Positions 1 through 33,954 of a stretch of DNA of 33,954 nucleotides are shown one piece after another. Positions within the stretch are counted from its first letter, which is position 1. Every line of letters begins with the position of its first letter. The notes below the pieces were generated by a model. That model was not told where the DNA came from. It made no database searches and was given only the letters and a program-made list of their open reading frames with translations. The translations under genes and the position numbers were made by a program. This DNA is from Deferribacterota bacterium. GTDB lineage: Bacteria; Chrysiogenota; Deferribacteres; Deferribacterales; UBA228. The stretch is from NCBI GenBank assembly GCA_034189185.1, contig JAXHVM010000003.1, forward strand, positions 1 to 33,954, read 5' to 3'.

Positions 1-1187
1 AGGATATTTTTAGTAAAAAATTTGATTTAAATATAAAAAAGGATGAAAATATTGCAGATATGTTATTATTAAGTGGTAATGATGGCGTATCATTGGGTTC
101 TATCTATGGAGGCTGCAATTATCTCACCTTTTACCCAATGAGCCCTGCTACATATATGGCAAATTTTTTTATAAATAATATGAAAGAATTTAATATTGTA
201 GTAGAACAGTTTGAAGATGAGATCTCTGTTATAAATTCAGCAATCGGCGCTTCCTATGGTGGTGCTAGGTCAGCAGTAACTACATCTGGTGGTGGCTTTG
301 CTTTAATGGAGGAAGCTATTAGTTTAAGTGGTATGGCTGAAATACCTATAGTTATACATTTAGCTCAAAGACCTGCACCTGCTACAGGACTACCAACAAG
401 GACTGCTCAAGCAGACTTTGATTTGGCTCTTTACAGTGGCCATGGAGAATTTCCACGCATAATTTATGCGCCTGGCTCTACAGAGGAGGCTCTATATTTA
501 TCATCTAAGGCGTTTAATATGTCTCAAAAGTATCAAATACCGGTATTTATCCTAACTGATCAATATTTGATAGATACATATTATATAGTTGATAAAAAAG
601 ATATACAATTTGAAGAGCCAGTAAATTATTATGAAAAAGCTGATAAAGATTATAAGAGATATAAATTAACTGAAGATGGGGTTTCACCACTAGCAATACC
701 AGGAGAAGGCGATGGTCTGGTTATTTGTAATGGCAATGAGCATGATGAGTATGGGGATACAACAGAAGAGTTATATTATAGTCAAAAAATGCAGGAAAAA
801 AGGAATAAAAAGTTAGAAAAAATAGAAGAAGAAGCTGTTAAACCAACATTTATAGGAAGCAAAGATTACGATGTGCTTATTTATTGTTGGGGCTCTACTT
901 TTGAGATTGTGAAAGAAGCTTTAGATGTAATAGATGACAAGAGAATTGCATGTCTTCATTATAGCCAAGTTTATCCTGTTGAAAAAACTTCCTTAGAATA
1001 CTTTAAGAAAGCAAAATATATCGTTGGCATTGAACAAAATTATTATGGTCAGTTTGGAAATTATCTTGAAAGTAGGATGCATAAAAAGACTGATAAAAAA
1101 ATATTGAAATACAACGGAAGGGTTTTTTATTTAGAAGAAATAGTAGAGGGGATTAAAAAATTTATGGGGGAAATATATGGCAACTAA
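1..1187 (+). CDS. korA: 2-oxoacid:ferredoxin oxidoreductase, gamma/alpha subunit (5' end outside window)
   Basis: The enzyme class oxidatively decarboxylates a 2-oxoacid (2-oxoglutarate, pyruvate or a branched-chain acid) to an acyl-CoA and passes the electrons to ferredoxin. The frame is open from base 3 with no stop, so the ATG at 60 is internal and the N-terminal part, probably the gamma domain of a fused gamma-alpha chain, lies outside. Seen after that ATG: GNDGVSLGSIYGG, then FYPMSPAT (the family's YPITPSS-type motif), then EQFEDEISVINSAIGASYGG, then TSGGGFALMEE. This is the pyrimidine-binding domain of the alpha subunit, followed by the domain II/III region. It overlaps the beta-subunit gene by 11 bases, so the two are co-translated. 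The substrate cannot be decided from sequence alone. Family is certain; the name korA is provisional. Confidence 0.9.
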   Translation, partial: DIFSKKFDLNIKKDENIADMLLLSGNDGVSLGSIYGGCNYLTFYPMSPATYMANFFINNMKEFNIVVEQFEDEISVINSAIGASYGGARSAVTTSGGGFALMEEAISLSGMAEIPIVIHLAQRPAPATGLPTRTAQADFDLALYSGHGEFPRIIYAPGSTEEALYLSSKAFNMSQKYQIPVFILTDQYLIDTYYIVDKKDIQFEEPVNYYEKADKDYKRYKLTEDGVSPLAIPGEGDGLVICNGNEHDEYGDTTEELYYSQKMQEKRNKKLEKIEEEAVKPTFIGSKDYDVLIYCWGSTFEIVKEALDVIDDKRIACLHYSQVYPVEKTSLEYFKKAKYIVGIEQNYYGQFGNYLESRMHKKTDKKILKYNGRVFYLEEIVEGIKKFMGEIYGN

Positions 1188-2046
1188 ATTATTTCAAAAT
1201 GATAGGCCTCATACAAAGGATATTTCATGGTGCCCTGGCTGTGGAAATTTCCAGATTAGGCTGGCACTAATAGATGTATTAGAAGAGCTAAATTTTAAAC
1301 CCAAAAATACTGTGATAATTACTGGTATTGGACAAGCTGCAAAAATGGTGCACTATTTAAATGCTAACGGATTTCATACGCTACACGGCAGAGCACTCCC
1401 TGTGGGAACAGGTCTTAAGCTAGCGAACCCTAACTTGAATGTGATTGTAATAGGCGGCGATGGTGATATGTATGCTGAGGGGATGGGTCATTTTATACAT
1501 GCCATAAGAAGGAATGTAAATATAACTGTTTTAATACATAATAATCAAATCTATGGACTAACAAAGGGGCAAACCTCTCCTACCTCATTATTAGGAATGA
1601 AAACCTCTAGTAATCCTGAGGGTGTTATTGAAGCTCCTATAAACCCTTTAGCACTTGCTATATCCCTTGATTGCTCTTTTGTAGCTAGAACCTTTATTGG
1701 ATATAAAGATGAAACAAAAAATATCTTAAAAGAGGCTATAACACATAAAGGTTTTTCAATGGTAGATATATTCCAACAATGCGTTACTTTTAATAAGCTA
1801 AATACATATAAATGGTATAAAGAAAATACTAAATTTTTAGGCGATATAAACAAAGAAGATAGGCTAGAGGCATATAAATATGCATTGTCTGAGGATCCCT
1901 TTTATGTTGGAATATTCTACAAGAAAGATAAGAAACCCTTAGATGAGCAAATTGAATGCTATAAAAAAACAAAATTGCCTCTTTACAAAAGGAATTTTGA
2001 TAAAAGTAAATTAGAGAAGTTTATAGATAATAATTTTAAGATTTAG
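1177..2046 (+). CDS. korB: 2-oxoacid:ferredoxin oxidoreductase, beta subunit
   Basis: Thiamine-diphosphate-binding subunit that pairs with the alpha chain encoded just upstream. Seen in 289 residues: WCPGC (Cys19 and Cys22, iron-sulfur ligands in this family), the thiamine-phosphate/Mg motif GGDGDMYAEGMGH followed by HNNQIYGLTKGQTSPTS, and a later Cys in FQQCVTFN that fits the remaining cluster ligand position. Length is normal for single-cluster beta subunits of the archaeal/bacterial OFOR type. The start ATG at 1177 sits inside the end of the alpha gene, preceded by a GGGG-containing purine stretch. The 3' end overlaps the convergent cation-efflux gene by 11 bases, leaving no room for a separate terminator. 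2-Oxoglutarate is the likeliest substrate, given the short two-subunit form, but pyruvate or 2-oxoisovalerate cannot be excluded. Confidence 0.93.
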   Translation: MATKLFQNDRPHTKDISWCPGCGNFQIRLALIDVLEELNFKPKNTVIITGIGQAAKMVHYLNANGFHTLHGRALPVGTGLKLANPNLNVIVIGGDGDMYAEGMGHFIHAIRRNVNITVLIHNNQIYGLTKGQTSPTSLLGMKTSSNPEGVIEAPINPLALAISLDCSFVARTFIGYKDETKNILKEAITHKGFSMVDIFQQCVTFNKLNTYKWYKENTKFLGDINKEDRLEAYKYALSEDPFYVGIFYKKDKKPLDEQIECYKKTKLPLYKRNFDKSKLEKFIDNNFKI

Positions 2047-2935
2047 TTACTAAACATTTTTTATAATCACAGTGTTCATCTTCTTTGCAAAATTCTATGG
2101 TTGAGTGATTTATATTGTGATCATTTAGAACATCTCTAATCTTTTGTTTCAGTTCATTGGAATATGCTAAATTAAAATTTTTTTCTACTGTAATATGAAG
2201 AGAAAGAATATTATAATTACCATCTAGACTCCAGGTGTGTATATCGTGTATATCTTTAACGTTCTTAATTTTTAGGATATCCTCTTTTATATTATAAATG
2301 TTGATATCTTTAGGGGCTGATTGTAAGAATACATCAAATACCTCTTTCATATTCCTAAGGACCTTTGAAAGGATATATATAGAGATTATAATTGAGAAGA
2401 GGGGGTCTAAAAAATTTAGATTGCTATTTATTTTTAAAATTAAACCTATTAATATAGCAGCACTCCAACCTAATAGATCATCTAATAGGTGATATAAAGC
2501 CATCTTTTCGTTGAAAGATTTAGTGCGTAACAGCCTCAGAACAGCAACGCCATTGAAAATAAATCCTAAAATACCAAATATTAAAATAGATTTATAATCT
2601 AATCTAAAGTCAGTAAAAAACCTATTAACTGATTCGATTATTATATAAAATGTTGCCCCAATTAAAATAGATGCATTAATAAATGCACCTATTATCGAAT
2701 ATCTTTTAAACCCGTAGGTAAATTTATTATTAGGCGGTTTTTCTGATTTTTTTTCTAAATACCAGGATATACTCAAGCTTAGACTATCGCCTAAATCATG
2801 TATGCCGTTTGTTAATATTATCAAGCTATTGGCATATATACCACCAGAAATTTCAATAATTGCAAAAATTAAATTAACAATAAAAGAAAATCTTATATTA
2901 TTAGATGAGTTATTATTTACATTATCTTTTTCCAT
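2036..2935 (-). CDS. Cation diffusion facilitator (CzcD/ZitB-type) metal efflux transporter
   Basis: Inner-membrane antiporter that exports divalent metal ions (Zn, Co, Cd, Fe or Ni in this family) in exchange for protons. Seen in 299 residues: several hydrophobic spans, a metal-site HxxxD in the second span (His46, Asp50, in GIHDLGDSLS), a second HxxxD in the fifth (His149, Asp153, in YHLLDDLLGW), and the cytoplasmic C-terminal domain with DIHTWSLDG and a beta-rich LHITV segment. The C-terminus ends in a Cys/His-rich tail (EHCDYKKC) that could bind metal. It is convergent with korB and is separated by 103 bases from the upstream AhpD-like gene, with its own probable promoter. The presence of HD pairs at both sites is typical of zinc-type CDFs; the exact ion is not determinable here. 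Confidence 0.93.
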   Translation of the reverse strand: MEKDNVNNNSSNNIRFSFIVNLIFAIIEISGGIYANSLIILTNGIHDLGDSLSLSISWYLEKKSEKPPNNKFTYGFKRYSIIGAFINASILIGATFYIIIESVNRFFTDFRLDYKSILIFGILGFIFNGVAVLRLLRTKSFNEKMALYHLLDDLLGWSAAILIGLILKINSNLNFLDPLFSIIISIYILSKVLRNMKEVFDVFLQSAPKDINIYNIKEDILKIKNVKDIHDIHTWSLDGNYNILSLHITVEKNFNLAYSNELKQKIRDVLNDHNINHSTIEFCKEDEHCDYKKCLVTKS

Positions 2936-2949
2936 AAATAATTACAAAA

Positions 2950-2988
2950 GTTATGAATATAAAAAATTTATAAACGTATTGTCATAAC
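2950..2988 (-). promoter_or_regulatory. Probable promoter of the CDF gene bracketed by an inverted repeat
   Basis: On the minus strand, ATGACA (2985-2980) and TATATT (2961-2956) are 18 bases apart, each 5 of 6 to the sigma-70 consensus. A 7-base inverted repeat, GTTATGA at 2950-2956 and TCATAAC at 2982-2988, places one arm over the -35 box and one at the end of the -10 box. The predicted start of transcription is near 2949, 14 bases before the ATG. A repeat in this position could be an operator for a metal-responsive repressor, but AT-rich DNA makes such repeats by chance. Confidence 0.4.
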
Positions 2989-3038
2989 AACCTCATATTT
3001 TACTAGAAAATTATAAATAATTTAACTGTGTTAGACTA

Positions 3039-3362
3039 TTATTTTTTCATTTCTTTATATAATTTATAGGTAAGTGTAGAATATGCCAAGCCTGGTCCAC
3101 CTGCCATAGTAGTGGCCACATTTAACGTATCAATTATTTCTCCTTCAGTAACCCCATTTTCAATTAGATTTCTAAGATGTGCCCTAATACAATATTCACA
3201 TCTACTAACTATAGCACAACCTAAGGCTATTAACTCTTTTGTTTTAGTATCTAGATTATTACTTTTAAAGGAATTTTGATTTTGCTGTATAAAGCTTCTA
3301 ATATCTTCAGATTTAACAGCTAATTCAGTGATGTTTTGCATAAACTCTTTTTCATCCATCAT
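3039..3362 (-). CDS. Carboxymuconolactone decarboxylase/AhpD-like protein
   Basis: Small all-helical protein (107 residues) of the AhpD/CMD superfamily. Seen: GCAIVSRCEYCIRAHL, giving CxxC (Cys55, Cys58) and His62 of the AhpD-type active site, then EGEIIDTLNVA and an aromatic C-terminal helix. Family members act as alkylhydroperoxidase-like thiol reductants or ring-opening decarboxylases; the CxxCxxxH arrangement favours redox chemistry. A perfect Shine-Dalgarno (AGGAGGT, minus strand of 3367-3373) lies four bases before the ATG at 3362, which fixes the start. It follows glcF on the same strand after 17 bases, so it is probably in the glcD-glcF operon. A role in peroxide protection beside an oxidase/dehydrogenase is plausible but is inference. 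Confidence 0.88.
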   Translation of the reverse strand: MMDEKEFMQNITELAVKSEDIRSFIQQNQNSFKSNNLDTKTKELIALGCAIVSRCEYCIRAHLRNLIENGVTEGEIIDTLNVATTMAGGPGLAYSTLTYKLYKEMKK

Positions 3363-3379
3363 GTTGACCTCCTAAATAT

Positions 3380-4660
3380 TTATTTTAATAGCTCTACAAC
3401 ATGTTTTATTTTATAACTTTTTTTATATTGTGATGCAAGATCTATAATTTGTAATATACATGCAGGGCATGATGTGGCAACAATATCTGTGTTTACAAGA
3501 TCTATATTATTTAATTTACGCTTTGCAATGTTAGTTGATAGATCGTAGTGTTGTAAGTTAAAAGTACCTCCTGAGCCACAACACCAATCAGCTTCGTTCA
3601 TTTCTTTTAATGAATAGCCTGCTAGCTCTATTATTCTTCTTGGTTCAGTTGATACACCAAGAGATTTTTTAAGATGACAGGGGTCATGGTATGTTACAGT
3701 ATATTCTTTATTATCTATATTTTCATAACTATTTATATTTAATACATTTACAAGAAAATCACTAATATCTATGGTTTTTGTAGCAAAGTTATTTATGAAA
3801 GCTCTTTCATTATTATTGAGTCTGTATGAAAACTTTGGCCACAGCTTTTTTATTGTATAGCTGCAAGTAGCACAAGAGGTAATTACATAATTAAATTCTT
3901 GATTTTCTAGTTGCTTAATTTGTTCTTTTAATAATTTTGTAAAAGTTTCAATATCACCACTGCTTAAAGCTGGTATACCACAACAAATAAGGTATTCTGG
4001 GATATATAAATCTATATTATACTTCTCTAACACCTCAACTGTTGTATGTCCAATAGAGGGAAGCAGCCAATCAATAACACAGCCATAAAAAAAGATGGCC
4101 TTAATTTTTTGATTATCCCTATTTTGGATAGATTGTTTTTTAACTAATTCATGGAAAGGAGTTTTGTTTATTTTTTTTATATGCCTGTCTTTTAACAGGG
4201 GCAAATATTTTATACATGAAGTGTCCAACAAAAGGTTTGCATCTCTTACAAATAAGTCTTGTATCTTACTACTAATATTTAGAAATCTGTTAAAACTATT
4301 AGGATTTGATAATATTTTTCTAAGTATAATTTTTTTATATGGGCTTAGTCCATTATATTCAGCTAGAATTATCCTTGCTTTTAAAAATATATCTAATGTA
4401 TTTACTCCACTTGGGCAATAAGCTTCACAACTACCACAGGTAACACATCTATCTAATTTTTTGGATATTGTTTTTGTTTCAGTTATGATTTTATTGGCTA
4501 AGCCCTCTAAGGTAGCAATTTTACCCCTAGAATAATCTGTTTCATTAAATGTCAATGTATATAACGGACATACACTTTGACAAAAACCACATTTCATACA
4601 TCTAATTAAATCATCCTCTAAGGATTTAACCAAGGAGACTAATTCTTCTATATCTTTCAT
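3380..4660 (-). CDS. glcF: Glycolate/D-lactate dehydrogenase iron-sulfur subunit (GlcF-like)
   Basis: Electron-transfer subunit that takes electrons from the FAD subunit GlcD and passes them towards the membrane quinone pool. Seen in 426 residues: two [4Fe-4S] motifs, Cys21/24/27/31 (CMKCGFCQSVCP) and Cys72/75/78/82 (CVTCGSCEAYCP), then two CCG domains. The first CCG domain has YGCV...LICCGIPALSSG, the second HDPCHLKKSLG, WCCGSGGTF and SCPACILQI. These CCG motifs are those of GlcF, LldE and HdrB-type proteins and bind unusual clusters or contact quinone. Its ATG shares one base with the glcD stop codon (TAATG), so translation is coupled. Glycolate or D-lactate is the likely substrate of the pair; related 2-hydroxyacids are possible. 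Confidence 0.92.
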   Translation of the reverse strand: MKDIEELVSLVKSLEDDLIRCMKCGFCQSVCPLYTLTFNETDYSRGKIATLEGLANKIITETKTISKKLDRCVTCGSCEAYCPSGVNTLDIFLKARIILAEYNGLSPYKKIILRKILSNPNSFNRFLNISSKIQDLFVRDANLLLDTSCIKYLPLLKDRHIKKINKTPFHELVKKQSIQNRDNQKIKAIFFYGCVIDWLLPSIGHTTVEVLEKYNIDLYIPEYLICCGIPALSSGDIETFTKLLKEQIKQLENQEFNYVITSCATCSYTIKKLWPKFSYRLNNNERAFINNFATKTIDISDFLVNVLNINSYENIDNKEYTVTYHDPCHLKKSLGVSTEPRRIIELAGYSLKEMNEADWCCGSGGTFNLQHYDLSTNIAKRKLNNIDLVNTDIVATSCPACILQIIDLASQYKKSYKIKHVVELLK

Positions 4661-6045
4661 TAAACTATCTTTAAAAACTTATCTGGATTTAATATATTCT
4701 TTGGATCAAACGTCTGTTTTAATCTATTAGAAAACTCAATAGTGCTTTCACCAGCCTCATATTTGAAATATTTTGATTTTGAGAAACCAATACCGTGTTC
4801 TCCTGAGAGGGTACCTTCTAATTCAATAGTTTTTAAAAATAACTCTTCTATAGCCTTATAAACCCTCTCCATTTCTTCTTTTTTTCTTTTATCTGTAAGA
4901 ATTGTAGGGTGTAGATTGCCATCTCCAGCATGGCCAAATGTTCCAATTAAGATATCATATTTCTTTGATATCTCATTAATTATTTTAATCATATCGGGAA
5001 TTCTACTTCTTTTTACAGTTGCATCTTCTAATATAACTGTTGGGCTTAACATTGAGAGTGCAGATAGGGCAACGCGTCTAGCATCCCATAATCTGTTTTT
5101 ATCTTTTAAATTATTTGCTATTCTTACTTCCCCATCTTTCTTTTCACATATTTTTATTATTTTATCAAAATCTTTCTTTACAGCTTCTTCATAGAAACCA
5201 TCAACCTCAATTAACAATATTGTTGCAGCATTTGTTGGAAGACCAATTTTTGCATATTTTTCAACAGCTTTAATTGTGAAATTATCAAGAAATTCTAAGG
5301 TAGCAGGTAAAATTTTATTTGCTATTATTTCAGAGACAGTTTCAGAAGCTTTTATAATATCTTTATATACAACCATCATTGTTTTGGAAAATGCAGGTTT
5401 TGGTAAAAGCTTTAGTATTATTTTAGTTATAATTCCAAGCGTCCCTTCAGAGCCAACCATTAATGATGACAGATTAAGGCCTGTTGCGCACTTAACTGTT
5501 TTTGAGCCACTTTTTATAAGGTTGCCTCCTGTATCATAGAATTCTAGCCCCATGACATAGTCCTTAGTGACACCATATTTTAAACCCCTTAATCCACCAG
5601 CATTTTCTGCAACGTTACCTCCTAATGTTGAAACATTTTGGCTTGCTGGATCAGGTGGGTAGAATAAATCGTATTTTTCCAATGTTTTTGATAGATTGGC
5701 TGTTACAACACCAGGTTCAACAACGGCATACATATCATCCTTATTTATTTCAAGTATTTGGTTTAGCTTGTTTGTAAGTATTACAGCTCCATTATTTATT
5801 GGTATTGTACCGCCACTTAGATTAGTTCCAGCCCCCCTTATTATTGTTGGTATCCCATCTTCATTTAATAAGCTTATAATTTTACCTATGTTATTAGTAT
5901 TTTCTGGTTTTAAAATAATTTGAGGCATAGAAGGATTCTCAACAGCTGCATCATAAGAGTAGCTATATAGATCAACTGGATCTGTTAAAATATTGTTTTT
6001 ACCTATCGATTTTGATAGCTCTTTAATTAAACTTTTGCTAATCAT
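4660..6045 (-). CDS. glcD: FAD-dependent glycolate/D-lactate dehydrogenase (GlcD-like)
   Basis: Oxidises a 2-hydroxyacid to a 2-oxoacid on FAD; the 2-oxoacid could feed the nearby oxidoreductase. Seen in 461 residues: PCMH-type FAD domain at about 37-215, with PTIIRGAGTNLSGG, VEPGVVTANL, FYPPDPASQ and TLGGNVAENAGG, then the FAD-oxidase C-terminal domain with GTFGHAGDGNLHP and SGEHGIG, which hold the catalytic and metal-binding His residues. Length matches GlcD (about 460-500). The ATG at 6045 has no Shine-Dalgarno in front of it, only an AT-only inverted repeat, and no better in-frame start is visible. It is the first gene of a run with glcF and the AhpD-like gene. D-lactate dehydrogenase (Dld2-like) is the main alternative. 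Confidence 0.92.
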   Translation of the reverse strand: MISKSLIKELSKSIGKNNILTDPVDLYSYSYDAAVENPSMPQIILKPENTNNIGKIISLLNEDGIPTIIRGAGTNLSGGTIPINNGAVILTNKLNQILEINKDDMYAVVEPGVVTANLSKTLEKYDLFYPPDPASQNVSTLGGNVAENAGGLRGLKYGVTKDYVMGLEFYDTGGNLIKSGSKTVKCATGLNLSSLMVGSEGTLGIITKIILKLLPKPAFSKTMMVVYKDIIKASETVSEIIANKILPATLEFLDNFTIKAVEKYAKIGLPTNAATILLIEVDGFYEEAVKKDFDKIIKICEKKDGEVRIANNLKDKNRLWDARRVALSALSMLSPTVILEDATVKRSRIPDMIKIINEISKKYDILIGTFGHAGDGNLHPTILTDKRKKEEMERVYKAIEELFLKTIELEGTLSGEHGIGFSKSKYFKYEAGESTIEFSNRLKQTFDPKNILNPDKFLKIV

Positions 6046-6050
6046 TGTTG

Positions 6051-6080
6051 TTTATTTATTATAAATTAAAAATAAATAAA
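6051..6080 (-). repeat. AT-only inverted repeat in the glcD leader
   Basis: TTTATTTATT at 6051-6060 is perfectly matched by AATAAATAAA at 6071-6080, with a 10-base loop. In the glcD transcript it would form an A-U stem ending five bases before the start codon, where a ribosome-binding site would be. All pairs are A-U and the flanking sequence is low-complexity, so chance is a real possibility. Confidence 0.3.
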
Positions 6081-6141
6081 ATAAATAATTAAATTTAGTT
6101 TATTTTTAACATTTAAGATAGATATAATTTATATAATCTTG

Positions 6142-6696
6142 CTAATCAATTAAGGTGTAATCTATAATTTTATTAATTTCAATTGTTAGTATAAGATCAG
6201 CATTTTTCTTGTTATTAAGTATGTTATAATTGTTCTTTTTAAGTTCCTTTATTATTTCTTTTTTTAGATGTTTAAAGTTTTCAGCATTGATTTTTATTGA
6301 TGGGTATATACTTTCTGTTTTATTGTTTTGTTGAGTCGTTTGAATAAAAAAAGAATAGAATTTCTTTTTTACTTTATTTTTATTAATATAGGTTAATTTT
6401 TCTTTTCTTTGTTTTTCAGTATTAGCCTTTTCTAATATTGCATTCCTATATTTATAAAGTAAACCTTTGGAATAAACATTAATTATTTTAGTATTTATTT
6501 TTTTATTATTTATATAAATTTTGCTTTTTATAAAATCTGATATATTTTTTGTAATCTCTTCATTGTCATTTTGACAAAAAATGATGTGCCTTTCAATTAT
6601 TTTATAATCATCGTCGTTATTAGCAGCAAAAATATTTAAAGTTGAAAATAAAAATAAAATTAAAATAAATGAGTTTTTTTTGAGAAATAAATACAT
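6142..6696 (-). CDS. Exported protein of unknown function
   Basis: I do not recognise this 184-residue protein. Seen: a Lys-rich start, a hydrophobic core at about 9-22 (FILILFLFSTLNIF) and AANNDD after it, consistent with a cleaved Sec signal peptide ending near residue 25. The mature part is unusually rich in Lys, Asn and Ile with one Cys. It ends with a helix (KHLKKEIIKELKK) and a strand, NADLILTIEINKI. Strand phrases of the 'ADLIL' kind occur in several periplasmic lipoprotein families, which is too weak to assign one. It starts three bases after the stop of the neighbouring exported protein, so they form an operon. The protein stops soon after a conserved-looking strand, so a C-terminal truncation is possible. 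Confidence 0.6.
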   Translation of the reverse strand: MYLFLKKNSFILILFLFSTLNIFAANNDDDYKIIERHIIFCQNDNEEITKNISDFIKSKIYINNKKINTKIINVYSKGLLYKYRNAILEKANTEKQRKEKLTYINKNKVKKKFYSFFIQTTQQNNKTESIYPSIKINAENFKHLKKEIIKELKKNNYNILNNKKNADLILTIEINKIIDYTLID

Positions 6697-6699
6697 ATA

Positions 6700-7140
6700 T
6701 TACTTTTTATTAAATAATTCTTTTGATGGATTAACTTGTATATAAATTATATCTAATAGTTTATCAATGTGAATCAATACTTTTTTTAATGTTTCATTAT
6801 TACTTTTTAATGATATAAAAGGGGCATTTTTAAATAGGTAGTATTCATTTACGCTTAATTTTTTAAATATTGTTTTAATTTTACGTTCTAACTTATCCCT
6901 TGATGGTGTGTTCTTCTTATAAATATAAGATATAGTATAACTTATTTTTTGATCTTTGTTGTTTATATATTTTTGATTGCTAATAAGGGGTATTTTTTTA
7001 TTATTAATATTTATTATTTTAATTATATTAGAGCCCGAAACCTTAGCTTTATTTGTTGAGCTATAAATAAAGTCTAATTTAATAAAAAATATAAAAAGAA
7101 TAAATATAAATAAGAAGGTTGATTTTTTATTAAATGACAT
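6700..7140 (-). CDS. Secreted or membrane-anchored small protein, possibly I9-inhibitor-like
   Basis: A 146-residue protein with a strong hydrophobic N-terminal segment (about 8-25) followed by Ser-Ser, so a Sec signal peptide or membrane anchor. The mature protein is Lys/Asn/Ile-rich. Residues about 82-137 (from KLERKIKTIF to DIIYIQVNPS) have the alternation of a helix, a strand-turn FKNAPFISLKSN, a helix TLKKVLIHIDK and a final strand. That pattern resembles the inhibitor I9/subtilisin prodomain fold, whose members typically read 'Y..FPAIAL.V....L..L...P.V..I..D'. The resemblance is by eye and moderate. No subtilase gene is present in the window. No Shine-Dalgarno is visible before the ATG at 7140. 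It is first in a two-gene unit with the exported protein downstream. Confidence 0.6.
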   Translation of the reverse strand: MSFNKKSTFLFIFILFIFFIKLDFIYSSTNKAKVSGSNIIKIININNKKIPLISNQKYINNKDQKISYTISYIYKKNTPSRDKLERKIKTIFKKLSVNEYYLFKNAPFISLKSNNETLKKVLIHIDKLLDIIYIQVNPSKELFNKK

Positions 7141-7204
7141 AATATTTATATAATATTAATTTTGTTTAAAATCAATAAAAATTATATTACTAAAGGAGTA
7201 GGGT

Positions 7205-8125
7205 ATGTCAACAATAACAAGGAGAAGGTTTTTAGCCTTATCAATAAAAAGTATTGTTATATCCAAATTTTTCATCTCTAATGTATATCCTTTAAATAAT
7301 GGTGGCATACATAGTAATGGCATAAAATCTAATGTTGTAATGTTAGAAGGGCAGGGTTGTATTAATCATATAGATCGTGGAATAAACTCTATTGGAGGAC
7401 TAACTAAATTCATAAATAAAGGAGATACAGTAGCTATTAAACCAAATATGTCTTTTGCAAAAGGCCCTGAATTTGCAGTAAATACAAACCCTGAGGTGGT
7501 TGGCAAGGTTGTAAAATTGTTATTTGCTGCAGGGGCTGATAAAGTTTATGTTATTGATAACACCTTAGCTGATATGAGAATGGCTTATCAAATTAGTGGT
7601 ATAGCAAAAAAAGCAGTAGAATCAGGGGCTGAGGTAGTATTTCCATTAAGTAGATATTTTGAAGAAGCTCAAATAAATGGAAAATTTATTAAAAAGTGGG
7701 AGATCTTTAGATTTTTCCTAGAAGCAGATAAAATAATTAACATGCCTGTTGCCAAACACCACGGGAGTGCTCTATTAACGTCGGCTATGAAAAATTGGAT
7801 TGGTGCAATTGGTGGCCAGAGGAATAAGGTGCACCAAAAGCTAGATACATCTATTTATGAATTAGCTTCTTTTTTTAAGCCAACGCTAAATATAGTTGAT
7901 TGTACAAGGATTTTAACAAAAAATGGTCCATCCGGTGGTAGTCTAAATGATGTAAGGGTGCTAAATAAAATATTAATATCAACAGACCAGGTAGCAGTTG
8001 ATACTATAGCAGCTGATTTGTTGGGTTTTAACTGTAGCAATATAGATTATCTGAGAATTGGCCATAATAATAAACTTGGAACAATGTATAAAAAAGATAT
8101 ATCTCTCTTGAAATTAAATGCATAA
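7205..8125 (+). CDS. Tat-exported DUF362 family protein
   Basis: A 306-residue DUF362-domain protein. Seen: an N-terminal twin-arginine signal (TRRRFLALS, residues 5-13) followed by a hydrophobic stretch to about residue 30, then the DUF362 core: KGDTVAIKPNMSF, NTNPEVVGKVV, AAGADKVYVIDNT, NMPVAKHHGSALLTSAMKNW and a late DQVAVDTIAADLLGF. A clear AAGGAG ribosome-binding site six bases before the ATG supports the start. DUF362 proteins are often found beside ferredoxin-type proteins and have no settled biochemical role; Tat export suggests folding with a cofactor before transport. The 3' end overlaps the polyferredoxin gene by eight bases, so the two proteins probably work together outside the inner membrane. 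The C-terminal ferredoxin domain seen in some relatives is absent here. Confidence 0.88.
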   Translation: MSTITRRRFLALSIKSIVISKFFISNVYPLNNGGIHSNGIKSNVVMLEGQGCINHIDRGINSIGGLTKFINKGDTVAIKPNMSFAKGPEFAVNTNPEVVGKVVKLLFAAGADKVYVIDNTLADMRMAYQISGIAKKAVESGAEVVFPLSRYFEEAQINGKFIKKWEIFRFFLEADKIINMPVAKHHGSALLTSAMKNWIGAIGGQRNKVHQKLDTSIYELASFFKPTLNIVDCTRILTKNGPSGGSLNDVRVLNKILISTDQVAVDTIAADLLGFNCSNIDYLRIGHNNKLGTMYKKDISLLKLNA

Positions 8126-9692
8126 ATATAGTCTCTATGTAAATATTAGAAGACTATCACAGCTAACTTTTTTAATCCTTTTCTTTTATTTAGCTATTGA
8201 AACTACAATAAATATTGATTTATTTTACAGCTCTCCACAATTAGATAAAAATATAAAATATTTTTTAGCTTTTGATCCTTTAGTTGCACTAATAGTTATT
8301 ATAACAACAGGTACTATTTCAGCTGTATTTATCTATTCTTTTTTTCTATTTGTATTGACTATTATTTTTGGTAGGTTCTTTTGTGGTTTTATTTGCCCCT
8401 TTGGTACTCTACATCACTTTTTTTCATATATTGGCAGTAAATTTATAATAAAGCCTAAATATATTAATTATAAGTACAGTAAATGGCAAAATCTAAAATA
8501 TTATATTTTATTTTCGCTTATTATTTTGGCTATTTTTAAAATAAATTTGATTGGTATTTTTGATCCCTTAACTTTTTTACTTAGAAGTTCAGTTTCTTTT
8601 ATTATTCCATTTATTCAATCAGCTATTAATTATTTTGGCAAGTTACTGATATTGCTAGGGATGAGTGATTTTGGAAGGTATTTAGAAAGTGATATAGCTT
8701 TTGCTGTTTTTGGTAAAGAAAACATTTTTTTTGGGCAAACCTTTCTCATTGGCATAATTCTCATTACTCTGTTTATTATAGATCTTTTTGTATACAGATT
8801 TTATTGTAGATTTATTTGCCCATTAGGCGCTTTCTTAGCTATAATATCATCAAAATCCTTGTTAAATATAAAGCAAAAAGAGGGTTGCATTGCTTGTTAT
8901 AAATGTGATAGAAGTTGTTTTGCCTCAAGCAATCCATCAAGTAGTGATAATTTTAAAAAATCAGAATGTATGCTACTTGGAAATTGTCTAAAAGAATGTC
9001 CCGTTAATGTTATGGGTTTTGATTTTTTATCAACTAGGAAAAGTAGCGTTGATGTTAATAAAAGATATCTTTTATCTACCGCTTGCCTGACAATTATATC
9101 CACATCCCTTTTTAGATATTCTTTTAATAGAGAAAGGATAAATCCTAAACTTATAAGACCCCCAGGTGCACTTGCAGAGTTAGACTTTTTGGCAAGGTGC
9201 TTAAGGTGTTCAGCATGTATAAAGGTATGTCCTCAAAATTTCTTACAGCCTTCTCTAATAGAGGGGAGATTAGAGGCTTTGTGGACTCCTATTGGTAGTG
9301 GGAGATTGGGCTATTGTGAGTATAACTGTAAATTGTGCTCTGAGGTATGTCCTACAGGTGCTATAAAGCAAATCACCCTTGAAGAGAAAAAGAAGATATC
9401 AATAGGAACAGCTTTTATAGATAAAAATAGGTGTTTACCCTATGCCTTTGATACTGAATGTGCAGTTTGCGAAGAAATGTGTCCAGTTTCACCTAAGGCA
9501 ATATATTTTAAAGAGGAGCAGATTGTAACTAGGGATAATACAGAAAAGATAATAAAAAGACCTGTAGTTGACCCTGATAAGTGCACAGGTTGCGCCATAT
9601 GCGAATTTAAATGTCCTATTGTTGACAAACCAGCAATCTATATAACTTCAATTGGCGAAGATAGATCAAAATATAACCAGTTTTTGTTTTAA
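8118..9692 (+). CDS. Fused NapH/NapG-type membrane polyferredoxin
   Basis: A 524-residue membrane iron-sulfur protein that looks like NapH (1-308) joined to NapG (309-524). Seen in the NapH part: several hydrophobic spans, the two CxxxCP loop motifs (Cys89/93 and Cys230/234), and a ferredoxin region with Cys257/260/263/267 plus Cys284/290/294. Residues 317-333 form one more hydrophobic span. After it come RPPGALAELDFLARC, a NapG hallmark, and four cluster motifs: Cys361/364/367/371, Cys400/404/407/411, Cys439/448/451/455 and Cys489/492/495/499. NapG/NapH pass electrons from menaquinol to periplasmic reductases. No napA or other reductase is in the window, so the acceptor is unknown; the overlapping Tat-DUF362 gene is the obvious partner candidate. 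Family call is firm, fusion is seen, role is inferred. Confidence 0.88.
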   Translation: MHKYSLYVNIRRLSQLTFLILFFYLAIETTINIDLFYSSPQLDKNIKYFLAFDPLVALIVIITTGTISAVFIYSFFLFVLTIIFGRFFCGFICPFGTLHHFFSYIGSKFIIKPKYINYKYSKWQNLKYYILFSLIILAIFKINLIGIFDPLTFLLRSSVSFIIPFIQSAINYFGKLLILLGMSDFGRYLESDIAFAVFGKENIFFGQTFLIGIILITLFIIDLFVYRFYCRFICPLGAFLAIISSKSLLNIKQKEGCIACYKCDRSCFASSNPSSSDNFKKSECMLLGNCLKECPVNVMGFDFLSTRKSSVDVNKRYLLSTACLTIISTSLFRYSFNRERINPKLIRPPGALAELDFLARCLRCSACIKVCPQNFLQPSLIEGRLEALWTPIGSGRLGYCEYNCKLCSEVCPTGAIKQITLEEKKKISIGTAFIDKNRCLPYAFDTECAVCEEMCPVSPKAIYFKEEQIVTRDNTEKIIKRPVVDPDKCTGCAICEFKCPIVDKPAIYITSIGEDRSKYNQFLF

Positions 9693-9700
9693 TTTTTCTA

Positions 9701-9735
9701 ATTTATAAATAAATGTAGCTTATTTATTTATAAAT
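9701..9735. terminator. 13-bp inverted repeat between convergent genes, possible bidirectional terminator
   Basis: ATTTATAAATAAA at 9701-9713 is perfectly complementary to 9723-9735, with a 9-base loop. It covers the stop codon of valS and follows the polyferredoxin stop. The stem is A-T only and no T-run follows directly on either strand, so its strength as a terminator is doubtful; its position between convergent genes is the main support. Confidence 0.4.
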
Positions 9736-12350
9736 AGGGATAATTTTTCAATTGTTTTATTTAATCTTTCTAATTTTGTGTTTAACTCATTAAACTTAGC
9801 TTTATCCTTTTCTATTACTGCACTTGGAGCATTTTCAAGATATTTTTTATTTTTTAATTTATTCCCATAAAGGTTGTAGTCTTTTAAAATCTTATCTTTT
9901 TCTTTAGTTAGCCTTTTTAATTCCATATCAATATTGATAACTCCTTTTAATGGTATAAATATTTGGAAATCTGGAGAGACTGAGGTTGCTGCATTTTTTT
10001 CATCTTTATTTGTAATATAAATATTATCTACTTTTGCTAATTCTTTAATAATGTTTATTTTGTCATTAACTATATTATTATATTTATCATTGTAATATTT
10101 AATATATGCATCTAGCTTAATTGAAGGTTTAATATTATATTCCCCTCTAATATTTCTTATCATTGTAATTATTTCAAATATTTTATTGGTGTATTCCTCT
10201 TCCTTGTCAAAAGTTTGGATGTTCTCAGGGTAGTTTTCTTTAAATATGCTCTCTTTTGTCCCTAATAAATTGTAAATATATTCAGTAATAAATGGCATTA
10301 TTGGATGTAGCAAAATTAAAGATTTTTCTAATATGAAGGTTGCGACAGTTAAGGCTTCAGTTTTTTTAATATTCTTATAGATTCTATATTTTGTTATTTC
10401 AATATACCAGTCGCAATATGTATGCCAGAAGAAATTATAAATAGTCATAGCCGCCAAATCGAATTCATATTTTTTGATATAATCACTGAATTTTTTTGCC
10501 GTTTTAGAGAAGATAGAAATAATCCATTTATCCTCAATTTCTATAGAATTAATAAGATCCTTTATATCTTTATTCTCTATATTTTTATTCATCAGAACAA
10601 ATCTTGATGCATTCCAAATTTTATTCATAAAATTTCTGTAGCCTTCTATGCGTTCCTCAGATAATTTTATGTCTCTGCCTTGTGCTGCTAAAGCAGTTAG
10701 TGTAAATCTTAAAGCATCTGAAGAATATTTCTCTATAACTGTTAATGGATCTATCACATTTCCTCTAGATTTACTCATCTTATTTCCTTCAATATCTCTA
10801 ACTAATGCGTGTATATAGACATTACGAAAGGGTACTTTTTTTGTAAATTTTAATCCCATCATAATCATGCGTGCAACCCAAAAAAAGAGTATATCAAATC
10901 CTGTGACAAGGCAGTTTGTAGGATAAAACTTCTTAAATATAGGAGTATTTTCTGGCCATCCCATAGTTGAGAAAGGCCATAGTGCAGAGGAAAACCATGT
11001 ATCTAGAACATCTAGATCTTGTTCTAGAGTATTTGAGCCACAATATGTGCATTTTGTTGGCTTTTCAACCTCTACATTTATTTTATTACAATTTTTACAA
11101 TACCACACTGGTATTCTATGGCCCCACCATATTTGCCTTGAAATGCACCAATCCTTTATATTATACATCCACTCAAAATATGTTTTTTCCCAGTTATTTG
11201 GAATTATTTTTATTTGGCCTTTTTTTACGGCGTTTACTGCTTCTTCAGCTAACGGTTTCATTTTAACAAACCATTGCAGAGAAATTCGTGGCTCAATCTG
11301 AGTTCTACATCTATAACAATGTCCCACATTGTGTTCATAATCTGTTATTTTAGCAATTAGATTTTCCTTTTTTAGTTTCTCAACAATTTTTTTTCTTGCC
11401 TCAGTTCTGTATAGTGATTTAAACTCTCCACCGTTTTCGTTAATGTATCCCTCTTTATCAAATATGTTTATTTCCTTTAAACTATGGGTTTTTCCAATTT
11501 CAAAATCAACCGGATCGTGGGCAGGTGTTATTTTTAGCGCCCCTGTTCCAAAATCTTTATCAACCCGTTCATCTGCAATTATGGGAATTTTTCTTTTTAT
11601 TATTGGAACTACTGCATAATCCCCAACATATGCTTTATATCTTTCATCTTTAGGATTTACTGCGATAGCTGTATCACCTAGTATTGTTTCTGGTCTAGTT
11701 GTTGCAATAACTAAATAATTATTATTGTTGGCTAGTTTATATTTAATATAATAAAGTTTTCCTTTTATTTCATGATATTCTACCTCTAGATCTGAGATAG
11801 CTGTTAAACACCTTGGACACCAATTAACCATATAGTTAGATCTATATATTAAGCCTTCTTTGAAAAGGTGAACAAATACTATTCGAACAGCTTTAGACAA
11901 TCCTTCGTCCATAGTAAAGCGCTCTTTGCTCCAATCACATGCTACCCCTAGACGTTTTAATTGATTTAAAATAGTACCACCAGATTCTTCTTTCCATCTC
12001 CATACTTCTTCAATAAATTTTTCTCTGCCTATATCCTCTTTTTTTATACTTTTTTCTAATAATTTTCTCTCAACAACATTTTGTGTGGCAATTCCTGCAT
12101 GGTCCATCCCTGGGATCCAGAGTGTTTCATATCCATTTAATTTATGAAATCTAATTAAAATATCTTGTAACGTCACATTAAGGGCATGACCCATATGAAG
12201 GGAACCTGTTATATTAGGGGGTGGTATTACAATGCTGTAGGGGGTTTTGTTAGTATTTGGATTAGTTTCAAAATAGTTATTTTTAAGCCACTTTTTATAT
12301 ATCTCCTCTTCATATTCTTTTGGGTTTATCTTTGTAGGTAGTTCTTTCAT
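9720..12350 (-). CDS. valS: Valyl-tRNA synthetase
   Basis: Class Ia synthetase that charges tRNA-Val and hydrolyses mischarged Thr-tRNA in its editing domain. Seen in 876 residues, a full length for bacterial ValS: PPPNITGSLHMGHALN with the HIGH-type signature HMGH at 52-55, editing domain with ATTRPETILGDTA near 216-229 and HDP at 278-280, zinc-type CxxC pairs at 178-181, 345-348, 418-421 and 434-437, KMSKS at 524-528, the anticodon-binding region after about 590, and the C-terminal coiled-coil arm (MELKRLTKEKDKI onward). The start overlaps the zinc-ribbon gene by four bases (ATGA), so it is translated from the upstream mRNA. There is no leader, hence no T-box. Confidence 0.98.
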   Translation of the reverse strand: MKELPTKINPKEYEEEIYKKWLKNNYFETNPNTNKTPYSIVIPPPNITGSLHMGHALNVTLQDILIRFHKLNGYETLWIPGMDHAGIATQNVVERKLLEKSIKKEDIGREKFIEEVWRWKEESGGTILNQLKRLGVACDWSKERFTMDEGLSKAVRIVFVHLFKEGLIYRSNYMVNWCPRCLTAISDLEVEYHEIKGKLYYIKYKLANNNNYLVIATTRPETILGDTAIAVNPKDERYKAYVGDYAVVPIIKRKIPIIADERVDKDFGTGALKITPAHDPVDFEIGKTHSLKEINIFDKEGYINENGGEFKSLYRTEARKKIVEKLKKENLIAKITDYEHNVGHCYRCRTQIEPRISLQWFVKMKPLAEEAVNAVKKGQIKIIPNNWEKTYFEWMYNIKDWCISRQIWWGHRIPVWYCKNCNKINVEVEKPTKCTYCGSNTLEQDLDVLDTWFSSALWPFSTMGWPENTPIFKKFYPTNCLVTGFDILFFWVARMIMMGLKFTKKVPFRNVYIHALVRDIEGNKMSKSRGNVIDPLTVIEKYSSDALRFTLTALAAQGRDIKLSEERIEGYRNFMNKIWNASRFVLMNKNIENKDIKDLINSIEIEDKWIISIFSKTAKKFSDYIKKYEFDLAAMTIYNFFWHTYCDWYIEITKYRIYKNIKKTEALTVATFILEKSLILLHPIMPFITEYIYNLLGTKESIFKENYPENIQTFDKEEEYTNKIFEIITMIRNIRGEYNIKPSIKLDAYIKYYNDKYNNIVNDKINIIKELAKVDNIYITNKDEKNAATSVSPDFQIFIPLKGVINIDMELKRLTKEKDKILKDYNLYGNKLKNKKYLENAPSAVIEKDKAKFNELNTKLERLNKTIEKLSLFINK

Positions 12351-12550
12351 TCCAACTCCTTTTCATTGTTTTGATTTTCATCTAGAAAATCTTCATCCTC
12401 TATATTTATTTTATCAAAAACTTCCAGGCAAGATTGACATTCATAGTGATTAATTACCCACTTGGTATTATCCACTATTAATTCAGTAGAATCTAATTCT
12501 TCTATCAATTTTTTACCACAATAAGGACAGTATTTAGGTGTTAAAGTCAT
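12347..12550 (-). CDS. Small zinc-ribbon protein
   Basis: A 67-residue protein of unknown role. Seen: KYCPYCGKK near the start and YECQSCLEV about 30 residues later, a CxxC...CxxC zinc ribbon, then an acidic tail rich in Asp, Glu and Asn. I placed the start at the ATG at 12550, which has GAGG nine bases upstream. A TTG at 12565 in the same frame has a better AGGAG five bases upstream and would add five residues (MRFIQ). Both starts lie inside the end of tsaE. It overlaps valS by four bases. Position between tsaE and valS hints at a translation- or tRNA-linked job, but this is only context. Confidence 0.75.
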   Translation of the reverse strand: MTLTPKYCPYCGKKLIEELDSTELIVDNTKWVINHYECQSCLEVFDKINIEDEDFLDENQNNEKELE

Positions 12551-12971
12551 TTGTATAAACCTCAATTTTTCTCCTATTTGTTTCTAAAATATACAGATAT
12601 ATTTTATTTATACAATCAAATATCTCCTCTAAGTTAAATTTATTAGCCCATTCAATAAAGATTGTTGCATTATCAATAAACGCATATTCAAAAAAACCGA
12701 TTTCTTCTAATTCAGCAATTGAGTCGATTCTATATAGATCGAAATGGTATATAGTTGTTAGCTTACATTTATATGTTTGTAATATATTGAAGGTTGGACT
12801 TGTTACACTGTTTTTTAAGCCAGCTAATTCTGCAAAGTGTTTTACCAGGGTGGTCTTACCGCTTCCCAACTCCCCATATAATAGATTTTTTTTATCTATT
12901 ATTCTGTTAAATAACTTTGATACTATCTTTTTTGTATCCTCTATATTCTCGCTGATATAGTGTAATTTCAT
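12534..12971 (-). CDS. tsaE: tRNA t6A biosynthesis ATPase TsaE
   Basis: ATPase that works with TsaB and TsaD to make N6-threonylcarbamoyladenosine at position 37 of ANN-decoding tRNAs. Seen in 145 residues: Walker A GELGSGKTT at 33-41, then VTSPTFNILQTY (the TsaE SPTF motif), IYHFDLYRI, AELEEIGF and IFIEWANKF, in the order usual for the family. Length is normal (about 140-160). The start overlaps the 3' end of nnr by 65 bases; the N-terminal sequence from Met1 fits the family, so the overlap appears real. A weak GGG sits upstream as ribosome-binding site. The nnr-tsaE pairing is common in bacteria and supports both calls. Confidence 0.95.
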   Translation of the reverse strand: MKLHYISENIEDTKKIVSKLFNRIIDKKNLLYGELGSGKTTLVKHFAELAGLKNSVTSPTFNILQTYKCKLTTIYHFDLYRIDSIAELEEIGFFEYAFIDNATIFIEWANKFNLEEIFDCINKIYLYILETNRRKIEVYTNDFNT

Positions 12972-14484
12972 TTAGTATAACCCATAGATTATTAATTATA
13001 TCTTTTGTTAATATAGTATTTTCATTATATTTACTACTTAAATATTTTGCAGTTTTACCCATTATAAAGGTTGAAAGGATAGCTGAATCTTTAAGAGAAT
13101 ACCCTTGGCTAATAAAACCAGCTATCATGCCTGTAAGACAGTCTCCAGATCCTCCTTTTGAAAGTGAAGGGCTTCCCTCTATATTTATATAACATGTGCC
13201 ATCAGGTGTTGCAATTAAAGTATCTGCGCTTTTTAAAACTAAAATTAGTTGGTATCTTGTTGCAAAATCTTGGGCTAATTCTACTTTATTTGAAAGGATA
13301 TTATCCTTTGTTTTTTTAATTAGCCTTGAGAATTCACCAATATGGGGGGTTAAAATAGCTCTATTTCTTAAATATCCGTCTTTCAATATCTCTTTATCTA
13401 GCAAATTTAAACCATCTGCATCAATTACCAATGGTTTATTGCTATTTTTAATTATTTCTTTTACAAAATTGCCAGTATTTTCATTTCTACCAATACCTGG
13501 CCCAATTGCAACAACACTTTTATCACTTATAAAGTTTATAACCTCTTGAGCTTCTTCTTTAGTGAAGTAATCTTTATTACCAACTGGGAAAGACATTTGT
13601 TCTATCAAAGTAGATTTAATTATTTTATTTAGTTTTTTTGGAATAACACATGTTGTCAATCCTGCACCAATTCTTGAGGCTGACATACTTGCAAGTATTG
13701 CAGCTCCTGTTTTACCGAGTGAGCCTCCAATGATAACGGTATGCCCAAAATGTCCTTTATGAGCATCTAACTCTCTTTTTTTGATTATTGGAAGATTATC
13801 TTTATCTATTAAAAATAAATTTGGAGTTGTTTTTGTAACGGCATTATCCGGTATGGATATATCAGTGACATATATTGTGCCACAATACTTTCTAGAGGGG
13901 TACATTGTGTGAACAATCTTTGGTCTACAAAAGGTTATTGTATAATCAGCATAGATATGTTCTCCTATAATGCTTGATGTGTTTCCTGATAGTCCACTTG
14001 GAATATCAATGGATATTATAGTTGCTTTGCTTTGATTGATTTTTTCTATAATAATTTTATAAAAGCCTTCAGCTGGTCTTGATAAACCAGTACCAAAAAT
14101 TCCATCAAATATAATATCATATTCGAAAAAATTGACATTTGAAATGCTTGATTCATTAAGATGTATTAGCTTTGATGGTTGATGGGTTAAATATTTGTAA
14201 TAATGTAGTGGATTACCTTTAAGTTCATCTTTTTTTGCTAATATATATATTGTTGTATTATAGCCATATTCTATTAAATATCTACTTAGAGCTAAACCAT
14301 CCCCACCGTTATTTCCCTTTCCAATAATCAAGGCGATATTTTTATTTGTTGGAATTTCTAGTGATTGAAAAACTTGGAACAATGATTTTGCAGCATTTTC
14401 CATCAAAACAATTGAAGGCAATTCGAATTCCTCAATTGTGATTTTATCTGCTTGAGCCATTTGTTCGTTTGTTAAAATCTCCAT
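12907..14484 (-). CDS. nnr: Bifunctional NAD(P)H-hydrate epimerase/ADP-dependent dehydratase
   Basis: Repairs NADHX and NADPHX: the N-terminal YjeF_N domain epimerises the hydrate, the C-terminal carbohydrate-kinase-like domain dehydrates the S form using ADP. Seen in 525 residues: EQMAQADK and IVLMENAA at the N-terminus, GKGNNGGDG at 55-63, IFGTGLSRP, DIPSGLSG; then the dehydratase part with GHTVIIGGSLGKTGAA, GPGIGRN, VIDADGLNLL, LTPHIGEFSRL and KGGSGDCLTGMIAG. A strong AGGAGG lies seven bases before the ATG. The last roughly 17 residues, after NNLWVILNEI, go beyond the usual family end and are encoded inside tsaE. It is the first gene of the nnr-tsaE-zinc ribbon-valS unit. Confidence 0.96.
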   Translation of the reverse strand: MEILTNEQMAQADKITIEEFELPSIVLMENAAKSLFQVFQSLEIPTNKNIALIIGKGNNGGDGLALSRYLIEYGYNTTIYILAKKDELKGNPLHYYKYLTHQPSKLIHLNESSISNVNFFEYDIIFDGIFGTGLSRPAEGFYKIIIEKINQSKATIISIDIPSGLSGNTSSIIGEHIYADYTITFCRPKIVHTMYPSRKYCGTIYVTDISIPDNAVTKTTPNLFLIDKDNLPIIKKRELDAHKGHFGHTVIIGGSLGKTGAAILASMSASRIGAGLTTCVIPKKLNKIIKSTLIEQMSFPVGNKDYFTKEEAQEVINFISDKSVVAIGPGIGRNENTGNFVKEIIKNSNKPLVIDADGLNLLDKEILKDGYLRNRAILTPHIGEFSRLIKKTKDNILSNKVELAQDFATRYQLILVLKSADTLIATPDGTCYINIEGSPSLSKGGSGDCLTGMIAGFISQGYSLKDSAILSTFIMGKTAKYLSSKYNENTILTKDIINNLWVILNEITLYQREYRGYKKDSIKVI

Positions 14485-14658
14485 AGAATAGCCTCCTTTA
14501 TCTTTTTTTACTTTGAAATAAATCTTTTTTTCTTTGTAAATCTTATTCTAATTTGATTTATCTTATAATTAATTTAGATATTTTTAAACAGCAATTTTGG
14601 TGGTAGTTAAATATATAATTTTTCTGAATTGATCAAAAGAGGTATACCTATTTTAGTG
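14485..14658. other. Intergenic leader of nnr, no gene seen
   Basis: This is the longest gene-free stretch in the window (174 bases). It holds the nnr ribosome-binding site at its low-coordinate end. On the minus strand TTGATC followed after 15 bases by TATATT could be a weak promoter, but the spacing is short. No structured RNA or small coding frame is convincing. Confidence 0.4.
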
Positions 14659-14844
14659 TTAAATATTTTCTATATTTTCAGCTTTTTTTGCTTCATCTAT
14701 CAACATTATTGGTATATCTTCTTTTATCTCATATAGGAGTTTACATTTTTCACAAACAACATAATCTTTGTTTTTAGACAATCTTATTTTACCTTTGCAT
14801 TTAGGACAAACCAATATCTCCAACAAATCATTTGATATAGCCAT
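14659..14844 (-). CDS. Trm112/YcaR-like small zinc-binding protein
   Basis: A 61-residue protein of the Trm112p/UPF0434 family. Seen: LLEILVCPKCKGKIRLS (CxxC) and VVCEKCKLLYEIKEDIPIML (CxxC plus the conserved acidic-Ile-Pro-Met-Leu ending), nearly the full consensus of the family. In eukaryotes and archaea Trm112 activates methyltransferases; the bacterial proteins are much less understood and are often near lipid A or tRNA genes. GAGG about eight bases before the ATG serves as ribosome-binding site. It is divergent from the radical SAM gene and 174 bases upstream of nnr, so it may or may not share a transcript with nnr. Confidence 0.9.
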   Translation of the reverse strand: MAISNDLLEILVCPKCKGKIRLSKNKDYVVCEKCKLLYEIKEDIPIMLIDEAKKAENIENI

Positions 14845-14900
14845 TTTTAACCTCTTTTTATGTAATATATATAATTTATCCTATAGCAGAAATGGTGAAA

Positions 14901-14929
14901 TTGCAATGTTTTATATATTATGTTATACT
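14901..14929 (+). promoter_or_regulatory. Sigma-70-type promoter for the radical SAM-cls genes
   Basis: TTGCAA at 14901-14906 and TATACT at 14924-14929 are 17 bases apart, and TG at 14921-14922 gives an extended -10. It lies 40 bases before the TTG start of the radical SAM gene. TTGCAA is self-complementary, so it could also serve the divergent Trm112-like gene, whose own -10 is less clear. Confidence 0.6.
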
Positions 14930-14968
14930 AAATTAACTGTTTTTAAGCTAATATTAAGGCTGTAATAA

Positions 14969-15871
14969 TTGAAAAAACTATATTATTCATTGAGTGATTA
15001 TTTAAAAGATAAATTTGGAGAAAAAGCATATAAGATATCAGTTGATGCAGGTTTTAGCTGTCCTAATAGGGATGGGTCAAAAGGGTATGGTGGATGTATT
15101 TATTGTAATAGTGATGCTTATGTTTTTACTAAAGGTGTTGATATAGAAACGCAGGTATTAAATGGTATAAAAAGGTTAAAAGAAAAGGGTATAAATAAAT
15201 ATATTATCTATTTCCAGGCAAATTCGAACACCTATGGGGATATTGATTTAATAAAGGAAAAAATCGAGTCATCTCTTATAGATAGTGGTATAGTTGGTAT
15301 TTATATTGCAACAAGACCAGATGTTGTTAACAGTGAAAAACTGGATTATTTATCTTCGTTGAGTAAAGACTATGATCTCTTTTTAGAGTTAGGCTTACAG
15401 AGTATGCATAATAAAACCTTAAGATTTATAAATAGAGGGCATAGTTTGCTTGATTTTGAAAGGGCATACCTTGAGGCTAAGAAGAGGGGCATTAAAGTAT
15501 GTGTACATATTATATTTGGTTTACCAAATGAGACTTATGAGATGATGTATGAAACAGTAAAGTATTTATCAAGTCTTAAAATAGATAGTATAAAATTTCA
15601 TCATCTGCAGGTTGTTAAAGATACAAAATTAGCTGATTATTATAATGGCGGTGAGTTAATATTATTAAAAGAAGATGATTATATTGAACTTGTTTCACAA
15701 TCGTTAACATTATTGCCAAAAAATGTAATAATATCTAGATTAGTTGGTGCATCTAATAGTGAATTATTGATATCCCCTAAATGGCCTATAAACACAACAT
15801 CATTTTTAAATAAATTAAAAAAATTTATGTTAGAGAATAATCTATATCAGGGTAAGTATTATAAATGCTAA
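14969..15871 (+). CDS. Radical SAM protein, YhcC/TIGR01212 family
   Basis: Radical SAM enzyme of unknown reaction. Seen in 300 residues: FSCPNRDGSKGYGGCIYCN, giving the family's CX11CX2C cluster motif (Cys31, Cys43, Cys46) instead of the standard CX3CX2C, then YFQANSNTYG, IYIATRPDVV, LELGLQSMH, FINRGHS, HIIFGLPNET and KFHHLQVVKDT. These match the YhcC group, related to Elp3 in the core. The frame starts at a TTG (14969) with only a weak AAGG upstream; the Met-Lys-Lys-Leu-Tyr start fits the family, and the next Met is far inside. The stop overlaps cardiolipin synthase by seven bases. Substrate unknown. Confidence 0.93.
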   Translation: MKKLYYSLSDYLKDKFGEKAYKISVDAGFSCPNRDGSKGYGGCIYCNSDAYVFTKGVDIETQVLNGIKRLKEKGINKYIIYFQANSNTYGDIDLIKEKIESSLIDSGIVGIYIATRPDVVNSEKLDYLSSLSKDYDLFLELGLQSMHNKTLRFINRGHSLLDFERAYLEAKKRGIKVCVHIIFGLPNETYEMMYETVKYLSSLKIDSIKFHHLQVVKDTKLADYYNGGELILLKEDDYIELVSQSLTLLPKNVIISRLVGASNSELLISPKWPINTTSFLNKLKKFMLENNLYQGKYYKC

Positions 15872-17277
15872 TCTATTTTGAACCATCAATTCAGTTTATA
15901 GGTCACTTAATATCAGTTGTTGTTATTCTTATGATTCTATCAGGTAGAAGAGAAGCAAGGGCAACACTTTCCTGGCTTTTAATTGTTATAGTATTCCCTT
16001 ATATTGGCGCTTTACTATATTTTATTTTTGGCTACCCAACAATAAAGATGATGGTGGATGTTAAACTTAAGAGAGACGTAAATATTGATATATACAGATA
16101 TTATAATCAGTTAGAAGAATTTGAGAAGAATGAAAAGGGGCAAATGATTTTAAAGGTAACAAATTGTAGTCCCACATTATGTTCAAACTTTGAGATTTTT
16201 ACAAGTGCCAGAGATAAATATAACCGACTTATTGATGATATAAAGAGGGCAAAATATTATATATTTCTTGAATACTATGTCTTTAGACAGGATGAAACTG
16301 GGAAATATTTTATAGATTTACTTGCTCGTAAAGCTTCAGAAGGAGTAAAGGTATATTTTTTATATGATGGTATTGGGGCTATGGGGCTTAGTATAAGGAG
16401 AGGGTTTTTGAGGCCTCTTGTTAAGGCCGGTGGTAAGGTTGGCGTATTTTTATCGCCCTTTAGTTTAAAGACATTCTTAAAACTAAATTTTAGAAATCAT
16501 AGAAAAATAGCAATTGTAGATGGTGAGGTTTGTTATACTGGAGGGATGAATATAGGGAATGAATATATTGGCGAAGTCTTTAATCAGAGTAAATGGTATG
16601 ATATTCATGCTCGTTTTTATGGGGATGCTGTCCATGAGGTTGAAGAGGTATTTGCAAGGGATTGGTATTTTTCTACTAATGAAAATTTGCAAGAACTTAT
16701 AAGAAAACATGAACGTAAAGTTGGAGGTGATACTACTGTACAGGTTATTTCTTCGGGTCCAGACCAAAAGATACCACTTATCTATAATACATTATATACT
16801 GCTATATCCCTAGCAAAGGAGCGTATAGATATTATTACACCTTATTTAATTCCCGATCAGCCATTAATGGAACTCTTAAGGAATCTTGCTATGAGGGGAG
16901 TGAAAATAAGATTAATATTGCCAGGTTATAATAATCATCCTTTAGTTGCTTATGCCGGTAGATCATATTATGAGGATTTGTTAGAAGTTGGCATTGAGAT
17001 ATATGAAACAAAAGATGTTATGTTACACGCAAAGATTATCGTTATTGATAATGACTGGTGTACCTTGGGAACTGCCAATATGGATACGAGAAGTTTTATG
17101 TTAAATTTTGAATTGAATATTATTATCTATTCATATAATTTTGTTAAGAAAGTTGATGAGATAGTTCAAGATTATCTAGATGTATCAAAGAAAGTATATT
17201 ATGAAGATTTTACAAAAAGGGCTTATATTAAAAGAATTTTCGAAGGTATTTGCAGAACAATTTCACCTGTATTATAA
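15865..17277 (+). CDS. cls: Cardiolipin synthase (phospholipase D family)
   Basis: Inner-membrane enzyme that condenses two phosphatidylglycerols into cardiolipin and glycerol. Seen in 470 residues: two N-terminal hydrophobic segments (about 7-25 and 35-57), then two phospholipase-D domains with HKD motifs at His212/Lys214/Asp219 (NHRKIAIVDG) and His388/Lys390/Asp395 (LHAKIIVID), each followed by the GG/GT-N-x-D/G segment (YTGGMNIGNEY, LGTANMDTRS). Length and layout are those of ClsA. It overlaps the radical SAM gene by seven bases, so they are co-transcribed. A 9-base inverted repeat (17268-17276 with 17290-17298) spans its stop codon and may weakly terminate transcription. Confidence 0.96.
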   Translation: MLIYFEPSIQFIGHLISVVVILMILSGRREARATLSWLLIVIVFPYIGALLYFIFGYPTIKMMVDVKLKRDVNIDIYRYYNQLEEFEKNEKGQMILKVTNCSPTLCSNFEIFTSARDKYNRLIDDIKRAKYYIFLEYYVFRQDETGKYFIDLLARKASEGVKVYFLYDGIGAMGLSIRRGFLRPLVKAGGKVGVFLSPFSLKTFLKLNFRNHRKIAIVDGEVCYTGGMNIGNEYIGEVFNQSKWYDIHARFYGDAVHEVEEVFARDWYFSTNENLQELIRKHERKVGGDTTVQVISSGPDQKIPLIYNTLYTAISLAKERIDIITPYLIPDQPLMELLRNLAMRGVKIRLILPGYNNHPLVAYAGRSYYEDLLEVGIEIYETKDVMLHAKIIVIDNDWCTLGTANMDTRSFMLNFELNIIIYSYNFVKKVDEIVQDYLDVSKKVYYEDFTKRAYIKRIFEGICRTISPVL

Positions 17278-17318
17278 TTTTTGATTGTATATAATACATA
17301 TAATTATTATTTTAGAGA

Positions 17319-17345
17319 TTGAAATAATTAATGCTTTTGTATAAT
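17319..17345 (+). promoter_or_regulatory. Possible promoter for the surE-TPR-exbBD genes
   Basis: TTGAAA at 17319-17324 and a perfect TATAAT at 17340-17345, 15 bases apart (shorter than the usual 17), 25 bases before the surE ATG. The good -10 box supports it; the tight spacing is against it. Confidence 0.35.
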
Positions 17346-17370
17346 AATAAAATAATTAAAAAAGGTATAT

Positions 17371-18138
17371 ATGAAAATATTAGTAACCAATGATGATGGG
17401 ATTTATTCAGAGGGCATTTACTCATTATATAGTTCATTGAAGAGCATTGGAGAGGTATATGTAGTAGCACCAATAACTGAGCAATCTGCAGTTGGCCATG
17501 CTATTACAATAAACAATCCCTTAAAAATAAGCGAGGTTTATAGAAAAGATAAATATTTTGGCATAGGCGTTGATGGCACACCAGCAGATTGTGTTAAGTT
17601 GGCTTTTTCAGATATTATTAAGGATAAAATTGATTTAGTTGTTTCAGGCATTAATCATGGTGCAAATCTATGTAATAACATAATATATTCCGGTACAGTT
17701 TCAGCTGCTACAGAGGGGTCTATGTTAGGTGTGAAGTCTATAGCTATGAGTTTGGCCTCTATAGAATATACCGATTTTAGTATAGCGGCCTCCTTTGCAG
17801 CGTATTTTGCTGAATATATCTATAATATGGATATAGACAATAGTGTAACTTTTAATGTGAATGTTCCACCTCTAAAAAAAGATGAGATTAAAGGTTGGAA
17901 GTGGACTATTCAGGGAAAGACTAAATATCTTGATACTTTTGAAAAGAGATATGACCCAAAAGGAAATGTATATTATTGGATGGTTGGCGAACAAAATATT
18001 ATTGTAAGCGATCCAAATGCTGATGATACTGCTGTAAGAGAAGGTTTTATAAGTGTAACACCTCTCCATTATGATATGTGTGATTATAAGGTATATGAAC
18101 AGCTTCGAGAAAAAGAGGTTGGGCATTTTAATTTTTAA
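17371..18138 (+). CDS. surE: 5'-nucleotidase SurE
   Basis: Metal-dependent nucleoside monophosphatase, also able to act on polyphosphate in some bacteria; cytoplasmic and linked to stationary-phase survival. Seen in 255 residues: MKILVTNDDGIYSEGI with the metal-binding Asp8 and Asp9, APITEQSAVGHAIT with the conserved Ser, VDGTPADCVKLA, VSGINHGANLCNNIIYSGTV with the metal-binding Asn, and AATEGSMLGVKSIAMS. All match SurE closely. AAAGG stands six bases before the ATG. The next gene starts four bases after its stop, so this gene leads the TPR-ExbB-ExbD-TonB block, although its enzyme function has no obvious link to that machinery. Confidence 0.96.
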   Translation: MKILVTNDDGIYSEGIYSLYSSLKSIGEVYVVAPITEQSAVGHAITINNPLKISEVYRKDKYFGIGVDGTPADCVKLAFSDIIKDKIDLVVSGINHGANLCNNIIYSGTVSAATEGSMLGVKSIAMSLASIEYTDFSIAASFAAYFAEYIYNMDIDNSVTFNVNVPPLKKDEIKGWKWTIQGKTKYLDTFEKRYDPKGNVYYWMVGEQNIIVSDPNADDTAVREGFISVTPLHYDMCDYKVYEQLREKEVGHFNF

Positions 18139-18142
18139 GTGG

Positions 18143-20821
18143 ATGCCAACTAGGTTACTACTTTTTATATTATATTTTTGTATTTTACTTTATTTAAGGC
18201 CTTTATTTGCTGATATTAAAATACCAGATATATCTTTCTACGGAAAAGAGATAACAAATTATTATGTTGGGCCATCTTTTGCATCGATAAACTTAAAATA
18301 TGATAAAAAAACAGATTTTGATACATATCTTAAAAAAATCAATATCGAAGCTGAATCATTAAAAGAAAGTAAATATACTTCTGAAAAGCCAGGATTGATG
18401 TTTTCAGGTAAGTTTCTCACAAATTTTTCTTCATTATTTGTCGGGGATAAAGCCTTTAGAAATTATATAGTAAAAAAGTTTTTAGAGAGAGATTACTTTG
18501 CTGTTATAAGTGGATTTGAAAATTATGGTGATAAATTACAAGATACCGAATATTATAATGAAGTTAAATTTTTATATGCATTTTCACTTAAAATGACAGG
18601 CAATACAAATCAAGCATTAAATTATTTAGAAGATTTATCAAAAAATAACGATGAATTTTCTTTGTATTCACAAGATGTGTTATTCTCATATCTATATGAT
18701 ATACACGATTATGATCGTATACTTTCAGTAAAAGAAGATATAGTTAGATTTTCCCCTTTTAGTGAATATATAGTTTTGAAGGTTTTGTTGGATAGAAATA
18801 GGTTTGATGAAATCATTGAGTTAGTGGACAAAAATACTCAGAATATCTCTAAAAATAATATCTTTAATAAGTTTAAAATAATAGCCTATTATTATAAAAA
18901 AGAATATAAGACTCTTTTAGATTATATAGATATTGCTGATAATGAGAGTATTTTTTTTATAATTGATGCAGCTATTAATATTGGTAAGATGGAATTAGCA
19001 AAGAATCTTATTGTTAATTTAAGTGATAGTGAAATGATTAACTATTTTAATGGTAGGATCGCAATAGCGGGTAATAATGTTACAAAGTTAGAAAGAAGTA
19101 TAAACAGGCTGCAAGAAGATAGAAATAAGCTAAACTTAGTTTTTTTATATCTAGATAAATATTATCCAGAGATTGATCTAGCTTTTATGGATTCAGTTAA
19201 TTTTAAAGATAGATCTTATAAAGATTATATTTATTTTTATTCAGGGTTATATCTACTAGAAAAAAATGACTATTTGAGTGCGTCAACATTTTTGCAGAGA
19301 ATTGCCTTTAACCCTGCACTTGTATCAAACAGTTATTTTTATTTAGGTTATGCTTATGCTAATCAAGATATGGATAGGGCTATATACTATCTAACAAGAT
19401 ATTTAAATATGGAGTCGGCTCATGGTGAAAAACTAGCTGTTGCAAAATATTTGTTGGGCAATATCTATTTTATAAAAAATGATATCAATAAAACCTTAAT
19501 TGTTATTAGTGACTGCAAGGAAGATTTTTGTTTAGATTTAAAAGCAAGAACTTATATATCAAAAAAGGACTATACTAAGATGTTAAAAATTATAGATGGT
19601 TTAGAGCCTGATAAGAGAGCATATTATAGGGCTGTATATTACTACAATACAAAAAAATATGATAAATCATTACAAATGTTAAAAAATATAGAAAAACCAA
19701 CTGCTGAAAGTGATAAGCTCTTAATGTTGACATTTTTTAAACTGGATAAGAAAGATAGTGCTTTAGAGATATTTAGAAAATATAGGGAGCTTTCTGATTT
19801 TAGAAAAGAAGCGGTAAAATACCTGTTTTTATCTGGGGATTATAAAATGGTAATAGATATATCCAATAAAGATGATGATCCCTATATTAAGTTAATAAGA
19901 GCTAAATCATTATATTCTTTGAAAGAATATAATAGAGCTCTTTCCATATTTAATGAATTGTTAACTTATGAAAAATACCGCTATGATGTGATTTTTAGCA
20001 TAATAAATATTTATGATAGATTATATAAAGATAAAGAATATATTGAAAAGAGTTTATCACTTATTAAAAGATATAATTTTGATAATAAGGATCTATTAGT
20101 GCTTCGATTAATAAATAGATCATTAGATGATAATGTTAACTTTACAATTGGATTGATCAATTATTTCTTAGATAATTTTAAGAATTCTGAGTATTTAAAT
20201 GATGTTTATTTGGGAAGGGCAAAATTGTTTAATAAAATTGGGAAAAATGACGAGTGTATTGTTGATACAAATTATGTATTGGATATTGCTCCTAAAAATA
20301 TAGATGCTTTATTTATACAAGCTACTTGTTATGAGGCTACAGAAAAGTTTGAAAGCGCAGTTGATAATTACAAAAAATTAATTGAATTAAATAATAATCC
20401 TTATACTGAAATTAGTTATAAAAAATTAATAGAGTATTCTAATGACAAAGATATAGTGTATGAAGCTTGTAATTATTTTAAAGAAAAAAATGATAGATTG
20501 TATACCAAGGGAATGATTAGGTATCTTGATTTAGTTAACATGGAAGAACTTCCAAAACATGTTGATTTTATTACAAAACTTAAAAAATATAAAGACCCTG
20601 ATATTGCCGCTGCAGGGTATTATATATTTGGAAAATTATTAGAGGGTAAAAATGATTTAAAGACAGCAGCATCTAATTATCTAAATGGTTATTATTTAAA
20701 AGAGAGTAGCGAATTTTCAAAAAAAGCTTTAGAGAGGGCGTATAATATATATAAAAATTTAAATGATTTAGATAATGCCAAAAAAGTAAAAAAACTTATG
20801 AAAGGTGGTAAAAATGATTGA
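18143..20821 (+). CDS. Large exported TPR-repeat protein
   Basis: A protein of about 892 residues, probably periplasmic. Seen: from the ATG at 18143 a hydrophobic stretch with basic start (MPTRLLLFILYFCILLYLRP) ending LFA before DIK, a good Sec signal peptide with cleavage after Ala; then many helix pairs of TPR type. Typical stretches are YYNEVKFLYAFSLKMTGN, SNSYFYLGYAYANQDMDRA, YLLGNIYFIKND and DALFIQATCYEATEKFESA. The open frame reaches further back into surE (18071), but that would put 24 residues before the signal peptide, so I prefer the ATG four bases after the surE stop. Its stop overlaps exbB. TPR proteins beside ExbB/TolQ genes usually serve as periplasmic scaffolds (compare CpoB of the Tol system). 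Specific role unknown. Confidence 0.85.
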   Translation: MPTRLLLFILYFCILLYLRPLFADIKIPDISFYGKEITNYYVGPSFASINLKYDKKTDFDTYLKKINIEAESLKESKYTSEKPGLMFSGKFLTNFSSLFVGDKAFRNYIVKKFLERDYFAVISGFENYGDKLQDTEYYNEVKFLYAFSLKMTGNTNQALNYLEDLSKNNDEFSLYSQDVLFSYLYDIHDYDRILSVKEDIVRFSPFSEYIVLKVLLDRNRFDEIIELVDKNTQNISKNNIFNKFKIIAYYYKKEYKTLLDYIDIADNESIFFIIDAAINIGKMELAKNLIVNLSDSEMINYFNGRIAIAGNNVTKLERSINRLQEDRNKLNLVFLYLDKYYPEIDLAFMDSVNFKDRSYKDYIYFYSGLYLLEKNDYLSASTFLQRIAFNPALVSNSYFYLGYAYANQDMDRAIYYLTRYLNMESAHGEKLAVAKYLLGNIYFIKNDINKTLIVISDCKEDFCLDLKARTYISKKDYTKMLKIIDGLEPDKRAYYRAVYYYNTKKYDKSLQMLKNIEKPTAESDKLLMLTFFKLDKKDSALEIFRKYRELSDFRKEAVKYLFLSGDYKMVIDISNKDDDPYIKLIRAKSLYSLKEYNRALSIFNELLTYEKYRYDVIFSIINIYDRLYKDKEYIEKSLSLIKRYNFDNKDLLVLRLINRSLDDNVNFTIGLINYFLDNFKNSEYLNDVYLGRAKLFNKIGKNDECIVDTNYVLDIAPKNIDALFIQATCYEATEKFESAVDNYKKLIELNNNPYTEISYKKLIEYSNDKDIVYEACNYFKEKNDRLYTKGMIRYLDLVNMEELPKHVDFITKLKKYKDPDIAAAGYYIFGKLLEGKNDLKTAASNYLNGYYLKESSEFSKKALERAYNIYKNLNDLDNAKKVKKLMKGGKND

Positions 20822-21419
20822 ACTATTTAAAGCTGGCGGAGTAATAATGTATCCTATCGTTTTTTTATCTGTATTAGCACTTGCTATGTTTTTAGAGAGA
20901 ATTATTTTTCTAAGGCCAAAAAGATATGTTCCCAAAGACTTTACAGATAAACTTTTGAAATTATTGAATGAGAAATCCTTTGATGAGGCAAAAATTTTAT
21001 GTGATAACAATAAATCTGCAATATCAGTAATAGCCAAAGAAATTTTAAATAATGTAGATCTTCCTATTAGTAGATTATTAGAGGTAGCTGAGGAGACAGG
21101 GAGAACTGAAGGTAGGAGAATAGAAAAATATTTGCCTACCTTACAGATTATAGCTAATTTAGCCCCTCTTCTAGGTTTTTTTGGAACTGTCGTTGGTATG
21201 GTTAAGACTTTTATAGCAATATCTCAGCATGGAATGAGCAATGTACAACCATTAGCAGGTGGTATATCAGAAGCGTTATTAACAACTGCAGCGGGCCTGC
21301 CAGTTGCCATTATATCAATCATTTTTTATTATATTATTAAATTTAGATCTGAACAGGTTATTCATTTAATGGAAAAACAAACTTCTTATATAATAAATGC
21401 AATATTTAAAGGTGAATAA
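20814..21419 (+). CDS. exbB: ExbB/TolQ/MotA-type proton channel subunit
   Basis: Inner-membrane channel subunit that, with ExbD, uses the proton gradient to drive a TonB- or TolA-like protein. Seen in 201 residues: a first hydrophobic segment (VIMYPIVFLSVLALAMFLERI), a cytoplasmic loop, and the conserved core RRIEKYLPTLQIIANLAPLLG, FFGTVVGMVKTF, then GGISEALLTTAAGLPVAI with the conserved Thr and Ala positions. I chose the ATG at 20814 because AAAGGTGG lies just upstream at the right distance; a GTG three codons earlier is possible. The start lies inside the TPR gene (eight-base overlap ATGATTGA), so translation is coupled. ExbB and TolQ cannot be told apart here. Confidence 0.94.
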   Translation: MIELFKAGGVIMYPIVFLSVLALAMFLERIIFLRPKRYVPKDFTDKLLKLLNEKSFDEAKILCDNNKSAISVIAKEILNNVDLPISRLLEVAEETGRTEGRRIEKYLPTLQIIANLAPLLGFFGTVVGMVKTFIAISQHGMSNVQPLAGGISEALLTTAAGLPVAIISIIFYYIIKFRSEQVIHLMEKQTSYIINAIFKGE

Positions 21420-21420
21420 A

Positions 21421-21828
21421 ATGAATTTTAAAGGTAAAGATGATAAGGGTAATGGATTTGAATTAAATCTAACACCTTTAATTGATATAGTTTTTTTGCT
21501 CTTAATATTTTTGATGTTGTCAGCAACAACTATGAAGTACACTTCATCTATTAAGGTTAATTTACCAAAAGCAACAAGCGATAAAGCTGCAACCAAGGAT
21601 AATATAATTATAACAGTTGATAATAAAGATAGGATATATGTAGATGGAAAACCTATTGAGAGAGAGAGCTTGCCTTTAATCTTAGAAAATCTATGGAAGA
21701 AGAATAAAACAGCAAATTTAGTTATAGAAGCAGATAAAGATGCCACCCATGGTACTGTGGTGTATGTAATGGATCAATCAAGGAAGAGTGGATTTGAGAA
21801 GTTTACCATATCTGTATTGGAAGAATGA
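21421..21828 (+). CDS. exbD: ExbD/TolR-type biopolymer transport protein
   Basis: Partner of ExbB with one transmembrane helix and a periplasmic domain. Seen in 135 residues: the conserved ELNLTPLIDIVFLLLIFLML segment, in which Asp22 is the proton-carrying residue; then a periplasmic domain ending LVIEADKDATHGTVVYVMDQ and GFEKFTISVLEE. The ATG at 21421 follows AAAGGTG at five bases and begins two bases after the exbB stop. The open frame extends eight codons further upstream into exbB, which I reject because that puts the start far from a ribosome-binding site. It ends in an ATGA overlap with the TonB-like gene. Confidence 0.94.
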   Translation: MNFKGKDDKGNGFELNLTPLIDIVFLLLIFLMLSATTMKYTSSIKVNLPKATSDKAATKDNIIITVDNKDRIYVDGKPIERESLPLILENLWKKNKTANLVIEADKDATHGTVVYVMDQSRKSGFEKFTISVLEE

Positions 21829-22517
21829 ATGTAATCTTAAGATATTGCTTTTTGTTTGTAATATCAGCTATTATCCATATAATTATTCTATCATTTTTTA
21901 ATTATGATCTAATTATAAATATAAAAAAAGAAAAAGAAATAGATGTGGTGATTAAAGAAAAGCCTAAGAAAAAGATTACAAGAAAAACTCGCGAAAAAAT
22001 ACCCTTTGAGAAAGAACTTAAAGAGGAGTTGAATATAGCTAGACCAAAGATTGAATTACCAGAGACGTTGTTAAGTAATAGAATAGAAATTACACCCTCT
22101 AAAATAGGTGTGCTACACTCTAAAGAGGTAAAAGTTGATGAGGGAAGCCTTTTTACTGCTATTGAAAAAGAAATAGAGAGTATAGAAAATAATAATATCA
22201 AAGAAATAAAAGACAATAAAACAAAAGAGGTTGTTAAAAACAGTTTTTTTGAAATAAAAGAGATGACTAACAGGGAGAGGAAGATTGTTTATATACCAGA
22301 GAAGAAAAGTGATTTTTCATTGCCAAGGAATACAGATTTAATTTTAGAATTTAATATAAATAAAGAAGGTGTCCCCTATAACATTTCTTTTGTTAATAGA
22401 TCAGCTTATGAGATTGAAAAAATAGCATTAGATTTTGTAAAAAATATACGTTTTGCAGCAGTTGATTATGATAGTGTTGATAAGGTTAGGATAGTTTTAC
22501 ATTTTACAGTTAATTAA
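21825..22517 (+). CDS. TonB-like energy-transducing protein
   Basis: A 230-residue protein that should link the ExbB/ExbD motor to an outer-membrane partner. Seen: a single N-terminal transmembrane helix (about 4-30, YCFLFVISAIIHIIIL), a charged Lys/Glu-rich linker (KEKPKKKITRKTREK) in place of the usual Pro-Lys repeats, a long central region, and a C-terminal domain with LILEFNINKEGVP, then SAYEIEKIALDFVKNIRF and a closing strand RIVLHFTV. This is the TonB C-terminal pattern (rFtI..dG.v, then aAl.av..wrF). It starts in an ATGA overlap with exbD. TolA is the alternative; the short size and TonB-type C-terminus favour TonB. Confidence 0.85.
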   Translation: MNVILRYCFLFVISAIIHIIILSFFNYDLIINIKKEKEIDVVIKEKPKKKITRKTREKIPFEKELKEELNIARPKIELPETLLSNRIEITPSKIGVLHSKEVKVDEGSLFTAIEKEIESIENNNIKEIKDNKTKEVVKNSFFEIKEMTNRERKIVYIPEKKSDFSLPRNTDLILEFNINKEGVPYNISFVNRSAYEIEKIALDFVKNIRFAAVDYDSVDKVRIVLHFTVN

Positions 22518-22537
22518 TAGTATTGTTAAGGTGTTTT

Positions 22538-23665
22538 ATGGATGAGCTAAAGGAAATAATAAAAAATAAGATTAAAAAAACTGGTAAAATAACTTTTAGA
22601 GATTTTATGGAAACAGCCCTTTACCATCCAAAATTAGGTTATTATCAAAAGGAAAATCCTTTTGGTATAACAGGTAGCTATTATACATCAGTGGATGCTT
22701 CCTTTGCATTTGGAAGATCTATTGCCAAAAGTTTAATATATGTAATAGACTATTTTAAGCTAAAACCACAATTAATAGAGATAGGTGCAGGTAGGGGTTT
22801 TTTAGCAAAGGATATATTGGATTTTATTAAAGATGTAGATAATAAGCTATATAATTCATTAACTTATATAATTGTTGAGAGAAGTGAGTATCTTATAGGC
22901 GTTCAAAGGGACGTTTTAAGTAATCACAAAGGTAGGGTATTATGGTGCAATTTAGATGATTTGCACGAGTTTGAGGGTGTAATTTTCTCCAATGAATTGA
23001 TTGATGCATTTCCTGTTCATAGAGTAATTAATATTGATGGAGAATATAAAGAATTATATGTTGTAGATCATAATGATAAACTACAATTTTTTCCCGATAA
23101 TTTATCAACTAGCGCATTAAAAGAATATTTAGAGTATTTAAGTATAAATCTAAAAAATAAACAGATTGCTGATATAAATTTAGATGCCCTAGCATTTTTA
23201 AAGAGACTTTCTTCACTAATTAGCAAGGGTTTTATTCTAACTATTGATTATGGTTTTTTAGCAAAGCAACTATATAGCTCTTTTAGAATGGATGGTACAG
23301 TAACGTGTTATTTTAAGCACACCCAAAATAATAATTTTTTTGAACGCATAGGTTATCAAGATATAACGGCCTTTGTTGATTTCTCAGCTTTGATTGAATA
23401 CGGTAAATTATTTAATTTAGATTGCTTGGCATTTATGGAGCAGTGGAAATATCTTTTATTGAGTTCTATTTTAGAAGAAATAGAAAATGCTAAATCTGAT
23501 TTAGAAAAAGCTTCTATAAAGTCTTTAATAATGCCAGATGTCGGTTTTGGATCAAATTTTCATGTATTAATGCAAGCTAAAAATTTAAAATGGGGTGAGG
23601 ACTTTAAGTATTTGAGGTCTTCAGCAAACCTTTTCGATGATTTGTTGGGTAATTATATAAAATAA
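22538..23665 (+). CDS. MidA/NDUFAF7-type SAM-dependent methyltransferase
   Basis: A 375-residue methyltransferase of the COG1565/DUF185 family, whose mitochondrial member NDUFAF7 (MidA) methylates an arginine of complex I subunit NDUFS2. The bacterial substrate is not established. Seen: FRDFMETALYHPKLGYY at the N-terminus, GSYYTSVDASFAFG, the SAM-binding IEIGAGRGFLAKDIL, then FSNELIDAFPVHRV and LTIDYGF, all family hallmarks. I chose the ATG at 22538, which has AAGGTG five bases before it, over a TTG five codons earlier. It lies 20 bases after the TonB-like gene on the same strand and ends the block. No complex I genes are in the window. Confidence 0.93.
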   Translation: MDELKEIIKNKIKKTGKITFRDFMETALYHPKLGYYQKENPFGITGSYYTSVDASFAFGRSIAKSLIYVIDYFKLKPQLIEIGAGRGFLAKDILDFIKDVDNKLYNSLTYIIVERSEYLIGVQRDVLSNHKGRVLWCNLDDLHEFEGVIFSNELIDAFPVHRVINIDGEYKELYVVDHNDKLQFFPDNLSTSALKEYLEYLSINLKNKQIADINLDALAFLKRLSSLISKGFILTIDYGFLAKQLYSSFRMDGTVTCYFKHTQNNNFFERIGYQDITAFVDFSALIEYGKLFNLDCLAFMEQWKYLLLSSILEEIENAKSDLEKASIKSLIMPDVGFGSNFHVLMQAKNLKWGEDFKYLRSSANLFDDLLGNYIK

Positions 23666-23685
23666 ATTAAGATTTATTTTTAGTT
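23659..23685 (+). terminator. Possible weak terminator after the MidA-type gene
   Basis: AAAATAAAT at 23659-23667 pairs perfectly with ATTTATTTT at 23672-23680 around a 4-base loop (TAAG), and T-rich sequence follows. It spans the MidA-type stop codon and lies before the convergent HAD gene. Stem is A-T only, so strength is uncertain. Confidence 0.4.
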
Positions 23686-23694
23686 GTTTTTATT

Positions 23695-24327
23695 TTATAG
23701 ATATCTAAATATCTCGCTGTGATTATTAATTATATTATCATTAAGGGTTGTATTATTTTTATAAGAAATAAATGGAATAGAAGCTTTTTCTGCTGCTAAT
23801 TCGTCAACTACCGAATCACCTATATATAAAGCATTATAATTTTGAATATTAAAGTACTTAAGTATTTTTATGAGTCCCTCAGGTGATGGTTTTGGCTCTT
23901 TTATATCATTAGATGTTACAATATAGTCAAAGAAAATGTGGATGTTGAAGTGAGTAAGTATTTTATAAACTGATATACCTCTATTAGTAAAAATAGAGAG
24001 TTTTATATTTTGATTCTTAAGTGTTTTCAATACCTTTATTAAATTGGGTTGTAGTTTCATATAGTTTATTAATTCATCAAAATTTTTCTTTCTAATAAAT
24101 GACTTTATGTTCGAAATAATTTCAGAATCATCAGTCAAAAGATTTAGTGCATCATTTGTTGTAAGCATTAATATCTTCTCGACTAGCTTTTTATTGCTTT
24201 TATCAAATTTCTTTAGATTAAAATTTTCGCAGATTATATCATAAAATTTAAAAACCGCTTCTTTGCTATCAACAATAACCCCGTCAAAATCATAGATTAA
24301 TAATTTTTTGTAAGTTCTTTTTGTCAT
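23695..24327 (-). CDS. HAD-superfamily phosphatase (phosphoglycolate phosphatase-like)
   Basis: A 210-residue hydrolase. Seen: motif I YDFDGVIVDS with nucleophile Asp13 and acid/base Asp15, an all-helical cap region (about 20-80), motif II SIFTNRG (Thr), motif III EPKPSPEG with the Lys, and motif IV GDSVVDELAAEKAS. The order and small cap match Gph/PgmB-type HAD proteins. A phosphoglycolate phosphatase would fit the glycolate dehydrogenase elsewhere in the window, but sugar phosphatase or beta-phosphoglucomutase is equally compatible. No Shine-Dalgarno is clear before the ATG. It is the only minus-strand gene here and is divergent from fliD. Confidence 0.88.
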   Translation of the reverse strand: MTKRTYKKLLIYDFDGVIVDSKEAVFKFYDIICENFNLKKFDKSNKKLVEKILMLTTNDALNLLTDDSEIISNIKSFIRKKNFDELINYMKLQPNLIKVLKTLKNQNIKLSIFTNRGISVYKILTHFNIHIFFDYIVTSNDIKEPKPSPEGLIKILKYFNIQNYNALYIGDSVVDELAAEKASIPFISYKNNTTLNDNIINNHSEIFRYL

Positions 24328-24347
24328 AATGAAGTATTTTAATCTAC

Positions 24348-24376
24348 ATAATATTTTATTGAATATATAATTTCAA
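24348..24376 (-). promoter_or_regulatory. Sigma-70-type promoter of the HAD phosphatase gene
   Basis: On the minus strand TTGAAA (24376-24371) and TATTAT (24353-24348) are exactly 17 bases apart, 5 of 6 to consensus at each box. The predicted start is near 24341, 14 bases before the HAD ATG. It lies 28 bases from the divergent sigma-28-type promoter of fliD, so the two could interfere. Confidence 0.5.
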
Positions 24377-24403
24377 TTATTTAATTATTACTTATATTTT
24401 TTA

Positions 24404-24430
24404 TTAAGTTTTTTATTAAATAGTCGATAT
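24404..24430 (+). promoter_or_regulatory. Sigma-28 (FliA)-type promoter upstream of fliD
   Basis: TTAAGTTT at 24404-24411 and GTCGATAT at 24423-24430 match the FliA consensus (TAAAGTTT, 11 bases, GCCGATAA) at 7 of 8 and 6 of 8 positions with the exact 11-base spacer. The fliD start is 18 bases downstream, which gives a short leader that still holds the AGGTG ribosome-binding site. No sigma-70 promoter of similar quality lies nearby on this strand. Confidence 0.65.
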
Positions 24431-24448
24431 CTAAAATGAGGTGCTCAT

Positions 24449-25975
24449 ATGAATGATTTGGCAGTTGGCGGAATAATGAGCGGTTTAGATACAAATGCAA
24501 TAGTTGACCAATTAGTTGCCAATGCAAAAAAACCTATTCAGAGATATCAAGAAGAACTTGATCTAAAAGGCTTAGAAAAAGAAACCTATCAGGAAATTAA
24601 CGAGAGCTTAGGAATGCTAGAGACTGATGCAATTAGGCTTAATTTAGAGGGAACGTTTAATACTAAAATAGGAAAAAGCAATATGAGCTCCATCGTTGAT
24701 GTTACAACTACTATGGATGCAGAAACTGGTATACATCAGGTAGAGGTTAAACAGTTAGCTGAAGGGGCAAAAGTTGAGGTGGAATTGAATATCTCGCCTG
24801 ATGAGAAATTATCTTTAGCTTTGGATGGTTATGAAAGCGGAATTATTACGATTGAGGGTAAAAAAATTTATGTAAGCAATGATGATTCTTTAAATAGTCT
24901 CATTAATAAAATAAACAATTTAGATAGTGGATTAACTGCTAGGTATGATTCAAATACGAAAAAATTTATCATTGAATCTGACAATAAAGAAAAAATTACT
25001 ATTGGTTCAAGTGATGATAGCAGTAATTTTTTTAAAGAGATTGGTTTGTTAGATAATATTAATGTAGAAACTAAAGTTGGTAGTGAGGGTAGGGATGCTA
25101 TAGTAGTTGTTGATGGTAAAGAATATAGAAGTGATACAAACGAAATCAAGGATGTGTTAAAAGGTGTAACGTTAAATATTAAAGATGTAACAAGTAAACC
25201 AGTAGAGATAACTATAGAAAGTAGCGTTGATAAAACCATTGATGAGCTAGCAACCTTTATCAGTGATTACAATAAATTAGTGGAAAGATTACAATATAGA
25301 AGACTTACTGATAGTGAGAAGGAGAATTTAGAGCCTTTAAGTGAAAGTGATAGACAAAGTATGACTGATAGAGAAATTGATGAGTATACGGAGAGATGGG
25401 AGGAGCTAAATAAAAATGAAATTGTAAGAAAAAGTAATGAACTAGATATGTTATACAATGATATTAGAAATGCTTTAACTTTTGTCTATGATTCAAAAGA
25501 CAATAGTATTAATACATTGCAGGATTTAGGGATAGAGTTTGTAAATAACAATGATTATAGTAAAAAACCCTATTTAGTCACAGATTCTACGGATAAAGAA
25601 GTTATAAAAGAAGAACTAGAATTAAATACTAAGTTGGTAGATGCTTTAGAGAATAACAGCAGAGAGGTTTATAATTTTTTTGCAGGTAGTTCACAAGATG
25701 ATAAAGGATTAGCAGATGTTCTTAATGATGTGATAGATAAGTATAATTCAACAACAGGTATTATTGCTAATAAAATTAAAACAGGTGGTGCAATAGATAG
25801 AGAAATCGAGGATATTTCAAAAAAGATGGAACAACAACAACGCTTAGTTGATCAAGAGTTAAACCGCCTTTGGAAACAATTTTCTGTTATGGAAGAACAA
25901 ATTGGAGAAATGCAGTCTCAGAGTGCATATATAAATAATATGATAAGTAGCATGAATTCAGCAACTGCAGCATAA
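24449..25975 (+). CDS. fliD: Flagellar hook-associated protein 2 (filament cap) FliD
   Basis: Forms the cap at the tip of the growing flagellar filament and helps flagellin fold in. Seen in 508 residues: the FliD_N motif GGIMSGLDTNAIVDQLVANA near the start, a variable middle part with repeated beta segments (TIEGKKIYVSNDDS, VDGKEYRSDTNEIKDVLKG), FliD_C with DYNKLVERL and ALTFVYDSKDNSINTLQDLGIEF, and a C-terminal coiled coil (KKMEQQQRLVDQELNRLWKQ) ending in SAYINNMISSMN. Length is within the family range. AGGTG is seven bases before the ATG, and a sigma-28 promoter precedes it. It heads an operon with fliS and a FliT-like gene. Confidence 0.97.
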   Translation: MNDLAVGGIMSGLDTNAIVDQLVANAKKPIQRYQEELDLKGLEKETYQEINESLGMLETDAIRLNLEGTFNTKIGKSNMSSIVDVTTTMDAETGIHQVEVKQLAEGAKVEVELNISPDEKLSLALDGYESGIITIEGKKIYVSNDDSLNSLINKINNLDSGLTARYDSNTKKFIIESDNKEKITIGSSDDSSNFFKEIGLLDNINVETKVGSEGRDAIVVVDGKEYRSDTNEIKDVLKGVTLNIKDVTSKPVEITIESSVDKTIDELATFISDYNKLVERLQYRRLTDSEKENLEPLSESDRQSMTDREIDEYTERWEELNKNEIVRKSNELDMLYNDIRNALTFVYDSKDNSINTLQDLGIEFVNNNDYSKKPYLVTDSTDKEVIKEELELNTKLVDALENNSREVYNFFAGSSQDDKGLADVLNDVIDKYNSTTGIIANKIKTGGAIDREIEDISKKMEQQQRLVDQELNRLWKQFSVMEEQIGEMQSQSAYINNMISSMNSATAA

Positions 25976-26000
25976 TATTATAATTATGAGAGGATAGATT

Positions 26001-26420
26001 ATGGAAAATAGGAATCTACGTAAATATTTTGAAAATGAGATTTTAAGCTCACCAAAAGAAAGGTTAGTTTTACTTATTTATGATAAGCTTTTAAAAACAT
26101 TAAATTTAGCTTCATCTTATATTGAAAAAAAAGATGTAGCTGCCACCCATGAGCAATTGATAAAATCCCAAGAAATAATATATGTGTTAATAAAGCATTT
26201 GAATATGGAGGCAGGGGATATATCAAAAAATTTATATCAATTATATGAATACTCCCTTTGGAAATTAAAGCAAGCTAACATTAAAAAAGATCATGTAGAA
26301 GATGTGAAAGAGGTGATTAATATATTTAGGGAGCTTAAAAGTGCTTGGGAGAAAGCTATTAGTATAAATACAGTGGATGGACAGAATAAGGAGAATAAGA
26401 AAATTAGCTACTCAGTTTAG
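26001..26420 (+). CDS. fliS: Flagellar secretion chaperone FliS
   Basis: Cytoplasmic chaperone that binds the C-terminus of flagellin and keeps it export-ready. Seen in 139 residues: NEILSSPKERLVLLIYDKLL, the typical FliS N-terminal helix (SP..LI.MLYDG.), then helix-rich sequence with AATHEQLIKSQEIIYVL and LYQLYEYSLWKLKQANI, and the last helix DVKEVINIFRELKSAWEKA. AGAGGAT lies eight bases before the ATG. The gene follows fliD after 25 bases, the usual fliD-fliS order, and abuts the next gene. Confidence 0.96.
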   Translation: MENRNLRKYFENEILSSPKERLVLLIYDKLLKTLNLASSYIEKKDVAATHEQLIKSQEIIYVLIKHLNMEAGDISKNLYQLYEYSLWKLKQANIKKDHVEDVKEVINIFRELKSAWEKAISINTVDGQNKENKKISYSV

Positions 26421-26771
26421 ATGGATAAAGTTTATCATGATTTGTTAAATATATATAAAGAGCTAAAGGCACATTCTGATAAGCTCTATAATATAGAAGA
26501 TAATCAGAAATTAATTGAAACAGTAAATTATTACAAAAATTACTTTAACCAGTTTATCCAGATAATAGATGATAACAAGAAATCTTTAGATAATAAATGT
26601 TATGAAATTATAAATTTAGCCTTAGATTTAAATAAGCATATTGAAAAATTATTAGAGCATAAAAAAACTTTATTAAATGATGAGATTAAGAAGAAGGGTA
26701 CAAAAAGCAACATTATTAAAAGCTATTACGGCACTAAAAAAAGGAAAAGTTTTTTTGATAAAAAAATGTAA
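26421..26771 (+). CDS. Putative FliT-like flagellar chaperone
   Basis: A 116-residue, mainly helical, Lys-rich protein directly after fliS; its ATG follows the fliS TAG with no gap and no visible ribosome-binding site, so it depends on translational coupling. Seen: three likely amphipathic helices (YHDLLNIYKELKAHSDKLY, ETVNYYKNYFNQFIQIIDD, CYEIINLALDLNKHIEKLL) and a basic tail. FliT proteins are about this size, made of helices, and sit after fliS, where they chaperone FliD and affect FlhDC or FliA activity. Assignment rests on position and shape; sequence identity to FliT is not evident by eye. A hairpin terminator follows. Confidence 0.6.
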   Translation: MDKVYHDLLNIYKELKAHSDKLYNIEDNQKLIETVNYYKNYFNQFIQIIDDNKKSLDNKCYEIINLALDLNKHIEKLLEHKKTLLNDEIKKKGTKSNIIKSYYGTKKRKSFFDKKM

Positions 26772-26774
26772 ATA

Positions 26775-27761
26775 TTATATATAATAATAAATTTTATTGT
26801 TATTATATTTTTTCTTAATCTCACCTTTTTGATATAAATATTCAAGATGTGATGCAGCTTCGCCTGTCGCAAACCACTTTTGTGCTATCGGAAAATCCCC
26901 CCATTCACTATAATTAATATCCCAGCTCATTTGAGAGGCCATTTCATAGGCACTCATAGCAACTTTATTGTTTTTTAGTATATTAACTATCTCATTTAAT
27001 CTTTTATAATGGTGCTTAATTATCTCATCGATTCTCTTATTAATATCCGTGATAATTTTCCTGTGACCTGGTAATACGAGATTTATATTATAATTAGATA
27101 TTTTCTCAAGACTTTTCATATAGTTATCTAATGGGTTTATATCCTCACTTGTTTCAATTGCAATGATTGGAGTTATATCATCTAAGATATGGTCACCTGA
27201 AAACAATATATTATTATTTTTTTCATATATACATATATGACCCTGCGTATGGCCAGGTGTTGAAACAAAGGTTAGGTTATATTTATTAATAGATATTGAG
27301 TCTCCTTCATTGAGGGGGATAAAACTAAACTTACTTTTATGGGAAAACATATGTCCTGGATGCTTAAGTATTGCTTTTTCTAAAAGCTCTTCTGGGAAGC
27401 CATTTTTCATAAGAATTTTGTGCATCTTATCCCATGTACTTATATCATTTAAAATATTACCATCTAGTTCTGACATATATATATTAGCCTTGTTTTTTGA
27501 CAATTCTTTTATTAAGCCCAATAGTCCAGCATGGTCAGCGTGCATATGGGTAATAATTAGGTCTAAGTTTTGAAAATCAATATTTAGTGAATTTAGAGCT
27601 TCAATTAATACTTCTGAACATTCCTCCATATTCATAGCTGTATCTATTAATATAGATTTGGTTTTATCCTTTATGAGATAATCATTTATACTCCTTAGGG
27701 GGTTTCTAGGCAGTGGCACCTCAATTTTGTATATATTATCTAAAATTTGCTCTACTGACAT
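26775..27761 (-). CDS. MBL-fold metallo-hydrolase (glyoxalase II-like)
   Basis: A 328-residue protein with a metallo-beta-lactamase fold. Seen: THMHADHAGL with HxHxDH (His72, His74, Asp76, His77), then STPGHTQGHICIY with a metal His, GDHILDDITP with the bridging Asp, and LVLPGHRKII with the final His. A C-terminal region of about 90 residues (YEMASQMSWDINYSEWG...) looks like the winged-helix-type tail found in LACTB2/RNase-Z-like MBL proteins. Function in the family ranges from thioester hydrolysis to lactonase and RNase. It follows the SDR gene with no gap and is last in the acyl-CoA ligase operon, where thioesterase-like or lactone hydrolysis would fit; this is inference. Confidence 0.88.
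   Translation of the reverse strand: MSVEQILDNIYKIEVPLPRNPLRSINDYLIKDKTKSILIDTAMNMEECSEVLIEALNSLNIDFQNLDLIITHMHADHAGLLGLIKELSKNKANIYMSELDGNILNDISTWDKMHKILMKNGFPEELLEKAILKHPGHMFSHKSKFSFIPLNEGDSISINKYNLTFVSTPGHTQGHICIYEKNNNILFSGDHILDDITPIIAIETSEDINPLDNYMKSLEKISNYNINLVLPGHRKIITDINKRIDEIIKHHYKRLNEIVNILKNNKVAMSAYEMASQMSWDINYSEWGDFPIAQKWFATGEAASHLEYLYQKGEIKKKYNNNKIYYYI
26779..26813 (+). terminator. Intrinsic-type terminator after the flagellar operon
   Basis: A 12-pair stem (26779-26790 with 26797-26808, one G-T wobble) with a 6-base loop is followed at once by TTTTTT ending at 26813. It lies just after the FliT-like stop codon and inside the 3' end of the convergent MBL gene. The T-run makes it the best terminator candidate in the window, though the stem is nearly all A-T. 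Confidence 0.55.
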
Positions 27762-28526
27762 TTATATTAGGTAGCCTCCATCACATGCTATACATGAGCC
27801 TGTTGTAAAACTAGAAGCGTCAGATGCTAGGTATAATGCTGCACTTGCAATTTCAATTGGTTTAGCGTGCCTTTGTAAAGGAACATTTTTGACAAAAATA
27901 TCATAAAATTCTTTATTTTCAAAGAGAGTTTTTGCAAATCTTGTCTCAGTAAGCCCAGGTAGAATAGTATTTACCCTAATATTAAATGATCCTAATTCCA
28001 ATGCAAAAGATTTGGTCATCATTATTAAACCGGCTTTTGTAATGGAATATATACCTTGATAATAGCCGGGTTTAATACCATTTACAGAAGATATGTTAAT
28101 TATTGAGCCCCCATTATTTTCTTTCATTAGATTTGCCACACTTTTTATCATAAAAAAAGGGCCTTTTAGATTAACCTCAAAGGTTTTATCCCATACTCCT
28201 TCATCTGCATCTATTAAAGGTCCAAAATGTGGATTTGTGGCAGCATTGTTAACTAATATGTTACATCCACCAAATTCTGATTTAACATATTCCAATAGTT
28301 TATCTATTTCTTCTTTTTTTCCTACATGTGTTGCAAAGGGTATAGCCTTCCCACCCTTTTTTACTATATCATTTGCGACCTTTTCTAGCCCCTCTTTCTT
28401 TCTGCTTGCAAGTATAACCTGTGCACCATATTCAGCGAATGTTCTAGATATTGCCTCGCCAATACCTCTACTTGCCCCTGTAACTATAGCAATTTTGTTT
28501 TTTAAACTAAAATCTACTGTTTCCAT
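27762..28526 (-). CDS. SDR-family NAD(P)-dependent oxidoreductase
   Basis: A 254-residue classical short-chain dehydrogenase/reductase. Seen: TGASRGIG at 16-23 for the dinucleotide, VNNAAT at 92-97, the active-site residues Ser146/Ser147, Tyr160 and Lys164 (YSITKAG), and the substrate-binding end with PGLTETRFA and ACDGGYLI. It resembles beta-oxidation-type and generic FabG/gluconate-type SDRs, so the substrate is open. A strong AGGAGGTG five bases before the ATG fixes the start, 14 bases after the AcuB-type stop. It belongs to the acyl-CoA ligase operon, so a 3-hydroxyacyl-CoA or related substrate is plausible but not shown. Confidence 0.92.
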   Translation of the reverse strand: METVDFSLKNKIAIVTGASRGIGEAISRTFAEYGAQVILASRKKEGLEKVANDIVKKGGKAIPFATHVGKKEEIDKLLEYVKSEFGGCNILVNNAATNPHFGPLIDADEGVWDKTFEVNLKGPFFMIKSVANLMKENNGGSIINISSVNGIKPGYYQGIYSITKAGLIMMTKSFALELGSFNIRVNTILPGLTETRFAKTLFENKEFYDIFVKNVPLQRHAKPIEIASAALYLASDASSFTTGSCIACDGGYLI

Positions 28527-28539
28527 AATGCACCTCCTA

Positions 28540-29157
28540 CTAATAATTTTCCCATGGATTATAAAAGGAATAACCTTTTTTAGTAAAGAAATTTTCTAAA
28601 TATATCTTATCAATACAGTCAAATCTAATAGAAACTAATTTACAGTTATCACAAGTATCTAAAGTAAAGAGAGAGAGAATTTTTCTCTTTGATTCTTTTA
28701 AATCATGTGTAAGTTTTTCTAATTCAGATGAACTATCCTTTATCTTTAATCTTATTGTAGTCCCATTTTTATCAAGACCTGTTATTTTAATAAATGCTTT
28801 TAAGATATCATGCCTTGTTATAATCCCAATAAGATTGTTATCACTATCAATAACAGGTAGGGCACCTATTCCTTTATCATAGATTAATAATAGAACATCT
28901 TCTAAGGTATCATACTCACTAATAGTAAGAACCTCACTGGTCATAAAATTGTGAACTTTAGACTTTGTTTTATCAAATTTCATAGACATTAGAGCTTGTC
29001 TTATATCGCTGCGGGTGATAATACCTATAAGTTTTTTATCCTCTACAACAGGTAAGTGATTAATTTTATATTTATCCATTAATTTAGTTAATTTCTCAAT
29101 GGAGTTGTCTTTAGTAACAGTTATAACCTCTTTGGTCATCCAATCAAAAACAAACAT
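28540..29157 (-). CDS. acuB: AcuB-like CBS-domain protein
   Basis: A 205-residue regulatory protein with two CBS domains and a C-terminal ACT-like part, the architecture of AcuB. Seen: CBS1 at about 7-60 (DWMTKEVITVTKD, then INHLPVVEDKKLIGIITRSDI), CBS2 at about 75-130 (NFMTSEVLTISEYDT, then IGALPVIDSDNNLIGIITRHDI), and about 135-205 with KRKILSLFTLDTCDNCKL. CBS pairs bind adenine nucleotides and sense energy state; AcuB's exact job is not settled. A run of six G lies four bases before the ATG. It overlaps acuC by 14 bases and is next to the deacetylase and acetyltransferase genes, as in the Bacillus acuABC cluster. Confidence 0.85.
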   Translation of the reverse strand: MFVFDWMTKEVITVTKDNSIEKLTKLMDKYKINHLPVVEDKKLIGIITRSDIRQALMSMKFDKTKSKVHNFMTSEVLTISEYDTLEDVLLLIYDKGIGALPVIDSDNNLIGIITRHDILKAFIKITGLDKNGTTIRLKIKDSSSELEKLTHDLKESKRKILSLFTLDTCDNCKLVSIRFDCIDKIYLENFFTKKGYSFYNPWENY

Positions 29158-30124
29158 GTTTCCCCCCTTTAGAGATAACCTCTAAGGTATTGTGTACACA
29201 TTCACATAGACTGTCAATATTATATCCACCCTCAAGGAAGAGCAATAATTTTCCGTTACAATATTTTGCCGCATAACTTCCTATTAAAGAATAAATTTCA
29301 GTAATGCCTTCAGTTGACAATTCCAAATGGCTCATCTCATCATTAATATGAGTATCATAACCAGCAGATACTAAAATAATTTCTGGCTTAAAGGTATCTA
29401 ATATTTTCTCACAATTTTTTTTGAATATATATATATATTCGTCATCTTTTATGTTCGGAATCACAGGGCAGTTTAATGTATAGTTTAGCCCTTCATTAAT
29501 ACCCTTTTCAAAGTATCTACCTGTTCCAGGGAAAAGAAAAGTGGGGTGCTCATGGATTGAAAAATAAAATACTTTATTATCGCTATAAAAGATGTCTTGA
29601 GTACCATTACCATGGTGAACATCTACATCAATTATTAGTATATTTTTTAAGTTCCAATAATGAATTAAATAGTTTGCAGTTACAGCAACATTATTAATAA
29701 AACAAAAACCCATAGCGTAATCTCTACCAGCGTGATGCGAAGGAGGCCTACCTGCAATAAATATCTTTTCAAACATATTGTTCATAACAAGATCTGCTGC
29801 ATAGATAGATGAGTAAGCGTGAAACAATGCTACATCATAAGTTCTTTTACATATGGCATTGTCTTGATGTATAAAATATTTGTTGTTTCTTTTACAATAA
29901 ACATTAAGGAGTTCCAGGTAGTGTTTTGAATGTGTTAGTAGAATAGTATCAAAATTTTCCTTTGGTTTAACTCTTATTAGCTCTACATATCCATCTTTAA
30001 CAAGATAGGAGTTTTCTATATACCTGTAAAGATATTTTAGTCTACTGTGGTGCTCCGGGTGCTCACTTCCCGTATTATGTCTCAAAAAAAATGGATGATA
30101 TAAAAACCCTGTACTAGTTTTCAT
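29144..30124 (-). CDS. acuC: AcuC-like histone-deacetylase-family protein
   Basis: A 326-residue zinc amidohydrolase of the HDAC/AcuC superfamily, which removes acyl groups from lysine; in Bacillus, AcuC reactivates acetyl-CoA synthetase. Seen: RPPSHHAGRDYAMGFC with the catalytic His130 and His131, IIDVDVHHGNGTQ with zinc ligands Asp168 and His170, AGYDTH with zinc ligand Asp257, and LEGGYN with catalytic Tyr301. All the active-site residues are present, so it should be active. It starts three bases after the acetyltransferase stop and overlaps the AcuB-type gene. Acetylpolyamine amidohydrolase is the main alternative, but the neighbours favour protein deacylation. Confidence 0.93.
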   Translation of the reverse strand: MKTSTGFLYHPFFLRHNTGSEHPEHHSRLKYLYRYIENSYLVKDGYVELIRVKPKENFDTILLTHSKHYLELLNVYCKRNNKYFIHQDNAICKRTYDVALFHAYSSIYAADLVMNNMFEKIFIAGRPPSHHAGRDYAMGFCFINNVAVTANYLIHYWNLKNILIIDVDVHHGNGTQDIFYSDNKVFYFSIHEHPTFLFPGTGRYFEKGINEGLNYTLNCPVIPNIKDDEYIYIFKKNCEKILDTFKPEIILVSAGYDTHINDEMSHLELSTEGITEIYSLIGSYAAKYCNGKLLLFLEGGYNIDSLCECVHNTLEVISKGGKHVCF

Positions 30125-30127
30125 TTT

Positions 30128-32494
30128 TTAAAGCTCAATTTTGGGTTTTGCTATATTTACCTTAATATCTTCTATTTTTATATCATTAACATATAAATGT
30201 GCATTTCTTACCATAACTTTATTAATTTCTGGTATTTCCCTTGGAAGTCTTGCAAATTTTAATAATATTATTTTCAGTTTATCTTTAAGGTTTTTTTCAA
30301 ATTCATGCCCTTGCAATAGTGAGTTCATTATATCTTCTGCTTCTATATTTGTTAGAGGTGTTAGTCTTATAAGGGAAATATTTTTATCCCTATGTGTAAA
30401 TTTATCTAAACCCTCAAAACTATCATCTATCCAAGTTCTTTCTATACCTAATAATGGCCCATAGTAGGGATCCCTTAACAGAAATAGGTTTATATATGCT
30501 AATATATTGTTTTCTATGGTTTTTGAGTCAACTAAACCCATTAATAATAAAAATTTTTTTAATTCCTTATCATTTAAGGCTAATATTTCAGAATTATTTG
30601 ATCTACTCTGAATGATATTATTTAAGTATTCTCTAACCTCTCTTGGGTTAAAACCTTCAATATCAGGAACATTACCTTTTGGTCTTTTAATATAATTACT
30701 ATAGTAAATAACGTGACCCAAGGATTTAGCTATTTTTTCAGGTGATGAGAATAGGGGTATTTTTTTAGTTGTATTATTAATACTAATAAGTTCAGGTATA
30801 TCCTTAGAATTTAACATGCATACCATAATTAGTTTTGCCTTGCTATTATTTGATAAACTATTTGTTAAAGAATTAATTAATTCTTTACTATTATTTTTAA
30901 ATAGTGGTGTATATATTAAAATGATTATATCAATATCTTTTTTGTTTAATAGCTTATTTATCTTATTTATGTATTCTTCAATCTCTTCATTTAAATTTAA
31001 CAGTGTTGTGTCTTTTATATTAATTAAACCTTTTTCGTTCAAAGCATCTGTTAAAACTATTGATGCCTCTGGCGTATTTGATATTATTGCAATATTATCA
31101 TTCTCTGGTATTTTGTTTGAATAAAAAACCTTAACTGTATCAAACAATTCTTCAATTGTTTCAACCCTTATTATGCCAGCTTGTTTAAAAAGATTGTTAA
31201 CAGTGTAGTCGTCTAGAGCCAATTCTACCTTTTTTTGCTTTGATATTGTGGCACTTATTGGATTTTTTGCGCTTTTAACAACTATGATCGGTTTTATTCT
31301 AGAGATCCGCCTAGATAGATGGGTAAATTTTTCTGGGTTACCAAAAGATTCAAGGTAAAGTATAATTACCTCAGTGTCCATATCGTCTTCCCAAAATTGT
31401 ATTAGATCATTACTCGAAACATCAATTTTATTGCCAAGGCTGACAAAGTTTTTTATACCTATTCCTATTGAATCTAAGTGTTCTACTAGATATAGACCCA
31501 GTGCTCCAGAGTGACTTGCAATGGAAAGTGTTCCCAAATGTGGTTTATTCTCCATGAAAGAGGCGTTTAGCATATATTTAGTTTTGTTGTTTATTATGCC
31601 CAAACTGTATGGGCCTATAATTCTACTACCAGCATTTTTTACTATATTTATTAATTGGCTATCAATGTTTTTGTATGTTTTTAAATCTATATTATGATAA
31701 AAACCCATAATTAAGAGACATTTTATTTTGACCTTTAATGATTTTATAATATCTAGAGCTTTTTTTGTTGACATATTAAATATTGCTAAGTCTAGATTAG
31801 AGTAATTATTTAGATCTTTTATATCCCTAACTATTTTTCCATTATAACCACTATTTGAGATGTTTTTATATATATTTGGATATTTGTTATTTGTATCTTC
31901 TAATAGCAGAATACTTAAAGGCCTAAAGAAGGGTATTAATGATGCCGCTGTTGCGTATTTTTCTCTCATTTCTTTTATCGAATTAACCCGTTCTGTCTCA
32001 TAAAGTGGTAGAGTTAGATAAAGTTCGCCACTTTCCCACTTTTGACTTACTTCAAACCCACTATTTTTAAAAACGTAGATCATTTTTTTGTTTTCTGGCA
32101 TAACATAAGCTATAAAACGAGTAAATCCATTAATCCATGCAATATAAGCTAATTGGGTTAATAAAATGCTACCAATACCAAGGCCTTGAAGCTTATCATC
32201 TACAAAAAAACTTACTTCTGCTGTTCCTTCTCCATCAGTTTTTATATAAGTGCCAACAGCAACAATTTGATTATTAATTTCGCAGATAAGAGAAAGACCT
32301 TTTTTTTCGTCAGTTTGCACCATATTATCAATTAGGTCGTCTCTTATTTCTTTAACGGGAATAAAAAATCTGTGATATAAGCTTTCCTTTGATGCTTTAT
32401 TAAAAAGCTCTTTTAGTTGTTCTCTATCTCTTTTATTATTATTTATCTTTCTTAATTGAACGACAGAACCATCTCTTAAAAATACTTTTGTCAT
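30128..32494 (-). CDS. GNAT acetyltransferase fused to degenerate ADP-forming acyl-CoA synthetase (Pat/AcuA-like)
   Basis: A 788-residue protein that probably acylates lysines on acyl-CoA ligases. Seen: GNAT domain at about 4-165 with acetyl-CoA loop QGLGIGS (103-109); CoA-binding/Rossmann region at about 185-310; succinyl-CoA-ligase-like domains at about 315-600 (SIASHSGALG, FVSLGNKIDVSSNDL, FKQAGIIRVETIEELFD); and a stub of ATP-grasp at about 640-788 (LRDPYYGPLLG, RLTPLTNIEAE). The catalytic-His motif of the synthetase (SHTGALAG before FRQAG) reads SKQKKVELAL, with no His, and the N-terminal half of ATP-grasp is missing. So the synthetase part cannot work as an enzyme and may be a ligand sensor, as in PatZ, except that here GNAT is at the N-terminus. 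ATGA overlap with the ligase gene. Confidence 0.9.
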   Translation of the reverse strand: MTKVFLRDGSVVQLRKINNNKRDREQLKELFNKASKESLYHRFFIPVKEIRDDLIDNMVQTDEKKGLSLICEINNQIVAVGTYIKTDGEGTAEVSFFVDDKLQGLGIGSILLTQLAYIAWINGFTRFIAYVMPENKKMIYVFKNSGFEVSQKWESGELYLTLPLYETERVNSIKEMREKYATAASLIPFFRPLSILLLEDTNNKYPNIYKNISNSGYNGKIVRDIKDLNNYSNLDLAIFNMSTKKALDIIKSLKVKIKCLLIMGFYHNIDLKTYKNIDSQLINIVKNAGSRIIGPYSLGIINNKTKYMLNASFMENKPHLGTLSIASHSGALGLYLVEHLDSIGIGIKNFVSLGNKIDVSSNDLIQFWEDDMDTEVIILYLESFGNPEKFTHLSRRISRIKPIIVVKSAKNPISATISKQKKVELALDDYTVNNLFKQAGIIRVETIEELFDTVKVFYSNKIPENDNIAIISNTPEASIVLTDALNEKGLINIKDTTLLNLNEEIEEYINKINKLLNKKDIDIIILIYTPLFKNNSKELINSLTNSLSNNSKAKLIMVCMLNSKDIPELISINNTTKKIPLFSSPEKIAKSLGHVIYYSNYIKRPKGNVPDIEGFNPREVREYLNNIIQSRSNNSEILALNDKELKKFLLLMGLVDSKTIENNILAYINLFLLRDPYYGPLLGIERTWIDDSFEGLDKFTHRDKNISLIRLTPLTNIEAEDIMNSLLQGHEFEKNLKDKLKIILLKFARLPREIPEINKVMVRNAHLYVNDIKIEDIKVNIAKPKIEL

Positions 32495-33954
32495 TTATTT
32501 TTGTTTTGATCCTTGTTTTTTATATATTTGTTTACATTATCCCTAAGTTGTCTTTTTAAAAATTTTCCCGCAGAAGTACGTGGTATTTCATCAATAAAGA
32601 TATAATCATCGGGTAACCACCATTTTGCAAATTTTTCTGAGAGAAAATTATTAAGTTCTTCTTTTGTTACTTTTTCACCTTCTTTTACTACAACAAATGC
32701 CAATGGTCTTTCTTGCCAAACTTCATGAGGGTAGGCTACTACAGCTGCTTCTATTATTTTATCATGGCTCATAAGGGCATTCTCTAAATCAACTGAACTA
32801 ATCCATTCACCCCCTGATTTTATAAGGTCTTTACTCCTATCAACAATTTTAACATAACCTTTATTGTCAATAACTGCAATATCCCCCGTTGCAAAGTAGT
32901 TATCTAAGAATTTATCTTTTGCTTCAGTTTTAAAATATGCTTTGGCAATCCATGGTCCTCTTATATATAATTCTCCCATGGTTTTTCCATCCCAGGGAAT
33001 CTCACCACTCTCGTTTACCCCTTTTATTTCTATAAAGGGTAGAGGTTGACCTTGTTTTGTTAGAAATTCACTTTTCTCTTCAATGCTTAATTTATTCATT
33101 TCCGGTTTCAACCTATTAATTAAACCAACAGGGGTTGTTTCGGTCATACCCCAACCATGAGCTACATTATAGCCCATCTCTAATAATCTCTTTATCATGC
33201 CTTGTGGTGCTGGAGCTCCACCAGTGAGAAATGTAAAATCTTTGTTGAGATTATATTTGTTTTTTTCTAATTCATTTATAATAGAAAGCCATACTGTTGG
33301 CACCCCTACAGTTAAATTTACATCCTCTTTTTCGTATAAATCTAATAGGCTTTTTGCATCGAGATAAGGCCCTGGATAAACATGTTTGCAACCAACCATT
33401 GTCATAGCAAAGGGAAAGCCCCAAGCATTTACATGAAACATTGGAACAACAGGTGTTATTGCATCAGAATATTTAACATTACTTACATCGGGTAAAGATA
33501 TTGCAAGAGCATGCAAACACTGAGCTCTGTTAGAGTATAAAACACCCTTTGGTCTGCCAGTTGTTCCTGATGTATAACAAAGACCAGCTGCATCATTTTC
33601 AGCAATTTCAGGGTAATTAAAATCTTCACCATTAGTAGACATCACCTGTTTTTCATAATCAACATATTTATTGTTAGTGTTCCCTTCTTTCAGTGGTGCA
33701 ACTATTATTTGTTCAATATCTATTTTATCCTCTATTTTCTCTAGAAGTGGAAGGAGTGTATCCTCAATTATAAGAATCTTATCCTCTGCGTGATTTATTA
33801 TATAGATTATTTCATCCACGTGTAATCTAATGTTAAGAGTATGTATAACAAATCCTGCAGAAGGGATTCCCAAATAAGCCTCTAAATGTATATGATTGTT
33901 AAACATAAGTGTAGCAACCCTATCACCTTTTTTTAAACCATAATTTGTTAAATA
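32491..33954 (-). CDS. AMP-forming fatty-acyl-CoA ligase (AlkK-like), 5' end outside window
   Basis: Activates a carboxylic acid to its acyl-CoA through an acyl-AMP. The frame is open to the window edge (GLKKGDRVATLMFNNHIHLE spans the first Met at 33906), so the start is missing. Seen: HTLNIRLHVDEI, typical of AlkK/medium-chain ligases, the AMP-binding loop TSGTTGRPKGVLY, MFHVNAWGFPF, GWGMTETTPVG, ATGDIAVIDNKG, KSGGEWISSVDLE and the C-terminal catalytic Lys in PRTSAGK (32563-32583). That PxxxxGK is the recognition motif for Pat/AcuA-type acetyltransferases, one of which is encoded next. It is first visible gene of the operon. Substrate chain length cannot be set from sequence. Confidence 0.93.
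   Translation of the reverse strand, partial: YLTNYGLKKGDRVATLMFNNHIHLEAYLGIPSAGFVIHTLNIRLHVDEIIYIINHAEDKILIIEDTLLPLLEKIEDKIDIEQIIVAPLKEGNTNNKYVDYEKQVMSTNGEDFNYPEIAENDAAGLCYTSGTTGRPKGVLYSNRAQCLHALAISLPDVSNVKYSDAITPVVPMFHVNAWGFPFAMTMVGCKHVYPGPYLDAKSLLDLYEKEDVNLTVGVPTVWLSIINELEKNKYNLNKDFTFLTGGAPAPQGMIKRLLEMGYNVAHGWGMTETTPVGLINRLKPEMNKLSIEEKSEFLTKQGQPLPFIEIKGVNESGEIPWDGKTMGELYIRGPWIAKAYFKTEAKDKFLDNYFATGDIAVIDNKGYVKIVDRSKDLIKSGGEWISSVDLENALMSHDKIIEAAVVAYPHEVWQERPLAFVVVKEGEKVTKEELNNFLSEKFAKWWLPDDYIFIDEIPRTSAGKFLKRQLRDNVNKYIKNKDQNKNK

Follow-up and report, generated by a model that had tools for sequence, protein, structure and literature searches.

The open reading frame at positions 8118-9692 of the window (the whole stretch of 33,954 nucleotides that was analysed) encodes a further member of a known family of fused iron-sulfur membrane proteins whose last membrane helix derives from an export signal. 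We regard it as highly probable that this protein is a polytopic polyferredoxin (PFD) like the one that Tooke et al. described in 2017 (PMC5449189), and that it is assembled by Sec and then by Tat, the latter step using a Lys-Arg (KR) pair and helix 5. The fusion and the handover from Sec to Tat are not new, both having been published in 2017 (PMC5449189). With somewhat less assurance, we also favor the view that the KR-bearing proteins, taken as a whole set, are natural working KR-type Tat helices within multi-span proteins, in which KR and RR have switched nine times or more with Arg always kept at the second place, and which in the window's clade are accompanied by a change of the cluster ligand Cys287 to Leu or Val.

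The features under discussion are the following.

7205-8125, forward strand: DUF362 protein, 306 residues, with the N-terminal Tat-type signal TITRRRFLALSIK (Pfam PF04015, 161.4 bits).
8118-9692, forward strand: fused membrane polyferredoxin, 524 residues (open reading frame, Pfam, NCBIfam, alignment, AlphaFold2 model).
8118-9056, forward strand: NapH-like half, residues 1-313 (Fer4_5 twice in Pfam, AlphaFold2 model).
8976-8978, forward strand: codon of Leu287, at the place of the second Cys in C284-x2-C-x2-C290-x3-C294 (alignment).
9060-9065, forward strand: Lys315-Arg316, internal twin-arginine motif in its KR form (codons AAA AGA).
9060-9113, forward strand: fifth membrane helix, residues 315-332, weakly hydrophobic (AlphaFold2 model, Kyte-Doolittle).
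9114-9158, forward strand: basic stretch after helix 5, residues 333-347, with 5 Lys/Arg and 1 acidic residue (residue count).
9156-9170, forward strand: RPPGA hallmark, residues 347-351 (translation of the reading frame, alignment, BLASTP).
9150-9689, forward strand: NapG-like domain with four 4-Cys motifs (C361-371, C400-411, C439-455, C489-499), predicted to be periplasmic (Pfam, NCBIfam, BLASTP, alignment).

The window is one entire contig of a 2.14-Mb draft genome that is 96% complete. The frame at 8118-9692 runs uninterrupted from its ATG to its TAA, and the junction contains neither a stop nor a break in the frame. The segment NKRYLLSTACLTIIS begins at residue 314 and is followed by the basic stretch and then by RPPGA; RPPGALAE begins at residue 347 (nucleotides 9156-9179). 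Two Fer4_5 stretches were identified by Pfam in the first half of the protein and several Fer4-type domains after them. Among the NCBIfam models, those for NapG/MauM align with residues 320-510 and 321-507, and the best stretches for the NapH/MauN models lie at 201-308 and 201-302. The bit scores for these NapG/MauM and NapH/MauN models, set against the curated cut-offs, are 98.6/269, 89.9/178.85, 82/234, and 79.4/213.05. All are far under, and the protein is therefore related to NapG and NapH and is called neither. The BLASTP alignment with NapG from E. coli starts at IRPPGA and gives 33% identity over 167 columns; the similarity to NapH from E. coli is weaker. A fusion of the napH-napG type with a twin arginine that reads Lys-Arg had been proposed from the DNA before this analysis, and the unbroken frame, the matches to both families, the BLASTP result, the recurrence of the junction in relatives, and the codons at 9060-9065 bear this out. 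The same proposal had named a stop and start at the junction, arising from a sequencing error, as a possible objection, and the open frame and the recurring junction dispose of it.

The polyferredoxin from MLMS-1 is a NapH-NapG fusion that was named a polytopic polyferredoxin; its insertion into the membrane was reported to be independent of Tat, and reporters placed behind helix 5 were periplasmic only with Tat and RR (PMC5449189). Conversion of the twin arginines to KK abolished export, and this comparison of RR with KK was made in one homologue, expressed in E. coli (PMC5449189). In the available text of the same work, weak hydrophobicity and positive charges behind helix 5 are described as stopping Sec from inserting this helix and as promoting release by Sec (PMC5449189). 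The window protein has two of the traits that mark the family: its NapH-like half continues in frame into a NapG-like domain with four clusters, and its last helix is weakly hydrophobic with positive charges after it. By analogy with the homologue, helices 1-4 of the window protein are expected to be inserted via Sec, and helix 5 is expected to be of the Tat type.

In the assembly that we propose, the first four helices, all in the NapH-like half, would be inserted by Sec, so that the N-terminus, the CxxxCP pairs, and the small ferredoxin part remain on the cytoplasmic side. Sec would fail to hold helix 5 owing to the low hydrophobicity of this helix and the basic residues on its C-terminal side. 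Clusters would be loaded into the NapG-like domain in the cytoplasm, after which Lys315-Arg316 and helix 5 would be recognised by Tat and the folded domain carried to the periplasm, with helix 5 serving as the anchor. The mature protein would span the membrane with a series of iron-sulfur clusters and pass electrons between the quinone pool or the cytoplasm and a partner in the periplasm; the most likely partner is the Tat-exported DUF362 protein, whose gene lies immediately upstream. The use of Tat via the KR pair in the window protein is thus assigned by analogy with the homologue.

Full-length fused proteins were found in several families in a search of 59 genomes (the window's own and those of relatives). 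The same junction was found in 11 further rows from the phylum and in the best 80 of 342 relatives from named genomes of many phyla, and the fused frame is therefore not a sequencing error. These rows and the window protein make up the 92-row alignment. The set of 145 rows was obtained by adding 53 non-identical rows from two other phyla, for which 30 loci each were taken from the genomes with a match (69 in one phylum, 50 in the other); from these 60 loci, six identical ones (L140, L160, L164, L165, L174, and L179) and one cut frame (L194) were dropped. The state of the motif played no part in choosing any sample. Also left out of the counts were L013, with a broken frame, and L016, whose frame ends after the second NapG-like cluster and which has SRRKF at the motif. 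The fusion genes at L016 (1417-2958, reverse strand) and L013 (1483-2289, reverse strand) carry in-frame stops or a broken frame, which may reflect draft error or decay. Homologues of 814-846 residues, with about 290 extra C-terminal residues, occur at L180-L185 and L187-L193, in the phylum of L097 (Planctomycetota). The extra part contains a DUF6599 domain in both homologues that were scanned (L182 and L190), and a further periplasmic part may have been fused onto these proteins.

The pair before helix 5 was determined to be RR in 130 and KR in 15 of the 145 fused proteins, a set that includes the best 80 of the 342 relatives and in which L144, L170, and L171, reading KRR, are counted as RR. 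All of the junctions in this set were read, and neither RK, KK, nor loss of the motif was found among the 145. The motif columns of the 92 rows (again including the best 80 of 342) hold RR in 77, KR in 7, and something other in 8. These last eight hold RR one residue further on, giving 85 RR and 7 KR, with a register that is ambiguous where three basic residues adjoin (an Arg precedes the counted pair in 30 of the 92 rows). The column of Arg316 is invariant in alignments of 11 and 61 sequences, and none of the 145 proteins has anything but Arg at the second place, every change falling at the first. On the 145-row tree, a quick tree made with a simpler model and with the junction columns omitted, the first residue switches between Lys and Arg at least nine times, eight of these being forced by starred branches. 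On the 92-row tree, made with a mixture model, it switches at least six times; both trees include the best 80 of 342 relatives. The change can be seen within a genus, where the window protein has KR whereas L004 has RR, and in another genus, where G009 has KR whereas G002 and G016 have RR. A charge anchor alone is a poor explanation for a second place that is always Arg, as it would allow RK and KK; recognition by Tat fits.

The sequence-only reading held that the helix carries the NapG-like domain to the periplasm without Tat, which makes the KR pair a dead motif and leaves Sec alone to insert helix 5 and to export the domain. We find the phrase "without Tat" very likely wrong and the dead-motif explanation quite improbable. 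It can draw on the pair being KR and not RR, on a Lys that would serve as a positive-inside anchor too, and on the report that more than half of the Tat signals in E. coli can use Sec when given suitable passengers (PMC5449189). A dead motif does not account for a second place that is Arg in 145 of 145 proteins (including the best 80 of 342) while the first changes repeatedly. The helices of KR proteins are no more hydrophobic than those of RR proteins (7 vs 85, from the rows that include the best 80 of 342; Mann-Whitney p 0.31, with low power), which speaks, with little power, against a turn to Sec. The helix of the window protein is weak and its tail basic, the homologue requires Tat (PMC5449189), and E. 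coli NapG mutants that cannot bind clusters are not exported, which points to a folded cargo (PMC6708511).

TatC itself is encoded in the window's genome (251.5 bits), a further point against the loss of Tat function. It was also found in 58 of 62 other genomes, which comprise 12 of the phylum (including G022, with its broken fusion frame) and 50 named genomes from among the best 80 of 342 relatives. All seven KR genomes examined have TatC, the match in G108 being partial; these are the KR carriers of the first 92 rows. TatC was not found in G063, G074, G075, and G097, whose fusions (L037, L048, L049, and L071) are all RR, and incompleteness of these genomes is the likely reason. TatC was found in 11 of 14 control genomes and is thus common, so its presence is weak evidence for the use of Tat.

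The AlphaFold2 model of the window protein, made with 61 sequences, has a mean pLDDT of 83 and a pTM of 0.86. Residues 315-332 form one confident helix (pLDDT of 93 for residues 311-320 and 95 for 321-330). The helices in the NapH-like half include 2-31, 71-84, 122-139, and 208-224; the CxxxCP pairs of this half are C89/C93 and C230/C234, and the small ferredoxin part, at approximately 254-303, is predicted to be cytoplasmic. The model carries no information on membrane sides. A structural search against the PDB found no match at E <= 0.001. In the window protein, the inter-helix loops predicted to lie outside are less basic than the loops predicted to be cytoplasmic, which fits an N-terminus on the inside. 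The Kyte-Doolittle maximum of helix 5 over 17 residues is 1.24, and among the rows that include the best 80 of 342 relatives this helix is less hydrophobic than helix 1 in 79 of 90, helix 2 in 90 of 92, helix 3 in 84 of 92, and helix 4 in 87 of 92. Between helix 5 and RPPG, 10 of the 92 rows (best 80 of 342 included) have no Lys or Arg.

A helix of 18 residues with such weak hydrophobicity could also be a surface or re-entrant helix, with the NapG-like domain remaining in the cytoplasm, and the phylum has ten free NapG proteins without a signal that are possibly cytoplasmic. We think this very unlikely. A [KR]R pair and a hydrophobic stretch are found in every fused row (including the best 80 of 342) despite a variable preceding loop, the neighbouring DUF362 protein bears a Tat-type signal, and reporters at the equivalent position of the homologue were exported (PMC5449189). 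These reporters and the conservation of the pair and the helix make it most likely that, as the sequence-only reading had put it, an old signal became the helix that brings the four-cluster domain to the periplasm. An origin of the fusion in faulty assembly or in some recent, local event, to which a draft of 312 contigs might point, has next to no chance of being correct and is refuted by a junction shared with 91 other aligned rows from many phyla (including the best 80 of 342) and by a strong match (E <= 1e-60) in 14 of 50 genomes of the phylum, the window's own included and two, G022 and G033, having broken frames.

The DUF362 gene overlaps the fusion gene by 8 bases. In a sample that includes the best 80 of 342 relatives, a DUF362 gene is the immediate upstream neighbour of the fusion in 74 of the 86 loci with enough sequence and lies elsewhere in the locus in 8 more; it was not found in the other 4 (L033, L060, L065, and L103). 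An RR pair occurs within the first 90 residues of 74 of 77 DUF362 partners from this sample; the remaining three are incomplete sequences at the ends of records. The partner is therefore most likely periplasmic and adjoins the NapG-like domain, and an electron link between the two proteins may be supposed. DUF362 and the LarA family share one Pfam clan (PMC11770544), and in the literature that was searched no link between DUF362 and NapH was found. Two small open reading frames nearby (6142-6696 and 6700-7140, reverse strand) begin with hydrophobic, signal-like segments, and neither has a Pfam match that reaches the cut-off.

The family is described with three [4Fe-4S] sites in the cytoplasm and four in the periplasm, seven in total. 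In the window protein, 27 of the 28 expected ligand Cys are present, the sides being predicted, and each of the 27 is conserved in no fewer than 91 of the 92 rows (including the best 80 of 342). The exception is the second Cys of C284-x2-C-x2-C290-x3-C294, which is Cys in 81 and Leu or Val in 11 of these 92 rows. The latter are all 10 of the window's clade (including L004-L012) and L075 from another phylum; Cys is found at this place in all 53 rows added later. Leu287 leaves one predicted cytoplasmic site with three Cys. In fumarate reductase and succinate dehydrogenase, a Cys change of this kind accompanies a [3Fe-4S] cluster. By analogy, one cytoplasmic cluster here may be [3Fe-4S], or another ligand may be used. 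As its clusters would lie on either side of the membrane, the fusion protein could carry electrons across it. The fusion, its conservation, the motif counts, TatC, and the partner gene are observed here, and we infer the working of the KR pair, the cluster content, the sides, the direction of electron flow, and the DUF362 link.

The fusion protein is unlikely to belong to a nitrate reductase in this organism, because the molybdopterin-type open reading frames fall far below the NapA cut-off and a whole-protein search of its own genome gave no second match at E <= 0.001. No NapA-grade protein was found among the five such frames scanned (best score of 167.3 against a cut-off of 904; one is a fragment, in a draft that is 96% complete). 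In G031 and G002, a NapA-like gene, a NapD-sized open reading frame, NapG, and NapH come one after another in this order; the NapD-sized frame of G031 gave no match when scanned. This gene order agrees with the napMADGH published for Deferribacteres (PMC6896113), and napMADGH has also been reported in Deferribacter (PMC13186404).

The segment around helix 5 had been said to sit where free NapG has its Tat signal and RPPGA. This is so for NapG from E. coli, which has a Tat signal, but not for the ten free NapG proteins of the window's phylum (L023-L032), all of which start 11-28 residues before RPPG without a twin arginine. A hydrophobic stretch is absent in eight of these and mild in L023; L027 is too short to score. 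These proteins may be cytoplasmic or carried by a partner. Six shorter NapG-like proteins of the phylum (L017-L022) do have a Tat signal. The free NapG of L122 (6971-7720) resembles L023-L032, and a NapA-like gene lies upstream of the free NapG in both genomes examined (L121 and L122). A comparison of separate and fused forms had been suggested as a way of dating the fusion. On the resulting tree, in which 55 of 93 fused rows were used, fused and free NapG domains do separate to the two sides of one branch; this branch has a support of 59 and the branches are long, so that a single origin of the fusion is no more than possible. The free genes are ordered napG-napH and the fusion is ordered H-G, so neighbours arranged in this way could not give rise to it just by losing the stop codon that separates them.

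The Tat motif is usually called near-invariant, and in the available text of a 2019 review TtrB is named as the only known native KR cargo (PMC6708511); here there are 15 KR pairs in 145 proteins and no RK. According to the same review, thylakoids tolerate KR and not RK, a single change of Arg to Lys merely slows export in most bacteria, and KK blocks it (PMC6708511). Both RR and KR motifs have been predicted with TatP (PMC3878961). In the literature searched on KR pairs, NapGH fusions, and Tat signals, no KR form of the PFD family was found. By analogy with these cases, KR would be a natural, tolerated variant of the Tat motif, and the proteins described here are further natural candidates beside TtrB. 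If this is correct, nature shows a Tat receptor that weighs the two arginines unequally, and the handover from Sec to Tat lets the first arginine relax. The natural KR and RR pairs, such as the window protein and L004 of the same genus, make these unequal roles testable, and the likely misreading of KR as a loss of Tat is corrected.

Among known systems, the closest is the MLMS-1 PFD (Q1NSB0), which by its published description is likewise a NapH-NapG fusion with five predicted helices, a twin-arginine-type pair just before helix 5, cluster sites in the cytoplasm and the periplasm, and a weak helix 5 with a basic C-terminal side (PMC5449189). The window protein differs from it in having KR in place of RR and Leu at the second Cys of one cytoplasmic motif (Leu or Val in 10 of 10 members of the clade). 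By description, the window protein is also like the actinobacterial Rieske proteins (Sco2149), which use Sec and Tat and in which the last helix of a multi-span protein is Tat-dependent, although those have three helices and a Rieske cluster (PMC5449189). Both halves are homologous to NapG and NapH from E. coli, where the genes are separate and ordered napG-napH; the window has one chain in the order H-G, beside DUF362, that does not reach the curated NapG or NapH cut-offs of NCBIfam. TtrB of tetrathionate reductase presumably carries iron-sulfur clusters, and we take its signal to be N-terminal, unlike the internal helix of the window protein. It is a native Tat cargo with the same KR pair (PMC6708511).
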